Assembly (NCBI GenBank): GCA_001795615.1
Contig: MGKI01000011.1
Coordinates: forward strand, 1 to 44,995
Source: Candidatus Yanofskybacteria bacterium RIFCSPLOWO2_01_FULL_42_49
Lineage (GTDB): Bacteria > Patescibacteriota > Minisyncoccia > 2-02-FULL-40-12 > GWA2-44-9
Direction: 5' to 3'
Length of the DNA stretch: 44,995 bases
A program made the translations under genes and the position numbers. Below, one piece after another: positions 1-44,995 of the stretch. How positions within the stretch are numbered: the first letter of the stretch is position 1; each line of letters begins with the position of its first letter. The notes under the pieces are model-generated. The model saw nothing but the letters and a program-made list of their open reading frames with translations. It was not told the origin of the DNA and made no database searches.

Positions 1-686
1 TGCCATACCGCGGGCACCTGTCTAACTTGATTACTGATGTTTGAGAGTTGGGATTTGAGATTGTTGATTTCAGATTGGATTAAGGCGAGAGTGCCCGAGT
101 CGGGATTTTGATTTGAAGGCGTAAAAGTTTGGACCGGAGTTAAGATTGATTTGGGGACAGACACGACAGAAATACTTGGCGTTGGAATTAGAGTGGACTT
201 TAATGTTGAATCAAGAGGGGCTGAAATGACAGCGGGAATAGAGGTCGGAGTCAGAGTCGGTACTTTGTTCTTGGCGTCAGAGATTAACTGGTCAACAAGT
301 TTTTGAATGGGAGCCAGTGAGAGGGCGGTTTGGTCCGCGGCGATATTAATGCTTCTGGCAATATGGCCAGTATTCTTATCTGACAGGTTTTGGACTTGCT
401 CTGAGATGTAAAAGAGGGATTCGGTGAAAACATCGGTTTCGTAGACAATGCGGTTCGAGACACCAAGAACAGATTTGGGGAAGAAAGACAGAAACTTTAA
501 ATCTTGGTTTAAAGAGAAATCGCGCTTTGGGCCTTCAATTCTTAAATCCTGAACCTTCTTCAAATCTTGGTTTTTACTAAAATTACTCCACCAATCCTGA
601 AACTGAGAAACAGGAGATGTTAACCCAAAACCGGCAACGGGGAGCATTGCAACGGAGAAGACGATATTTTTAAAAGTTACCTTCAT
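1..686 (-). CDS. Partial secreted protein (N-terminus MKVTFKNIVFSVAMLPVAGFGLTSPVSQFQDWW..., Ser/Thr/Pro-rich, then coiled-coil-like ...LIQSEINNLKSQLSNISNQVRQVP); runs off the window edge
   Basis: Open minus-strand frame from ATG at 686 to base 1; missed by the ORF track because no stop lies in the window; signal-peptide-like N-terminus. Confidence 0.7.
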   Translation of the reverse strand, partial: MKVTFKNIVFSVAMLPVAGFGLTSPVSQFQDWWSNFSKNQDLKKVQDLRIEGPKRDFSLNQDLKFLSFFPKSVLGVSNRIVYETDVFTESLFYISEQVQNLSDKNTGHIARSINIAADQTALSLAPIQKLVDQLISDAKNKVPTLTPTSIPAVISAPLDSTLKSTLIPTPSISVVSVPKSILTPVQTFTPSNQNPDSGTLALIQSEINNLKSQLSNISNQVRQVPAVW

Positions 687-1081
687 AACTTTTTAATTCT
701 TAAACTAAAAGTCAAAAACAATGTTTAAAATTTAGAAGTTAAATTCTTGGAAATTGTTTGGAAATTGAACGGTTTGGAACTTGAAAATTGTTTTGCTTTT
801 CTTGTATTAATTATACCATGGGGAAGAGGGTAAGTGTGGATAAAAGGCACTAAATTTCTAAGTTCTAATATGGTCCAATTTCCAAATAATTTTTAAACAT
901 TCAAATATCAAAAGGTAGTTAAAAAAACAACCTAACTCGGCATTATCCTAATCGATGAACCCTAGTTATTAATATTTTTAATGGTAAAGATATTAAGGTT
1001 TATGATGGTTTAGTATAAAATATAAAGAAAAGGCATAATTAAGCCACTCTGGCTAAGAGTTTGAAAAATACCAGTTTCTGA

Positions 1082-1087
1082 TATAAT
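1082..1087 (+). promoter_or_regulatory. Extended -10 (TG-A-TATAAT) 7 nt upstream of the def ATG; likely leaderless
   Basis: Consensus TATAAT preceded by TGN; TTGAAA 15 nt upstream; no Shine-Dalgarno. Confidence 0.6.
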
Positions 1088-1094
1088 AGACGGC

Positions 1095-1553
1095 ATGGAA
1101 ATAACTAAAATACCAAACAAAATACTGGCAAAAAAAATGGAGAAAATTGCTATTGACAGTATTAAAAATGGCTCGTACGGGGAGTTAATTTCGGATATGA
1201 GGAAAGCGATGGTTGATAATAGTGGAGTAGGATTAGCTGCAAATCAGGTTGGGAAAGACTTAAGTATCTTTGTCATAGACAAAAAACTAGCTGAAGAGTG
1301 CGATGTACCGGATGTTTTTATAAATCCGGAAATTACAGAGTATTCTAAAGAAAGTGACGAAACAGAAGAGGGCTGTCTTTCAATACCTGATTACTGGACG
1401 CTGATAAAAAGAGCAAAGAAAATAAAAATAAAATTTATCAATGAAGGCGGCAATAAACAAAAATTAAAGGCGAGGGGGTTTTTGGCGAGAGTTTTACAAC
1501 ACGAGACAGACCACCTAAACGGCTTAACTATTAGAGACAGGGTTAAGCCGTAA
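1095..1553 (+). CDS. def: Peptide deformylase
   Basis: GVGLAANQ, EEGCLSIP and HETDHLNG motifs. Confidence 0.95.
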   Translation: MEITKIPNKILAKKMEKIAIDSIKNGSYGELISDMRKAMVDNSGVGLAANQVGKDLSIFVIDKKLAEECDVPDVFINPEITEYSKESDETEEGCLSIPDYWTLIKRAKKIKIKFINEGGNKQKLKARGFLARVLQHETDHLNGLTIRDRVKP

Positions 1554-1770
1554 TCTCTAATCTCTAAACCCTAATCTCTAAACAATCCCAAATATCAAAA
1601 TGAAAGAAATATCAAAAAAACTCATCTTATTCAAGAAGCCACAGAATTAATGAAAATCTTTGGTTCAATAATAGAAAAGTCGAAGTAATCTTATTTTTCA
1701 ATCCTATTTTGATATTTGAATTTTGATATTGTTTAGAGATTAGAGATTAGGATTTAGAGATTAAAAAAAA
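1551..1770. repeat. AT-rich imperfect inverted repeat spacer (CTAATCTCTAAACCCTAATC... / ...GTTTAGAGATTAGAGATTAGGATTTAGAGATT)
   Basis: Degenerate ~7-nt telomere-like units on both sides of a core, in inverted orientation. Confidence 0.75.
1609..1688 (+). pseudogene. Possible remnant: ...THLIQEATELMKIFGSIIEKSK*, reminiscent of a four-helix-bundle protein C-terminus
   Basis: Short protein-like frame ending in TAA inside the AT-rich spacer; family resemblance from memory only. Confidence 0.25.
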
Positions 1771-1771
1771 T

Positions 1772-2611
1772 ATGAACATAATTTTCTTTGGGACTCCCGA
1801 CTTTGCCATGCCGGTTTTAGAATCTCTTATAAAAAACGGCTACAATGTTTCTCATTTTCAATCTAAATCGTTAAAAGACGACCGGATTTTTGAAGAATTT
1901 AAAAATTTAAATCCTGACCTTTGTGTCGTAGCTGCTTATGGAAAGATCCTTCCCTCTCGCTATCTTGAAGTGCCCAAATACGGTTTCTTGAACGTCCACC
2001 CCTCTCTTTTGCCTAAGTATCGCGGTCCGTCCCCTATTCAGACGGCGATACTGAATGGAGATATAGAGACCGGCGTCACAATAATGGTTGTAGATGAGGA
2101 AGTAGACCATGGACCAATGCTCGCGCAAAAAACATACAACTTACAACCTACAACTTACAACCTACAAATATCGAAGGAATTATTCGAATTGGGAGCGGAA
2201 CTTCTTATTGAGACATTGCCTAAATACATCAGCGGAGAAATTAAGCCGGAGCCGCAGGATCATAGCCAAGCAACTTTTACCAAAATGTTTTCGCGAGAAG
2301 ACGGCAGAATTGACTGGGAGCAGCCGGCAGAAAAAATATACAATCAGATTAGAGCCCTGAATCCTGAACCGGGAACATGGACGACTTGGCGTCCCCGTGC
2401 CGATATTGCCCACGTATTGAGCCGAAGAAACCGGTCCCAAAAGAAACCAATAGACAAAATAATCAACATAAAGAAGGCCGATCTTATTGACGGAAAGATT
2501 AGTGTTCAAACCATTCAGGTGGAGGGGAGAAAAGAAATGTCTTTTAAAGAGTTCCTCAACGGTTACCCGGACTTTTTAATTTCGGGGACACTTAGAGATA
2601 AAATTTCCTAA
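1772..2611 (+). CDS. fmt: Methionyl-tRNA formyltransferase, with internal N-terminal deletion
   Basis: FGTPDFAMPVLESL; FLNVHPSLLPKYRGPSPIQTAILNGDIETGVTIM; catalytic N/H/D retained. Confidence 0.92.
   Translation: MNIIFFGTPDFAMPVLESLIKNGYNVSHFQSKSLKDDRIFEEFKNLNPDLCVVAAYGKILPSRYLEVPKYGFLNVHPSLLPKYRGPSPIQTAILNGDIETGVTIMVVDEEVDHGPMLAQKTYNLQPTTYNLQISKELFELGAELLIETLPKYISGEIKPEPQDHSQATFTKMFSREDGRIDWEQPAEKIYNQIRALNPEPGTWTTWRPRADIAHVLSRRNRSQKKPIDKIINIKKADLIDGKISVQTIQVEGRKEMSFKEFLNGYPDFLISGTLRDKIS
2130..2167 (+). repeat. In-frame simple repeat (ACAACTTACAACCT)n inside fmt, encoding TYNLQPTTYNLQ
   Basis: acatacaacttacaacctacaacttacaacctacaa. Confidence 0.85.
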
Positions 2612-4946
2612 TCACAAACGAAGCTATAACAATACCCCCCACGGCGAATATTGCCAGCCAGAGCCAGTTAAACGAAGATCCAGTTCTGACTGTTAATGCT
2701 CCGGCCACTATACCCGCCGAAACATTAACGGTAGCGCCGTCTTGTCTTGGCACAGTATTGCTCGAGGTGATAAAGCCGACATTGGTAACGGAGATTTGCG
2801 TTCCGCCTGTTATTTCCCTTGCAATCGCCCTAAATTTAACTTCTACCCTTCTCCCGGGAGATAATGTCCCTAAAAATATACCACCGTTAGAAAGATTGTT
2901 GTTATCGGATTGTAATCGGCCATCAATGGTCGTGGTACCGCTTACATAGGTAAGCCCAGACGGCAAAGAATCGCTGATACGAACATCTCTTGCCTCAAAG
3001 TTCCCAACCGACTGAACACGCAATGTAAACTCTAAAATATCGCCCGGATTAGCCGCCACAAAGTCCGACTCGGAAGAGTTATCGGTAATATTTCTAACGA
3101 CTTTATTTATAACTAAATCGGGGTTTTCGCTTATCACGGTATTATTACAACTGACAACTCCGATAGTTTTGGACCTGCTATCCATGCTGTTGTTGTTACT
3201 TGCGGTTATGTAATAAGTGGTAGTCGTGGTTGGCCTTACTGTAACACTACCGGAACCGCTGATATCGCCGAAGTTGGTTAATGTCACCCTGGTTGCATTC
3301 TGAGAATTCCAAAACAACTGTGTTGATTCGCCTACGCATATGCTAGAACTTGAGGCGTCAATTGAGACGGTTATCGGAGTAGGAGTTGGGGTGGGCTCTA
3401 CAGAATTACAATCGCTCCTAACAACCACTCTCACTTCAGCAAAAGCAGAATTGCCCGGAGTATTCTCAACTATTATCCTATAGGTGGTCGAGATAAACGG
3501 ACTGACATTTAACTGACCAATAGTTGCCACGGGGCCCCAGTTTTGTATGTACGCATTGGCTGCTCCGCTTGATGTCCACGACAAGATGGACTGGTTGCCT
3601 CGGCAAATCGTAGACGGATTGGCGATAATTGACACCAAAGGCGCTGGCACCGGTGTCGGTGTTGGTGTTGGTGTTGGCACCGGTGTTGGCGTTGGAGTTG
3701 GAGTTGGCACCGGTGTTGGTGTTGGAGTTGGTCCTTTACAATTAGCTACTACTTTTACTTTTGCTTCCGAATAATCTGATACCCCGTTTGAATTGGTTGC
3801 TACTATCTCGTAAGCAGTCGTTATAAACGGACTTACACTCATTTTTCCGTTTGCCGACACAGGACCCAACCCTAATATATGTACACTAACTGCTCCGCTT
3901 GATGTCCATGACAATATAGATTGATCACCTCGGCAGATAATCGACGGATTGGCGATAATTGACACCAAAGGCTCTGGCACCGGTGTCGGTGTTGGTGTTG
4001 GCGTTGGCACCGGTGTTGGTGTTGGCGTTGGCACCGGTGTTGGTGTCGGGGTAGGAACATTACACTGAATAACTCTTGGACTTCCGCCAATCATATGCCC
4101 GGTTACACCATCAGTCGTATCAACTGCGTAAATATATATATTGTGGGCGTTTCCGTCCTTAAGCGCTAACGGCGTACTAGTGTGAAAGCCGTGATTACCG
4201 GTAATACCAAACTGAGCATTTACATCCGGCCGATAATTCCCGTTTGCCACCAATGTTGTAAGCAGTGAACCGTTCGGCCATGGAGCACCTTGCCAGACAT
4301 TGATATTAACCGATAAGCCAGAAGTATCAGGGTCAAAGGCCCAACCGCCGATTATGTTACAATTGCCCGCATCAAAAGAACCGATAGGTGGGTTGTTGGA
4401 AGGAGGAGGAGGTAACGGCGTCCCATCCCTATAAAAACGGACTCTATAAATATCTATGCTTTGGGATTCACCGGTTAACCCCTCAAACACCACCGGCCCG
4501 CCTTCATACCTGAGCGGACTATTGGTTATATCAGCATAAACCGCCCTGCCACTATTGATTTGAGAACAGCTGTCTCGGTCCTCTCTTATACCGCCGCTAC
4601 CGTTCAAGTCCGAAACATTTTTTGCGTCAACTGATGTCCTAATTCTCATCGTTTCATTCGGTTGGGGAGCTTGCGAATCTTGCCTGTAATACCCATAATG
4701 AGCTTCTATGTCTATCTTATAGTCGCCGGCCGGAATATTGGGATTTACGGAAAAGGATCTCCCGGCTTGTCCCCAAACAACACCAAGCACAGAGTCACAT
4801 TCGTTCTCTATCGATCCGGAAAAAGACGAAGGATAAATCCATCCGCTGCTAATTTCGGACGCGGACAAAGACGGTCCAGATAAAACTACAAAAACCGCTA
4901 GGACTATTGATGCTGACACTAATTTTGATTTGAATATTTTTTTCAT
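2592..4946 (-). CDS. Large secreted/surface protein: three Ig-like modules, (PT)n linkers, DUF11-like repeat, C-terminal LTVRTG + TM + basic tail
   Basis: Signal peptide; PTPTPTPVPTP linkers; LVINKVVRNITDN...GDILEFTLRVQSVGNFEARDVRISDSLPSGLTYVSGTT; ...WLWLAIFAVGGIVIASFVIRKFYL. Confidence 0.85.
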   Translation of the reverse strand: MKKIFKSKLVSASIVLAVFVVLSGPSLSASEISSGWIYPSSFSGSIENECDSVLGVVWGQAGRSFSVNPNIPAGDYKIDIEAHYGYYRQDSQAPQPNETMRIRTSVDAKNVSDLNGSGGIREDRDSCSQINSGRAVYADITNSPLRYEGGPVVFEGLTGESQSIDIYRVRFYRDGTPLPPPPSNNPPIGSFDAGNCNIIGGWAFDPDTSGLSVNINVWQGAPWPNGSLLTTLVANGNYRPDVNAQFGITGNHGFHTSTPLALKDGNAHNIYIYAVDTTDGVTGHMIGGSPRVIQCNVPTPTPTPVPTPTPTPVPTPTPTPTPVPEPLVSIIANPSIICRGDQSILSWTSSGAVSVHILGLGPVSANGKMSVSPFITTAYEIVATNSNGVSDYSEAKVKVVANCKGPTPTPTPVPTPTPTPTPVPTPTPTPTPVPAPLVSIIANPSTICRGNQSILSWTSSGAANAYIQNWGPVATIGQLNVSPFISTTYRIIVENTPGNSAFAEVRVVVRSDCNSVEPTPTPTPITVSIDASSSSICVGESTQLFWNSQNATRVTLTNFGDISGSGSVTVRPTTTTTYYITASNNNSMDSRSKTIGVVSCNNTVISENPDLVINKVVRNITDNSSESDFVAANPGDILEFTLRVQSVGNFEARDVRISDSLPSGLTYVSGTTTIDGRLQSDNNNLSNGGIFLGTLSPGRRVEVKFRAIAREITGGTQISVTNVGFITSSNTVPRQDGATVNVSAGIVAGALTVRTGSSFNWLWLAIFAVGGIVIASFVIRKFYL
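3640..3732 (-). repeat. Tandem repeat encoding (PTPTPTPV) linker
   Basis: GGTGTTGGTGTTGGCACCGGTGTTGG units; similar array at about 3979-4050. Confidence 0.85.
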
Positions 4947-4989
4947 ATAAATTTATAAACTAAATTAATTAATAATTGGCGATTGATTG

Positions 4990-5706
4990 TTACGTTGATG
5001 GCGCCAACGAGGCTGTTATTATGATTCTTTGCTCATCTGTCCCGATTGGCCAACAAGTGCCCAAGACCAGATCACCCTTTATGCTCTGGCCGGATAACAC
5101 ACTGACTGATCCTATAATTTTGCCATCAACAATATAGGAGTACTTGCGGCCATTATAGTTAATGATAACCATGTCCCCTTTCGAAAGTTTAGGCAAAGAA
5201 GAAAATATAGAAGAATATTTCTGCCAGGGCAAGTTAGACGATGAATGACCAATAATAACCGTACTGCCGCCATCTCCAGGTAAACTAGAGCCGGGATACA
5301 TTAAAGCACCATTTTTTAATTGTGTCAATATCGTTTTCTCGTCAGTTGAAGTTCCCGTCACGATAGGCGCACTGATATTGATGCTTGGAATATATATGTA
5401 ATTTCCGGACACAACACCCTCTCGACTAATGACTTCCCCTCCGGGGTAAGCCCGCGCCGAAGACTCATCTGTGCCGCTTTCTGCCTGATAATATTCAATC
5501 CGACCGGACCCGTACAAGGCAATCAATTCGGAAGTTAACTTTTCATACTCTGCAATTTTCTTACCAGGAAAAATAAAGTATTCCGCCCTATCCACTAAAA
5601 CCGAGATTTTGTCGTAAACGGTAAACACAAAGAGAATTACCAGGAGAAAAATGGATATTATAAACACATATTTCAGAATGTCTTTTTTATTTAATGATAA
5701 GGTCAT
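4990..5706 (-). CDS. Sortase family protein
   Basis: N-terminal TM; IPSINISAPIV, VIIGHSS, LVLGTCWPIGTDEQRIIITA (His, Cys, Arg catalytic pattern). Confidence 0.85.
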   Translation of the reverse strand: MTLSLNKKDILKYVFIISIFLLVILFVFTVYDKISVLVDRAEYFIFPGKKIAEYEKLTSELIALYGSGRIEYYQAESGTDESSARAYPGGEVISREGVVSGNYIYIPSINISAPIVTGTSTDEKTILTQLKNGALMYPGSSLPGDGGSTVIIGHSSSNLPWQKYSSIFSSLPKLSKGDMVIINYNGRKYSYIVDGKIIGSVSVLSGQSIKGDLVLGTCWPIGTDEQRIIITASLAPST

Positions 5707-6655
5707 TGATGATAAATAATTCGTCTTTAACCAGCAACGCTGCTAAAGCTAAAGCAACAAGAACCAGCCCTTTGGCCACAAGCCGGGGATGCTGAATTTT
5801 AATTGCAACAAAAATCTTAAGCGCAAGGATTATAGCGATTCCAACGGCTATGTACAAACTGAGGGTGTTGAGTAAGTTTTTAAAAACATAGCCGCCAGTA
5901 CTCCAGTCTTCAAATTTTTCAGGCGAGTTATCTTCTCCGGAAAGATTAACCGAACCAAGAACCTTTTGAAGCGATATCGGATCTGATTTTGAAACTGCCG
6001 ACGCCGGTCTGACTGACACGAGTTCAGAATTTGTAACCTGGGGCTCAACGGACGCAATTGATTTCTGGAGATGGATGGTTTTAGGAGCCGTTTTTACTGC
6101 GGTTTTAAACGCCGATCCGAAAAGCTGGACCACCACGGTTGTTTCCCTTCCGTTAATCACTCCGCGATCCAAAGCAATCCCAGTTTCATTAAAATCTTTT
6201 AAGAGTATATTCTGACGATGAGTCTCTGAAGCCATCCAAGCCTTCACGGTTGAGTTGCTTGACTTAAAATTCATCGCTAAATTTTCTCCCGCAAAATGAT
6301 AATCATACTTAACTTTATCCAGCCAATACCAAGGAGTTATGCCTGCTGGAGAATTGTGGCCGAAATAACCGTTCCGGAACATATCATTTAATTTCAAAGC
6401 GGCGGCGCTTTCTAGTTTAGGATTGGATTTAAGAGAAACAAGGCCATTTGCCGTTCTTTCATTGTTTATCAGCTGGTAAATATCCGGTTTTGAAATGTTG
6501 TTGAATATATCGGCACCGGAATAGCTGTGGAAATTCAATATGCTGGCAAGTTTCAGCCCCACTATCAATACAAGCAGAATAAAAAAAACATTGTTCTCAA
6601 GAACTCCGGGTCTGTGGTTATTACTTTTACAGGGAATAAAAAATTCTTTAATCAC
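5687..6655 (-). CDS. Membrane-anchored CAP/SCP-like (YkwD-type) protein
   Basis: LINNERTANGLVSLKSNPKLESAAALKLNDMFRNGYFGHNSPAGITPWYWLDK...AGENLAM...HRQNILLKDFNETGIAL; TM segments at both ends. Confidence 0.85.
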   Translation of the reverse strand: MIKEFFIPCKSNNHRPGVLENNVFFILLVLIVGLKLASILNFHSYSGADIFNNISKPDIYQLINNERTANGLVSLKSNPKLESAAALKLNDMFRNGYFGHNSPAGITPWYWLDKVKYDYHFAGENLAMNFKSSNSTVKAWMASETHRQNILLKDFNETGIALDRGVINGRETTVVVQLFGSAFKTAVKTAPKTIHLQKSIASVEPQVTNSELVSVRPASAVSKSDPISLQKVLGSVNLSGEDNSPEKFEDWSTGGYVFKNLLNTLSLYIAVGIAIILALKIFVAIKIQHPRLVAKGLVLVALALAALLVKDELFIINDLIIK

Positions 6656-6701
6656 TTGCGTTTAATGTTAAAAGCTCGGTTTTTAACATTTTGAATTAGA
6701 T

Positions 6702-7646
6702 TCAGAATAATATCGGGTTGCCGTAGTCATATGAATCAAGCTCGGTTTTATTAATCGGCGCCACTTGTTCCGACGAAATCCTCATCTTCCTGGCCACTTG
6801 CGGCACAAGGTATCTCTTCTGGCCGTCTCCGGTCAACTGAAAGATGTCGATTGCTTGGACACCCGAAAGGCCAAACAGTCCTTCGGCAAAAACAAACTGA
6901 TTTCTTGGATAAAAACTAAACTCTTTCTCGCTTATGATTACGATGTCCTCTTCTCTGTTGCCGTAAGAATCGAAAACTTTTTTATTGAGAAAGGGGCGGA
7001 TCATTCGGCCTTCGGTTATGTAGTAGTTAGTTTTATCGTTCTTAACTCTAACTAGTTTTATTCTTGGAAATTTACTAACTTCCTGCTTGGTCGCTTTTTG
7101 AACCGCATCTAAACTAAAACCGTAATCAAAGAATATGTCGACAGTAGGAATAAAATGCCTCTGGCCTTTTATAATTTCGAAGATTGATTCATCAGTGCCA
7201 AGACCGATTGTCGGTTCGCTAAATCCGGTAGTAGAAGGAACCCTCAAAAGAATAATTTTATCGCTGGAAACTGACCTTTTTATAGTAATGTTGGCCATGG
7301 ATGCGGTAAGTTGGCTGGTCGCCCCGGTGCCGATATTGACCGTCCCGCTCCCGATGTTGTTTTCCGTTGAAGAGATGTCCCCTTTGGTCTTTTGGGACAA
7401 GGGCTCAACGCCCGATTCAATAGCGGGACTGGGGCGGTCAGCGGTACGAGTATAACCACATCCCAACCCCATGGACAATAATGAATTGCAGACAAAAGCC
7501 TCCAAATTACCATTACTGCCATATAAAACAGTGTCTATCGAACCATTGGAATGTTGGGCTTTAGCGTTAAATCCGGTAAAAAATAAACTCGCCACAGTTA
7601 CGGTCAAAACCACTGATTTTAAGTATAAAATTGAAATAGGCTTCAT
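6702..7646 (-). CDS. Secreted hypothetical protein with repeated RHFIP/YYITEGRMIRPF-type motifs; start re-chosen at MKPISIL
   Basis: Signal peptide MKPISILYLKSVVLTVTVASLFFTGFNAKAQ; repeat style common in CPR secreted proteins. Confidence 0.7.
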   Translation of the reverse strand: MKPISILYLKSVVLTVTVASLFFTGFNAKAQHSNGSIDTVLYGSNGNLEAFVCNSLLSMGLGCGYTRTADRPSPAIESGVEPLSQKTKGDISSTENNIGSGTVNIGTGATSQLTASMANITIKRSVSSDKIILLRVPSTTGFSEPTIGLGTDESIFEIIKGQRHFIPTVDIFFDYGFSLDAVQKATKQEVSKFPRIKLVRVKNDKTNYYITEGRMIRPFLNKKVFDSYGNREEDIVIISEKEFSFYPRNQFVFAEGLFGLSGVQAIDIFQLTGDGQKRYLVPQVARKMRISSEQVAPINKTELDSYDYGNPILF

Positions 7647-7747
7647 AAGATACAAAGCTAGTTGTCTTCTAAAGTATACCATGTTTGTTGGGGTTTTGTC
7701 AACTATAGGAATTCGGACTAAAAAATGTTACATTATAAACAACCTTG

Positions 7748-8470
7748 ATGTCAGAACAAATACTAAATGTTCAAAATTTAACAGTTTCATTCGGCAATAA
7801 TACGGTCATTGAAAACCTTAGTTTTAGCGTAAATAAAAATGATGTTGTGGCCATAGTCGGACCTAACGGTGCCGGCAAATCAGTCCTTTTCAGGGCCTTG
7901 CTGCAATTTGTCCCCTATACCGGAAAAATTGAATGGACAAAGAAATTAAAGGTTAGTTATATACCCCAAAAATTCAATGTAGACAGAGATTTTCCGATTA
8001 CCGTAAAAGAATTTTTACGATTAAAATCAAATAACCACAAAGACATTCTGCTTGCTCTTGAATCCGTAGGACTCAAAAATAAACAAGACGAACAACATCA
8101 CATTGAACACCATTTGCTTAATGAAAGGATGGGGTGGCTCTCGGGAGGACAATTGCAGAGAGTTTTAATCGCTTGGGCGATCTTGGATAACCCCGATGTA
8201 CTGCTTTTTGATGAGCCGACAGCGGGCATTGATGTCGGCGGCGAGGAAACAATTTATAATCTGCTCAAAAAATTAAACGACGAACGCGCGATGACAATAC
8301 TGCTGATATCGCATGACCTGAATATAGTCTATAAATACGCAAATACTGTTTTATGCGTGAATAAACAAAAAATCTGCTTCGGTCGGCCAAACGATGTACT
8401 GGACCCGCAGGCATTGGTGAAGTTATACGGAGGAGAAGCAGCTTTTTATGCTCATGAGCATAAGAATTAA
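7748..8470 (+). CDS. Metal (Zn/Mn-type) ABC transporter ATP-binding protein
   Basis: Walker A GPNGAGKS, signature LSGGQLQRV, Walker B VLLFDEPTAG. Confidence 0.92.
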   Translation: MSEQILNVQNLTVSFGNNTVIENLSFSVNKNDVVAIVGPNGAGKSVLFRALLQFVPYTGKIEWTKKLKVSYIPQKFNVDRDFPITVKEFLRLKSNNHKDILLALESVGLKNKQDEQHHIEHHLLNERMGWLSGGQLQRVLIAWAILDNPDVLLFDEPTAGIDVGGEETIYNLLKKLNDERAMTILLISHDLNIVYKYANTVLCVNKQKICFGRPNDVLDPQALVKLYGGEAAFYAHEHKN

Positions 8471-8676
8471 TCTCTAAATCCTAAAATATGACAATTTCGA
8501 ATCTCGAATCTCTAAACTCTAAACAAATTCAAATATCAAATCTCAAAAGTCTTAAAGATTTTCTCCCCGCCGGATTTTGAATTTCTTTTTTGAGATTTCT
8601 TCATTTTGAATTTTGAGATTGTTTAGAGATTAGAATTTAGAGATTAGAGATTCTTAAGTTAGAAATTAGAGATTTT
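8470..8676. repeat. AT-rich imperfect inverted repeat spacer
   Basis: AATCTCTAAATCC...TCTAAACTCTAAACAAATTCAAATATC / GATTGTTTAGAGATTAGAATTTAGAGATTAGAGATT. Confidence 0.75.
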
Positions 8677-9444
8677 ATGAACGACTTATATCTACAACTA
8701 GCAGTCGCCGCTTTGATCGGAATCGGCGCCGGATACCTAGGTTCATTTATGGTTTTAAAAAGAATGTCCCTTGTTGGCGACGCCTTATCACATGTCGCCC
8801 TACCGGGTATCGCCTTGGCATTGATTTGGAACCTTAATCCTTTTTTTGGAGCGTTTACCGCCTTGTTTTTAGCAACAGTGGGTGTTTGGATATTGGAAAG
8901 AAAAACCGAATTGCCGTCCGAAACTTTGGTGGGGATATTTTTTACTCTAAGTTTGGCTGTCGGACTTCTTCTAACTCCCGAACCGGAACTGCTGGAAGCC
9001 TTATTCGGAGATGTGTCTTCCGTAAATTCATCCGATCTGTTTATTACTGTCATTGCCGTTGCCACTATTATCATTACAACCTCTCTGATAAGCCGCGGAC
9101 TAATAATGGGGATACTCTCCAAGGATATGGCTAAGTCGATGAACATTTCAGTAAATAAAACGAACCTCATTTTTATGATCCTGATATCGTTGGTTGTTGC
9201 TCTCGGATTGAAAGTGGCAGGTACTCTGCTTATGGGCTCTCTGGTCATAATTCCAGCAGCAGCCGCTAAAAATGTAAGCACAAGTATTTCAAGATATGTT
9301 TTTATTGCGGCGTCATTCGGCGCCTTAGCATCAATAGGCGGCATGCTTGCAACCGGATTTTTACCAATCCCTCCGGGACCTTCAATCGTTCTTGCAGGAG
9401 GAATCATCTTTTTAGCAACTCTTGCCCTCACACCTAGACAGTGA
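8677..9444 (+). CDS. Metal ABC transporter permease (ZnuB/MntB family)
   Basis: Polytopic ABC-3 family permease: GYLGSFMVLKRMSLVGDALSHVALPGIAL. Confidence 0.92.
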   Translation: MNDLYLQLAVAALIGIGAGYLGSFMVLKRMSLVGDALSHVALPGIALALIWNLNPFFGAFTALFLATVGVWILERKTELPSETLVGIFFTLSLAVGLLLTPEPELLEALFGDVSSVNSSDLFITVIAVATIIITTSLISRGLIMGILSKDMAKSMNISVNKTNLIFMILISLVVALGLKVAGTLLMGSLVIIPAAAAKNVSTSISRYVFIAASFGALASIGGMLATGFLPIPPGPSIVLAGGIIFLATLALTPRQ

Positions 9445-9496
9445 TTGCCGTTCGGCATCGCAGATATTCACTGCCTAAGTGTGAGGGCTTGTTTTT
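9424..9496 (+). terminator. Long stem (GCCCTCACACcTAGaCAGTGA / TCACTGcCTAaGTGTGAGGGC) with inner hairpin and T-tract, overlapping the permease stop codon
   Basis: ~21-bp stem with 2 mismatches followed by TTGTTTTT. Confidence 0.8.
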
Positions 9497-9549
9497 AAAA
9501 ATCATTAGGCATATTATCCGTAGATATCGGTCTGCAGCTTGAGAACTAA

Positions 9550-10173
9550 ATGGAGACAGACAGCAAAGGCCACACCCAGACAATTTTCTTCTTGGCGACT
9601 ATAATTTCTGTTGCTTGCAACTTGCTGCTGATGGTGTTCGGTATATGGATCGTCGGCAACCTTAACGATATTAAAGAGAGTCTCGGGGGTAAAAAAATAG
9701 TCGAATCAATCGTCACAAATAAAGAAGATGAGGCATTTATAAAAGAAGTCTGCGACGACCTCGGGCTGGAAAACGAGGTAACGGTAGTGGTGGGCCCTTA
9801 TTATGTGCACAGTTTTTTCAGTCCGCTTCATAACCACCAGCTAAACGGATTATTGTCTCAACACCCGATTGTGGCCGACCCAGAAGATCCCACCAGAAAA
9901 ATACTGATGAAAGAGTCAATTTACAAAGAGCTAAGCGCCATAGAAAGAAAAGCTGCAATAGCTCACCAGATATGGCACATCTACTCTTATATTAACAACA
10001 ACAATATTGCTAAGCCGGGGGTCAACGAGGAAATTAACGCCAACAGATTCACTGTCAAATATGTCACCCCTGAAGTCCTTATTAGTCTATATCGCAAGTA
10101 TGGCAACGGCGGTCCGGAAGTATGGACATTAATAAGCGAGCTTGAAAAATATAAACTGACCACAAACTACTAG
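9550..10173 (+). CDS. Membrane-anchored M48-like protein with degenerate HEXXH (HQIWH)
   Basis: N-terminal TM; AIERKAAIAHQIWHIYSY...NEEINANRFTVKYVTPEVLISLYRKYGNG. Confidence 0.6.
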   Translation: METDSKGHTQTIFFLATIISVACNLLLMVFGIWIVGNLNDIKESLGGKKIVESIVTNKEDEAFIKEVCDDLGLENEVTVVVGPYYVHSFFSPLHNHQLNGLLSQHPIVADPEDPTRKILMKESIYKELSAIERKAAIAHQIWHIYSYINNNNIAKPGVNEEINANRFTVKYVTPEVLISLYRKYGNGGPEVWTLISELEKYKLTTNY

Positions 10174-10176
10174 AAC

Positions 10177-10198
10177 AAGACCCTCGCCGGTCTTTTTT
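10177..10198 (+). terminator. Rho-independent terminator
   Basis: AAGACC-CTCGCC-GGTCTT-TTTT. Confidence 0.85.
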
Positions 10199-10199
10199 C

Positions 10200-10227
10200 T
10201 TGCAAACATTATATTTTTTGATAAAAT
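10200..10227 (+). promoter_or_regulatory. Putative promoter TTGCAA-N16-TAAAAT for the efp leader
   Basis: Near-consensus hexamers; predicted start coincides with the base of the leader stem. Confidence 0.5.
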
Positions 10228-10234
10228 AATACAT

Positions 10235-10317
10235 TATGCCAAGTAGTAGATTTTTCAGCTACGACTTGGCTACGCCAAGTCGTGTATTAAATAACTGGAA
10301 AATTCACTACCTGGTAT
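10235..10317 (+). promoter_or_regulatory. Structured efp 5' leader with mutually exclusive pairings
   Basis: Outer 23-nt arms 10235-10258 / 10295-10317 (two A-C mismatches plus GU pairs); inner perfect hairpin 10261-10270/10274-10283; GCCAAGT at 10238-10244 and 10274-10280, both complementary to ACTTGGC 10264-10270. Confidence 0.7.
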
Positions 10318-10891
10318 GTCCCTAGGAGTAAATGAACTAAAACCAAAAACATTTTTCATATACGAGGGCCAGCCCTATGTTGTTTTAGAAACCCATCATT
10401 TGAAAATGCAGCAGCGTCGGCCAACGGTTCAGACCAAGATGAGAAATCTTATTAGTGGCAAGATTTTCGAAAGAAATTTTGCACAATCAGATGTGTTTGA
10501 GGAGGCCGATATTGAACGTCAAAAAGTTAAGTTTTTATATAACCACAGAGAGCAGTATTGGTTTTCATATGACGACGACCCGTCAAAACGATTTCAGCTT
10601 ATTCAAGATCTGATCGGCGACACCACGAGATTCCTGAAATCTAACACCATTCTTGACGCTATAGAATATAACGGAGAAATTATCAATATAGAATTACCCG
10701 TTAAAATGGAATTTAAAGTTCTTGAAGCTCCTCCGGCAATCCGCGGCGACACCGCCCAAGGTGGAGTCAAGCAGGTGAAGATAGAAACCGGCGCTTCCAT
10801 AAATGTACCCCTGTTCATCAACCAGGATGATATAATCAGAATTAATACTGAAACGGGAGAATACACGGAGAGGGTAGAGAAGGGCAAATAA
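10316..10891 (+). CDS. efp: Elongation factor P, atypical tip loop
   Basis: Full-length EF-P-like KOW/OB organisation: MSLGVNELKPKTFFIYEGQPYVVLETHHLKMQQRRPTVQTKMRNL... Confidence 0.93.
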   Translation: MSLGVNELKPKTFFIYEGQPYVVLETHHLKMQQRRPTVQTKMRNLISGKIFERNFAQSDVFEEADIERQKVKFLYNHREQYWFSYDDDPSKRFQLIQDLIGDTTRFLKSNTILDAIEYNGEIINIELPVKMEFKVLEAPPAIRGDTAQGGVKQVKIETGASINVPLFINQDDIIRINTETGEYTERVEKGK

Positions 10892-10915
10892 AAAGGCGGC
10901 TTGGGAGCCGCTTTT
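10891..10915. terminator. Bidirectional terminator between convergent efp and the dehydrogenase gene
   Basis: AAAAGGCGGCT-TGGG-AGCCGCTTTT. Confidence 0.8.
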
Positions 10916-10919
10916 GCGT

Positions 10920-12104
10920 TTATGCGTCATAACGGACTTCTTCCGTAATGACGAACCCTCTTTTTCGGGCTTCGGCGACAACTGCCGACCCCGGCACCAT
11001 CTCCACCGGCACCGCCCCTGAAGGAAGCACACCGGCAACAGCCATCTGTCCAACGATAGAGGCGTGCCATCCGGTTAACCTCTGCATCGCAGTGAATCCG
11101 GTCACCGGATCGAAACGATCAATAAGCTCAATGACTACATAAGCAGACCTGCCGTCTTTCTCGCCGGCACACCGCACTCTCATAATACAAATGTCTTCTT
11201 CGTCTCTAGGAAGCATTTCCACAAGCATCTGCTTTAATGTATCATACGGTCTTTTGGCGGTTCCCCATGAACCGACAATCTTGTCCCGGTCAAGAAAACC
11301 AAGATCGCTGAGAACTTTGAAATATTTGTAATGACCGGGATAACGCAAAGTTCTGTTTTCCAATCTCTGCAACTTACCTTTAAGCGTCCACGGAGAGGCT
11401 GAAAGCCCGCCTGAAGTTACAAACGCTTCAAGTATTCCGATTTGCGGTCCAAAATTAATAAGTTCCAAACCAGATAGTGCCGGCACTTCGACTATTTCTC
11501 CATTTCTGATAAATGACGCGTTCCCGGAATATTCATTGAGAAGTCCGTCTATGTGAAAAGTAGACATATAGTTTAGCGGCGGCTTAGGATTCTGCGGAAG
11601 ACCTCCATCCCAAATAAGCACTTCCTTTGGCACATCGAGCAGAGACATCGCGTAGAGAGCAAGCGATATGTTCATTCCCGGGCCCATACCGCAGTCAGGC
11701 ACAATGGTTACGCCAGACTTAGCAGACATGGGATAAGATGCTAACTGCTGCCTGGTCGTCCATGTGTGCCCGCCTAAATCAACCATGTTAACACCCAATC
11801 GCACCGCAAGGCACATGAGGTCTAAATTAAACTGAAATGGCACAGCGCTTACAAAAAGTTTTGTTCCGATAAGCAACTGGCCCAAAGGACCGATAAATCC
11901 CTCATTTGTCTCGCTAATAATAACTTTTTCGCTTCGAGCGACCTCCCTTCCCAAAAGTTTATTAATGTGTCTGGCTGCCATCTTAGCCTTGGATTTGTTT
12001 AGGTCGATCATTATTATTTCTTCAGCATTGCCAAATTTAGCTAAATCATACGCCGCCGCAACCCCCTGCCGACCGGAACCGATAACTGCGTAGCAAAAAC
12101 TCAT
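10920..12104 (-). CDS. Saccharopine dehydrogenase-family NAD(P)-binding oxidoreductase
   Basis: N-terminal Rossmann GSGRQGVAAAYDLAKFGNAEEIIMIDLN; DCGMGPGMNISLALYAMSLLD. Confidence 0.8.
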   Translation of the reverse strand: MSFCYAVIGSGRQGVAAAYDLAKFGNAEEIIMIDLNKSKAKMAARHINKLLGREVARSEKVIISETNEGFIGPLGQLLIGTKLFVSAVPFQFNLDLMCLAVRLGVNMVDLGGHTWTTRQQLASYPMSAKSGVTIVPDCGMGPGMNISLALYAMSLLDVPKEVLIWDGGLPQNPKPPLNYMSTFHIDGLLNEYSGNASFIRNGEIVEVPALSGLELINFGPQIGILEAFVTSGGLSASPWTLKGKLQRLENRTLRYPGHYKYFKVLSDLGFLDRDKIVGSWGTAKRPYDTLKQMLVEMLPRDEEDICIMRVRCAGEKDGRSAYVVIELIDRFDPVTGFTAMQRLTGWHASIVGQMAVAGVLPSGAVPVEMVPGSAVVAEARKRGFVITEEVRYDA

Positions 12105-12230
12105 TGAAGCCGTCTCTTTTAAGGAACAAATCCGAGTAGAGTATAACTTAAACTTCCCTTATGTCAAAAAGGTCAAACTTGCTACCACTCTTAATTAAAA
12201 AGCAAAGAGTCGTGTCTTGCATGGAGATTT

Positions 12231-12779
12231 CTATCTTTCTTTTTTCCCTTTTTTAAGAAATACTAAAATTATAACCGGTATAATTATCCAATAAAACAAC
12301 GCTTCTTTAGAGGAAAAATACGTGGAAAGATATTCCGGCATTCTCTCTATTATATTATCGGGGATAATATTTGTTATTACCGCAACGAGGAGTCCTATCT
12401 GCGATAAACTTATCACACCAACGGATATTATGGAGGATTCCTTCAGGGTAAACCGGCCTTTGGCAAATGAGTTGTTTAAAATAGCAAACACAACAAGATA
12501 AACCAGCAAAAATAAAGTCAGTCTGGCAGTATAATAAGTATCTTCGTTAAAAGGAAGCAAAGTGTATAACTTCTCCAGATAAGGAAAGGTTGCATCAAAG
12601 GCAAGAGCCACATAAATGCTAAGGAGCGAGACAAGCGCCTTGGTTCGTCCCAAACTAAGTCCATAAAGCATCAGAAACACCAAAACCAGTCCGACGAAAA
12701 GGGTCGTTGGACTAAAATTAAGATTCTGAACTAATTTAGAGAAATCTAGTCCCCAGATAACGGATAAAAAATCATTCAT
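12231..12779 (-). CDS. Polytopic membrane protein (CvpA-like?)
   Basis: Five hydrophobic segments. Confidence 0.6.
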   Translation of the reverse strand: MNDFLSVIWGLDFSKLVQNLNFSPTTLFVGLVLVFLMLYGLSLGRTKALVSLLSIYVALAFDATFPYLEKLYTLLPFNEDTYYTARLTLFLLVYLVVFAILNNSFAKGRFTLKESSIISVGVISLSQIGLLVAVITNIIPDNIIERMPEYLSTYFSSKEALFYWIIIPVIILVFLKKGKKER

Positions 12780-12815
12780 AAACTAATTATACATCATAAT
12801 TCCCTCTTGCTACAA

Positions 12816-12840
12816 AACAAAAAGGCCCCGTAACCGGGGC
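12816..12840 (-). terminator. Terminator of the 86-aa minus-strand ORF
   Basis: Minus strand GCCCCG-GTTA-CGGGGC-CTTTTTG. Confidence 0.75.
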
Positions 12841-12850
12841 GCTGGAATTG

Positions 12851-13111
12851 CTAGAAATTGAGATTACCGATAATTGTTGAGTAATAAGCTCTGGTTCGAA
12901 ACTCATCTAACGAGATGGGCTTATCCATAGAAGGAGCCGTACTCGTTCTCCAACCGTCAGGACTTACTATTGTTAAGCCCAATTCTGCACACCATTCCTT
13001 CGGAGTCTTTTTCACCTCCTGAGACGCGCTGACTACCTTTTCAATCATTTCTTTTCTTTCTCCCTTTTTTCCGATTTTCAAGGCAATATTACTATATAGC
13101 ATTCCTGCCAC
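12851..13111 (-). CDS. Small hypothetical protein (start may be the internal MIEKVV)
   Basis: ORF followed by a terminator. Confidence 0.5.
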   Translation of the reverse strand: MAGMLYSNIALKIGKKGERKEMIEKVVSASQEVKKTPKEWCAELGLTIVSPDGWRTSTAPSMDKPISLDEFRTRAYYSTIIGNLNF

Positions 13112-13133
13112 AAAGTCAACACACTAGACAAAA

Positions 13134-13943
13134 CTATCTAAGTTTTAAATGCACCACCAAATCCCCTGCTTTTCCTAAGCCCGTCGAATGGGCTTGTCCG
13201 TTTTTGGAAACATTTCCACCTTTGGGGATAGCAATATTGTAGTCGCCGTTGATGTTTTCAGGAATGAGAATGTCTAATTTTCTTTTGGCCTTAACTCTTC
13301 CATCGCCGGAACATTTGTGGCATTTCTTTTCGGGGAACTTACCCTTACCTCCGCACTTATGACAAATACCGACTCTTGTGAAATATCCAAACGCACTTCG
13401 CGATGTTTGTCTGACTTGCCCTGCGCCTTTGCACGTCTCGCAAGTTACCATACCATATCCCCTCTCTATGCCGTTTCCTCCGCACTCCTTGCACAAATCC
13501 ATCGCCTGAAATTCTATTGTTTTCTGCGTACCTAAGTCATTTTTCTTTATATTAACTTCCAAATATAAATTCTCACCTCTTTGATTTTCCTCTCTCTCGT
13601 ACGATCTTTGAGACCCGCCGCCGAACATCCCCGAAAACATGTCAAAAATATCTTCCATCCCCGCTTGTCCGCCCATACCACCAAAGATATCCGAGTAATT
13701 GAAATCCTGGCCGTTCTGATATCCGCCTTCATTATAAGCAAATCCAAAATTGTCGTAGCTCGACTTTTTCTTCGGATCAGAAAGCACCTGATAGGCCTCG
13801 TTGACTTCCTTGAACTTAACCTCATCTCCGCCTTTTTTATCAGGATGATGCTGGTGAGCAAGCTTGCGATAGGCCTTCTTGATATCTTCCTGTGAAGCGG
13901 TACGAGGGACGCCTAGGGTTGTATAGTAATCTTTATTAGCCAT
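13134..13943 (-). CDS. dnaJ: DnaJ, C-terminally truncated
   Basis: J domain with HPD, G/F region, four CxxCxGxG-type Zn repeats; ends [10 protein letters not shown]. Confidence 0.93.
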
Positions 13944-13945
13944 TT

Positions 13946-14746
13946 TTATATAATAAGGATTTCCGCTTTAATATCTTTTTCTTCAATTTTTATAAAGCCT
14001 GTCTTTTTTAATATCCAAAAAACCAACATTCCCACTAAAACTGACAACCATACAAAAATCCAACTTAAACCCCACAATATCAGAAACAAACCGAAGGCCA
14101 ACAACGGCGGAGCATACTGGAAGTAGGGTTTTAATATATCGTTAAATTGTTGAATTGTTTCTTTGGTGACCCGACTGATAATGCCTTCCCTCTCCGGACC
14201 GGCTGGAATCTGGCCGCCAACCACACTCTCAACTATCGTCCTCATAAACTGCTCGCTGGCAGACGGCAATTGCCGGGCATCGGCAATTCCTTTCGCCACG
14301 GGACTTTGGTACGCCGCAAAAGAAGTCAGAACAAAGAACGCCATTATCACTGCCGGCGCCGCACGGCGCACTATCGTTCTTGGGTTTATCTTCGTCCGCT
14401 GGTCAATTTCTTCAATTCCGTAATGCTGGGCCAGAAGAAACAACAAAATCACCGTCCCAGCACCAACCCAGTTAACATAAGTCCATCCGAAAACCAACAA
14501 ATAAACGAGCCCGACAACTCCTGATGTTATCAGTACTAATCTTTTCTGTTGGAATATCGTTAAGCTCAATGAAATGACGCTCACCAAAACGACAAAATTA
14601 ACCACCGCAATCGCTTCAAAATCAAACGCAAATGATTCCGGCGTTATCACATTAAGCACATAATCTACATACCTAAAAAACTGCCACGCAAGAAACAGAG
14701 TTAATAGTTGCAACAACACTAGTTTTTGCCAAAACTTTATAGTCAA
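13946..14746 (-). CDS. Polytopic membrane protein (TTG start)
   Basis: Multiple TM segments; between dnaJ and dnaK. Confidence 0.65.
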
Positions 14747-14749
14747 ATT

Positions 14750-14777
14750 TAGGATTTAGGATTTAGGATTTAGGATT
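14750..14777 (-). repeat. (TTTAGGA)n heptamer array overlapping the dnaK 3' end
   Basis: tttaggatttaggatttaggatttaggattttt. Confidence 0.9.
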
Positions 14778-16670
14778 TTTTTCATGAGGGTCCTCTTTTG
14801 GAATTTCTTGCTCTGGATTTGGAGGAGTCGGTTGAGGTTCGGCACCAGATTTATACAATTCCGCTCCAACTCTTTGCGCCACTTTAGACAACTCTTCCGT
14901 CGCCTTTTTAATTTCTTCCAAATTATCTCCTTTTAATTCGGCCTTCAACTTTTCAATTTTATCATTTATTTCTTTTTTGTCCTCTTCTTTTATTTTACCT
15001 GCCCCGGCCGTAGCGTCGGGGGCACCATTCTCTTTGATCATCTTCTCGGTTGTGTATATCAGTGTTTCGGCGAGATTTTTGACTTCCACCGCTTCTTTCT
15101 TTTTCGCATCTTCCGCCGCAAATTTCTCCGCGTCAGCGGTCATTCTTTTTTTCTCTTCGTCGGTAAGACCGGAAGAACCCTCAATTCTGACGGACTGTTC
15201 TTTGTTGGTGGCCTTGTCTTTTGCTTTCACATTCAAGATACCGTTAGCGTCAATATCAAAGGACACCTCAACTTGTGGCACGCCCCGAGGAGCCGGAGGA
15301 ATACCGTCTAAGATAAATTTGCCCAGCGTTTTATTGTCATGCGCCATTGCTCTCTCCCCCTGAAGGACATGTATTTCAACCGACGGCTGATTATCGGCGG
15401 CGGTAGAGAAAATCTGTGTTTTAGCGGTGGGAACTGTGGTATTCTTCTCTATCATTTTCGTGAACACTCCTCCCAGTGTCTCAATGCCAAGTGACAACGG
15501 CGTAACATCAAGCAAGAGCACATCTCTTATTTCTCCTTGCATGATACCGCCTTGGACTGCCGCGCCTAAAGCCACCACTTCATCGGGGTTGATGTCTTTG
15601 TGAGGATCCTTGCCAAACAGTTTTTTAACCCCTTCAACTATCATGGGCATCCTGGTCTGGCCGCCAACCATCACTACTTCGTTTATATCGGACATTTTAA
15701 ACCCAGACTCTTCAACAGTTTTTTTGGTTAATTCCAATGATCTTTCAATTAAATCGCCGACCAACTCTTCAAGTTTTGCTCTTGAGAAACTTACATTAAA
15801 GTGTTTGGCTCCTGAAGCATCGGCGGTCAAGAACGGTACATTCACTTCCGTTTGCATGGTACTGGATAACTCGTGTTTTGCTTTTTCGGCCGCATCTTTC
15901 ATTCGCTGCAAGGCAAGCTGATCTTTAGAAACATCCACCCCGTGCTCTTTTTTAAATTCTTCAACGAAATATTTAATTATCTTCTGGTCAATATCATCTC
16001 CGCCCAAATGCGTGTCGCCTCCGGTTGATTTGACCTCAATAGTGTCATCACCTATTTCCAGAACTGAAATGTCAAAAGTACCGCCGCCAAAATCATAGAC
16101 AACTATTTTTTCGTCTTTCTTTTTGTCCAAACCGTAGGCCAGTGCGGCCGCAGTCGGTTCATTGATAACCCTTTTTACATTAAGGCCCGCTATTTCTCCG
16201 GCATCTTTTGTCGCTTTTCTTTGAGCATCGTCAAAATATGCCGGAACCGTAATTATCGCTTCGGTTATTTTTTCTCCCAAGCGGTCCTCGGCGTCATTCT
16301 TTAATTTCTGAAGCACCATGGCCGATATTTCCGCCGGTTTATATGATTTATCTCCCATTTTTACTTCAACATCGCCATGCGCACCCTCTTTTACTTCATA
16401 AGGCAAAAGGTTTTTATCGTGCTGAACTTCGGCATCAGAAAACCTGCGCCCAATAAGCCGTTTTACAGAAAAAATAGTATCTTTCGGATTAGTTACCGCC
16501 TGCCGTTTGGCCGTAATTCCTACATACCGTTCGCCGTTTTTACCTATAGCAGTGATAGAGGGAGTAGTCCTCATTCCCTCTTTATTCTCCAATATCCTCG
16601 GCTGGCCGACCTCGACTATCGCCATGGCCGAATTGGTTGTACCTAAGTCGATTCCTAAAATTTTTGACAT
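14763..16670 (-). CDS. dnaK: Chaperone DnaK (Hsp70)
   Basis: [28 protein letters not shown], Hsp70 signatures. Confidence 0.98.
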
Positions 16671-16836
16671 ATCAAAAATTTAAATTCCAAGCTCCAAGCA
16701 CCAAATCACAAACAATAACCAAATCACAATTTTTCAAACTGTTCGCTTTCAGCGAACATGCCCGAAGGGCTGTTTGGAAATTTAAATATTGGAATCTATT
16801 TGGAATTTGGGATTTGTTATTTGGAATTTGTTAAAA
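16671..16836. repeat. AT-rich inverted-repeat spacer with GC palindrome at its tip
   Basis: CCAAATCACAAACAATAACC ... TTCGCTTTCAGCGAA..GCCCGAAGGGC ... GGGATTTGTTATTTGG. Confidence 0.7.
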
Positions 16837-17277
16837 TTACTTTGTGATTTTAACTCTAGCTGGTCTTACAACTTGACCGTGCATTTTATAACCGGCTCGA
16901 ATTTCCTCTAGCTTATCGCCTTCTGCCCCCTCCACCGCTTCATGCAATAGCGGGTCAAAAGCAGTATCCACGCTTATTCTCTCTACGTCATGCTTCTTCA
17001 ACAAATCCTGAAATTTTTTTAACACTTGATCTAATCCTTCGTTATTCAACTCTTTCGCTGCCCTTTCTAAGTCATCCAATATTTCTACTATCTCCAAAAT
17101 AACCGCCTCGTTCGCAAATTTCACAAATTCCTCCAGCCGTTTCAGTTCATCTTTTTTATAATTTAGGAAATCGGCCCGTTCTCTTTTCCAGTTGTTCAAA
17201 TACTCTTCTTTTTCTTGCTCACATTTTGTCAATTTATCTACCTCTGTATTATTATTTTCGTTTTTTGGTTCATCCAT
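16837..17277 (-). CDS. grpE: Nucleotide exchange factor GrpE
   Basis: Coiled-coil N-terminus, ...LLKKHDVERISV..FDPLLHEAV...GYKMHGQVVRPARVKI. Confidence 0.93.
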   Translation of the reverse strand: MDEPKNENNNTEVDKLTKCEQEKEEYLNNWKRERADFLNYKKDELKRLEEFVKFANEAVILEIVEILDDLERAAKELNNEGLDQVLKKFQDLLKKHDVERISVDTAFDPLLHEAVEGAEGDKLEEIRAGYKMHGQVVRPARVKITK

Positions 17278-17279
17278 AT

Positions 17280-17411
17280 TTTTTAAACCCTAGACTCTAA
17301 TTTCTAAACTCTAAACAATATCTAAATCCAAATATTTAAATCTCCAACTGTTTCGAATTTTAAATTTAAGATTTTGAGCTTGTTTAGGATTTAGGGTTTA
17401 GAATTTAGGAT
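17280..17411. repeat. AT-rich inverted-repeat spacer (CCCTAGACTCTAATTTCTAAAC / GTTTAGGATTTAGGGTTTAGAATTTAGGATTTA)
   Basis: Telomere-like heptamers in inverted arms. Confidence 0.75.
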
Positions 17412-18161
17412 TTATATTTGTCTTGCCATTTGATTCAACTGCTCTGTTGTATATTTTACCAAACTTATATTCCTCTCATAGTCCATTCTTGTCGGCCCCA
17501 CCAAGGTAAGCAGGCCTTCTAGTCCTTCGGGCAGATCATATCTTGCGGTCATAATGGTCTCATCTCTTATGCCCGGCAAGGAATTCTCTCGACCTATAAA
17601 GACATTAAATCCAGGCGCGCTTTCTTCTTTAAAATCCTTAAAAAACCCTGTCTCTATTTTTTCAAACATCTGGTCAAATTCGTCAAAAAAACTAGTCAAA
17701 CGAAATATTCTATCAAACTCGCGAAATTCAGGCATTTCGAACAGAGATGCCAGCCCAACTTTATAAAAATTGTCATCATCCAAAACTTTAGTGATAACCA
17801 GATTTTCGGAAAGTTCGGAAAGAATTCTAGCAATACCTTGATTCAGACGATATGGATCACTTGAAGAATTTACGGCTGTTTTTATTTTTCTTTTTTCATT
17901 AATCGTTGGTTCAGAATCATTCTCGAGCAGATTATTCACAAAGTGCCTATATGCCTTGTCTGTCGGCACCCTACCTCCTGAAGTATGAAGGTGACTCAAA
18001 TACCCGGCTTGTTCCAACGCACACATCTCGCCTCTTAAACTGGCTGGGCTTAAATCAAAACCACCCTTTTTGGCAATAAAGGCGGAGCCAACCGGTTTTG
18101 CGGTTTTGACATATTCTTTAATTATAAAATTTAATAATTTTCCCTGTCTGCCAGTGATCAT
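17412..18161 (-). CDS. hrcA: Heat-inducible transcription repressor HrcA, shortened
   Basis: MITGRQGKLLNFIIKEYVKTAKPVGSAFIA...SPASLRGEMCALEQAGYLSHLHTSGGRVPTDKAYRHFV; ends LVGPTRMDYERNISLVKYTTE. Confidence 0.93.
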   Translation of the reverse strand: MITGRQGKLLNFIIKEYVKTAKPVGSAFIAKKGGFDLSPASLRGEMCALEQAGYLSHLHTSGGRVPTDKAYRHFVNNLLENDSEPTINEKRKIKTAVNSSSDPYRLNQGIARILSELSENLVITKVLDDDNFYKVGLASLFEMPEFREFDRIFRLTSFFDEFDQMFEKIETGFFKDFKEESAPGFNVFIGRENSLPGIRDETIMTARYDLPEGLEGLLTLVGPTRMDYERNISLVKYTTEQLNQMARQI

Positions 18162-18167
18162 TTTGAT

Positions 18168-18196
18168 ATCTTATCAAACTGGCACTCTCATGTCAA
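18168..18196 (-). promoter_or_regulatory. hrcA promoter TTGACA-N17-TAAGAT, -10 only 6 nt before ATG (leaderless)
   Basis: -35 at 18191-18196, -10 at 18168-18173, both read on the minus strand. Confidence 0.75.
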
Positions 18197-18205
18197 CACT
18201 GCCAA
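18179..18205. promoter_or_regulatory. CIRCE-like HrcA operator CTGGCACTC-N9-CACTGCCAA
   Basis: Canonical TTAGCACTC-N9-GAGTGCTAA architecture, exact N9 spacing; overlaps the hrcA -35. Confidence 0.65.
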
Positions 18206-18249
18206 TTATCCACGAATTAAAAACCTTAAACTAGCCCAAAAAAATCATC

Positions 18250-18277
18250 TACTATGATACGATGGTGTATCATAGTA
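18250..18277. promoter_or_regulatory. 28-bp palindrome copy 1 (TACTATGATAC-GATGGT-GTATCATAGTA)
   Basis: Perfect 11-bp arms; exact reverse complement of the copy at 18762-18789. Confidence 0.85.
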
Positions 18278-18298
18278 TTTAACAAGATAGTGGCTCTA

Positions 18299-18751
18299 TC
18301 ACTTGCCTTTATTGCCACTTTTTTGCTTTAACTCATCAAATAAATTAAAGAGGAAAAAATGAAGAGGATAACGCTTCTTTAGACCTTGAAAAGAAAAGGG
18401 GTCGAGATACGCTCTGTCCCTTTTTTCTTGCCTTGCTTCCAAAACTCTTTCCAATTTCTTTACAACCTTTTCATAACCGTGAACATCATCTTCAAGCCAT
18501 CTATGAACACGCATTATTGTATCTCCGCCAACCCTCATCTCTCTTATAATTTGTCCGTAGGATTCCTCATTTAGCAACCTCTTCGCAATTATTATTCTTC
18601 TGCCGACCATTATCCTTTCGCCTTCAGTTAAAAGATCGCGCAAAAAATTTTTAACCTCTTCACGAGATCCTAACGATTCAACGGCAGTATATAAAGCATC
18701 GAGATATTCTATTTTTTCTTCCTTTTTTATTTTTCTTGATCGTATTTTCAT
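18299..18751 (-). CDS. TrpR/YerC/YecD-family DNA-binding regulator
   Basis: LRDLLTEGERIMVGRRIIIAKRLLNEESYGQIIREMRVGGDTIMRVHRWLED helix-turn-helix. Confidence 0.88.
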   Translation of the reverse strand: MKIRSRKIKKEEKIEYLDALYTAVESLGSREEVKNFLRDLLTEGERIMVGRRIIIAKRLLNEESYGQIIREMRVGGDTIMRVHRWLEDDVHGYEKVVKKLERVLEARQEKRDRAYLDPFSFQGLKKRYPLHFFLFNLFDELKQKSGNKGK

Positions 18752-18761
18752 GATTTAATTC

Positions 18762-18789
18762 TACTATGATACACCATCGTATCATAGTA
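18762..18789. promoter_or_regulatory. 28-bp palindrome copy 2 (TACTATGATAC-ACCATC-GTATCATAGTA), candidate auto-operator
   Basis: Immediately upstream of the TrpR-like gene; overlaps the region 5' of a TAGAAT -10-like hexamer 6 nt before ATG. Confidence 0.8.
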
Positions 18790-18840
18790 GTTAGAGGTGT
18801 AAAGAGTTGGAGATAATAATAGTAATCTTACTTAAAGAAC

Positions 18841-18864
18841 AAAAAGCGAGCTATTGTTGCTCGC
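18841..18864 (-). terminator. Terminator of the 128-aa minus-strand gene
   Basis: Minus strand GCGAGC-AACAATA-GCTCGC-TTTTTG. Confidence 0.75.
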
Positions 18865-19237
18865 CGCTACACACTTTATACAGAAAAGAAGCCCAGACCC
18901 AATTGTCTTGAAGTGCTTCTTTTTGTGTTTGTCGAGATTGAATTTCGTCGTCAAGCCCTTTAATTTGGGACTCCAGCAAAACTAGATCTGCTTTTGGCTC
19001 TTTGTCGTCTCTCAAATTATCTTTAAGATATACGATCTTTCTTCGAAGATCCTCGATTTCTTCCTCTATTTTTCGTTCATCGGCCTCCATTCCTCCGGCA
19101 CATAATTCGCTTCCATATGTATTCCAAGCCGCCATATTGTCACTACGCATACCACTAAGCTTAAATTCTCTTGACCGCTTCTCTTTTTCCAGTTTATCAA
19201 TCATTACAATGATACGAGCCCTTTCAACTTGATTCAT
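18851..19237 (-). CDS. Small coiled-coil hypothetical protein
   Basis: Heptad-rich ORF with its own terminator. Confidence 0.6.
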   Translation of the reverse strand: MNQVERARIIVMIDKLEKEKRSREFKLSGMRSDNMAAWNTYGSELCAGGMEADERKIEEEIEDLRRKIVYLKDNLRDDKEPKADLVLLESQIKGLDDEIQSRQTQKEALQDNWVWASFLYKVCSGEQQ

Positions 19238-19269
19238 TGTTTTATCCCTTAAAGAACAGTAGCGAGCAG

Positions 19270-19288
19270 ATTATCATATATAGATAAT
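19270..19288. promoter_or_regulatory. Inverted repeat ATTATC-N7-GATAAT upstream of the Nramp-like gene
   Basis: Perfect hexamer arms; hexamers match Fur-box half-sites (GATAAT). Confidence 0.45.
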
Positions 19289-19318
19289 GAGTACAAGATG
19301 CTGTATACTGGATATAAA

Positions 19319-20578
19319 ATGCCAAACCGTTTCAAAAAACTTTGGAAATCATTGGGACCGGGTTTAATTACCGGGGCTTCGGATAATGAGCCGTCGGCCA
19401 TTGCCACCTACTCTATCGCCGGAGCAAAATTTGGCCTTGGCATGCTTTGGGCATCGTTATTTTCTCTGCCGTTAATGGTAGCGGTACAGGAAATGAGCGC
19501 TCGCATCGGCCGGGTTTCAAATCTTGGGTTAGCCGGCAACATGAAAAAACATTATCCGAAATGGGTGATGATTTTCATCTCCGCTCTGATAGTTGGGGTA
19601 AATACCATCAACATCGGCGCCGACATGGCCGGCATGGCCCAGGCAATGACCCTGATCACTCCTTTTCCGGAAAAATTAACAGCCATTGCAATGACTTTTA
19701 TAGTCTTACTTATTGTTATCGCATTGCCTTATAAAAAGATCTTTACGGTTTTTAAATGGCTGTCTGTTGCTCTTGCAACCTATATTTTAACCGTCTTTAC
19801 TGTGCATCAAAACTGGCCTCAGATTTTATATCACGCAATAATTCCAAGTTTCCAGCTGAACAAGGAATTTTTCGTGGTACTGATAGCTTTTTTGGGGACA
19901 ACGATTTCACCCTACCTTTACTTCTGGCAAGCCAGCCAGGAAATTGAAGAAAAAACGCTTGAACAATGCAAGCCCGGCAGAATTTGCCGTCTGAAACCGG
20001 CCACCGAAGAAGAGCTTAGAGACCTTAGAATCGACACCCGGATAGGGATGAGTTTTTCCAATATAATTACATTCTTTATCGTAGTCTTGGCGGCCTCTAC
20101 TCTTTTCCGAGCGGGTTTCAATGATATTGAAACCCTCCGCGATGCGGCGTTAGTCCTTAAACCTTTAGCCGGAGAATATGCTTATCTTCTGTTTACCGTC
20201 GGCATTATTGGCGCCGGATTCTTGGCTATTCCGGTTTTAGCCGGTTCAGCCGCCTATGTCGTGGCGGAAGTCTTTGGCTGGTCCGAGGGACTAAACAAAA
20301 GTTTTTCTAAAGCTAAAGGTTTTTACGGGATAGTAATCATTTCCACGGTAATCGGCCTTTTGATTCCCCTGCTTGGGTTTCATCCGGTCAAAGCGTTGTT
20401 TTATACCTCTCTTTTCTATGGAATTATCTCGCCATTTTTGATACTAATGGTATTGCACATGGCCAACAATAAAAACATCATGGGCGCACACACAAACGGA
20501 CCGTGGCTTAATTTCTTCGGCCATGTCGCTTTTTGGATTATGACGGCTTCTGCAATACTTATATTTTTCATCCTATGA
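19319..20578 (+). CDS. Nramp-related divalent metal transporter (start likely MPNRF at 19319)
   Basis: SLGPGLITGASDNEPSAIATYSIAGAKFGLGMLW; ~11 TM. Confidence 0.88.
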   Translation: MPNRFKKLWKSLGPGLITGASDNEPSAIATYSIAGAKFGLGMLWASLFSLPLMVAVQEMSARIGRVSNLGLAGNMKKHYPKWVMIFISALIVGVNTINIGADMAGMAQAMTLITPFPEKLTAIAMTFIVLLIVIALPYKKIFTVFKWLSVALATYILTVFTVHQNWPQILYHAIIPSFQLNKEFFVVLIAFLGTTISPYLYFWQASQEIEEKTLEQCKPGRICRLKPATEEELRDLRIDTRIGMSFSNIITFFIVVLAASTLFRAGFNDIETLRDAALVLKPLAGEYAYLLFTVGIIGAGFLAIPVLAGSAAYVVAEVFGWSEGLNKSFSKAKGFYGIVIISTVIGLLIPLLGFHPVKALFYTSLFYGIISPFLILMVLHMANNKNIMGAHTNGPWLNFFGHVAFWIMTASAILIFFIL

Positions 20579-22005
20579 TAAAGCTAACCAACACACTTAC
20601 TAGTAAAAAAGAATCATTCGAACCGATAAACGGTAAAAAAGTTAACATGTTCGTCTGCGGACCGACGGTTTATGATTATATCCACATCGGTAATGCCAGA
20701 ACTTTTGTTTTTTTCGATGTAGTCGCCAAATATCTGCGCCACCGCGGATATGATGTGAATTATATTCAGAATATTACCGATATAGACAACAAAATTATTG
20801 ATCGGGCGCAAAAAGAAGGCGTTGACCCCCTAGAATACGCTAAAAAATACAGCGACATTTTCAAAGAAGACATGAAGACGCTTGGTGTTACATCTCCGGA
20901 ATACAAAAATGCCACAGATCATATTCCTGAAGTAATAAAGCAGGTCCAAACACTGTTGGATAAAAATAACGCCTATATAATTGAGGGTGATGGTATATAT
21001 TTTGATTTATCTACTTTTCCTGACTACGGCAAATTATCGGGCAGAACAGCAGGCATGGCCGACGATGCGGTTTCGCGCATAGACGACAGCGATAAAAAAC
21101 GCAACCGCGGCGACTTTGCGATTTGGAAATTCTCTCAAGAAGGCGATCCGAGTTGGAATTTTGAAACGGGGAAATATTTGGGAATAAATAACAGCCGTCC
21201 CGCCTTCGCTAAAGCTACGGCGGGCAGGCCGGGCTGGCATATTGAAGACACCGCTATCACTGAAAAATACTTCGGTCCGCAATATGATCTCCACGGCGGA
21301 GGACAGGATTTGATATTCCCCCACCACGAAGCTGAAATCGCCCAACAGGAATCGGCTTCGGGCCTGGCACCATTTGTTAAATACTGGCTGCATGTCGCGT
21401 TTTTGATAAACAAAGACGAGAAAATGTCAAAGTCTAAAGGCAACTTCAAAACCGTCCACGAATTACTGGAAAAATATCCCAAAGAAGTCTTGAGGTTTTA
21501 TCTTTTAAGCGGACACTACCGCTCACCTCTTGAATTTAGCGACAAAACACTTCGGCAATCAGAAGCGGGAGTAAGCCGCATATATGAGTTCGTGCAAAAA
21601 TTAAATTTGACCGGTGAAAACGGCGCAGACAATGCTGAAAAACAAATAGAGAAAGGTCGGCAGACATTTCTGGAGGCAATGGATGATAATTTCAATTTTC
21701 CCAAAGCCCTTGCGGCGATATTTGACTTGATAAGAGACACTAACAACGCTCTCGTTAACAATTCTTTAAATAAAACCAGCATAGAAAAGATGCGTGATTT
21801 CCTTAAAGAAACGGACTCTGTTCTGGGAATAATTCCGACAAAAAAAGAAAAAATTCCGGACGAAATTCTGGAATTAGTTGAAAAAAGAGAAAATTACCGA
21901 AAAAGTCAAAAATGGGAAGAAGCAGATAAAATAAGAGCCCAAATCGAAGAAATGGGCTACAAAGTTGAAGACACTATCTATGGGCCGCTAATGGAAAGAA
22001 CATAG
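20575..22005 (+). CDS. cysS: Cysteinyl-tRNA synthetase
   Basis: CGPTVYDYIHIGNARTFV, WHIED, KMSKSKGN; ATGA overlap with the upstream gene. Confidence 0.97.
   Translation: MIKLTNTLTSKKESFEPINGKKVNMFVCGPTVYDYIHIGNARTFVFFDVVAKYLRHRGYDVNYIQNITDIDNKIIDRAQKEGVDPLEYAKKYSDIFKEDMKTLGVTSPEYKNATDHIPEVIKQVQTLLDKNNAYIIEGDGIYFDLSTFPDYGKLSGRTAGMADDAVSRIDDSDKKRNRGDFAIWKFSQEGDPSWNFETGKYLGINNSRPAFAKATAGRPGWHIEDTAITEKYFGPQYDLHGGGQDLIFPHHEAEIAQQESASGLAPFVKYWLHVAFLINKDEKMSKSKGNFKTVHELLEKYPKEVLRFYLLSGHYRSPLEFSDKTLRQSEAGVSRIYEFVQKLNLTGENGADNAEKQIEKGRQTFLEAMDDNFNFPKALAAIFDLIRDTNNALVNNSLNKTSIEKMRDFLKETDSVLGIIPTKKEKIPDEILELVEKRENYRKSQKWEEADKIRAQIEEMGYKVEDTIYGPLMERT
21199..21225. repeat. In-frame palindromic element in cysS (CCCGCCTTCGCTAAAGCTACGGCGGGC), encodes RPAFAKATAGRP
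   Basis: Imperfect palindrome with GC arms. Confidence 0.85.
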
Positions 22006-22034
22006 GTTTTGCGTTTAAAACTATTATTGCTGCT

Positions 22035-22316
22035 TCAGCGTTTCTGTAAAAAAATATAGTAGCAAAACCCGGAAAGGAAAAAAAATACCAAACCGGCGAT
22101 ACTTAAGTTTCTTACCAGCTCCGAGTCAATGTCAACCGCCACGCGGGCCAGTACTAAACTCAAGATAGAAATGGTCAATAGACCAAAAGCAGTATATTTC
22201 ATGCCTCTCACATCTTGTCTAGCCCCAAGGATAAGGCCGTACAAAAAAAACACGGCTGCAACGAATAATCCCCCCAAAGCAAACGCATCAACAGTGTTGC
22301 TCACATAAAGCCCCAT
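22035..22316 (-). CDS. Small three-TM membrane protein
   Basis: Hydrophobic ORF. Confidence 0.55.
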   Translation of the reverse strand: MGLYVSNTVDAFALGGLFVAAVFFLYGLILGARQDVRGMKYTAFGLLTISILSLVLARVAVDIDSELVRNLSIAGLVFFFLSGFCYYIFLQKR

Positions 22317-22436
22317 TAAGAGCTAGCGGATATTATCATAGCGCTTTTTTAAATTTAGTCCAACTCCCCGCTTTCCCACAACTAATCCACTCTGGGTATT
22401 GATAATTGATCATTGATAACTGATAATGGTTGAGAT

Positions 22437-23822
22437 ATGTCAGAATTTTCTTCCAAACCCTTCGACGCTGCTCAGGGCAAGCTCCCTCCGCAGAACATCG
22501 AAGCTGAGAGATCGCTTCTCGGTTCTCTTGTCATCGATCGGGAAGCAATAAACAAGGTCGCTGATTTTTTGCGGCCCGAGGATTTTTACAACAGAAGCCA
22601 TCAGAACATTTACAGGGCTATTTTTTCTTTATTTGAAAAAAGAGAACCGATAGACCTTTTGAGCATCTCTAACAAGCTCGGCGAGATGAAAATGATAGAT
22701 GAAGTCGGCGGCATCAGCTATATTTCTTCCCTGGCCACATCAGTGCCGACATCTGCTCATATCAACTCGTACGCCAAGATAGTTCAGAAAAAAAAGATGC
22801 TTCGCGACCTGATAGACACGGCTCATCATATTATCGGACTGGGCTACCAGGAAGACGACGATGTGGAAAATTTACTGGACGAAGCGGAAAAAAGATTATT
22901 TGCCGTTTCCAACAGATCGCTTACAAAAAATTTCGTACCCCTGGACAGAATCGCTCTGGATGAAGCCATCGATAGGATAACCAACCAGCACGACGAGATA
23001 CGCGGCTGCAAGACAAATTTTCCTGAACTTGACGATACGCTGGGCGGATTCCAAAAATCAGATTTGATAATACTTGCCGCAAGACCCTCCGTGGGTAAGA
23101 CCGCGCTTACTTTGAACATTGCCCTCAATGTGGCAAAACAAAACATCCCGGTCGGCATATTTAGCATGGAAATGTCTTTGGATCAGATAATAGACAGATT
23201 TTTAGCATTAGAATCGGGGGTAAGTTTGCACCACCTTAGAACCGGAAAACTTGGCGATGGCCTTCAGGATGTCGCCGGCGCTTGCGAATCCCTGCGTTCC
23301 TTGCCAATATATGTTGACGACACGCCGTCTCCCAACATTCTTCAGATGAGGGCAATGGCTCGGCGGTTACAAGCAGACAAGGGGCTGGGATTGCTTATCG
23401 TTGACTATCTTCAGTTGATGGCTTCGAGAAGAAACTATGACAGCCCGGTTCAGCAAGTAACCGAGATATCCCGAGGACTGAAGGGGTTAGCTAAAGAGTT
23501 AAATATACCGATATTAGCAGTTTCGCAGCTATCTCGTGCGGTAGAACAAAGAGAAGGCCACAAACCGCGATTGTCTGATTTAAGAGACTCCGGCTCAATC
23601 GAACAAGATGCTGATTTGGTAATGTTTATCCACAGAGACGATAAAACTAACTTTGAAAAAGCCAAGAGAGAAAATAAGCTGAATCAGGCACAAGTAATAA
23701 TTGCCAAACACCGAAACGGACCGACCGGTCAAATTGACTTCTATGTTGACCCCGCAAGTTTAAGGTTTAAGACAAGCGATAGATTCCATACGGATGAATA
23801 CCTTATGGGCGAAGTTATATAA
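22437..23822 (+). CDS. dnaB: Replicative DNA helicase DnaB
   Basis: NIEAERSLLGSLVID, ARPSVGKTALTLNIA, DYLQLM, SQLSRAVEQR, SGSIEQDADLVMFIHR. Confidence 0.97.
   Translation: MSEFSSKPFDAAQGKLPPQNIEAERSLLGSLVIDREAINKVADFLRPEDFYNRSHQNIYRAIFSLFEKREPIDLLSISNKLGEMKMIDEVGGISYISSLATSVPTSAHINSYAKIVQKKKMLRDLIDTAHHIIGLGYQEDDDVENLLDEAEKRLFAVSNRSLTKNFVPLDRIALDEAIDRITNQHDEIRGCKTNFPELDDTLGGFQKSDLIILAARPSVGKTALTLNIALNVAKQNIPVGIFSMEMSLDQIIDRFLALESGVSLHHLRTGKLGDGLQDVAGACESLRSLPIYVDDTPSPNILQMRAMARRLQADKGLGLLIVDYLQLMASRRNYDSPVQQVTEISRGLKGLAKELNIPILAVSQLSRAVEQREGHKPRLSDLRDSGSIEQDADLVMFIHRDDKTNFEKAKRENKLNQAQVIIAKHRNGPTGQIDFYVDPASLRFKTSDRFHTDEYLMGEVI
22458..22482. repeat. In-frame palindromic element near the dnaB N-terminus (CCCTTCGACGCTGCTCAGGGC), encodes PFDAAQGK
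   Basis: Same CCCTTCGA...TCAGGG core as 25681-25698. Confidence 0.75.
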
Positions 23823-23951
23823 CTATCCTAATTATTATAATCAATGACCAATAACCAACGTCCAATACTCAATAAAACTTAAAAATGTCTAAAACATTTG
23901 GAGATTGGTTGTTTATTGGTTATTGAATATTGGTTATTTCTTTTTATTACA

Positions 23952-24560
23952 ATGAATCTTAAGTTCCAACAACTTGTCAAACTATTTCAGCGGCTCCCGG
24001 GTGTCGGTCCTCGCCAAGCGGCACGATTTGTCATTGCGCTATTGGATCAACCGGAAGAGAATTTGGTTGAGCTGGGAACCGCCATTAACAGACTGAAAAA
24101 AGAGATAAGTTTCTGTGGTGAGTGCTTTAATATCTCGGATAATTCTCACTGTCATATTTGTCATGATACCAAAAGAGACAAGGCAAAACTGATGGTGGTT
24201 GAAAAAGTTACAGATCTTGAATCGGTAGAAAAAACCGGGTTGTATAAAGGACTTTATCATGTCCTCGGCGGAGCCATTAACCCTTTGGACAAGATAACTC
24301 CGGCTAATTTAAAAATAAAAGAATTGGAAAAACGATTAGAAAAAATATCCGCAGAACAAGGAGTAGAACTTATAATCGCCACTAACCCCAACACATCCGG
24401 CGAAACAACGGCAATGTATCTTAGAGACTTATTCGCTTCTACCAACTGGCAAAACAGAGGCCTATCAGTCACCCGCCTCGGCCGCGGCCTCTCCTCTGGC
24501 TCCAATTTAGAATATGCGGACGAGATTACTCTTAAGCACGCACTTGAATATAGGAAATAA
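23952..24560 (+). CDS. recR: Recombination protein RecR (start at MNLKFQQ)
   Basis: RLPGVGPRQAARF; C4 zinc finger CGECFNISDNSHCHIC; Toprim. Confidence 0.95.
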   Translation: MNLKFQQLVKLFQRLPGVGPRQAARFVIALLDQPEENLVELGTAINRLKKEISFCGECFNISDNSHCHICHDTKRDKAKLMVVEKVTDLESVEKTGLYKGLYHVLGGAINPLDKITPANLKIKELEKRLEKISAEQGVELIIATNPNTSGETTAMYLRDLFASTNWQNRGLSVTRLGRGLSSGSNLEYADEITLKHALEYRK

Positions 24561-24953
24561 TTATTCTACGACATCCACAAAAACTCTTTCTCCTCCTGCT
24601 ATTTGGCCCGCCGCATCAGTAAAATGCACCCATACTTCAAATTTACCGATATCTTCATTTTGAGGACTTAACCTTAGTATTCCTTCGCCATCATCGCCGC
24701 CGATTATTTCCCCGAAATAAGCCTCTTTGCCGAAAACATAGCCCGGTGATGACCTATGAACATATATACTTCCCATAACGATTTCTGTTGGAATTCCTTT
24801 AGGATGCTTGGCTACTATTTCTAGTTCTTTAATCTCCCCCGCCCTCATCACTATTGGCGATTTATCAAATACCGCAAAATAAGGCGTGCCGGCTTTTCTT
24901 TCCTCTTCCATTCTTTTTACTTCTTCCTCATCGTAAAAGACATCTCCCCCCAA
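24561..24953 (-). CDS. Hypothetical protein, beta-rich
   Basis: Intact ORF, not assigned. Confidence 0.55.
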   Translation of the reverse strand: MGGDVFYDEEEVKRMEEERKAGTPYFAVFDKSPIVMRAGEIKELEIVAKHPKGIPTEIVMGSIYVHRSSPGYVFGKEAYFGEIIGGDDGEGILRLSPQNEDIGKFEVWVHFTDAAGQIAGGERVFVDVVE

Positions 24954-25645
24954 GGATATTGACCCAAATCACACTTCGGACCCTTGTATTCAATCATAAC
25001 CTTGCCTCCCGCTTCTACGCACTCGCTGTAATTAGTTGGATAATTAAACCAATATTTGAATGGGAATGGCTTTAATGACCTGAATGAATATACCGGAAAA
25101 AATATTAGCGAAGAAAAAAAGAATATAATCGCCAGCTGTAAAATTTTCTTTTCTCCCTTTACCAATACACGCGCATATAGTGGAATTATAACTATGCCGG
25201 TTAAAAAAATAGCCAATATCCCAACGGATATAAATCCTAATCCCAAGTCATTTACCTTTAGTATCCCGATCTTTGATAAGAAATTTAACGCACGGAGCCA
25301 GAATAAATATGAGATTATGCCCAAGCTTAAAGCTAGCCCAAAATAAACCCATTTAGAAAGTGCCACTTTATTTTGGACGGGAAGAGATGAATCTGCGCCA
25401 ACCTGATTATTTTCTTTTTTCTTATCTACTAAATACAGAACTTGTATTATTACGAGAGCTGCAAACCAAAGGGGAAAGAATAAATATCTGAAAGATGTCA
25501 TGAATTGGCTACACATGAATAAAACATTGGTTTTGTTAAAACACAGACTGACTCTATAATCTAAATAATAAATAAAAGCAGTACCACCTATGAGTATCAC
25601 GACAAGAGCAATAAATACAGCCTTATAAGAAGTAAAATATTTCAT
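24917..25645 (-). CDS. Polytopic membrane protein
   Basis: Five hydrophobic segments. Confidence 0.6.
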   Translation of the reverse strand: MKYFTSYKAVFIALVVILIGGTAFIYYLDYRVSLCFNKTNVLFMCSQFMTSFRYLFFPLWFAALVIIQVLYLVDKKKENNQVGADSSLPVQNKVALSKWVYFGLALSLGIISYLFWLRALNFLSKIGILKVNDLGLGFISVGILAIFLTGIVIIPLYARVLVKGEKKILQLAIIFFFSSLIFFPVYSFRSLKPFPFKYWFNYPTNYSECVEAGGKVMIEYKGPKCDLGQYPWGEMSFTMRKK

Positions 25646-25677
25646 CCTTTAATTATACCAAATAAACCAACAAAAAA

Positions 25678-25700
25678 CACCCTTCGACTAGTTCAGGGTG
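25678..25700 (-). terminator. Palindromic element acting as rplU terminator; supplies the last rplU codons and stop
   Basis: CACCCTGAACTAGTCGAAGGGTG-TTTTTTG on the minus strand. Confidence 0.75.
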
Positions 25701-25999
25701 ATTTTTGTTATTTGAACCTTCGTAAACGGTTGACGGTGGCCTTTCTTTTTGTGCTGGCGGGTTTTGGATTTATACCGAAAAACCATTTTCTTTTTGCCCT
25801 TGCCGTCTTCCATGACCTTGGCTATTACTTTAGCTCCAGATACTAACGGTTTTCCAACTTTCACTTCACCGTTTACCACCAGAAGCACTTGCTCGAAGGT
25901 CACCTCTTCGCCGTCGTGCTCTAATTTCTCTACGGTCAAAACATCCCCTTCCTGGACTTTGTATTGTTTTCCCCCTGTTTTAATAATTGCGAATGCCAT
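25688..25999 (-). CDS. rplU: 50S ribosomal protein L21
   Basis: [26 protein letters not shown]...[21 protein letters not shown]. Confidence 0.97.
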
Positions 26000-26008
26000 A
26001 GTTGTTAA

Positions 26009-26037
26009 ATATTAGTCCTTTCCTAAAAATTTGTCAA
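26009..26037 (-). promoter_or_regulatory. rplU promoter TTGACA-N17-TAATAT, 9 nt before ATG
   Basis: -35 26032-26037, -10 26009-26014 on the minus strand. Confidence 0.75.
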
Positions 26038-26083
26038 AAAATTAAATACCTATTAGAAGTGCTGCCGATTTTAATATTATTTA

Positions 26084-27010
26084 TTACGACAACGAGGCAA
26101 TTAAAATTTTGTGAGCACTTTGTATTGTTTTGTTTCGGCCTGATTTTAATGGATTCACTTCTGTTAAATCAAAAGATAAGTTGGGATGTCTGCCGATGAC
26201 ATTAAGCAGTTCTCCTATGTCTCCCAATTTAAGCCCATGTTCGGATGGAATACCAGTAGCTGAAGCTTCGGTTTTGTCTAGAACATCTATATCAAACGAC
26301 ACATGCAAATATTCAAAAGACGAGATAAAATTCTTGAAATTTTTAATGACATTCCTTTTGCCACCCAATAACGCCCCTCTGTCAATGTTCTTGATTTTTT
26401 TCTTGGCAAATAACTCTGCTTCCCCTTTGTCTAGATCAAGATTGCCGACATACATAATATTTCCCACAGGCAATTTTTCGGATACTGACCTTTCGACATC
26501 TCGAATATCAAAACGGGCTACTAGCGGCCGCATATACATACCGTGAAAATTTCCAGTCGGACTGGAGGCCTTGAGATTCATATCCCCGTGCGAGTCAAAT
26601 TGGATATAACCTAAATTTTTTAAACTACCCACCCTATCCTTTACTGCCAAAATAGACGGCAGAGTAACGGAATGATCTCCACCTATAACAACTTGGGTTT
26701 GGCCGCATTTTATGTGACTGTTAATAAATCTCCTAAAATCGTTAAGCCTCTCTCCTAATATTTTATTGAACTGTTTGGGGTGTACTTTTTCTGGTTCTGG
26801 AAATACATACTCATTTATATAACACTGGGAAAACTTTGTTAAAAAGTCACGGGTTAATACGGCATCGGGCCCATTCTCCACCCCAATATCAACATCTTCC
26901 TGTAATTTATGCGGATTAGATATGCCGAACCTCGATTTGGCCTTAAAAAAGTGTAATACCCTCATCCCCTTGAGCTTAGCACTTTTATTAAAAAGGGTGT
27001 GCACAAACAT
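26084..27010 (-). CDS. Arginase/agmatinase/formiminoglutamase-family protein
   Basis: GGDHSVTLPS, FDSHGDMN, SFDIDVLD motifs. Confidence 0.82.
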   Translation of the reverse strand: MFVHTLFNKSAKLKGMRVLHFFKAKSRFGISNPHKLQEDVDIGVENGPDAVLTRDFLTKFSQCYINEYVFPEPEKVHPKQFNKILGERLNDFRRFINSHIKCGQTQVVIGGDHSVTLPSILAVKDRVGSLKNLGYIQFDSHGDMNLKASSPTGNFHGMYMRPLVARFDIRDVERSVSEKLPVGNIMYVGNLDLDKGEAELFAKKKIKNIDRGALLGGKRNVIKNFKNFISSFEYLHVSFDIDVLDKTEASATGIPSEHGLKLGDIGELLNVIGRHPNLSFDLTEVNPLKSGRNKTIQSAHKILIASLS

Positions 27011-27157
27011 TTAATTTAAACACGACAGTTTAATAAAAACAGAAAAACCTCGTACTAAACTAGACACAAGGTTATTGCTTATTGCGGATAGCACTGCCGA
27101 TAGATCTTGATGGTGAGCTGGCCGAACCAGAACATTGCCTGCCTGTGGAGGGGAAAA

Positions 27158-27235
27158 CCAGGAAGTGAAAGTTCGAGATACAATTTGTTCTGACAAATTG
27201 TAATGGCAGAGCCAACTCGAACTTCTACTTCCTGG
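27158..27235. repeat. Long three-part inverted repeat CCAGGAAGT..AAGTTCGAG..ACAATTTGT / ACAAATTGT..CTCGAACTT..ACTTCCTGG
   Basis: 27 paired bases in three perfect 9-bp stems; right side has an extra 14-nt bulge. Confidence 0.85.
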
Positions 27236-27372
27236 AAAACTTTGTTGGGTCAAATATGCGGGTATTTTATTAAAAACCTAGTAATTGAGCCATTAAATTA
27301 CCCATGTTGATAAGCCATTGACTTTTCATCTCTGATTTGATATCCTTAGATTACAAATGGCTTCGGCCTCGC

Positions 27373-27402
27373 CCCCGCCCTCAAAAGCGGGGGAGAACTT
27401 TT
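27373..27402 (+). terminator. Plus-strand terminator without an evident plus-strand CDS
   Basis: CCCCCGC-CCTCAAAA-GCGGGGG-AGAACTTTTTTT. Confidence 0.65.
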
Positions 27403-27403
27403 T

Positions 27404-27808
27404 TTAGGGCTCTCTTCTCTTAAAATTTACCTGGATTATTGCTTCAAATAGATTATTAAAAATATCTTCTTCAAGAACCCCAACTTTATTAGCTAACCTT
27501 TTACGATCTATAAATCTAACTTGAGACAGAACAGCAGTTGCATCCCTGCCATCTACCTCTCCTGCCTTGAAATAATACTCGCCTTTCTTTTTAGTTGTTG
27601 TTAATGGCACAGCAAGACAGGCATCGAGATTAAATTTTTTGATTATAACAACTGGCCTCTGAAAATCTTTACCGGTTCCGTCCTGCTCAAATCCTATATT
27701 TACTCCGAGTGAACACCACCAGATTTCTCTTTCATGGAAAAATACTTCACTCTTGCGTCCGTCAAGATTCTCCTTAATACCATGCCACTTCTTAAAATCT
27801 TTGTTCAT
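27404..27808 (-). CDS. PemK/MazF-family toxin-like protein, no antitoxin ORF adjacent
   Basis: EIWWCSLGVNIGFEQDGTGKDFQRPVVIIKKFN...VPLTTTKKKGEYYF...LSQVRFIDRKRL. Confidence 0.82.
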   Translation of the reverse strand: MNKDFKKWHGIKENLDGRKSEVFFHEREIWWCSLGVNIGFEQDGTGKDFQRPVVIIKKFNLDACLAVPLTTTKKKGEYYFKAGEVDGRDATAVLSQVRFIDRKRLANKVGVLEEDIFNNLFEAIIQVNFKRREP

Positions 27809-28087
27809 CTTTGGTATTAAAACAAAAACTGGTAAAAATTACCAGATTGGGCCAATCCTCCTTCACTAAAGTTTCGAAGGACGCGGTAGAGAACACTGCT
27901 TCGCTCTTCCGAAGCTTTAGCATAGGAGAGGAAAACTTTGTTAAGGAATATCTACCAAAGTTTCATCAGTGAACCCTTGTTACTAAATTCTTATGAATTT
28001 GGTTATTAATGTTGGAAATGACGGCATGTTGGCAAGTTTAATTTAACATGATTTTAAGTAATTAAAAAGCCGATGGATAGTCGGCGT

Positions 28088-28321
28088 TTAGCTTTTTTCA
28101 CGATTCCGTAATTCAGGGCAATAACAGTAAACACACCAATAACACTTACACCCCTTTGGATGTTCAGAGTGTTTCTTTGTTGGTATACCCGACTGATTTG
28201 CTGCCTGATCACACAAGCTACAGAAATTGATTTCTACATCATTATAGTGATCTGTGGTCCGTATAATCTGCTGAAAAATGTGCTGATGATTAGGCCAATC
28301 AAGTTTCAAGGTGACTTCCAT
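28088..28321 (-). CDS. Cys/His-rich small protein (start MEVTLKL, SD AAGGAGG)
   Basis: CSLC...CKCYWCVYCYC; strong SD upstream. Confidence 0.65.
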   Translation of the reverse strand: MEVTLKLDWPNHQHIFQQIIRTTDHYNDVEINFCSLCDQAANQSGIPTKKHSEHPKGCKCYWCVYCYCPELRNREKS

Positions 28322-28335
28322 GTCTTTTGCCCTCC

Positions 28336-28728
28336 TTACATCACTGACCAATGAAGATTCATTGATGGTCTAAATTTATTAATGAGGAATCTGGAGAGAG
28401 ATGAAACCCCTGGATAACCAGATTCATACAGACATTCCACATAGTCATCACGAGACCGATAAACATGAGTTGATTCTTGTCCATTGGTCTTATCTTTGAT
28501 CTTTAGCAAAGATTGAACCTCGATAATCCAACCACCGGTAGTAAGCAGGTGCTCTTTTTCCAGAGTAAATTCACTCTTGCCGTCGTCGGCAGCAAAACTA
28601 ATCTTCCAACATTCCCAGCTTGGTTCAGAAAATTCAGTATTTTGCCATTTGAGACTGCCGGACCTTGTTTGTTCTAAAACCTGATCAACTTGAGGATCTT
28701 CTTTCTTGATAAATCTATCGCTGAACAT
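28336..28728 (-). CDS. Hypothetical protein (start MFSDRF, SD AGGAG)
   Basis: ORF with SD. Confidence 0.6.
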   Translation of the reverse strand: MFSDRFIKKEDPQVDQVLEQTRSGSLKWQNTEFSEPSWECWKISFAADDGKSEFTLEKEHLLTTGGWIIEVQSLLKIKDKTNGQESTHVYRSRDDYVECLYESGYPGVSSLSRFLINKFRPSMNLHWSVM

Positions 28729-28918
28729 ACTTACTCCTGATTTTTTAGGTACCAATAGTTATATACATCAAATTACTTAATAAGTAAACAGCAACAAAAA
28801 ACCAGCATTTCTGCTGTTTTTGTGACGAAAGTTTTCCCCTCCTCTTGCTTCGCTCCGCCGAAGTTTTAACGCAGGCGAGACCCCTCCAAAAAAGCTGTTT
28901 TCGGAAAACCCGGTAACT

Positions 28919-28943
28919 ATTGGCAACGTCAGACGTTGCCAAT
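28919..28943. repeat. Perfect 25-bp palindrome ATTGGCAACGTC-A-GACGTTGCCAAT
   Basis: 12-bp perfect arms. Confidence 0.95.
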
Positions 28944-29028
28944 GTAAATCAAATATATATACCAGAGGCATCGAGTCGAACTCGATAGCCTCGTCACTCG
29001 ACTTCTTACGAAGCCGAGTTTGACTCGG

Positions 29029-29103
29029 CAGCGCCAACCGGATTTGAACCGGTGTTACATGGATGAGAACCATGTGTCCTAGACCGGGCTAGACGATGGC
29101 GCC
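29029..29103 (-). tRNA. tRNA-Glu (anticodon CTC)
   Basis: Minus strand GGCGCCATCGTCTAGCCCGGTCTAGGACACATGGTTCTCATCCATGTAACACCGGTTCAAATCCGGTTGGCGCT; cloverleaf arms read by eye; CCA not fully encoded. Confidence 0.92.
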
Positions 29104-29159
29104 ATTAGGTTTTAATATTACTAAAAAAATTGATTTTTCTCAAGAAAAAACGGCCCGGA

Positions 29160-29756
29160 TTAAGCCGCCTGATCATTCTCGATTCTGTTGCACTCATCAT
29201 CAATTAGACGATAGAATCTTGCATCCGTAGTTGCCGCGATCGGCAAGATATATTTTCTGGTTTCTCTTACTTTCTTTAATTTCCTCTCTTTGGGCTGAAC
29301 ATCTATGCTCCGAAGATTATGCAAGCGATCCGCCAGCTTAACTCTGCGAATCAGCAAGGTGTCCGATATTATCTGGCGAAAATAATTTTCCAAGTCAACT
29401 TTTCTTTTTTCAATCAACCCTCTTTTTCGGTAAGTCATCTTTTCCTTGGAAAGGACGCGCAGAGCGTCATCAATTTCCCATCCGAATAATTTTTCTATCA
29501 TTCCAGCCGGAACAAACTGATCCTCGTAAATGTCGTGCAGTAAAGCTACTGCCAACTCCTCAGATGTGGTGGGGCCTAAATCCAAAAGAATAAGGGACAC
29601 TTCCCTGCAATGTTCAAAATATCTCTGACCGTTATCCCTGGTCTGGGGTCTGTGAAAATATTTTGCCAATGAATATGCCCACAGCAACCAATCTGGGCTT
29701 TCAAAACCCAACTCATCTTCCACTCTTTCAAAGAACATGTCTCTACCCATTTCCAC
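29160..29756 (-). CDS. HD-domain protein resembling the (p)ppGpp-hydrolase domain of RelA/SpoT (Mesh1/SAH-like)
   Basis: RYFEHCREVSLILLDLG...AVALLHDIYED...RRVKLADRLHNLRSI; GTG start with SD AAAGGAG. Confidence 0.82.
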   Translation of the reverse strand: MEMGRDMFFERVEDELGFESPDWLLWAYSLAKYFHRPQTRDNGQRYFEHCREVSLILLDLGPTTSEELAVALLHDIYEDQFVPAGMIEKLFGWEIDDALRVLSKEKMTYRKRGLIEKRKVDLENYFRQIISDTLLIRRVKLADRLHNLRSIDVQPKERKLKKVRETRKYILPIAATTDARFYRLIDDECNRIENDQAA

Positions 29757-29780
29757 TCCTTTCGTCTTAGGTGTGGGCCT

Positions 29781-29809
29781 ATTATAACACGCATTTTTGG
29801 ATTTGACAA
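29781..29809 (-). promoter_or_regulatory. Promoter TTGTCA-N17-TATAAT (extended TG) for the HD-domain gene
   Basis: -35 29804-29809, -10 29781-29786 on the minus strand. Confidence 0.75.
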
Positions 29810-29832
29810 AATAGGTAAGGGTATGTTATAAT
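29803..29832 (+). promoter_or_regulatory. Promoter TTGACA-N18-TATAAT (extended TG) for the 73-aa ORF; -35 overlaps the opposing -35
   Basis: Consensus hexamers at 29803-29808 and 29827-29832. Confidence 0.8.
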
Positions 29833-29867
29833 TAAACCATCCGGCTCAACAAAAGGAGGAGGACCTG

Positions 29868-30089
29868 ATGTGGCATTTGTTCTTGTTCTTCGTAGTCGCT
29901 GGCGCGCTTGGCGCCGGCATCGGATATGTCGCGGAAACATCGTTTTCCGCAACAACCGAAGTGCTGATTGGCGTAGGCATGTTAGTGCTCGCGTCGGTCA
30001 TCGTTCGTGTTGTTTGGACATTCGTCCGGCCATGTTTCAAGGCCATTGATGAAGCCGTCCGATTCGGCGAAGAATCGGCGGGCCAGTAA
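29868..30089 (+). CDS. Small membrane protein, 73 aa
   Basis: Two hydrophobic segments, SD AAGGAGGAGG, own promoter and terminator. Confidence 0.8.
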   Translation: MWHLFLFFVVAGALGAGIGYVAETSFSATTEVLIGVGMLVLASVIVRVVWTFVRPCFKAIDEAVRFGEESAGQ

Positions 30090-30110
30090 CCCACCGCCTT
30101 TCCACCGTCA

Positions 30111-30136
30111 GCCCCCAGAACATAGGGGGCCTTTTT
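30111..30136 (+). terminator. Rho-independent terminator
   Basis: GCCCCC-AGAACATA-GGGGGC-CTTTTT. Confidence 0.85.
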
Positions 30137-30185
30137 AACCACAGAAACCCTTCACACTTCCATATTATGATATGTGGGAATAAAG

Positions 30186-30274
30186 CTATTAAACGGGATA
30201 GCTGGTTATCCCGTTTAATAGAAAACGTGAAATACATGAGGTTTAACCTCATGTTGAGGTTTAACCTCAACATG
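30186..30274. repeat. Perfect 15-bp-arm hairpin (CTATTAAACGGGATA-GCTGGT-TATCCCGTTTAATAG) plus two tandem palindromes with GAGGTTTAACCTC core
   Basis: 30186-30221; 30235-30253; 30251-30273. Confidence 0.9.
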
Positions 30275-30276
30275 AC

Positions 30277-31599
30277 TTATGACTTAAGCCATTTTTTGGA
30301 CTGTCTAACGAGCAGTTCTTTTTTCTTTTCCGGTTCCGCCATTATTTCCTCGACAATCTTCTCCATTCTAACTCCCTGAGAACCCTTTACCAATATTAAG
30401 TCGCCTTCTTTTACCAGCTCCTGGATTTTATTTTTTGCCATATCAGATTCTTCAAAGATAAAAATATTTTCTTTCGGCATCTGATTCTCTGCGCTGTCAG
30501 CGATAAATTTTGCCTTTGAACCGACGCATATCAACAAATCAACAAAACTGCCCGCTAAGTCCCCCACCGCTTGATGGGCTTGAATAGTATATTTCCCCAA
30601 CTCAAGCATGTCGCCCAATACGGCTATTTTTCTTTTAGCGGGCAATGATTTTAAGGTATCAAGGGCAAGGTGGGTCGATGCCGGCGAAGCGTTATAGGTG
30701 TCGTCAATAATCCAAGAGTTTTTAATCCCGGCCAAAATTTTCAGCCGTCCTTTTGGCCCGTCATAGTATGACAGCGCGTCGCTTATCTCAACCAGATTTA
30801 ATCCAAGCGCAACACCGACGGCAGCGGCTGCGGCGGCGGACCAGGCCTGCGACTTGCCAAGAGAGCCGTTTATATTAACCGGCACAAAACCCTGCCTGCC
30901 GGCAGGCAGGTATTCCCCACCGTAATGGAGTTTGAAAGTGACTCCAATTGGCATATTACCGTCTACTTTATATTCGAAATTTGAGACCTTTATACTTGCC
31001 CCGTCACCAAAACCATAAGTAAGCACTCTCGCCTTGGTTTTCTCTTTCATGTCTAAAACAACATCATCGTCAGCGTTTAGAATGGCATAGCCGGTCGGTT
31101 CAAGCGCCTCTATTAACTTTGACTTCTCTCTCGCCACCGCTTCTGAACCAGAAAAAAATTCAATGTGGACCGGTATCTCTCCAACAGCCGTGACAATCCC
31201 AATGTGGGGTCTGAATTTTTTAACCAATTTTTTGATATCCCCCGGCTTATCGGCTCCAAATTCAAGCACTAAAACTTCAGGATAATTACGACCAAGAACC
31301 AAGAACCAAGAACCAAGAACCAAAACCTTAAGCCAAAACCACAAAGTATTGCCGCCTTCGTAGTAGTCATCCATCCAGTTGCCGACAATCACCAATGGCA
31401 CGCCGAACTCGTTATTCAAATTACCCTTTCCGGAACGAACTCTTTTTGTGCTGCTTAAAACAGACGCTATGGCTTCCTTGGTCGATGTTTTGCCCACATT
31501 CCCGGTAATAGCGACAATCTGGGGTTTATAGCGCCACAGGTAGAGCTTGGCAAGCAAATTGAGCTTCCATATAATAATTGTCTTAATCAAATTTTTCAT
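30277..31599 (-). CDS. murF: UDP-MurNAc-tripeptide--D-Ala-D-Ala ligase MurF
   Basis: ITGNVGKTSTKEAIASVL, NADDD, IIDDTYNASPAS. Confidence 0.93.
   Translation of the reverse strand: MKNLIKTIIIWKLNLLAKLYLWRYKPQIVAITGNVGKTSTKEAIASVLSSTKRVRSGKGNLNNEFGVPLVIVGNWMDDYYEGGNTLWFWLKVLVLGSWFLVLGRNYPEVLVLEFGADKPGDIKKLVKKFRPHIGIVTAVGEIPVHIEFFSGSEAVAREKSKLIEALEPTGYAILNADDDVVLDMKEKTKARVLTYGFGDGASIKVSNFEYKVDGNMPIGVTFKLHYGGEYLPAGRQGFVPVNINGSLGKSQAWSAAAAAAVGVALGLNLVEISDALSYYDGPKGRLKILAGIKNSWIIDDTYNASPASTHLALDTLKSLPAKRKIAVLGDMLELGKYTIQAHQAVGDLAGSFVDLLICVGSKAKFIADSAENQMPKENIFIFEESDMAKNKIQELVKEGDLILVKGSQGVRMEKIVEEIMAEPEKKKELLVRQSKKWLKS
30891..30910. repeat. In-frame perfect 20-bp palindrome CCTGCCTGCCGGCAGGCAGG in murF, encodes LPAGRQG
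   Basis: Perfect palindrome. Confidence 0.95.
31291..31325. repeat. In-frame heptamer tandem repeat (ACCAAGA)5 in murF, encodes VLVLGSWFLVLG
   Basis: Period 7. Confidence 0.95.
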
Positions 31600-31655
31600 G
31601 GGTTTAGAAATTAGAAATTAGGATTTAGAAATTCCAGACGATAAAAATCTTATTT

Positions 31656-33413
31656 TTATCGTCTGGTGGGCGGTATTTCATAATAATTCAACAAATACTG
31701 CGTTATTTCTTTAAATGTCGGCGATAAACTATCTGCCGCAAATGTAATTCCTTTTGGTTTGTCGACTTTAATAAGTATGACGAATTTAGCATCAAAAGCG
31801 GGAGCAAAACCTACAAAATCGTGGATATATTCATTTTCAAGATATCCACCTTTGCCATCGGGAATTTGAGCCGTACCCGTCTTGCCCGCCACATCATAGC
31901 CGTTTATCCGCGCTTTATCAAAGCCGTTATCAACGACGCTAACCAGCATCGATTTAAGTTTTCCGGCTGTTTTTTCGGAAATCGGTATAGATACTATTTC
32001 CGGTTCTGTTATCTTTTCGCGGCCGCCCTCCTTTATTATTTTTTCAACCACATACGGTTTCATCAATTTACCGCCGTTGGCTATCACTGAATAAGCATTT
32101 ATCAATTGAATGGGCGTTACGGCAACGCCTTGTCCGAATGAGGCCGTTAAAAAATTTATTTTCCTTCCACTGTAAAGGTTGGATATATCTCCGTTGACTT
32201 CCCCCGGCAAATCCACGCCGGTTCTCTGCCCAAAACCAAAGTTAATCATGTAACTCAAAAAGTTATCGTCTCCTACCAGGTCTTGGACATGCATTGCTCC
32301 GGTATTTATTGATTTTTCAAGCACTTGGGACATTGTTACGGTTCCAAAAATTCTTTCGCTGAAGTTTTTAATCCTATATTCAGCCACATCCCTAAAACCA
32401 ACATCACTAAAGGTCGTCTGGGGAGTTATCATCCCAAGATCTAAGCCCATAGCCATCGTGATAGGTTTGAATGAAGACCCCGGTTCAAAAACCTCCTGAA
32501 CCCCTTTGTTTAGAAAATTTCTAGGCTCATATTCGCTGTAGCTGTTGGGATTAAATGTGGGCCTATCGGCCATAGCAAGGATTTTGCCGGTATTAGGATC
32601 CTGAACAATCACAGTCCCTCCGGCTGCTTCTAATTTTTTCATTAATAAATCCAGCTTATCCTCTGCTACCTGTTGAATATTTTTATCTATAGAAAGAAGC
32701 AAGTCAGCAGGTCTATCTACTTTTTCGTCGTCTCCGGTGTTGTTTTTCTGATCATCGTTTTTAAAAATACCGGCTATAAAGTCAACCACCCCGAATCCGT
32801 TAAAATATTTGCGAGAACTCCATCTTTTGCCAAACAGTTCTTCGTTATAAAAGGACTCGACTCCATATTGGCCCGATTTTCCTTCGCTACCATAACCCAA
32901 GAACCCCAAAACACTCGCGCCTAGTTGATTGCCGGGATAAAACCTGTCTGTCTCATAAACGACACCGACTCCTTTTGTTTTTAAAGACTTAACTGACTCA
33001 ACTTGTTCATTGTTTATCTTCCTTGCCACGACACGAGAATTACTCGACCGTGAATCAATAACTTCTTTGATTTTAATTTTGTCTATTGCCAAAACTGAAT
33101 TTAACTTGTCGGCGACCTCTTCAGATCTCTGCGGATCAATTTCTATCGGAACCAAGTATGCAAGAGGGAATTTTTTATTAGTAGCAGCCAGATATTCGAG
33201 ACTTTCCTCGGGATGAACCACTTTTTCGTTTCTGAGATATATGTTGCCTCTTGCCAAAACATTGGTTACATCTTGACTCTGCGCTTCTGCCGTAAGCGAA
33301 TACGAACGATGTTTGATGTAAGTCAGTATGAACAGGTTGTAAGAAATAACGGCCGCAGCCGCTAGAACAAAGATGAAATATAAATTTATGCGAAAGTTGT
33401 CGTGTTTAGCCAT
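31656..33413 (-). CDS. ftsI: Penicillin-binding protein 2 / FtsI
   Basis: EPGSSFKPITMA (SxxK), KSIN, AGKTGTAQIP (KTG). Confidence 0.94.
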   Translation of the reverse strand: MAKHDNFRINLYFIFVLAAAAVISYNLFILTYIKHRSYSLTAEAQSQDVTNVLARGNIYLRNEKVVHPEESLEYLAATNKKFPLAYLVPIEIDPQRSEEVADKLNSVLAIDKIKIKEVIDSRSSNSRVVARKINNEQVESVKSLKTKGVGVVYETDRFYPGNQLGASVLGFLGYGSEGKSGQYGVESFYNEELFGKRWSSRKYFNGFGVVDFIAGIFKNDDQKNNTGDDEKVDRPADLLLSIDKNIQQVAEDKLDLLMKKLEAAGGTVIVQDPNTGKILAMADRPTFNPNSYSEYEPRNFLNKGVQEVFEPGSSFKPITMAMGLDLGMITPQTTFSDVGFRDVAEYRIKNFSERIFGTVTMSQVLEKSINTGAMHVQDLVGDDNFLSYMINFGFGQRTGVDLPGEVNGDISNLYSGRKINFLTASFGQGVAVTPIQLINAYSVIANGGKLMKPYVVEKIIKEGGREKITEPEIVSIPISEKTAGKLKSMLVSVVDNGFDKARINGYDVAGKTGTAQIPDGKGGYLENEYIHDFVGFAPAFDAKFVILIKVDKPKGITFAADSLSPTFKEITQYLLNYYEIPPTRR

Positions 33414-33502
33414 AACACCATAACACTAATCTACAAATCTACACGAATACTACAAATAACTATTCGTAGCATTCGCATGTCATTCGTAGATTTGTATTAC
33501 AT

Positions 33503-33823
33503 TCAGCGTAGCGCTGCCACTTCGCCGCTTCCAAAGATGTGCGTCACATGTCTCGCCTCTATCATATAGTGACTTTCGGCAAAATTGAGTATGGCTGAAG
33601 AATCCTCAATTGACAACTTCTGGGCGGTTAGAAGCCCATTTGTTTCCATCAGACCCGAGAATTCGTCGTTGAGCAGACCAATTTGGTAACTAGAGGCGGT
33701 TATAATGTTCGAAACGATAACATAATAAATCATTAAAAAGATAGCCGCCGCCGACAAGAAGACATTTAAAACCCCCAGATGAGTATAATTGAATACAGCT
33801 ATATTTTGTGGATTTCGAGTCAT
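33503..33823 (-). CDS. FtsL-like bitopic protein
   Basis: Single TM; between rsmH and ftsI. Confidence 0.6.
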   Translation of the reverse strand: MTRNPQNIAVFNYTHLGVLNVFLSAAAIFLMIYYVIVSNIITASSYQIGLLNDEFSGLMETNGLLTAQKLSIEDSSAILNFAESHYMIEARHVTHIFGSGEVAALR

Positions 33824-34713
33824 ATTTTTTCTATTATTTTTAATTTCGCCGATCTTGCTCTTGGATTAATCTTAATTTCTTCCCAAGAGGGTTTTACCGT
33901 ACCCTTGATTACAAATTTCACTATTCCTTCTTTAGCTTTCCTCTTAAAAAGTTCTCTGATTATCTTGTCTTCCAATCCGTGAAAAGATATTACCGCCAGC
34001 CGACCGCCAGGAATCAATACATTTACCGCAGAAGAAACTCCGTCGCTTACATTTTTTAATTCTTCGTTCGCCGCAATCCTCAACGCCTGAAATGTTTTTG
34101 TGGCAAAGTGGATCTTTCTTTTCTTATACCAATCCGGCACTGAATATTTGATCACTTCCACCAAATCTCCGACCGTCATTATCAACTTCATTTTTCTGGC
34201 TGAAATTATATTCTTGGCAATACTTTCTGCGAATTGTTCCTCGCCATATTCTTCAAAAATTCTTTCTAACTCTTCCCTGCTTTCGGTGTTTACTATCTCC
34301 GCCGCTGCTCGTCCTGCGGTCGTTGAAGGATTATAGCGCATATCAAGCGGCTCATCTTCCTTCTTGAATGAAAATCCTCTGCCACTTCTCTCATAATGCC
34401 ACGAGGACAACCCCAGATCGAATAAAATCCCATTCGGTCTGAAATTATGCTCACGGACAATTTTTTCAATATTTATATAACTGTCATTAACAATAATCAA
34501 ATTTTTTAATTTTTCATTTTTAATTTTTAATTTAGCGGCAGAGACAAGCTCCGGGTCTATCTCAATACCGAGAATTTTTCCGTTAGGTTCAATTTTTTCC
34601 AGTATTGCCGCGCTATGGCCTCCGCCATCCAAGGTTGCGTCAATAATATTGTCTCCCGGTTTAGGGTCTAAATACTCTATAACTTCTTTTAGAAGAACGG
34701 GATTATGAACCAT
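33820..34713 (-). CDS. rsmH: 16S rRNA m4C1402 methyltransferase RsmH
   Basis: MVHNPVLLKEVIEYL, DATLDGGGHS, FDLGLSSWHYE, VISFHGLEDKIIRELF. Confidence 0.96.
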   Translation of the reverse strand: MVHNPVLLKEVIEYLDPKPGDNIIDATLDGGGHSAAILEKIEPNGKILGIEIDPELVSAAKLKIKNEKLKNLIIVNDSYINIEKIVREHNFRPNGILFDLGLSSWHYERSGRGFSFKKEDEPLDMRYNPSTTAGRAAAEIVNTESREELERIFEEYGEEQFAESIAKNIISARKMKLIMTVGDLVEVIKYSVPDWYKKRKIHFATKTFQALRIAANEELKNVSDGVSSAVNVLIPGGRLAVISFHGLEDKIIRELFKRKAKEGIVKFVIKGTVKPSWEEIKINPRARSAKLKIIEKI

Positions 34714-34893
34714 CTTTAAAATTTCTAATTATTCTAATTAACCTAATTGACCTAAATAACTCTCAACCACTTAATAATCAATTTTCAGTCATCAATAATT
34801 AATAAATAGTCAACTTTTTAAAACATTTGAAACTTTGTTTGGTTATTTAATGGTTTTATTGGATGTTGGACGTTGGTCATTGGTCATTGGTCA

Positions 34894-35328
34894 TTAGATG
34901 ATTCCTAGCTCTCCCAATTTCTCCGCAATGGCATCTGAATTTTTTTCTAGATTTGCTCTGTAATTATTCCATCTATCCTCGTCCCAGATCTCCAAACGGT
35001 TAAACAGGCCCGCAACAACTATTGACTTATTCAGGTCCGCATATTTTTTTAAATGTTCGGGCACCAATATTCTGCCCAACGAATCAAATTCAACTTCAAC
35101 AGCTCCAGATAGGAATAATCTCGCAAATGATCTTGTGTCTTGTTTCGCCATCGACAATCCTGCCAGCATCTCGGCAAACGGGGTCCAAAATTTTGAAGGA
35201 AATATAAACAAACAATTGTCCAGCCCTCTGGTTAGAATAGCCCCCTCGCCCAACTCCTTCCTGAACTTCGAAGGTATAGCCAAACGCCTTTTGGCATCTA
35301 GGTTGTGTTTGTATTCGCCTATTAACAT
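34894..35328 (-). CDS. mraZ: Transcriptional regulator MraZ
   Basis: LIGEYKHNLDAKRRLAIPSKFR, DSLGRILVPEHLKKYA. Confidence 0.95.
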   Translation of the reverse strand: MLIGEYKHNLDAKRRLAIPSKFRKELGEGAILTRGLDNCLFIFPSKFWTPFAEMLAGLSMAKQDTRSFARLFLSGAVEVEFDSLGRILVPEHLKKYADLNKSIVVAGLFNRLEIWDEDRWNNYRANLEKNSDAIAEKLGELGII

Positions 35329-35370
35329 TGGTTTTTCTTCCTGACTTATCCACAGTTTTTATGACTTATA

Positions 35371-35395
35371 CCCACTTCTATCCACAATTAACCAC
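35371..35395 (-). promoter_or_regulatory. MraZ-box-like array GTGGT-N5-GTGGA-N5-GTGGG (extra GTGGA at 35349-35353)
   Basis: Boxes (minus strand) at 35391, 35381, 35371 with exact 10-bp phase upstream of mraZ; TATAAT further upstream. Confidence 0.75.
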
Positions 35396-35455
35396 TATAC
35401 TCCTATTATATACCCCTAACTTAAAACAGCGCAATGTTGATATCTTGAGCAACAA

Positions 35456-35477
35456 AAAACGGCACAAGTGCCGTTTT
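35456..35477. terminator. Terminator downstream of tRNA-Val
   Basis: AAAACGGCAC-AA-GTGCCGTTTT. Confidence 0.8.
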
Positions 35478-35638
35478 GACTATCTGTGCACTCTGTAGGA
35501 TTCGCCTACAAGTCGAGTCGTCTTCCGCCGACTCGCTCGCAGGCCACCCCTCGCGGTTTCACTCGCCCTCTGCTCGTGAAACATCGCTGCGGTTTTCTCG
35601 TCCTCACGCAAGCAAAGAAGTTTGCTTGCTCTGTGCAG

Positions 35639-35712
35639 TGGGCATAGGAGGACTCGAACCTCCGACCTTCGCAATGTGAATGCGACGCTCTAACCAGCTG
35701 AGCTATGTGCCC
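35639..35712 (-). tRNA. tRNA-Val (anticodon CAC)
   Basis: Minus strand GGGCACATAGCTCAGCTGGTTAGAGCGTCGCATTCACATTGCGAAGGTCGGAGGTTCGAGTCCTCCTATGCCC; CCA not encoded. Confidence 0.92.
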
Positions 35713-35775
35713 AATGTTTAAATTTAGAATTTTGAGATTATTTAAAGTTTAGAAATTTAGAAAATCATCAATAAA

Positions 35776-36231
35776 CTAGAGTCCTAGTTTATTGATGATT
35801 TTTTCGTGGGGACTTTCGAGAAGTACTCTGATAAACCTGTCAAACATTCCATGGCGATATTGAAATTCGTCTTTATCCATCAGTGAAAACCTGACTTCTC
35901 TTCCCGTTTCCGCCTCCAAAGAAGCCAGAAAGGCGCGTAGTTTGTTTTTGTTTATATCATCTCCCACGATAAATAAATCCGCGGCGGTATCGTAAAGGTT
36001 AGAACCATTATTCTCATTCATGAATATCCCAGAAATAACAGCCAATTTTACCCTTCCCAGGCCCAATATTTTCTTTACCATTTTGTCTTTCTCGGCCGGT
36101 GATGATTTTAAGATTAAATTTTTAAGTTCGTCAAAAAACTCAAAAGAAGGATTGAGAGAATAGGTCATCCGGTCAATTGCAACAACCTTTTTTCTTGTTT
36201 TATTTTTTTTGTGTCGAGGTTTTTTAGACAT
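35776..36231 (-). CDS. Nucleotidyltransferase-like domain protein (C-terminal half of a CPR wHTH/NTase-like family)
   Basis: GRVKLAVISGIFMNE...DLFIVGDDINKNKLRAFL...VRFSLMDKDEFQYRHGMFDRFI. Confidence 0.55.
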   Translation of the reverse strand: MSKKPRHKKNKTRKKVVAIDRMTYSLNPSFEFFDELKNLILKSSPAEKDKMVKKILGLGRVKLAVISGIFMNENNGSNLYDTAADLFIVGDDINKNKLRAFLASLEAETGREVRFSLMDKDEFQYRHGMFDRFIRVLLESPHEKIINKLGL

Positions 36232-36378
36232 AGGTGGTTAAATTAACCTAATTTCTCTAATTATTCTAATTGACCTAAATAAATCCTAATAACTGAGTGA
36301 CCAAAATTTTAGACATTAGACATTTTGGTATTGGGATTTCTTTAGAATAATCAGGTTAATTAGAAAATTAGAATAATT

Positions 36379-36585
36379 CTATATTTTATTCTTCTTCACC
36401 AACCCCAGTTCTGCCAATAAGCCCAATTCTTTCTTAAGACCATCAAGCGGTTCTTGAATTCTCCTAGACAATTCGCGAACGCCAAGGTTGCCCGGATAAT
36501 TCCTGAACATAAACTTAAGCAATTTGACCCTAATACGCGAACCAAATAACTTATCCAGAATGTGCTTTGACTCCGCTTTTGACAT
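36379..36585 (-). CDS. Winged-helix DNA-binding protein, 68 aa
   Basis: LFGSRIRVKLLKFMFRNYPGNLGVRELSRRIQEPLDGLKKELGLLAELGLVKK. Confidence 0.7.
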   Translation of the reverse strand: MSKAESKHILDKLFGSRIRVKLLKFMFRNYPGNLGVRELSRRIQEPLDGLKKELGLLAELGLVKKNKI

Positions 36586-36682
36586 TTTGTATGATTGCCT
36601 TAGAATTAATGTATCCGATGCTTCAATTTACTTTGCAGCATTTGGCTCAAGTTTATAAAAAGGAACAGAAAAAGTAAAGCTA

Positions 36683-38602
36683 ATGCAAAGAATTTTTCTA
36701 AAACCAACTTCTCAAGAAATAGTTACCAAGGGAAATCCCATAGATGGCCATACCGATGTTTTTGCCTATGAGTATTATGATGACGAGGATAAAAGAGGGC
36801 TGGGCGGATTGTTCATCATCGGCAATGTAAAGCAAGATGCTGCCACGACGGAAGATGAAAATACCCCCAATGTGGCCTATGTTTCTAACCTCGTCGCCTC
36901 ACTGGCAAAACGGGAGTATTATTCAAGACCGGAAATATCACCACGGGACGCCTTCTCCGCGACTCTCAAAAAAATAAATGATGTTGTGGAAGAATTTTTC
37001 AAAAACAAGTCCTTAAAGATAAACATCGGTATATTTGCCGTCGCCGGAGAACAAATACTTATATCAAAACTGGGTAAATTCAAAATAATACTAGGCAGAC
37101 CCGCCCGCTCGCCTGGGCAGACAGGCACAAGTGGAGAACCAAGGGTAGTAGACATACTCAACAACATAGATCTCTTTAACAAAGAACAAGTCGAGGAAAA
37201 GGAATTTTCTAATATCATCTCCGGTAAAATAATGCCGGGTGACAAGCTGTTTGCTTTCTACCCAAACCGATCGATTACGGCCAGAGAAAAGTTGATAAAA
37301 GCCAGCCTTTTAAAATTCGATGATACGCAGTTCGTAGAAAAAATAAATTCCATAAAAGAGGCAAAGCCAGATTTTGATTGCGGGGCTTTGTATCTTTCTT
37401 TAAATAACTACAAGGAATTGGCGGTTAAAAAACCAAAACCGATAGTACCAGAGAAGGGCGAATTACCTGCGGTCAGCTTGGCTACAAACAACTTAAAGGA
37501 ACAAGAAGGTGTCGATAAGATCAAAACTCCGGTCCCAACATTAGTTCCGGCTCAGAATGCTGACCTGGCAATACCGGAGGAAGTGCCAAGAATAATATCT
37601 TCTGAATTTTCTCTGGGTAAAAAGAATAATCCCCTCCTTGCCCCTCTTAAAATAATAAAGAATCTCTATGCCGGTTCCGGTTCATATATAGGAAATCTAT
37701 CCGGCCGTAGATTATCCCAAAACATAAATTTCAAAAGAAAATTTGTGATTTTATCTTTAACCGCCGGATTTTTGGTGGGGGGTGTTGTTGTGGTTAAAAA
37801 ATTCATAGTAGTAAATCCGGAACAGCGCCAACTCAATATGGTTATAAATCAAACTCGGGACAATCTTAAACTGGCCAAAACCAAGATAAGCCAAAATGAC
37901 TTTATCGGCGCAAGACAACTTCTCGCAGATTCATTATCAAGCATTTACGGGGTGGGTGTTACAAACGACAAGACCAAGAAAACAACAAGCGATGTTTACG
38001 AAGTTTTAGACAACATAGACAAGGCCATCGATGTTTCTCCCTCGCTTCTTGAGATAATGCCAGAGGAACTCAGCCAAAAAATTACGGTCATAACAACTCA
38101 AAAAGAAAAATTGGCCACGAACGAATACAACATTATCTCGCCTATTGCTTTCGACATTTACGAGAGTAACTTATATGTTCTTACGCCAGACAACATCTTC
38201 AAAGTAGCCGACATCAATCAAAGCGGTAAAAAAGAATCCTCACCTTGGTTGAAATCAGGCGGCACACTGTCTCAAGCGTCAATGATATCCGTCGACGGTA
38301 ATGTTTTCGTGATGAATAACTCCGGAACCCTGGTAACTTTTTACAAGGGCGAAAAGATTTCAGAAACAAATACATTTATTGTTTCCAACAACAACGATTC
38401 CTTGCTTACATCTAAGGATTCCGACAAACTTTATGTGGTCAACAAGTCTCTCTCCAGGATATATGAATTAAACAAAGAATCTAAATCACTGATAAGGACT
38501 CTCAAGGTCGGCAGTTCAGAACCTTTCGTAGACGCATACCTAACCGGCAACAGCACTATAATCATTACCACTAAAGACGGTAGAATCTGGGAAATCAAGT
38601 AG
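36683..38602 (+). CDS. Large membrane protein: PP2C-like(?) N-terminus, TM, C-terminal propeller-like domain
   Basis: Intact 639-aa ORF; TM KFVILSLTAGFLVGGVVVV. Confidence 0.7.
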   Translation: MQRIFLKPTSQEIVTKGNPIDGHTDVFAYEYYDDEDKRGLGGLFIIGNVKQDAATTEDENTPNVAYVSNLVASLAKREYYSRPEISPRDAFSATLKKINDVVEEFFKNKSLKINIGIFAVAGEQILISKLGKFKIILGRPARSPGQTGTSGEPRVVDILNNIDLFNKEQVEEKEFSNIISGKIMPGDKLFAFYPNRSITAREKLIKASLLKFDDTQFVEKINSIKEAKPDFDCGALYLSLNNYKELAVKKPKPIVPEKGELPAVSLATNNLKEQEGVDKIKTPVPTLVPAQNADLAIPEEVPRIISSEFSLGKKNNPLLAPLKIIKNLYAGSGSYIGNLSGRRLSQNINFKRKFVILSLTAGFLVGGVVVVKKFIVVNPEQRQLNMVINQTRDNLKLAKTKISQNDFIGARQLLADSLSSIYGVGVTNDKTKKTTSDVYEVLDNIDKAIDVSPSLLEIMPEELSQKITVITTQKEKLATNEYNIISPIAFDIYESNLYVLTPDNIFKVADINQSGKKESSPWLKSGGTLSQASMISVDGNVFVMNNSGTLVTFYKGEKISETNTFIVSNNNDSLLTSKDSDKLYVVNKSLSRIYELNKESKSLIRTLKVGSSEPFVDAYLTGNSTIIITTKDGRIWEIK

Positions 38603-38620
38603 TTGTAAAGCCAAACCCCC

Positions 38621-38814
38621 GCTTCTTTTTCTCACGGATTCCTCATAGAGCAGTTGCGACTCGCTCCTAATTTTATCAGACCAATTGGGGATACCCCGAC
38701 CCGGCCATGCGGCTTCCGGTAGGGTCCGTTCCGGGTCACCCCAATTGGTGCCCAGAAAAATCGCGTCGCTCATCTGCAACTGCTATCTATTCGTCATAGT
38801 GAGAAAAGAGAAGC
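38621..38814. ncRNA. Candidate ~194-nt rod-like structured RNA/inverted repeat, strand unresolved
   Basis: Collinear stems 38621-38635/38799-38814, 38649-38657/38776-38784, 38679-38690/38739-38750, 38698-38704/38731-38737. Confidence 0.55.
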
Positions 38815-38875
38815 AAGGGTTTCGCTTTGCTTTGTGTAGGTGCGTATATGGCACGTTGAAAAACACCACAAGCGA

Positions 38876-39102
38876 GCAACGCCTGTCGCAATTTTATCAC
38901 TTGACGAGTCAATAAAATTTATGAGAGTAGGACAGGTTTTATCTAAAATCATAGGTCGAACGCCGATCCGCCATTCGCCAACTGGCGAAGGCGGAGAGGA
39001 GGCAAGAGAGGGTAACCTGTGATTTTAGATTATAAAACCTGCCCTATCTTGAGTAGGTTTTTGAAGACGAAGAACCGTGATTAAAATTGCGATAGGTGTT
39101 GT
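38876..39102. ncRNA. Candidate ~227-nt nested inverted-repeat element
   Basis: Outer arms 38876-38900/39077-39102; middle arms 38924-38956/39015-39050; inner palindrome 38968-38994. Confidence 0.55.
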
Positions 39103-39242
39103 GAGCGACTATTTGAATTCAACCCTTCGAATCCCTCAGAGTTGAACTTAAATATTCTATTTGAGTTCGCTAGAGTAATTCAAAACTTGACAATAATACT
39201 AAATACATTAACATATAGCCAGCACAATAGAGGAGGAAGCAC

Positions 39243-39392
39243 ATGGACAAACTTTTTGGATTGAAAGTTCATTGGAAAATCCAAATTATAATTCTAATAA
39301 GTCTTGTATTGATTTCCTTCTATGTTCTTGCCATGCAATCCAGAGGTTCTATTCTCGATACGGCCCTAAAATGTTTTTTCCAATATCCATAA
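39243..39392 (+). CDS. 49-aa single-TM small protein MDKLFGLKVHWKIQIIILISLVLISFYVLAMQSRGSILDTALKCFFQYP
   Basis: SD GAGGAGGAAG, TTGACA at 39187-39192, terminator directly downstream; below the ORF-track size cut-off. Confidence 0.75.
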   Translation: MDKLFGLKVHWKIQIIILISLVLISFYVLAMQSRGSILDTALKCFFQYP

Positions 39393-39410
39393 TCCCTTCG
39401 GGGATTTTTT
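39391..39410 (+). terminator. Terminator with TTCG tetraloop
   Basis: AATCCC-TTCG-GGGATT-TTTT. Confidence 0.9.
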
Positions 39411-39416
39411 AATGTC

Positions 39417-39441
39417 AAAAAAGAGCCTAAGGCTCTTTTTT
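39417..39441. terminator. Bidirectional terminator (rplL side)
   Basis: AAAAAAGAGCC-TAA-GGCTCTTTTTT. Confidence 0.9.
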
Positions 39442-39481
39442 GATTCAGTAATCAATTACGAAAATAAACCCGTATTTTTGG

Positions 39482-39853
39482 TTACTTGAGTTCAACTGTT
39501 GCGCCGGCTGCCTCGAGTTTTGTTTTCATTTCTTCGGCGTCAGCTTTCTTAACTCCCTCTTTGACATTGGCCGGAGCCTTATCGGTGATATCTTTGGCTT
39601 CTTTAAGCCCCAACCCGGTTATCTCTCTTAGCGCCTTGATAACTTGTATTTTAGCGCCACCAGCATCTTTCAAAATAACCGTATAGCTATCCTTCTCCTC
39701 AGTTCCTTCTGCGGGGCCGCCTTGGCTCGCCGAAGCTGCGCCAGCAGCGAAGGCAGCTGATACGCCGAATTTATCTTCCAAGGCCTTAACTAACTCGTTT
39801 AGTTCGGCTACTGACATTTTTTCCACTTCTTCAATAAATTTTGTTTTATCCAT
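39482..39853 (-). CDS. rplL: 50S ribosomal protein L7/L12
   Basis: [56 protein letters not shown]. Confidence 0.97.
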
Positions 39854-39962
39854 GTTTTAAATTCAAAATGTAAATATCAAAGTGTAAAATTACAGTTCAA
39901 AATCTTAAAATTTTATAATTTTACATTGTCATTTTGCATTTTGATTTTTAAGTTTTACATTA

Positions 39963-40484
39963 TTAAACCCCTGCTTTCTTTTTACTAATCTCATTCATTG
40001 CTACCGCTAATCCTCGTATCGGATATGTAAGCATTCCGACCAATCTGCCCAAAAGCACTTCTCTTGAAGGCATCTTGGCCATTTCCATAAATTTATCAAC
40101 ATCAATAAAACTTTCATCAACAAACGCTCCAAAAAACCTCAACGCCTGATTCTTTCTGGAAAACTCATAAAGCTTTTTGGCAACTGTGTAAGGATCATCG
40201 TCGCCCATCACCAGTCCGATTGATCCTTCCATGCCAAATACATCGATTCTATCTCCATCAGCCGACGGATTAATGCTTTTAAAAGCTAGGTCTATCAGTG
40301 ATTTTTTAGCTACAACATATTCAGAATTTAACAATCTTAACATTCTTTTTAATTCAGTCATCTGAGAAACCGACAACCCTTTTTCTCCTGCTTTAGAAAA
40401 AGACGTAAAGACGGTAATTTTAGTTTTCGGAAGTTTGTCTTTTAACTGCTCGAGTTCTTTTTTCTTTTGTGTTTTTGGCTTCAT
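39963..40484 (-). CDS. rplJ: 50S ribosomal protein L10
   Basis: L10 family sequence, upstream of rplL. Confidence 0.95.
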   Translation of the reverse strand: MKPKTQKKKELEQLKDKLPKTKITVFTSFSKAGEKGLSVSQMTELKRMLRLLNSEYVVAKKSLIDLAFKSINPSADGDRIDVFGMEGSIGLVMGDDDPYTVAKKLYEFSRKNQALRFFGAFVDESFIDVDKFMEMAKMPSREVLLGRLVGMLTYPIRGLAVAMNEISKKKAGV

Positions 40485-40625
40485 GTCTTTTTGCTAACAA
40501 AAAATCTGCTTACCGCAGACCGACCAAACAAAACAAGAGTTTTGTCCCCATTCGGCGCGTCTTACTTCGGCTCGCCGAAGCCCAAAGGGCAAAGGCGGCT
40601 TAATGCACGCTGTCTCTACGGTTAC
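40485..40625 (-). promoter_or_regulatory. Ribosomal L10 leader-like 5' UTR, with a palindromic repeat inside
   Basis: Minus strand GTAACCGTAGAGACAGCGTGC...TCTGCGGTAAGCAGA upstream of rplJ; promoter TTGACA(40655-40660)-N17-TAACAT(40632-40637). Confidence 0.7.
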
Positions 40626-40667
40626 TTAAGCATGTTATCAAGGCACAAGCAAAATGTCAACTCGTTA

Positions 40668-40815
40668 TCTAAATCCTAATTTCTAAACAAACCCAAATAT
40701 CAAATCTCCAAAATTAAAAAAGTTTTGAATTTAGAATTTTGAATTTGTTTAGGATGTAGATATTAGAGTTTAGGATTTGATTAGGTCAATTAGGTTAATT
40801 GGGGCAATTAGAAAT
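40668..40815. repeat. AT-rich inverted-repeat spacer
   Basis: AAATCCTAATTTCTAAACAAACCCAAATATC / GAATTTGTTTAGGATGTAGATATTAGAGTTTAGGATTTG. Confidence 0.7.
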
Positions 40816-41901
40816 TTATAGTCCGAGGTGTTTACGTCTATTAGCCGCATGTTCCGCTGCTGTTTTGGAGAAAATTATTTGGCCCCCGTCGCGAGTGGAT
40901 AGATAATACAGATAATCGCTTTGGGTCGGGTTCAGCACCGCCTGTATCGCCGTAATTCCAGGATTGGCTATTGGACCCGGCGGAAGTTCAGCGCGAGTAT
41001 AGGTATTGTATGGCCCGTCGATTTTAATTTCGTTGGCAACTCCGATTTGACTCACATCGCAGTACTCGACATTTTGATATTTCGACATTTCGATATTTCT
41101 TACGCACACTCCATAAGAAACTGTCGCATCTATCTGTAATAACATACCCCGCGCTAATCGGTTTTCTATAACACCGGCCACCAAGCGCATGTCTTCTTCA
41201 GACTTTGCCTCTTTCTCAAGAATAGACGCTATAACTATAATCTCTTTTTGTTTTTCAACGCTTAAATCTTCGAATGCTTCTGCGGTTTGACTTTTAAAAT
41301 TAGCTAGCATTTTATTTGCCAGTTCGGTAGCCACTCCGTCTTGTTTTTGATTTTGTTCATTGAAATTTATTTGTGATTTGTGATTTGCCTGCCCGCCGAA
41401 GCCTTGGCGAAGGCGAGTGGTTTGTGATTTTCGTAAACGATATGTATCCGGAAAGAAATATCCTTCATCACCATAATATTTTTTGACAAAATCACTGTCT
41501 CCAATCAAGCCCAAGGAGCTCAACCGCTTATCTATATCAAAAACATTAAACCCTTCGGGTATTGTTATGGCTGTGTCGTTGGATTCAGCAAGACCTCTAG
41601 CCATTGAATACACAACAATCGGAATAGTGGTTCCCGGCTCAAAAACATATCTTCCGGCCTGAAGTTTTGTCTCATTTCCGGTAATTAGAGTATAGACAAT
41701 AAAGACAAATTTATTTTCTATGACACCGCCTTCTTCCAGAACATCCGCGATGGCGTAAACACCCTGACCCTCATTAATCACCACCTCTTTTGAATCCCCG
41801 AGAGGCGATCTAAAAATTATAAACCCCAACCAACCAAGTAAAACAATCGCTGCCATTGCAGCGATTGTTTTACTGTCCTTAATTCTTAATTCATAACTCA
41901 T
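40816..41901 (-). CDS. mltG: Endolytic transglycosylase MltG (YceG); start likely MSYELRIK
   Basis: EGYFFPDTYRL, ASILEKEAKSEEDMRLVAGVIENRLARGM.LQIDATVSYG, YNTYTRAELPPGPIANPG. Confidence 0.93.
   Translation of the reverse strand: MSYELRIKDSKTIAAMAAIVLLGWLGFIIFRSPLGDSKEVVINEGQGVYAIADVLEEGGVIENKFVFIVYTLITGNETKLQAGRYVFEPGTTIPIVVYSMARGLAESNDTAITIPEGFNVFDIDKRLSSLGLIGDSDFVKKYYGDEGYFFPDTYRLRKSQTTRLRQGFGGQANHKSQINFNEQNQKQDGVATELANKMLANFKSQTAEAFEDLSVEKQKEIIVIASILEKEAKSEEDMRLVAGVIENRLARGMLLQIDATVSYGVCVRNIEMSKYQNVEYCDVSQIGVANEIKIDGPYNTYTRAELPPGPIANPGITAIQAVLNPTQSDYLYYLSTRDGGQIIFSKTAAEHAANRRKHLGL
41388..41420. repeat. In-frame palindromic element inside mltG (encodes TRLRQGFGGQA), flanked by AATCACA filler
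   Basis: GCCTGCCCGCCGAAGCCTTGGCGAAGGCGAGTGG between TTGTGATTTG units. Confidence 0.85.
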
Positions 41902-41911
41902 ATATACTGTA

Positions 41912-44407
41912 CTATAACGGCTCTCTGTCAAGAACTCTGGCAGGCGGAATACTGACTTTACCCGCTTTAAGCTCTTTCAACTTCTGGACAACAACTTCGC
42001 TATCTTTATTTATTTCCACACTAAGAATTCTTTCCAGTTGTGCTATGGCCTGATCAATTTGTTTTCTTTCTTCATATATTGAAGCGAGATACCATCTGGC
42101 GTTTGCATAATCGGGGAAAAGAACAACAGCTTTCTGCAGTTGTTCGAAGGCTTTATTTTTTTGATTAGCCCGATAATACAGAATCCCCAGTTCAAACGCA
42201 AGACCCGGCTGTTCGCTATTAAACGGAGCCAGGGTTTCCAATTGTTTTATTGCTTCGTTTAGCTTGCCTTGCCTTTCATATACGGAGCCGAGGTTATAAA
42301 TAGCAAGCCCAAAATTGTTGGATAATTCTATCGCTTTTTTAAACGCGTCCTCCGCTTTCATAAGCGCCGCATCGGATTGTTGTATAAATTGATTCGCAGA
42401 CGCACTATTTGACGCAGCAAGTTGTATCAGCAGTTCAGCTTTAAAAAGGTACATATTCCCGATGCGATTGTGAAATGCCGGGTCGCCTGGCCTTAACTCT
42501 GAAGCTTTTAAATAGGCCGATTCCGCCAAAGCATCGGCACCATCAATTAATCGCAAAAGATTTTGGTAGACTTGGCCCAAATTAGTCCAGTTACTTGACT
42601 CATTCGGAGCTACTTGCGTTGCTCTTTGCGCCAAAGCCACGGCCGAAGAAAGATAATTTTGGACTCTATTGTTTTTTTCGTTATCGCCTTTCACTGGCTG
42701 GGTATTCAATTCCTGGGATAAGAGAACCAGAGCCAGTTGCGACGATAATCTGTAAAACCTGTCATCGTTGCCTTTCCAGTTTATAGCCTCAACGGTGTAA
42801 TTCAAAGCATCTTTAACTTCCGTCTGGCTGACTGCTTTTGCGTATTTCAGATCAGCAACATAATTAAGAGAAACGAAATACAAACCGACAAGAACCAATA
42901 TAAGTCCTCCGATAAAGCCCAGCGAAGAAATTAGCGACAGAGACGCTTTTTTTTCTATGTTATAAACGACTCTCTGGTTGCCCCATATAGCTAGTACCAA
43001 GAATGAAAGCAGCAAATAAAAAATGAAAGCAAGGGTCAGATTAAACGGGTAGAAAAACATAGCCACGATTGTAGCAACCGCAGACGACACAACCCCGATA
43101 TCTTTACTCGACATATCGACATGTCGGAATTTCGATATATTTTTCGCCAGCAACCAACCTAACAGCCAAAACACAAAACCCAAGGCCACTAATCCCACAA
43201 GTCCGTTGTGAACAGCTACATTCAAAACATATGAGGTAGAGTCAAAAAGTTTGACCCCAGATAAAGTCGAGTTCCTTAATTCTCCGGCTCCATGTTTGTC
43301 AAAAGCAAGGGAGAAATTTTCAGGCCCATAACCAAAGACCGGATTTTCCTTCAGTGTTTCCAGAACAACTTTACCAGAAAGTCCATACGAAGGCGCTATT
43401 TCTGCCGGCAGGTTATTTTTTATAAACACCAAATTAAGATTTACCACGATCAGAAAGATCCCCAGCACAATCACCGTCATCGGAAATAAAAATTTTCTAA
43501 TGCCATAGGTATTTTCACTATCTGTTGATGCCAAGCTTTCAAACATAACCACCGCAACCATGCCGGCTATCGCCACAACCCATAGAACCCACCAGTTGAT
43601 AACGACAAGCACAGCGAGAGCCGCGAAAGCGCCAATTTTCGAAATATCGAAATATCGAAATATCGAAATTTTCGTTCTGTAAAGCATCGACAGCACAATG
43701 GCCGCTGTCATTCCAAGAACATTCACAGAACCGAGAGTATTGAATGCCCGAGAGACGGTAAATTGCAATATTGAAATATTTAAATATTTAAATATGTGCA
43801 GACCGAACATCTGTAAGAGGCCGTATACTAAGGCAAGAGTCAATGAAACCAGAAAATAACTTCTGATCCTTTCGCCCTTGTCGTCAAAAGAGTTAACAAT
43901 GAGCAGATACACAACGGCGAATCCGACCACAATAAGAAGAGAGTCGCTCAAGCTGCCTACCAGTCCGAACACACTCTTAAACTTATCCATGGAAAAGATA
44001 GAAGACAAAATTACGGCCCCAGTCAAAGCCACGATGCCCTTATCAAGAGGGTTGAATCTCCATGACAGCTTACCGGACATCACAACATCCAAAAGCCACA
44101 ACACAAGCCCTGCTCCGGCAACTAAGGTGAGGAGCATTTGCTTGTTCAGCTCCAAAAAACTAGATGTCCACGGTAAAAAAAACAGGGGCATCAGAAAGAC
44201 GCCAACTAACAGAACCCATCTGGCTGCTTTTTTATAGATCGTTTCCGTTAGAACATCGTTGACATCGAAAACCCCCTGGTCTTCCGATGTCTGTCCGCCT
44301 GTGCCCGCCTCTGGAGGGTCCTCTGGAAGATACGAACCCGTACCCTCCTCGTAATTAATATATTCTGCTTCGACCGTTTTTTTCTTTAAAAAATTAAAAT
44401 TCATCAT
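41912..44407 (-). CDS. O-antigen ligase-like polytopic protein with C-terminal TPR domain
   Basis: ~12 TM then TPR arrays (AIYNLGSVYERQGKLNEAIKQLE...). Confidence 0.85.
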   Translation of the reverse strand: MMNFNFLKKKTVEAEYINYEEGTGSYLPEDPPEAGTGGQTSEDQGVFDVNDVLTETIYKKAARWVLLVGVFLMPLFFLPWTSSFLELNKQMLLTLVAGAGLVLWLLDVVMSGKLSWRFNPLDKGIVALTGAVILSSIFSMDKFKSVFGLVGSLSDSLLIVVGFAVVYLLIVNSFDDKGERIRSYFLVSLTLALVYGLLQMFGLHIFKYLNISILQFTVSRAFNTLGSVNVLGMTAAIVLSMLYRTKISIFRYFDISKIGAFAALAVLVVINWWVLWVVAIAGMVAVVMFESLASTDSENTYGIRKFLFPMTVIVLGIFLIVVNLNLVFIKNNLPAEIAPSYGLSGKVVLETLKENPVFGYGPENFSLAFDKHGAGELRNSTLSGVKLFDSTSYVLNVAVHNGLVGLVALGFVFWLLGWLLAKNISKFRHVDMSSKDIGVVSSAVATIVAMFFYPFNLTLAFIFYLLLSFLVLAIWGNQRVVYNIEKKASLSLISSLGFIGGLILVLVGLYFVSLNYVADLKYAKAVSQTEVKDALNYTVEAINWKGNDDRFYRLSSQLALVLLSQELNTQPVKGDNEKNNRVQNYLSSAVALAQRATQVAPNESSNWTNLGQVYQNLLRLIDGADALAESAYLKASELRPGDPAFHNRIGNMYLFKAELLIQLAASNSASANQFIQQSDAALMKAEDAFKKAIELSNNFGLAIYNLGSVYERQGKLNEAIKQLETLAPFNSEQPGLAFELGILYYRANQKNKAFEQLQKAVVLFPDYANARWYLASIYEERKQIDQAIAQLERILSVEINKDSEVVVQKLKELKAGKVSIPPARVLDREPL

Positions 44408-44455
44408 AAAACATCATACCACTTCAAAAAAAACTATCAAACACTAAGTGGATAA

Positions 44456-44995
44456 TTACTCCGCATTTTCGTTCTGTGCTTCTGTGATAACTTCGGGAGT
44501 CGGCTCTTCCGTTGGTGGAAGTTCATTTTGTTCTTCCGGTTCCAATTCAACGCTCGGCTCTGGTGTCGGTTCAGGAGTGTTTTCTGGAACGACTTCCGGA
44601 GTAGGCGTCGGTTCGATTTGAGCCGAAGGCTCATCAGCCTCTGGCTGAAATTCTGGCTCTGTGACATCGGATGTCGCTTCGCCATCCGATGTCGTTAATC
44701 CGTCGTCGATAAATTCTGGTGTCGACGATTCGGTTGTTTGACCATTGGTTATTGGGGTTTGATTAGGTGAATTAGAGTAATTAGAAATTAGGTCAATTTC
44801 TGCCATGCCGCATTCCCCTTTTATACTAATCAACTGTCCGCTTTTTACTTTTACACAATATTTCTCCCCCGTATCTTCATCTTCTAACTCAAACTTCTTA
44901 AACGAACCGAGGTTGGCTGTTATTTTTTCAGTAATTATATTCGCCACCCTCAACAACCCCTTCTCAAACACGATATCCATAACTTCGTTGAATTT
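44456..44995 (-). CDS. Acidic Pro/Glu/Thr-rich C-terminal protein, probably continuing past the window edge
   Basis: Frame stays open upstream of the M at 44980 (KFNEVMDIVF...). Confidence 0.6.
   Translation of the reverse strand, partial: KFNEVMDIVFEKGLLRVANIITEKITANLGSFKKFELEDEDTGEKYCVKVKSGQLISIKGECGMAEIDLISNYSNSPNQTPITNGQTTESSTPEFIDDGLTTSDGEATSDVTEPEFQPEADEPSAQIEPTPTPEVVPENTPEPTPEPSVELEPEEQNELPPTEEPTPEVITEAQNENAE

Follow-up and report, generated by a model that had tools for sequence, protein, structure and literature searches.

Organization of the locus

Within the window, by which we mean the whole analysed stretch of 44,995 nucleotides, two long imperfect palindromes, termed rod A and rod B, lie between a 639-aa open reading frame (ORF), for which the Pfam search gave no match, and rplL, which is the next recognised gene past rod B and has its stop about 376 nt from that rod (Table 1). 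A 49-aa ORF (39243-39392, plus strand) lies between rod B and rplL; it has GGAGG upstream and one membrane-like stretch by eye, and found no match in the Pfam search. An earlier note, made from the letters of the window, had described 38621-38814 as a long rod-like inverted repeat with a bubble in the middle, placed in an unusually large gap of about 640 bp, and had read it as a structured RNA, possibly 6S-like. The gap is as large as described, extending from the stop codon of the 639-aa ORF to the small ORF at 39243, but rod B within it had been overlooked, and the marked interval falls inside the palindrome of rod A, whose true limits lie about 14 nt further out at each end.

Table 1. Coordinates of the rods, neighbouring genes and other palindromes (window positions unless another locus is named)
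Feature	Position	Strand	Description
639-aa ORF	36683-38602	plus	stop TAG 38600-38602, 4 nt before rod A
Rod A (type I)	38607-38828	minus	imperfect palindrome, full extent; hairpin finder score 71.7
Rod A core	38630-38804	minus	TCAC...GTGA, with tandem GA mismatches
Rod A outer arms			AAAGCGAAACCCTTGCTTCTCTTTTC / its complement
Rod A apical part	38683-38749	minus	type I apical motif below variable terminal loop
Rod B (type II)	38872-39106	plus	second imperfect palindrome, adjoins rod A in opposite orientation; hairpin finder score 70.1
Rod B core	38894-39083	plus	covariance model R2 match, 172.9 bits
Rod B apical part	38952-39019	plus	type II apical motif around variable hairpin
rplL (ribosomal protein L7/L12)	39482-39853	minus	Pfam PF00542, 1.4e-28
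RAYT-like Y1 genes and REP	L153 1282-1347, 2010-2050; L097 about 7410-7740		
AT-rich palindromes	1551-1763, 8469-8674, 17284-17414, 36241-36378; also 731-913, 23812-23975		
Third palindrome type	33417-33503; L115 15170-15307; L116 19692-19865; L117 837-1045, 15330-15409		

The inverted repeat itself was borne out, as it forms one irregular hairpin on either strand, far beyond what is seen in shuffled sequence. RNA folding of 38621-38814 gave -73.0 kcal/mol (z -5.3) for the plus strand and -89.3 kcal/mol (z -8.1) for the minus strand, and none of 200 shuffles was equally stable for either strand, the minus strand being the better one. The hairpin finder, with its stricter pairing scores, gave rod A 71.7 on the minus strand in comparison to 48.9 on the plus strand, and no hairpin exceeded 40.8 when the 45-kb window was block-shuffled four times. 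Rod A folds better on the minus strand because what are T.C and A.C on the plus strand are tandem G.A/A.G mismatches and G.U pairs there. What had been described as a bubble resolves into tandem G.A mismatches and bulges on one side or the other, spaced out along the rod. The covariance model built for type I (R1) matched rod A with 167.6 bits at 38630-38805 on the minus strand.

Common architecture and covariation

At least two core types, divergent in sequence, are built to one plan: the stem has tandem G.A mismatches and, at fixed places, one-sided bulges, the apex is variable, and the outer arms are specific to each locus. When the copies are displayed as two-strand rods, even those with unrelated helix sequences have this common layout. 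The outer stem is variable, with a recurring base AGCGA/GAGC, and inward of it lie TCAC/GTGA and then the tandem G.A loop TGACGA / GAGGAA. Type I cores have a 5' bulge of 2 nt and, about 8 bp further, a 3' bulge of 1 nt; a G.A step follows and then, still below the apex, a 5' bulge of 3 nt. At least three apex forms occur, each with conserved unpaired letters (CATGG, AAGNGAGGGTT and GCAAACGGTT), and in every one of them the terminal hairpin is dispensable. The type I apical motif is CCGCATGGCC opposite GG[AA/CT/TT]CGG, whose columns are nearly invariant in the type I alignment, and the type II motif is AGGTCGAACGCC ... GAGGCAAGNGAGGGTNACCT, whose columns are invariant in the type II alignments. 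Since certain stems occur with differing apexes, the element looks modular.

Covariation was strong in both core types. For the 17 type I cores, 27 of the 38 consensus pairs had both partners changed yet still pairing, 95.8% of the cells were paired, and the covariation score was 0.565 in comparison to 0.209 for shuffled alignments; for the 17 type II cores, the values were 29 of 49 doubly changed pairs, 91.3% paired, and 0.450 in comparison to 0.187. None of 500 shuffles attained the observed score (0.565 in type I), and as the sequences are related, so that the shuffles alone give no probability, it is of use that the control with the type I columns slid by 1 to 3 positions, which scored about 0.1, agrees with them. 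The alignments were made by MAFFT, with the outermost columns imperfectly aligned. Conserved G.U pairs are present in both types. The fold of the rods is clearly preserved by evolution, and to that extent the reading of the earlier note is supported, in that the rod is a structured nucleic acid whose fold is under selection.

Mismatches were also counted in the model-found type I cores under a strand-neutral scoring. There were 272 G.A in comparison to 56 C.T mismatches, an excess which partly restates the naming of the strands, since the G.A strand was the one used to build the model, and 114 G.U in comparison to 75 A.C (p 0.006), which is less affected by that naming but modest.

Copies and distribution

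In the source genome (0.8 Mb), blast found further copies of rod A (C3:22089-22366 and C8:36501-36684) and of rod B (C12:6956-7192 and C12:1473-1689), along with partial relatives. The type I covariance model detected 3 loci and the type II model 7, which makes at least 10 copies, an eighth type II match being the opposite strand of a locus already counted. By a hairpin-finder list sorted by hand, about a dozen G.A-type rods are present in each of two samples, approximately 420 kb of the source genome and 396 kb of its congener (G002). The rods are about 220 bases long, and further types beyond I and II were detected by the hairpin finder alone.

A first blast of relatives showed the element to be multi-copy in some genomes and at zero in others of the same GTDB family. 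Of 28 genomes of this family the type I model matched 13 (one of them, G001, marginally) and the type II model 12, with G007, G012, G017 and the congener rich in rods and G013, G010, G003 and G016 free of them; across 286 sampled genomes of the class, under stricter filters, the type I model matched solely within the same family. The exact type II apex pattern, searched in 84,980 genomes at one genome per species, was found in 11 stretches, all of Candidatus Yanofskybacteria, as were all named matches. The rods are thus a lineage-specific family, restricted in the collections searched to Ca. Yanofskybacteria. Our literature search, the coverage of which was thin for subscription journals, returned no description of these rods, and the family is apparently undescribed.

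Position at gene 3' ends and turnover between genomes

To describe the position of the rods, the model-found cores alone were used together with a simple ORF rule. For type I, the stop of an opposite-strand gene was found at most 25 nt from the 3' end of the rod in 19 of 31 cases, in comparison to 3 for the mirrored sense stop, and for type II in 16 of 30, again in comparison to 3. Taken together, there are 35 antisense-stop cases against 6 mirrored ones (combined p about 5e-6), from which it follows that the structured strand is usually the bottom strand of the preceding gene. The stop-to-rod distances lie mostly between -11 and +12. Rod A conforms to this rule, while rod B is now without such a gene. 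One type II rod, L248 (G012:C8:24298-24476), has an unusual orientation, lying 9 nt past the stop of a same-strand ORF; this ORF matches a reverse transcriptase profile.

The rods differ between closely related genomes. In the source genome but not in the congener, a rod accompanies gyrA and a 388-aa gene; the reverse holds for a 424-aa gene, and at jag the two genomes differ in rod type (II in one, I in the other). Across species, lon, dnaK, jag, mreB, typA, a Sua5-like gene, an aldolase-like gene and others recur as hosts (names given by sequence recognition, without database search), and the rods at these genes are unrelated or weakly related between species. Directly past the stop of lon, three mutually unrelated rods occur in G002, G019 and G012, other palindromes in G027, G025 and G022, and ordinary terminators in several relatives with few rods or none. 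The far flank at lon (a T-run and ATTTGCYAAA) is common to three species of one genus while the inner hairpin differs; judging from this shared flank, replacement within an inherited site would be as possible as new insertion.

Comparison with known families and enzymes

Rfam cmscan of the window at gathering cut-offs returned two tRNAs and nothing else, giving no family match for rod A, and a permissive search of 38560-39480 returned nothing near a family cut-off. The proposed 6S-like identity did not hold. The rods are similar to 6S RNA in a length near 190 nt and an irregular rod shape; unlike it, they are multi-copy (10 model-detected loci in the source genome), oriented after stop codons, patchy in close relatives, and without Rfam match or promoter evidence.

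Integron attC sites have a folded bottom strand (PMC2727003). The rods share with them an imperfect palindrome just past a stop, a structured strand antisense to the gene (35 vs 6 in the rods), structure conserved beyond sequence, extrahelical bases at fixed places and a variable terminal structure. They differ in being about twice as long and in their scattered sites at housekeeping genes, without cassette arrays or integron integrase, and by eye the R and L boxes with RYYYAAC...GTTRRRY ends are not visible in the listed rod ends. An integron was rejected, as the integrase profile TIGR02249 was over its cut-off in 0 of 58 genomes, with weaker Xer-like matches only. Two Xer-like recombinase ORFs of 731-735 aa (G007:C17:5094-7193 and G027:C7:32396-34495) have a profile match interrupted by a stretch of about 400 aa that may be an intein.

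REPINs of the REP-RAYT system are dispersed, non-autonomous hairpins with two conserved terminal REPs (PMC3116915). The rods are likewise dispersed, extragenic, non-autonomous hairpins with compensatory changes, but their outer arms vary while the middle and apex are conserved, and there is no conserved terminal REP pair. A RAYT/REPIN origin was rejected because Y1 transposase genes do not track the rods, being present with and without them and absent from rod-bearing G012, G019, G021, G024 and G027, and because the RAYT-like Y1 genes of the source genome and the congener are flanked by their own REP palindrome, CCTGTGGATAATCGACTTGCGAAGTCGATTATCCACAGG, dispersed in both genomes (Table 1). As in MITEs, the rods are dispersed inverted-repeat elements without genes; unlike MITEs, they have conserved internal structure and no common terminal inverted repeat beyond the weak AGCGA/GAGC base. 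No matching transposon was found, and no target-site duplication was noticed in the listed rod flanks.

Three further candidates were rejected. Reverse transcriptase is present with and without rods and missing in rod-rich G019. For a phage or viral origin, the exact type II apex pattern and one type I pattern had no match in IMG/VR, and blastn had none among phage records. Insertion of a core into an existing terminator loop was considered because the outer arms are unique and near-perfect; there is no consistent T-run after the rod, and the arm base AGCGA recurs.

Other palindromes

A different class of palindromes in the window is long, AT-rich and nearly strand-symmetric, with degenerate CTAATCT / CTAAACAA / ACCAAT units (Table 1). 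Several of them fill the entire space between two co-oriented genes, e.g., peptide deformylase/fmt, ABC ATPase/permease and hrcA/grpE (names by eye), and they are common in the source genome and rare in the congener. A third dispersed palindrome type has a motif like AATCTACGAATGACATGCGAATG.

Interpretation

Our leading explanation, held tentatively, assigns rods A and B to a lineage-specific, non-autonomous family of dispersed hairpins that spreads at gene 3' ends. Dispersal, restriction to one lineage, covariation, stop-linked orientation, the strand asymmetry of type I cores, presence and absence between congeners, and the unrelated or weakly related rods at one and the same gene in different species all count for it. 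The strand antisense to the neighbouring gene would fold single-stranded into the rod, a structure-specific protein would recognise not the helix sequence but its irregularities (tandem G.A mismatches, bulges at fixed places, the conserved internal loop of the apex), and new copies would be placed beside stop codons, the usual terminator sites, where a rod may also come to serve as the 3'-end hairpin of the gene. By analogy, the working principle would resemble that of integron attC bottom strands and of REPINs, with membership in neither. Three points count against it: the searches for a mobilising enzyme (integron integrase, Y1/RAYT and reverse transcriptase) turned up none that tracks the rods, no target-site duplication was noticed in the listed flanks, and recurrence at the same gene could equally reflect vertical inheritance of a rod whose inner part has been replaced. 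The earlier note had named a dispersed DNA repeat as the finding that would speak against a structured RNA, and this came out half so, since the rods are dispersed and yet covary. Covariation, strand and position evidence does not separate folding as RNA from folding as single-stranded DNA. A more specific possibility, which we consider doubtful, is that the rods represent a new structure-recognised, single-strand-folding mobile site in Patescibacteria, with modular rods and an enzyme targeting gene 3' ends, in which mismatches, bulges and the apical internal loop, not sequence, would be the recognition code.

Ranked next, and somewhat unlikely, is that the upstream gene uses the rod as a giant terminator or as the end hairpin of its mRNA, with host selection keeping it and occasional duplication dispersing it. 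The rods begin about 12 nt or less from stop codons, and lon in several rod-free relatives has an ordinary terminator hairpin at the place of the rod. Past the sense-strand end the T fraction was 0.41/0.38/0.37 within 15 nt in comparison to about 0.28 further out, TTTT occurred in 23 of 77 cases in comparison to 9 of 77 on the other side, a U-tract followed immediately after 9 of 33 rods in comparison to 38 of 288 random control offsets, and an ordinary terminator behind the rod was somewhat rarer (3/33 vs 59/288 controls). The T rise and the rarer terminators lend weak support to a 3'-end role. However, the better-folding, motif-bearing strand is the antisense and not the mRNA strand, a U-tract is absent from most rods, and termination needs no elaborate conserved bulges or apical motifs.

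Less likely again is an antisense non-coding RNA family, in which the G.A strand would be transcribed and act as RNA (a 6S-like decoy, a protein sponge or other). Structured RNA typically shows covariation, G.U pairs and tandem G.A mismatches, as the rods do, but no promoter enrichment was seen 5' of the rod on the G.A strand, with -10-like elements in 45 of 77 cases in comparison to 41.7 shuffled and full sigma70-like promoters in 14 in comparison to 16.2 shuffled. Many copies also lie antisense between co-oriented genes, the 5' ends of the A/B pair are merely about 25-43 nt apart, here and in the congener, and Rfam gave no match. Very improbable is covariation free of selection, with templated quasi-palindrome correction keeping the arms of inert debris complementary, for although the outer arms are often near-perfect while unrelated between copies, such correction would erase mismatches and bulges that are instead conserved at fixed positions, with apical motifs, across sequence-unrelated copies, and the strand asymmetry also speaks against it.

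Genomes of the candidate phyla radiation are thought to be stripped down, yet the rod-bearing ones carry many long, evolutionarily maintained hairpins beside core genes such as gyrA, lon, dnaK and mreB. To our knowledge, integron attC sites are the main known case of a structure that is kept while its sequence varies freely and that has a set orientation towards the adjacent gene. The protein reading the rods, once found, would bring to light a recombination system not seen before or else a new kind of RNA or 3'-end control, in a lineage of tiny, uncultured bacteria for which, as far as we know, there is almost no genetics.
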